Of a stretch of 6,349 bases of DNA, positions 1 through 6,349 are shown in pieces. How positions within the stretch are numbered: the stretch's first letter is position 1; every line of letters begins with the position of its first letter. The notes below the pieces were generated by a model. It did no database searches. It was not told the origin of the DNA and was given only the letters and a program-made list of their open reading frames with translations. The translations under genes and the position numbers were made by a program. The stretch spans positions 1 to 6,349 of the forward strand of contig JAJYWG010000327.1 in NCBI GenBank assembly GCA_021791615.1, given 5' to 3'. This stretch comes from Actinomycetes bacterium. Lineage in GTDB: Bacteria > Actinomycetota > Acidimicrobiia > Acidimicrobiales > RAAP-2.

Positions 1-1488
1 CCTCGCCGATCGCGCCAGGGCGCGAACCTTCGGGTCCGCGCCGCCTGGCACGCGGAACCACGGTACGACGCGGTCGCGACCCTCGACGCGGATCTCGTGC
101 ACGAGCGCCTGGAGGAGCGCCTTCCGGGCCGGCACGGCGCCGTCGGTGAACGCCTGTACGATGTGGCGCCGCATCGCGGCGATCTCCCCGGCGTCGGGTG
201 CTCTCGCCGAGGCGAGCTCCATCGGGGCGACCAGCTCCTCGCGCCGCTCGCGCAGGTCGCGCACCTTGGCGGCGAGCCCTTCGAGTCGCTTGCCGCATTG
301 GGCTTCTGAGAGCGTGCCGGTCTCGAACGCCGACAGGTAGCGCTCGATGGCATCTTCGGCCTTGGTGATCCCGGCGTCGACGACCGCCAGCTCCTGCTCG
401 TGGTTGGCGCGCTCGACGCGTGCCCGGCGCCGGGCGGCCGAGACGGCCTTGTCGAAGAGGTCGGTGCGCTCGTAGGTGCAGACGAGCGCGTCCAAGACGG
501 CCGCGTCCAGGTCCTCGGCCGGCAGGCGTTCGGCGGCGCAGAACTTGGTGCCGTAGCGCTGGCGGGTGAAACAGGTGTAGTAGCGGTACCGGTAGCGGTT
601 GCCCATCGCCGAGGTCCCGACGAAGTGCTTCCCGCAGCGGGCACAGACGACGAGGCCGGCCAGGAGGAACGGCGACGTGGCCGAGGCGCGCTTGGACCAG
701 TCCTCGCCCCGCTCGGAAAGCAGCGCCTGGACTCGGTCGAAGAGCGGCCCGTCGACCAGGTGGGGGTGGGGGCCGTCGTGGAGGGCGTCTCGGAAGAAGA
801 CCTTGCCGACGTAAACCGGGTTGCGCAGGACCGTGAGGACGGCCGTGTGGCTCCAGGGCCGCCCGGCCTTGGTGCGGTGGCCGGCCTCGTTCAGCCACAC
901 CGCCAGCGCCCGGGCGCCCTCCCGGCCGTGGGCGTAGCGGTCGAAGATGACCGGGACGAGCGGCGCCTCGTCGGCCTTGGTCGTGAGATAGCCGGTCGCC
1001 GGGTCCACGTCGTAGCCGAAGGGACGCGACCCGCCGCACCAGCCGCCCCGGGCGGCCTTTCGCTCCATGCCGGCGATCACCCGGTCGACGATGGTGGCCC
1101 GCTCGAACTCGGCGAAGACCCCGAGCATCTGGACCATCATCCGTCCCGCCGCGCTCGTCGTGTCGAACGGCTCGGTGGCTGAGCGGAAGGCGACGCCGGC
1201 CGCGTCCAAGTCCTCGAGCAGCTGGGCGAGGCCGCGCACCGAGCGCGAGAACCGGTCGACCCGGTAGACGAGGAGGAGGTCGAAGCGCCCGGCCCGGGCC
1301 TCGGCCAGGGCACGCTGCAGCTCCGGGCGCTCGGTCGTTGCCCCCGAAGCCTGATCGCTGAAGCGCCGACTGAGGTCCCAGTCAGGCTGGCTTTTCACGT
1401 ACGCAGCCAACCGCTCGGCTTGGGCTTCCAACGAGTAGGGCTGGTGGTCCTCGTCGGTCGAGATCCGGGTGTAGGTGGCGACTCTCAC
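1..1488 (-). CDS. Large serine recombinase / integrase (C-terminus cut by window edge)
   Basis: Site-specific DNA recombinase of the large serine integrase class, which cuts both att sites through a 5'-phosphoserine link and rejoins them. There are 496 codons visible with no stop before the edge; the class is usually about 450-600 aa, so little is missing. Residues 1-145 are the resolvase catalytic domain: YTRIS holds Arg8 and nucleophile Ser10, and VDRFSR holds Asp78, Arg79 and Arg82; the long helix follows at EFER (127-130). Residues 155-235 fit the Recombinase DNA-binding domain (SRPFGYDVD, then RNPVYVGKV). A zinc ribbon has Cys282, Cys285, Cys306 and Cys317, and residues 355-425 are a charged, probable coiled-coil segment. 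The GTG start at 1488 is chosen because the catalytic strand begins immediately and an AGAAGGAG ribosome site lies 7 nt upstream. The family is clear; the att sites are not visible. Confidence 0.96.
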   Translation of the reverse strand, partial: MRVATYTRISTDEDHQPYSLEAQAERLAAYVKSQPDWDLSRRFSDQASGATTERPELQRALAEARAGRFDLLLVYRVDRFSRSVRGLAQLLEDLDAAGVAFRSATEPFDTTSAAGRMMVQMLGVFAEFERATIVDRVIAGMERKAARGGWCGGSRPFGYDVDPATGYLTTKADEAPLVPVIFDRYAHGREGARALAVWLNEAGHRTKAGRPWSHTAVLTVLRNPVYVGKVFFRDALHDGPHPHLVDGPLFDRVQALLSERGEDWSKRASATSPFLLAGLVVCARCGKHFVGTSAMGNRYRYRYYTCFTRQRYGTKFCAAERLPAEDLDAAVLDALVCTYERTDLFDKAVSAARRRARVERANHEQELAVVDAGITKAEDAIERYLSAFETGTLSEAQCGKRLEGLAAKVRDLRERREELVAPMELASARAPDAGEIAAMRRHIVQAFTDGAVPARKALLQALVHEIRVEGRDRVVPWFRVPGGADPKVRALARSAR

Positions 1489-1495
1489 GATCTGG

Positions 1496-1503
1496 CTCCT
1501 TCT
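1496..1503 (-). promoter_or_regulatory. Strong ribosome binding site of the integrase
   Basis: On the minus strand this reads AGAAGGAG, 7 nt before the GTG at 1488. It fixes the integrase start and is the only strong Shine-Dalgarno sequence in the window; most other starts here look leaderless or coupled. Confidence 0.85.
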
Positions 1504-1553
1504 GGTAGCTGGGACCGGCGTTGGGCGAGGAGACCTCCGGGTCGGCCGGCCGG

Positions 1554-1757
1554 TCAAGCGGCCTCCCTGTCGCGTTGGTCGGCGTAGGGGGCGAGCAGGT
1601 CGGCGAGAGCGGCGAGCGCCGCCTCCTCGTGGGTGCCGTCGAGGCCGACGTAGCCGGCCGGCCCGAGGGCCAGTCGGGCCTTCTGGCACGGTCGGTGGCG
1701 CGACGAGACGCCAGCGTGGTCGTCTGGGTGATGGCGGGTTGGGCAGTGGGTGGCCAT
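1554..1757 (-). CDS. Small hypothetical protein upstream of the integrase
   Basis: I do not recognise a named family. The 67-aa frame has nearly all codons ending in G or C, unlike a chance frame, and lies on the integrase strand with a 65-nt gap, suggesting co-transcription. The N-terminal third is rich in Cys and His (Cys4, His9, His10, His14, His21, Cys24), compatible with metal binding. The middle reads GPAGYVGLDGTHEE, followed by an Ala/Leu helix ALAALADLLAPY and a charged tail. The ATG at 1757 is used; an in-frame TTG at 1787 would add 10 residues, and neither has a clear ribosome site. By position it could be an accessory or directionality factor for the integrase; that is inference from context only. 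Confidence 0.6.
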   Translation of the reverse strand: MATHCPTRHHPDDHAGVSSRHRPCQKARLALGPAGYVGLDGTHEEAALAALADLLAPYADQRDREAA

Positions 1758-1787
1758 GGGCGGCCCACAACCAGGCAAGCGTCGCAA

Positions 1788-1945
1788 GGGGGTCGATATC
1801 GATGACTCGATCGCGACGCGAAGTCAAGGCCTTCGGCGAAAAATTCCGATCTTTTTCCTTGCCTTGCCGGCGTGCCGGCCGGGGGTGCTGACCAGCGTCG
1901 ACGCGGAGAGCGGGGCACTTCCAGGGTGCGGCGCAATACATCACC
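1788..1945. promoter_or_regulatory. Divergent control region with dyads and AT-rich patch
   Basis: This gene-free stretch lies between the minus-strand integrase operon and the plus-strand zinc-finger gene. It holds a perfect 10-bp palindrome TCGATATCGA (1793-1802), a 5+1+5 palindrome TCGCGACGCGA (1811-1821), and an AT-rich inverted repeat GAAAAA/TTTTTC (1838-1843 and 1852-1857, 8-nt loop), which stands out in this GC-rich DNA. On the minus strand TTGACT (1827-1822) matches a -35 box and abuts the second palindrome, but no good -10 lies at the right spacing. The region probably holds promoters and an operator or attachment site for the integrase; which one cannot be decided by eye. Confidence 0.4.
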
Positions 1946-2336
1946 GTGACGGATTCGTTAGCCCTCACGTGCGAGTGGTGCGGTCGCCCCCTCCCATCGT
2001 GGGTAGTCGCCGGGGCCACGAGCGCGCTACTGCCGCCCGTCGTGCCGCCAGCGCGCTTACGAAGCCCGACTGATGGCGAGGGCAGTCGGCGAGCACAGGC
2101 CGCTGTGTGTCGGTGCAGCCGACCGTCCCGTGGGGAGCATGGTGTGGGAGTTGGCGACCAGGCTCGAGAACCTCGGACGAGTCCAAGAGCAGGTCCGCAG
2201 CGCCATCGAGGACGAAGCTGACGACCCGGCGGCCCTTGACCACCTGTTTGCCGCCGTGGCGAAGGTCAACCCACGGCACGCTGCAGACCAGGTCCGACCC
2301 CTCGCCAGGTTCATCGAGCCCGAACCCGGCATGTAA
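1946..2336 (+). pseudogene. Cys4 zinc-finger protein, broken by one frameshift
   Basis: Two overlapping frames make one protein. The first, from GTG 1946, gives MTDSLALTCEWCGRPLP; the second is open from 2007 to the TAA at 2334-2336 and gives RYCRPSCRQRAYEARL, then a Leu/Glu-rich helical region (WELATRLENLGRVQEQVRS) ending at FIEPEPGM. Removing one G from the GGGG run at 2012-2015 joins them into a 129-aa product with Cys9, Cys12, Cys29 and Cys33 (CxxC, 16 residues, CxxxC), a treble-clef-like zinc site of a kind common in small actinobacterial proteins. Upstream of 2007 the second frame has a TAG at 2004, so the shift must lie after it. It is either a recent pseudogene or a homopolymer sequencing error. 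An ATG at 2073 could still express the 87-aa C-terminal part alone, without zinc ligands. Function unknown, possibly DNA binding. Confidence 0.72.
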
Positions 2337-2392
2337 CCGGCGCGGTCGGCAGGACGTAAACAGGGCGCGGCTCACAGGACGGGGAGGGCGTG

Positions 2393-2527
2393 TTGAACGA
2401 CCACGAACGGTTCACCGAAATCTTCCGCGCCTTCCATGCCCCGGTGATGGCCTACGCGTGCCGGCTTCGCCACCCGTTGTCGCCGGCGTTAGTCGTGTCA
2501 GACCTGCCGGGGCTTCCTCAGTCGTAG
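2393..2527 (+). pseudogene. ECF sigma factor, N-terminal fragment
   Basis: The 44-residue frame starts NDHERFTEIFRAFHAPVM and continues AYACRL, a good match to the start of sigma-70 region 2 in extracytoplasmic-function sigma factors (pattern RFxELFRxHxxxVxAYAxR). The TTG start is preceded by GGAGG (2383-2387) at 5 nt; an adjacent GTG at 2390 is too close to it. The frame then reads LSPALVVSDLPG, where LSPA and VVSD resemble the next helix with a few residues lost, and stops at TAG 2525-2527. Everything that binds -10 and -35 DNA (the rest of region 2 and all of region 4) is missing, and no continuation appears in other frames downstream. It lies 56 nt after the zinc-finger gene on the same strand, so the two may once have been an operon cut by an insertion or deletion. 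Confidence 0.6.
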
Positions 2528-2594
2528 GACATGTCTCGGGGGGCACCAGGCCGATCGCATTGACTCAGTTACCGATGTCGGCACCGTGCCAGTG
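2528..2594. other. Short unassigned spacer between two decayed genes
   Basis: This lies between the sigma-factor fragment and the replication-relaxation relic. I see no gene, hairpin or clear repeat in it. It probably contains the deletion or insertion junction that truncated the sigma factor. Confidence 0.35.
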
Positions 2595-2736
2595 CCGTCC
2601 GGCGCCGGGTAGGTGGTCAGCTCCGCGAGCCGGAGGCCACCCCTCGTAACCGACCGGCGCCCAGATCGCCTCGTCCAGGCCGCTGTGTCGCCCCGAGGAC
2701 TTGTCGTGCGCCGGCCTCCGGTTGCGGGCAACCGAT
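2595..2736 (-). pseudogene. Decayed C-terminal copy of the replication-relaxation gene
   Basis: Minus-strand translation in three frames reproduces, in order, the C-terminal part of the intact gene at 3884-4789: PQPEAGARQVL then GATQRP (intact: PRREAGARHVL and GPTQRP, with about 40 nt deleted between); EAIWAPVGYEG (intact: EAIWAPIGYEG); and LRLAELTTYPAP (intact: LQLAELAAVPIP). At DNA level, 2641-2690 matches 4005-4052 at roughly 90% with two single-base gaps. The gaps and frame changes mean it cannot be translated as one protein. The N-terminal two thirds are absent. It begins just after the stop of the HAAS gene and has the same orientation as the intact copy, so the padR-HAAS operon sits between a relic and a complete copy of one mobile-element gene. 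Confidence 0.85.
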
Positions 2737-2743
2737 GAGGCGT

Positions 2744-3379
2744 TCACAGGTTCGTCGACACCCACCTATCGGCCTCGCCCCTGCGGCGAACTCGCTCAAG
2801 GTGTACCAGGGTGAGGATCGGTGCCACCACCACCACGACCAGCATGAGGATCCCGATGGGAAACGGCAGCACGAACCCCGAGGTCGTGCAGTGAACGACG
2901 ATCCGCTGTCCGGGCGGTGAGCTGCCTGAGCATGCGCGCCCAGAAGCCGGGAGCGAAAGAAGCGTGTAGGCAAGTGCAAGGCCACCGGGGAGCACGAACG
3001 TCCCGAGCAGCTTGTCCCTCCTACGCCAAGTGGACGACGCCCACAAGAGGACTACGCCCACGATCCATCCGATGCCGAAGATGAAGCCGCCCAACAGGAG
3101 GAGCCAGGGCGCGAGCCGGTCGGTCCAGCGGCTCGGGGGGGTCTCGGATTCATAGGCACCGGCTTCCGCGGCGATAGTGCGCGGCTCGCCCACGCGCTCA
3201 AGCAGTGCCTTGATCGCGGCCGGGGACTCGTGGTCGAGGTCCGACCGGCTCTCGGCGATGTGGCGGCTGATCTCGCCGACGATCTGGCGCCGCCGAGCAC
3301 GGGGCAGCGCCCCAAGTGCCCGATCGAGGGTAGCGAGATACTGAGCGATGAGCTGGTCTGCCGGTGCTTTGCGTCTCAC
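2744..3379 (-). CDS. HAAS-domain integral membrane protein (DUF1700-like), PadR partner
   Basis: A 211-aa membrane protein. Residues 8-72 form the cytoplasmic helical HAAS domain (ADQLIAQYLATLDRAL, RQIVGEISRHIAESR, ALLERVGEP), found in proteins encoded next to PadR regulators. Three hydrophobic segments follow: 90-114 (PWLLLLGGFIFGIGWIVGVV), 124-145 (LLGTFVLPGGLALAYTLL) and 169-193 (LPFPIGILMLVVVVVAPILT). The loop between the second and third (146-168) carries two cysteines, Cys150 and Cys164. The C-terminus is Arg-rich. The GTG at 3379 is chosen because it forms a GTGA overlap with the padR stop and places the HAAS domain right at the N-terminus; the frame could extend to 3430 but would then run inside padR. 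Expression should be coupled to padR. The exact function is unknown; a role in sensing or transmitting membrane signals is inferred from the pairing. Confidence 0.85.
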   Translation of the reverse strand: MRRKAPADQLIAQYLATLDRALGALPRARRRQIVGEISRHIAESRSDLDHESPAAIKALLERVGEPRTIAAEAGAYESETPPSRWTDRLAPWLLLLGGFIFGIGWIVGVVLLWASSTWRRRDKLLGTFVLPGGLALAYTLLSLPASGRACSGSSPPGQRIVVHCTTSGFVLPFPIGILMLVVVVVAPILTLVHLERVRRRGEADRWVSTNL

Positions 3380-3720
3380 GGGCGCCCGCTCTTCAGGATG
3401 CGGTCGACAGCGACCCGGAACGCCTTCCACTGGTCGACGAAGGAGGCGAGCGCGATTCGCCCATCCTCGGTAAGCCGGTAGTAGCGGCGCGGGGGGCCTT
3501 CGGTCGACTCACGCCAGGTCGTCTCGACCAAGCCCTGCTGGCGCAGGCGGGTCAAGAGGGGGTAGATGGTTCCTTCGCTGGCCACAAGCCCATTGTCGGT
3601 GAGGGCCCGAGCGAGTTCGAAGCCGTACCGCTCCTGTCCGCGGAGCAGTGAGAGCACGCAGGCCTCGGCCGCGCCTCGTCGCAGCTGCGCCGCCCAGTTG
3701 CCCTGCTCGCCGGGAACCAT
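3376..3720 (-). CDS. PadR family transcriptional regulator
   Basis: A 114-aa winged-helix repressor of the PadR family, which acts as a dimer in the cytoplasm. The sequence has the family order: helix LRRGAAEACVLSLL, ERYGFELARAL, then the recognition segment SEGTIYPLLTRLRQQGLVET, the wing GPPRRYYRLTEDGR, and a C-terminal dimer helix (ALASFVDQWKAFRVAVDRIL). The length fits short PadR proteins. Two ATGs are possible: 3720 (MVPGEQGN) and 3729 (MYYMVPG). I chose 3720 because TACCAT ends 7 nt upstream, the layout expected for a leaderless transcript, and neither has a ribosome site. It overlaps the HAAS gene by GTGA. A 17-bp perfect palindrome covers its promoter and start, so autorepression is likely. 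Confidence 0.92.
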   Translation of the reverse strand: MVPGEQGNWAAQLRRGAAEACVLSLLRGQERYGFELARALTDNGLVASEGTIYPLLTRLRQQGLVETTWRESTEGPPRRYYRLTEDGRIALASFVDQWKAFRVAVDRILKSGRP

Positions 3721-3732
3721 GTAGTACATGGT
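3716..3732. promoter_or_regulatory. Palindromic operator of the padR-HAAS operon
   Basis: The sequence ACCATGTAGTACATGGT is a perfect 8+1+8 inverted repeat. ATGTA/TACAT-type dyads are typical PadR operators, and this one covers the -10 box and the start codon. Binding by the PadR protein would block its own transcription. The palindrome is directly visible; the binding is inferred. Confidence 0.75.
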
Positions 3733-3736
3733 AGCA
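3728..3736 (-). promoter_or_regulatory. Extended -10 promoter of padR
   Basis: On the minus strand this reads TGCTACCAT, an extended -10 element (TGn followed by TAnnnT). It ends 7 nt before the ATG at 3720, which predicts a transcript starting at the initiation codon. No convincing -35 box is present upstream, which is usual for extended -10 promoters. It lies largely inside the palindrome. Confidence 0.5.
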
Positions 3737-3883
3737 GAATTTGGGGTCCAGGATCCCCGGCCTCGGGCGAGTCCCGCACCTGGCGGTTGGTGATTAGGAC
3801 CGCCCGTTCTCACGCCCCGGCCCTGGAGGCTTCGTCGAGCAGACCCTCGGCCTCCGGGGGCAGTGGGCAGAGGACGCCTCTCG
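3733..3883. other. Intergenic spacer between padR and the replication-relaxation gene
   Basis: This 151-nt stretch carries the padR promoter at its left end and the GC-rich imperfect dyad GGGGTCCAGGATCCCC at 3744-3759. Just downstream of the replication-relaxation stop, one minus frame reads CPLPPEAEGLLDEASRAGA and stops, with G/C-ending codons; it could be a remnant of a longer C-terminus, but I cannot support a gene. No terminator with a T run is visible. Confidence 0.3.
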
Positions 3884-4789
3884 TTACGCCCGCTGCCACT
3901 GCTCGGCCGTCCGGCGCCGGTACGCCTGGGCCTCGGCGACCCGTTCTTCGGACTCGGGCGGGATGGGCACGGCGGCCAGCTCAGCGAGCTGTAGCCGCCG
4001 CACGCCCTCGTAGCCGATCGGCGCCCAGATGGCCTCGTGCGGCCGCTGTGTCGGCCCCGGGGCTGCCGTCGCCACCGGGACGGTGGCCTGTGCCAGAACG
4101 TGCCGAGCGCCGGCCTCCCGGCGGGGGTGGCCGAAGCAGAACACAATCCAGTAAGCGAGCCCCGAAGCCACCTGGAGGTCCTCGTAGCTCTTCAGCTTCT
4201 TCGCCAGGCGCTCCAGGGTCTCGGTCGAGCGGTCGTACTCCAGGCAGAAGACGACCCGGTTGCCGGCCTCCTCCCACACCCCGAGCCCGTCGGGCTGGGC
4301 GATCCGGTCGAACTGGCTCGTGCAGTGGCGCTCGGACCACCAGAGCGACAGGTCGCAGTCCTCACGCCTGCGGGACTCGGCCACGAGGGCCGAGAAGAAC
4401 CCGTTCACCCCGACGAGGTGCCGGAGGCGCTGGCTCTTCCCGATGGCGAGAGCCTTGTCGGCCCGCCAGCGGGACTTGTCGGGGTCCTCGCCCCGCTCGG
4501 CGGCCACGACCATGGCGCCCAGCTCGTCGAGCACGTAGTGGTAGGGCAAGCTGGCGTAGCGGTGGTCGAGCGGCTGGAAGCGGTCGAGCAGCCGGAGCTT
4601 GTAGAGCGCGGTCAACCGGTGCTGAGCGGTGTTCGTGTGGTCGAAGTACATCTCGGCCAGCTGGTCCGTAGTGAACACCCGGTGGCGGTAGAGCATGGTC
4701 AAGATGGACCGGTCCCGCTCGGTCAGTCGGTGCGCGACTGCCATCACGAGCTCGTCGCCGGCCCTCGGCCGGAGAGCAGAAACACTCAT
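3884..4789 (-). CDS. Replication-relaxation family protein
   Basis: A 301-aa protein of the replication-relaxation family (Pfam Replic_Relax), typically carried by actinobacterial plasmids and integrative elements. Residues 19-75 form a winged helix: LTERDRSILTMLYRHRVFTT, then DQLAEMYF and TAQHRLTALYKLRLLDRF. A hinge with YHYVLDELGAMVVA (83-96) leads to a conserved core: LVGVNGFFSALVAE (125-138), then PDG (166-168) and FCLEYDRSTETLERLAKKL (181-199). PDG, E184-x-D186 and Lys198/199 resemble a PD-(D/E)xK nuclease arrangement; that reading is mine. The C-terminal region 250-279 (PHEAIWAPIGYEGVRRLQLA onward) is duplicated in the relic at 2595-2736. The ATG at 4789 has a weak AGGGA 8 nt upstream; an in-frame ATG at 4744 is the alternative. 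The family role in DNA processing for replication or transfer is presumed rather than shown. Confidence 0.88.
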   Translation of the reverse strand: MSVSALRPRAGDELVMAVAHRLTERDRSILTMLYRHRVFTTDQLAEMYFDHTNTAQHRLTALYKLRLLDRFQPLDHRYASLPYHYVLDELGAMVVAAERGEDPDKSRWRADKALAIGKSQRLRHLVGVNGFFSALVAESRRREDCDLSLWWSERHCTSQFDRIAQPDGLGVWEEAGNRVVFCLEYDRSTETLERLAKKLKSYEDLQVASGLAYWIVFCFGHPRREAGARHVLAQATVPVATAAPGPTQRPHEAIWAPIGYEGVRRLQLAELAAVPIPPESEERVAEAQAYRRRTAEQWQRA

Positions 4790-5095
4790 ACCAACAATCC
4801 CTAGGAGTCGGGGTGCGCGACTGGCGGGGGTGGAGTAGCGACACGCTGGACCTTCAGCGCCCCCGACCCCCTCCGTTCAGGACTGGCGACCGTACTGGCA
4901 GGGGTGGTGGCGGCCGTGGTGGCGACCCCGTGGAGCCCCCTCACCTGGCGTACCCTTCCCGGCGGACCTTCGCGTGCGCTGCGGCCAAGCTGATGGCCGG
5001 GCGCATTGTGGGAGGCCGGGTGCGCCACGCCCGCTACCAGCGCCTTCCTCACGTCGGGCCTTCCAGGGCGCGAACTTGCATGGCACGCGAGCACT
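4790..5095. other. Divergent intergenic region without an intact gene
   Basis: It separates the minus-strand replication-relaxation gene from the plus-strand TA module. Bases 4904-4927 are a 12-bp tandem repeat (GTGGTGGCGGCC, then GTGGTGGCGACC). A short inverted repeat CGCTG/CAGCG lies at 4844-4859. The rightmost part is the relic repeat described at 4941-5074. Frames crossing the region have no recognisable domains. Confidence 0.5.
4941..5074. repeat. TA-leader repeat, copy 1 (possible minus-strand gene relic)
   Basis: It matches 5736-5892 in the same orientation. Bases 4941-5001 and 5736-5796 agree at 43 of 61 positions without gaps, and 5002-5026 against 5820-5844 at 23 of 25; copy 1 lacks a 23-nt segment between these blocks. 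CCTTCCA and GGCGCGAA near the right end also match. On the minus strand the left block reads PAISLAAAHAKVRREGYAR and stops; the right block reads LVAGVAHPASHNA in another frame, the shift being explained by the 23-nt deletion. The antitoxin start lies 51 nt beyond its right end. Confidence 0.75.
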
Positions 5096-5127
5096 GATGT
5101 CACGATGTCGCGATACCATGAGTGCAT
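5096..5127 (+). promoter_or_regulatory. Promoter/operator of the RHH-Doc module with 8-bp tandem repeats
   Basis: Four consecutive 8-mers begin with GA: GATGTCAC, GATGTCGC, GATACCAT, GAGTGCAT; the first two differ at one base. Tandem half-sites at short regular spacing are what ribbon-helix-helix antitoxins bind cooperatively. TACCAT (5114-5119) fits a -10 box and ends 6 nt before the ATG at 5126, predicting a leaderless transcript. No clear -35 box is seen. Confidence 0.5.
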
Positions 5128-5335
5128 GGCAAAGCAGACCACCGTCCGGCTTCCAGACGACCTCGCCGACGAGGCCGAAGCGGTCGCGCGAGTGCGCGGC
5201 ACCAGCGTGAACGCCTTGATCGTCGACTCACTGAGCGCCGAGGTGACGCGCGTCCGCTCGGACAAGGACTTCGTCGCCCGAGCCCGCAAGCTTCTCGAGC
5301 GGGACAAGGAGCTCCTCGACCGCCTCGCCAAGTGA
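5126..5335 (+). CDS. Ribbon-helix-helix (Arc/CopG-like) antitoxin
   Basis: A 69-aa antitoxin and likely autorepressor. The N-terminal strand KQTTVRLPDDL is the DNA-contacting beta strand of RHH proteins, followed by helix A (ADEAEAVARVRG) and helix B (SVNALIVDSLSAEV). The tail from residue 45 (DKDFVARARKLLERDKELLD) is a charged helix, the usual toxin-binding part. The ATG at 5126 is chosen because TACCAT lies 6 nt before it and the RHH strand begins within four residues; the frame is open further upstream but runs into the repeat region. The stop overlaps the toxin start in a GTGA, giving coupled translation. The family is clear; its toxin is assigned from adjacency. Confidence 0.9.
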   Translation: MAKQTTVRLPDDLADEAEAVARVRGTSVNALIVDSLSAEVTRVRSDKDFVARARKLLERDKELLDRLAK

Positions 5336-5730
5336 TCCGCTACATCAGTCTGGCGGAGTATGTCTGGCTCGCCGAGCAGGTCACCGGGATCGACGCCGCG
5401 GTCCTCGCCAAGGCCGCGCGCATCGACTTGGCCGACTCGGCACTGCACGCGCCCTCTGCCAGCTTCGGCGGTGAGGAGTTCTACCCTGACATCATCGACA
5501 AGGCGGCTGTGCTGACGTGTCATCTTGCGTGGAACCACCCACTCCCAGACGGGAACAAGCGCGCTGCATGGGCAGCGCTCGTTCTCTTCCTCGACCTGAA
5601 CGGCGTGATCTGGTCCCCAGACCCTCCCGACGTCGACGAAGCCGAGCACGCAATGTTGGCAGTGGCTGCGCATGACGTGGAAGAGCCGTGGTTCGCCGAG
5701 TGGCTCCGCAGCCACGTGCAGCTGCCCTGA
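5332..5730 (+). CDS. doc: Doc-type Fic-domain toxin
   Basis: A 132-aa Fic-fold toxin of the Doc subgroup. The key motif is HPLPDGNKR at residues 69-77, with catalytic His69 and Lys76 where classical AMP-transferring Fic enzymes have Gly. That Lys marks Doc, whose P1-phage member is a kinase that phosphorylates elongation factor Tu and stops translation. The flanks also fit: FGGEEFYPDIIDKAAVL (45-61) before the motif and AAWAALVLFLDLNG after it. The length matches P1 Doc (126 aa). It starts at GTG 5332 inside the antitoxin stop (GTGA). No inhibitory glutamate helix is seen, so inhibition must come from the antitoxin. The partner is an RHH protein rather than the classical Phd. Substrate and activity are inferred from the motif. 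Confidence 0.92.
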   Translation: MIRYISLAEYVWLAEQVTGIDAAVLAKAARIDLADSALHAPSASFGGEEFYPDIIDKAAVLTCHLAWNHPLPDGNKRAAWAALVLFLDLNGVIWSPDPPDVDEAEHAMLAVAAHDVEEPWFAEWLRSHVQLP

Positions 5731-5735
5731 ATGAC

Positions 5736-5892
5736 TCACCGCCGGTACCCCTCACGGCGGATCTTGGTGTGCCGGGCCGCCAGTCTGATTGCTGGTCCTT
5801 CGACCGGCGGCTCGAGGTTCGCATTCTGGGAGGCCGGGGGCGCCGACCCGACGACCAGCCACTTCGCTGGGGACTCCCTTCCACGGCGCGAA
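5736..5892. repeat. TA-leader repeat, copy 2 (possible minus-strand gene relic)
   Basis: This is the second and longer copy of the repeat at 4941-5074, starting 6 nt after the toxin stop and ending 74 nt before hicA. On the minus strand it is one open frame reading LVVGSAPPASQNANLEPPVE, then GPAIRLAARHTKIRREGYRR and a stop at the same place as in copy 1. Over the last 19 codons 14 residues are identical to copy 1, and 8 of the 13 changed codons are synonymous, which suggests past selection on a minus-strand protein. I do not recognise that protein. Confidence 0.75.
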
Positions 5893-5939
5893 ATCCGAGA
5901 GCGGCGGTAGCGCAGCGAGTGCGACGGCTCGAGGAGATC

Positions 5940-5966
5940 GTCACATCGATCCCGTACCTTGAACTC
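5940..5966 (+). promoter_or_regulatory. Promoter of hicAB
   Basis: GTCAC (5940-5944), 10 nt, TACCTT (5955-5960), 6 nt and then the GTG of hicA. TACCTT fits a -10 box placed for a leaderless transcript. The same elements at identical spacing precede the RHH antitoxin (GTCAC 5099-5103, TACCAT 5114-5119, ATG 5126). No ribosome site is present. Confidence 0.5.
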
Positions 5967-6170
5967 GTGAAGGTGCGAGACGTCATCCGTACTCTGGAGC
6001 GAGACGGCTGGCGCCTCGACCGGCAGGTCGGCTCTCACCGTCAGTTCCGCCATCCCGACCGGCCCGGAACGGTGACGGTGGCAGGCAAGCCGAGTGACGA
6101 GGTGCCGAAGGGTACGCTTGGATCGATCTGGCGGCAGGCCGGCAGGTCGGGAAGGCAGAGTGGTGACTGA
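5967..6170 (+). CDS. hicA: HicA mRNA interferase toxin
   Basis: A 67-aa toxin of the HicA family, with a small dsRBD-like fold that cleaves mRNA independently of translation. It opens with KVRDVIRTLERDGWRLDRQ, has the active-site GSHRQFRHP with His24 at the usual position, and continues with the TVTVAGKPSDEVPKGTLGSI strand-turn-helix typical of the family. The GTG at 5967 is chosen because the family begins two residues before this helix and a -10-like TACCTT lies 6 nt upstream; the frame is open leftward to 5688 but that part overlaps the Doc gene and repeat. The C-terminal tail (RSGRQSGD) is variable. Toxin-first order with hicB overlapping by 8 nt is the classical hicAB layout. Confidence 0.94.
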   Translation: MKVRDVIRTLERDGWRLDRQVGSHRQFRHPDRPGTVTVAGKPSDEVPKGTLGSIWRQAGRSGRQSGD

Positions 6171-6349
6171 GTACGTCGTCGTGATCGAGCAGGAAGGCGA
6201 CGCCTGGGGGGCGTACGTGCCGGACCTTCCTGGCTGCGTGGCGGCTGGAAGCTCCCGCGTCGAGGTCGAAGAGCTCATCGCCGAAGCGATCCCTCTGCAT
6301 ATCCAATCGTTGCGCGAGCACGGCGAGCAGGTTCCCCCTCCGACGGCGA
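6163..6349 (+). CDS. hicB: HicB antitoxin (N-terminal part; right edge cuts it)
   Basis: The first 62 residues of a HicB-type antitoxin, which covers the HicA active site and usually represses the operon. The partial RNase H-like fold is evident: TEYVVVIEQEGDAWGAYVPD, then LPGCVAAGSSRVEVEELIAE and AIPLHIQSLREHGEQVPPP, matching the family pattern of a strand, W-x-A-x-VPDLPGC and an amphipathic helix. The GTG at 6163 overlaps the hicA stop by 8 nt (GTGACTGA), so translation is coupled. The C-terminal DNA-binding domain, if there is one, lies outside the window, so its type cannot be told. Confidence 0.92.
   Translation, partial: MTEYVVVIEQEGDAWGAYVPDLPGCVAAGSSRVEVEELIAEAIPLHIQSLREHGEQVPPPTA

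Follow-up and report, generated by a model that had tools for sequence, protein, structure and literature searches.

Toxin–antitoxin cassettes at joints of tandem tRNA-gene insertions, probably built by serine integrases with a split gene end

In the window, the whole 6,349-nt stretch of DNA analysed here, two toxin–antitoxin (TA) modules, RHH-Doc and HicAB, follow one another, and each is preceded by a related repeat. What is this repeat, and how did two different modules come to stand behind it? The original prediction offered a shared leader and promoter cassette or, alternatively, an insertion target in repeated use, and saw in either a way of building TA arrays without an integron. Our analysis partly supports that interpretation: the view of the repeat as a repeatedly used insertion target is borne out, and the leader cassette gives way to an attachment site joined to the opposite-strand 3' end of a serine recombinase gene. 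With a probability of roughly 0.78, we read the repeat as the joint between tandem insertions at the 3' end of a tRNA-Arg gene, built by serine integrases that target tRNA genes and whose own gene end is split.

Results

The window and its repeat pair

The window runs from the end of a tRNA-Arg(TCT) gene through an element of ~5 kb carrying a large serine recombinase (LSR) to an RHH-Doc cassette and HicAB (Table 1). The frame of the recombinase, LSR1, continues beyond the window into the antisense strand of tRNA-Arg(TCT), and its start codon is a presumed one. The element half of the left attachment site and the tRNA T-arm together span 45 nt. The window differs from its contig at six positions, among them its first three bases, which fall in the tRNA remnant. 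Arm A1 is 23 nt shorter and without the outer motif, and its last base is set by the placing of the site centre.

Table 1 Coordinates, strands and supporting evidence for features of the window
Feature	Position	Strand	Evidence
tRNA-Arg(TCT), last 7 nt, remainder outside the window	1..7	+	ARAGORN on the contig (L028 6393-6468, -)
Putative left attachment site, element half, within the last LSR codons	4..28	-	Motif spacing; same place in L130
Large serine recombinase LSR1	1..1488	-	Pfam Resolvase, Recombinase, Zn_ribbon_recom
HAAS-domain protein, LSR-element cargo	2744..3430	-	Pfam PF22564
PadR-like regulator, LSR-element cargo	3376..3723	-	Pfam PF03551
Replication-relaxation (Replic_Relax) protein, rightmost LSR-element gene	3884..4789	-	Pfam PF13814
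Arm A1, severed LSR tail, degenerate; right end of LSR element	4941..5022	-	
Left arm B1 of RHH-Doc cassette	5023..5076	.	Motif 54 nt from centre (hand count)
Promoter-like layout ahead of RHH gene	5099..5128	+	
RHH-type antitoxin	5126..5335	+	Weak Pfam matches under cut-off (best PSK_trans_fac, E 0.0005)
Doc toxin (Fic/DOC family)	5332..5730	+	Pfam PF02661
Arm A2, severed LSR tail, stop codon present, outer motif preserved; closes RHH-Doc cassette on the right	5736..5840	-	
Left arm B2 of HicAB cassette	5841..5894	.	Motif 54 nt from centre
Promoter-like layout ahead of hicA	5940..5969	+	
HicA toxin	5967..6170	+	Pfam PF07927
HicB antitoxin, continues beyond the window	6160..6349	+	Pfam PF15919

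The two repeats (4941-5074 and 5736-5892) are related, as predicted. Their local alignment scored 54, against a mean of 18.4 and a maximum of 34 among 1000 dinucleotide-shuffled pairs, so they align better than shuffled sequence of the same composition. The first block was 74.5% identical over 51 nt and the second 92% identical over 25 nt, in agreement with the earlier estimates (70% over 61 bases; 23 of 25), and the second block with its adjoining downstream stretch reached 74% over 73 nt. The modules behind the repeats are indeed unrelated, pairing an RHH-type antitoxin with Fic/Doc and HicA with HicB. Doc, HicA and HicB scored above their Pfam cut-offs and the RHH protein below, the latter having full-length relatives (84-100% identical) in front of Doc at other copies of part A of the repeat.

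The first repeat matched 7 of 61 genomes and the second 11 of 61 (the window's own genome and relatives), and several copies were paired at a spacing of roughly 500-800 bases. The repeat comprises two parts, A and B, each of which was also found separately. We located the layout GTCAC-N10-TACC[A/T]T-N6-start at two window positions, 5099 and 5940; 300 shuffled versions of the window, read on their plus strand, contained no GTCAC-N10-TACC[A/T]T. The promoter layout claimed for both modules is thus real, but it is no feature of the wider family: a one-strand search of the related loci (439 kb) returned only the window's two promoters and, in L044, a nearly identical counterpart of the RHH promoter.

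Repeat A encodes the tail of a serine recombinase

From 71 loci we removed 13 duplicates, leaving 58 (439 kb), and identified 77 copies of A in 57 of these, mostly from actinobacterial MAGs. A scan of one genome per species returned 33 loci, 30 with actinobacterial titles and three titled Candidatus Dormibacteraeota, and a tail match was present in 28 of 397 genomes drawn from the window's order. A (outer ~105 nt) encodes on its opposite strand a conserved peptide of ~36 residues and a stop codon. One such tail peptide searched against plasmids (tblastn) and two searched against Pfam gave no match, and the identity of the tail came only through unsplit LSR genes. In two of the 33 loci, L057 and L061, the peptide is the C-terminus of an LSR that is 93% identical to LSR1; the LSR of protein P0001 is likewise continuous with the tail, and P0098 and P0049 have similar tails at their ends. 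Locus L113 carries a second recombinase, LSR2, which is only ~25-27% identical to LSR1, shares its three Pfam domains and has the same tail end.

Both LSR1 and the LSR2 of L113 hold the domain set of serine integrases (Resolvase, Recombinase and zinc-ribbon in one protein). Searched against phage and plasmid records (E up to 1e-30), LSR1 matched 25 phage and eight plasmid entries, all at <60% identity and hence none of them a close named relative. The LSR frame spans the attachment core in L057, L061, P0001 and the LSR2 of L113. The repeat therefore looks like an attachment site, used by a mobile element that inserts at tRNA gene ends, together with the cut-off tail of the element's own integrase gene.

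The tails retain a coding pattern. Beyond the attachment arm, pN/pS was 0.40 in 21 tails of TA cassettes (bootstrap 0.31-0.49, an interval that is too narrow because related sequences are not independent), compared with 1.4 and 2.2 in the other two frames of the same strand. In the full tail set (52 used) it was 0.49, with the frame kept in 53 of 59 usable tails; these pN/pS values are biased towards coding tails because those with early stops or lost frames had been excluded beforehand. The pattern could reflect either recent descent from working recombinase genes or use of the tails by a recombinase sitting behind them.

Most surveyed LSR genes end at tRNA genes, nearly always at one spacing

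We surveyed 298 genomes of the order and found 25 related LSR loci in 20 genomes. The LSR gene end overlaps or abuts an opposite-strand tRNA in 15 of the 25 (Arg 7, Val 3, Ala 2, Glu 2, Leu 1). Of the other ten, two finish in sequence that resembles a tRNA but is not called as one (L133, L143), two in an A tail (L129, L149), two at a contig end (L138, L152) and four in none of these ways (L131, L135, L145, L147). Among 120 listed of 1805 LSR homologues, a crude pattern placed an antisense T-arm signature near the end of 91 and the tail in three, with neither in 26. As the LSR frame runs into the antisense tRNA, integration would swap its last ~36 codons for antisense tRNA and leave the severed tail at the far end of the element.

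Measured between their outer edges, an NGTTCG motif in the last LSR codons and the T-arm motif lie exactly 45 nt apart at 14 of the 15 tRNAs, the exception being L142, which is without the exact motif. None of eight control tRNAs at argS-like loci, two of them occupied (L154, and L158 with an LSR2 end), showed this spacing. In unsplit sites the two motifs lie 50 nt apart (L057, L114, L113), or 51 nt at an A joint in L110, and partly deleted elements at tRNA genes gave 45 (L126) and 50 (L108). In serine integrases, the zinc-domain motif is described as lying 5 bp closer to the centre in attB than in attP (in the part of PMC3783163 consulted), and the difference between 45 and 50 matches this offset, placing the T-arm at the expected position of the attB motif. 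The zinc domain of the LSR may thus read the T-arm motif.

This 5-bp half-site offset was found at 14 of 15 tRNA junctions and in the unsplit sites; five LSR2 ends and the long-arm cassettes depart from it. LSR2 ends at joints (L030, L031, L035, L037, L113, L158) have the motif at the expected place (25) only in L113, so that most of them look diverged or decayed. In window-type cassettes, no fewer than 12 junctions have the left-arm motif at a distance of 53-56 nt from the centre, where 25 would be expected.

TA pairs fill many of the intervals between joints

The association with TA genes expected of the repeat was recovered when the neighbours of all 77 A copies were tabulated. The feature directly in front was a same-strand TA gene for 30 copies, a Replic_Relax gene for 15, a contig end for three and something else for 29; directly behind came TA genes (18), LSR genes (6), contig ends (3) and other features (50), three of these last being LSR2 ends (L030, L031, L035). 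For the 48 copies scoring at least 60, the front neighbours were TA genes (25), Replic_Relax genes (12), a contig end (1) and others (10). TA matches fell within 1.5 kb of A in 78 of 79 cases, the queries themselves having been drawn from such loci. The cassette form is very regular, the TA match typically ending 9 nt ahead of A. Units holding a TA pair alone are bounded by two A copies or by a tRNA and A, and are often 0.5-0.8 kb long; those of L028, L029, L038, L039, L040 and others have no LSR inside. The pairs found were Fic/Doc with RHH and HicA/HicB, and also VapB/PIN, MNT/HepT, DUF433/DUF5615 and RHH/PemK, which we take to be TA pairs.

By hand we listed 31 intervals of up to 3.2 kb with a tRNA or A on the left, A on the right and no complete LSR gene inside, of which 21 contained TA-type genes or remnants. 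RHH-Doc occupied intervals in L028, L038, L039, L109 and L112 (partial), with a Doc remnant alone in one interval of L043; HicBA, HicAB or HicB occurred in L029, L030, L033, L036, L041, L043, L049, L110, L117 and L124, VapBC in L038 and L124, DUF433/DUF5615 and MNT/HEPN in L040, and RHH/MazF in L126, at tRNA-Glu. We recognised no TA gene in the other ten, which held LSR or element remnants (L037, L108, L110), a TPR protein (L051), a RibD-like protein (L065), AAA_14/DUF4143, WD40 and a protein without family assignment (L069), and further proteins without family assignment (L041, L040). The L112 and L065 intervals depend on partial A matches. Many TA genes in the arrays are broken.

One cassette occurs at three tRNA genes

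A single HicBA unit is present at three tRNA-Arg genes, CCG (L029, from the window's genome), CCT (L036, L033) and TCT (L117). Its copies align at 81-91% identity from the tRNA to the A core and stop there; L033 and L036 additionally match in part of their left flank, as expected of one chromosomal site. Judged by eye, the unit adjoins an argS-like gene in L029 and an adenosylhomocysteinase-like gene in L036 and L033; in L117 the tRNA-Arg(TCT) adjoins tRNA-His and tRNA-Lys. The TCT site beside tRNA-His has differing contents in L028, L037, L049 and L117, with tRNA-Lys called in three of the four. The partly deleted LSR elements of L108, L110 and L126 look like intermediates.

An empty site was sought at the tRNA-Arg(CCG) locus beside the argS-like gene (identified by eye), which was represented by 11 loci, with the tRNA called in eight. 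These eight comprised the occupied site of the window's genome, L158, where an LSR2 end runs into the tRNA, and six without A in the stretch examined. No other locus could be aligned to the right flank of the site in the window's genome, so the 11 loci yielded no clean pair of empty and occupied sites and no clean empty tRNA-Arg(CCG) site.

A model of tandem accretion

The best reading of these sequences is that TA-only, recombinase-less cassettes were accreted in tandem by tRNA-targeting LSRs. As the repeat resembles an attachment site with an integrase tail, the TA pairs look like parcels stacked behind a tRNA gene. Each insertion would carry arm B on its left and arm A on its right, A corresponding to the last ~36 LSR codons because the putative attP lies within the LSR's own gene. 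The LSR would recombine attP with the tRNA end, its zinc-ribbon domain recognising the T-arm motif, and newer elements would enter beside the tRNA and displace older ones outward. Loss of the LSR interior could then leave a compact cassette that retains the ends and the TA pair, the TA pairs persisting because they resist loss; such cassettes may have moved in trans or along with their neighbours.

A wider proposal, which we hold tentatively and judge somewhat short of an even chance, is that these loci represent an integron-independent bacterial cassette system combining serine integrases with attP in their own gene, the T-arm as half of the target, TA-only stacks and a positional switch of the integrase. 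As the right arm of a cassette encodes the integrase tail, an LSR behind it would regain its normal C-terminus from its neighbour, and an LSR directly at the tRNA would carry an antisense-tRNA end; array position would thereby set the form of the integrase.

We counted several observations against the best reading: the long left arms of window-type cassettes, the missing motif in A1, the 29 of 77 A copies with other front neighbours, the LSR2 ends mostly without the motif, the spacing of 50 in L108 and of 51 at the A joint of L110, the 10 of 31 intervals without a recognised TA gene, the clean empty site missing from the argS-like loci, and the broken TA genes.

Alternative explanations

The arrays might instead be fossils, with the TA pairs as leftover cargo of decayed LSR elements and the TA cassettes no longer, or never, moved as units. 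This account is unlikely and still carries appreciable weight, since off-spaced motifs in long left arms, the degenerate A1, broken TA genes, LSR remnants such as those of L108, L110, L126 and L037, and the empty site missing from the argS-like loci all fit it. It sits poorly with the HicBA unit at three tRNA-Arg genes, whose alignment stops at the A core, with the coding pattern kept in the tails of TA cassettes, and with the high regularity of the cassettes.

That a tyrosine integrase did the inserting, the serine recombinase gene being a mere passenger, we consider improbable. tRNA ends are the usual target of such enzymes (according to the part of PMC4383910 consulted), and the 14 genomes searched contain tyrosine-recombinase-like genes (weak matches). 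The attachment core, however, lies inside the frame of two LSRs as divergent as LSR1 and LSR2, the 45 and 50 spacings fit serine integrases, and none of the eight window proteins scanned was a tyrosine integrase.

The reading of the repeat as a conserved leader or regulatory region of TA modules is highly improbable and was dropped. It would account for the common layout ahead of both window modules, but that layout is missing from other cassettes; A also closes cassettes and LSR elements and precedes LSR genes, and the coding pattern lies on the opposite strand, where the LSR frame crosses A. A conventional integron with attC sites has a next to negligible chance, for although tandem, one-direction TA cassettes of 0.5-0.8 kb resemble its products, none of 14 genomes had an integron integrase over the TIGR02249 cut-off (as also none of 14 control genomes), which upholds the prediction of an array without an integron. 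The repeat, moreover, has a protein-coding strand and is associated with tRNA genes, and an Rfam scan of the window up to E 1 came back empty.

Discussion

If accretion of TA-only cassettes by LSRs is the right reading, TA pairs have a non-integron route by which to gather into arrays and spread, and bacteria have a serine-type counterpart of integrases that hold their site in their own gene. With the T-arm lying at a 5-bp offset from the attP motif, target recognition is open to direct testing, and the same features suggest how one enzyme family could use Arg, Ala, Glu, Val and Leu tRNA genes.

TA cassette arrays in integrons are compact, tandem and same-direction, and stand behind one entry point. 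The layout here is similar, but the entry point is a tRNA gene end, and integron integrases over the cut-off were found in 0 of 14 genomes.

Accretion and serine integrases at tRNA or tmRNA genes are already known. In the titles and abstracts of the open-licence literature searched, we did not find any description of serine integrases that stack TA-only cassettes behind tRNA genes. PMC3218068 (2011) described serine recombinases acting at tRNA genes as rare and PMC4383910 (2014) as not known, in the parts of these sources consulted; the present loci add many cases.

The nearest known systems, as far as the consulted parts of the sources go, are tandemly accreting cis-mobilizable elements, or CIMEs (PMC5704250), and the ssrA islands of Dehalococcoides (PMC3146451). 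CIMEs likewise have no integration genes of their own, are kept between attachment sites and are stacked by related elements (PMC5704250, in part). The TA cassettes (L028, L029, L038, L039, L040 and others) similarly carry no integration or transfer genes of their own. The excerpted account of CIMEs differs in that the present units are often 0.5-0.8 kb, hold a TA pair alone and have a putative site that carries a serine integrase tail (PMC5704250). The ssrA islands, with DsiB, share a serine recombinase, a target in the 3' part of an RNA gene (the tmRNA T-loop) and tandem arrangement, and 15 of them have no integration module (excerpts of PMC3146451). They differ in their tmRNA target, larger size, dehalogenase and other genes, and a CcrB-like enzyme with a partner, and no site within the integrase gene is mentioned in the same excerpts of PMC3146451.

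Actinobacterial AICEs and phage phiRSM also integrate at a tRNA gene by a serine recombinase (PMC3218068, PMC4471427, in part). Unlike the present units, phiRSM has its attP between two genes and AICEs are conjugative, and TA-only cassettes are not described in the consulted sections of either source (PMC3218068, PMC4471427). The archaeal suicidal (SSV-type) integrases also have their site in the integrase gene, which is split on integration at a tRNA (PMC8371274, in part); a 2021 review of tyrosine recombinases calls integrases of this kind exclusively archaeal (same source, in the section consulted). SSV-type integrases are tyrosine recombinases of archaea, whereas the LSRs described here are serine-type and the named loci come from bacterial MAGs. 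The SSV-type split, as described in that section, separates the catalytic part (PMC8371274), whereas the present LSRs would exchange only about 36 C-terminal residues.

Left arms and tRNA joints

At twelve loci, left arms carry the motif 53-56 nt from the site centre and are similar in their inner sequence: the window's own contig (L028), the tRNA-Arg(CCG) site in its genome (L029) and the related loci L030, L036, L044, L066, L102, L109, L110, L115, L116 and L117. At the joints between large serine recombinase (LSR) elements and tRNA genes surveyed in the order (L130-L153), the four arm bases adjoining the centre seem by eye to equal the end of the target tRNA; if this match is true, the tRNA gene would stay whole after insertion.

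Recombinase genes, tails and cargo

A second kind of LSR, found at L113, is ~25-27% identical to the first, with a tail common to both. At L044, the in-frame fusion to the severed C-terminal tail in the right arm (A) could reflect either a deletion or a misassembly. To the eye, the L029 frame resembles another decayed recombinase end; a search with LSR2, the second recombinase type, gave no match to it. The cargo between distant tail copies is larger at L069, titled a Dactylosporangium MAG.

By visual comparison, two stretches inside the window's LSR element resemble each other; the end of the Replic_Relax gene may have undergone a partial duplication there. The window differs from the contig sequence compared at six positions (1-3, 4951, 5608 and 5648).

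Features at the loci discussed
Locus	Position	Feature
L113	1936-4194	Second LSR
L044	~383-500	Middle of LSR gene joined in frame to A tail
L029	8286 onward	Opposite-strand frame, right of A
Window	2640-2730; 4000-4120	Similar stretches
L069		Cargo: AAA_14/DUF4143, WD40, one further protein without family assignment

Probable tyrosine recombinases in the searched genomes

Genomes G003 and G385 gave 50 and 56 weak matches to the integron-integrase model (TIGR02249), and each of the remaining twelve genomes gave between 1 and 11. The high counts suggest that these two encode many tyrosine recombinases.
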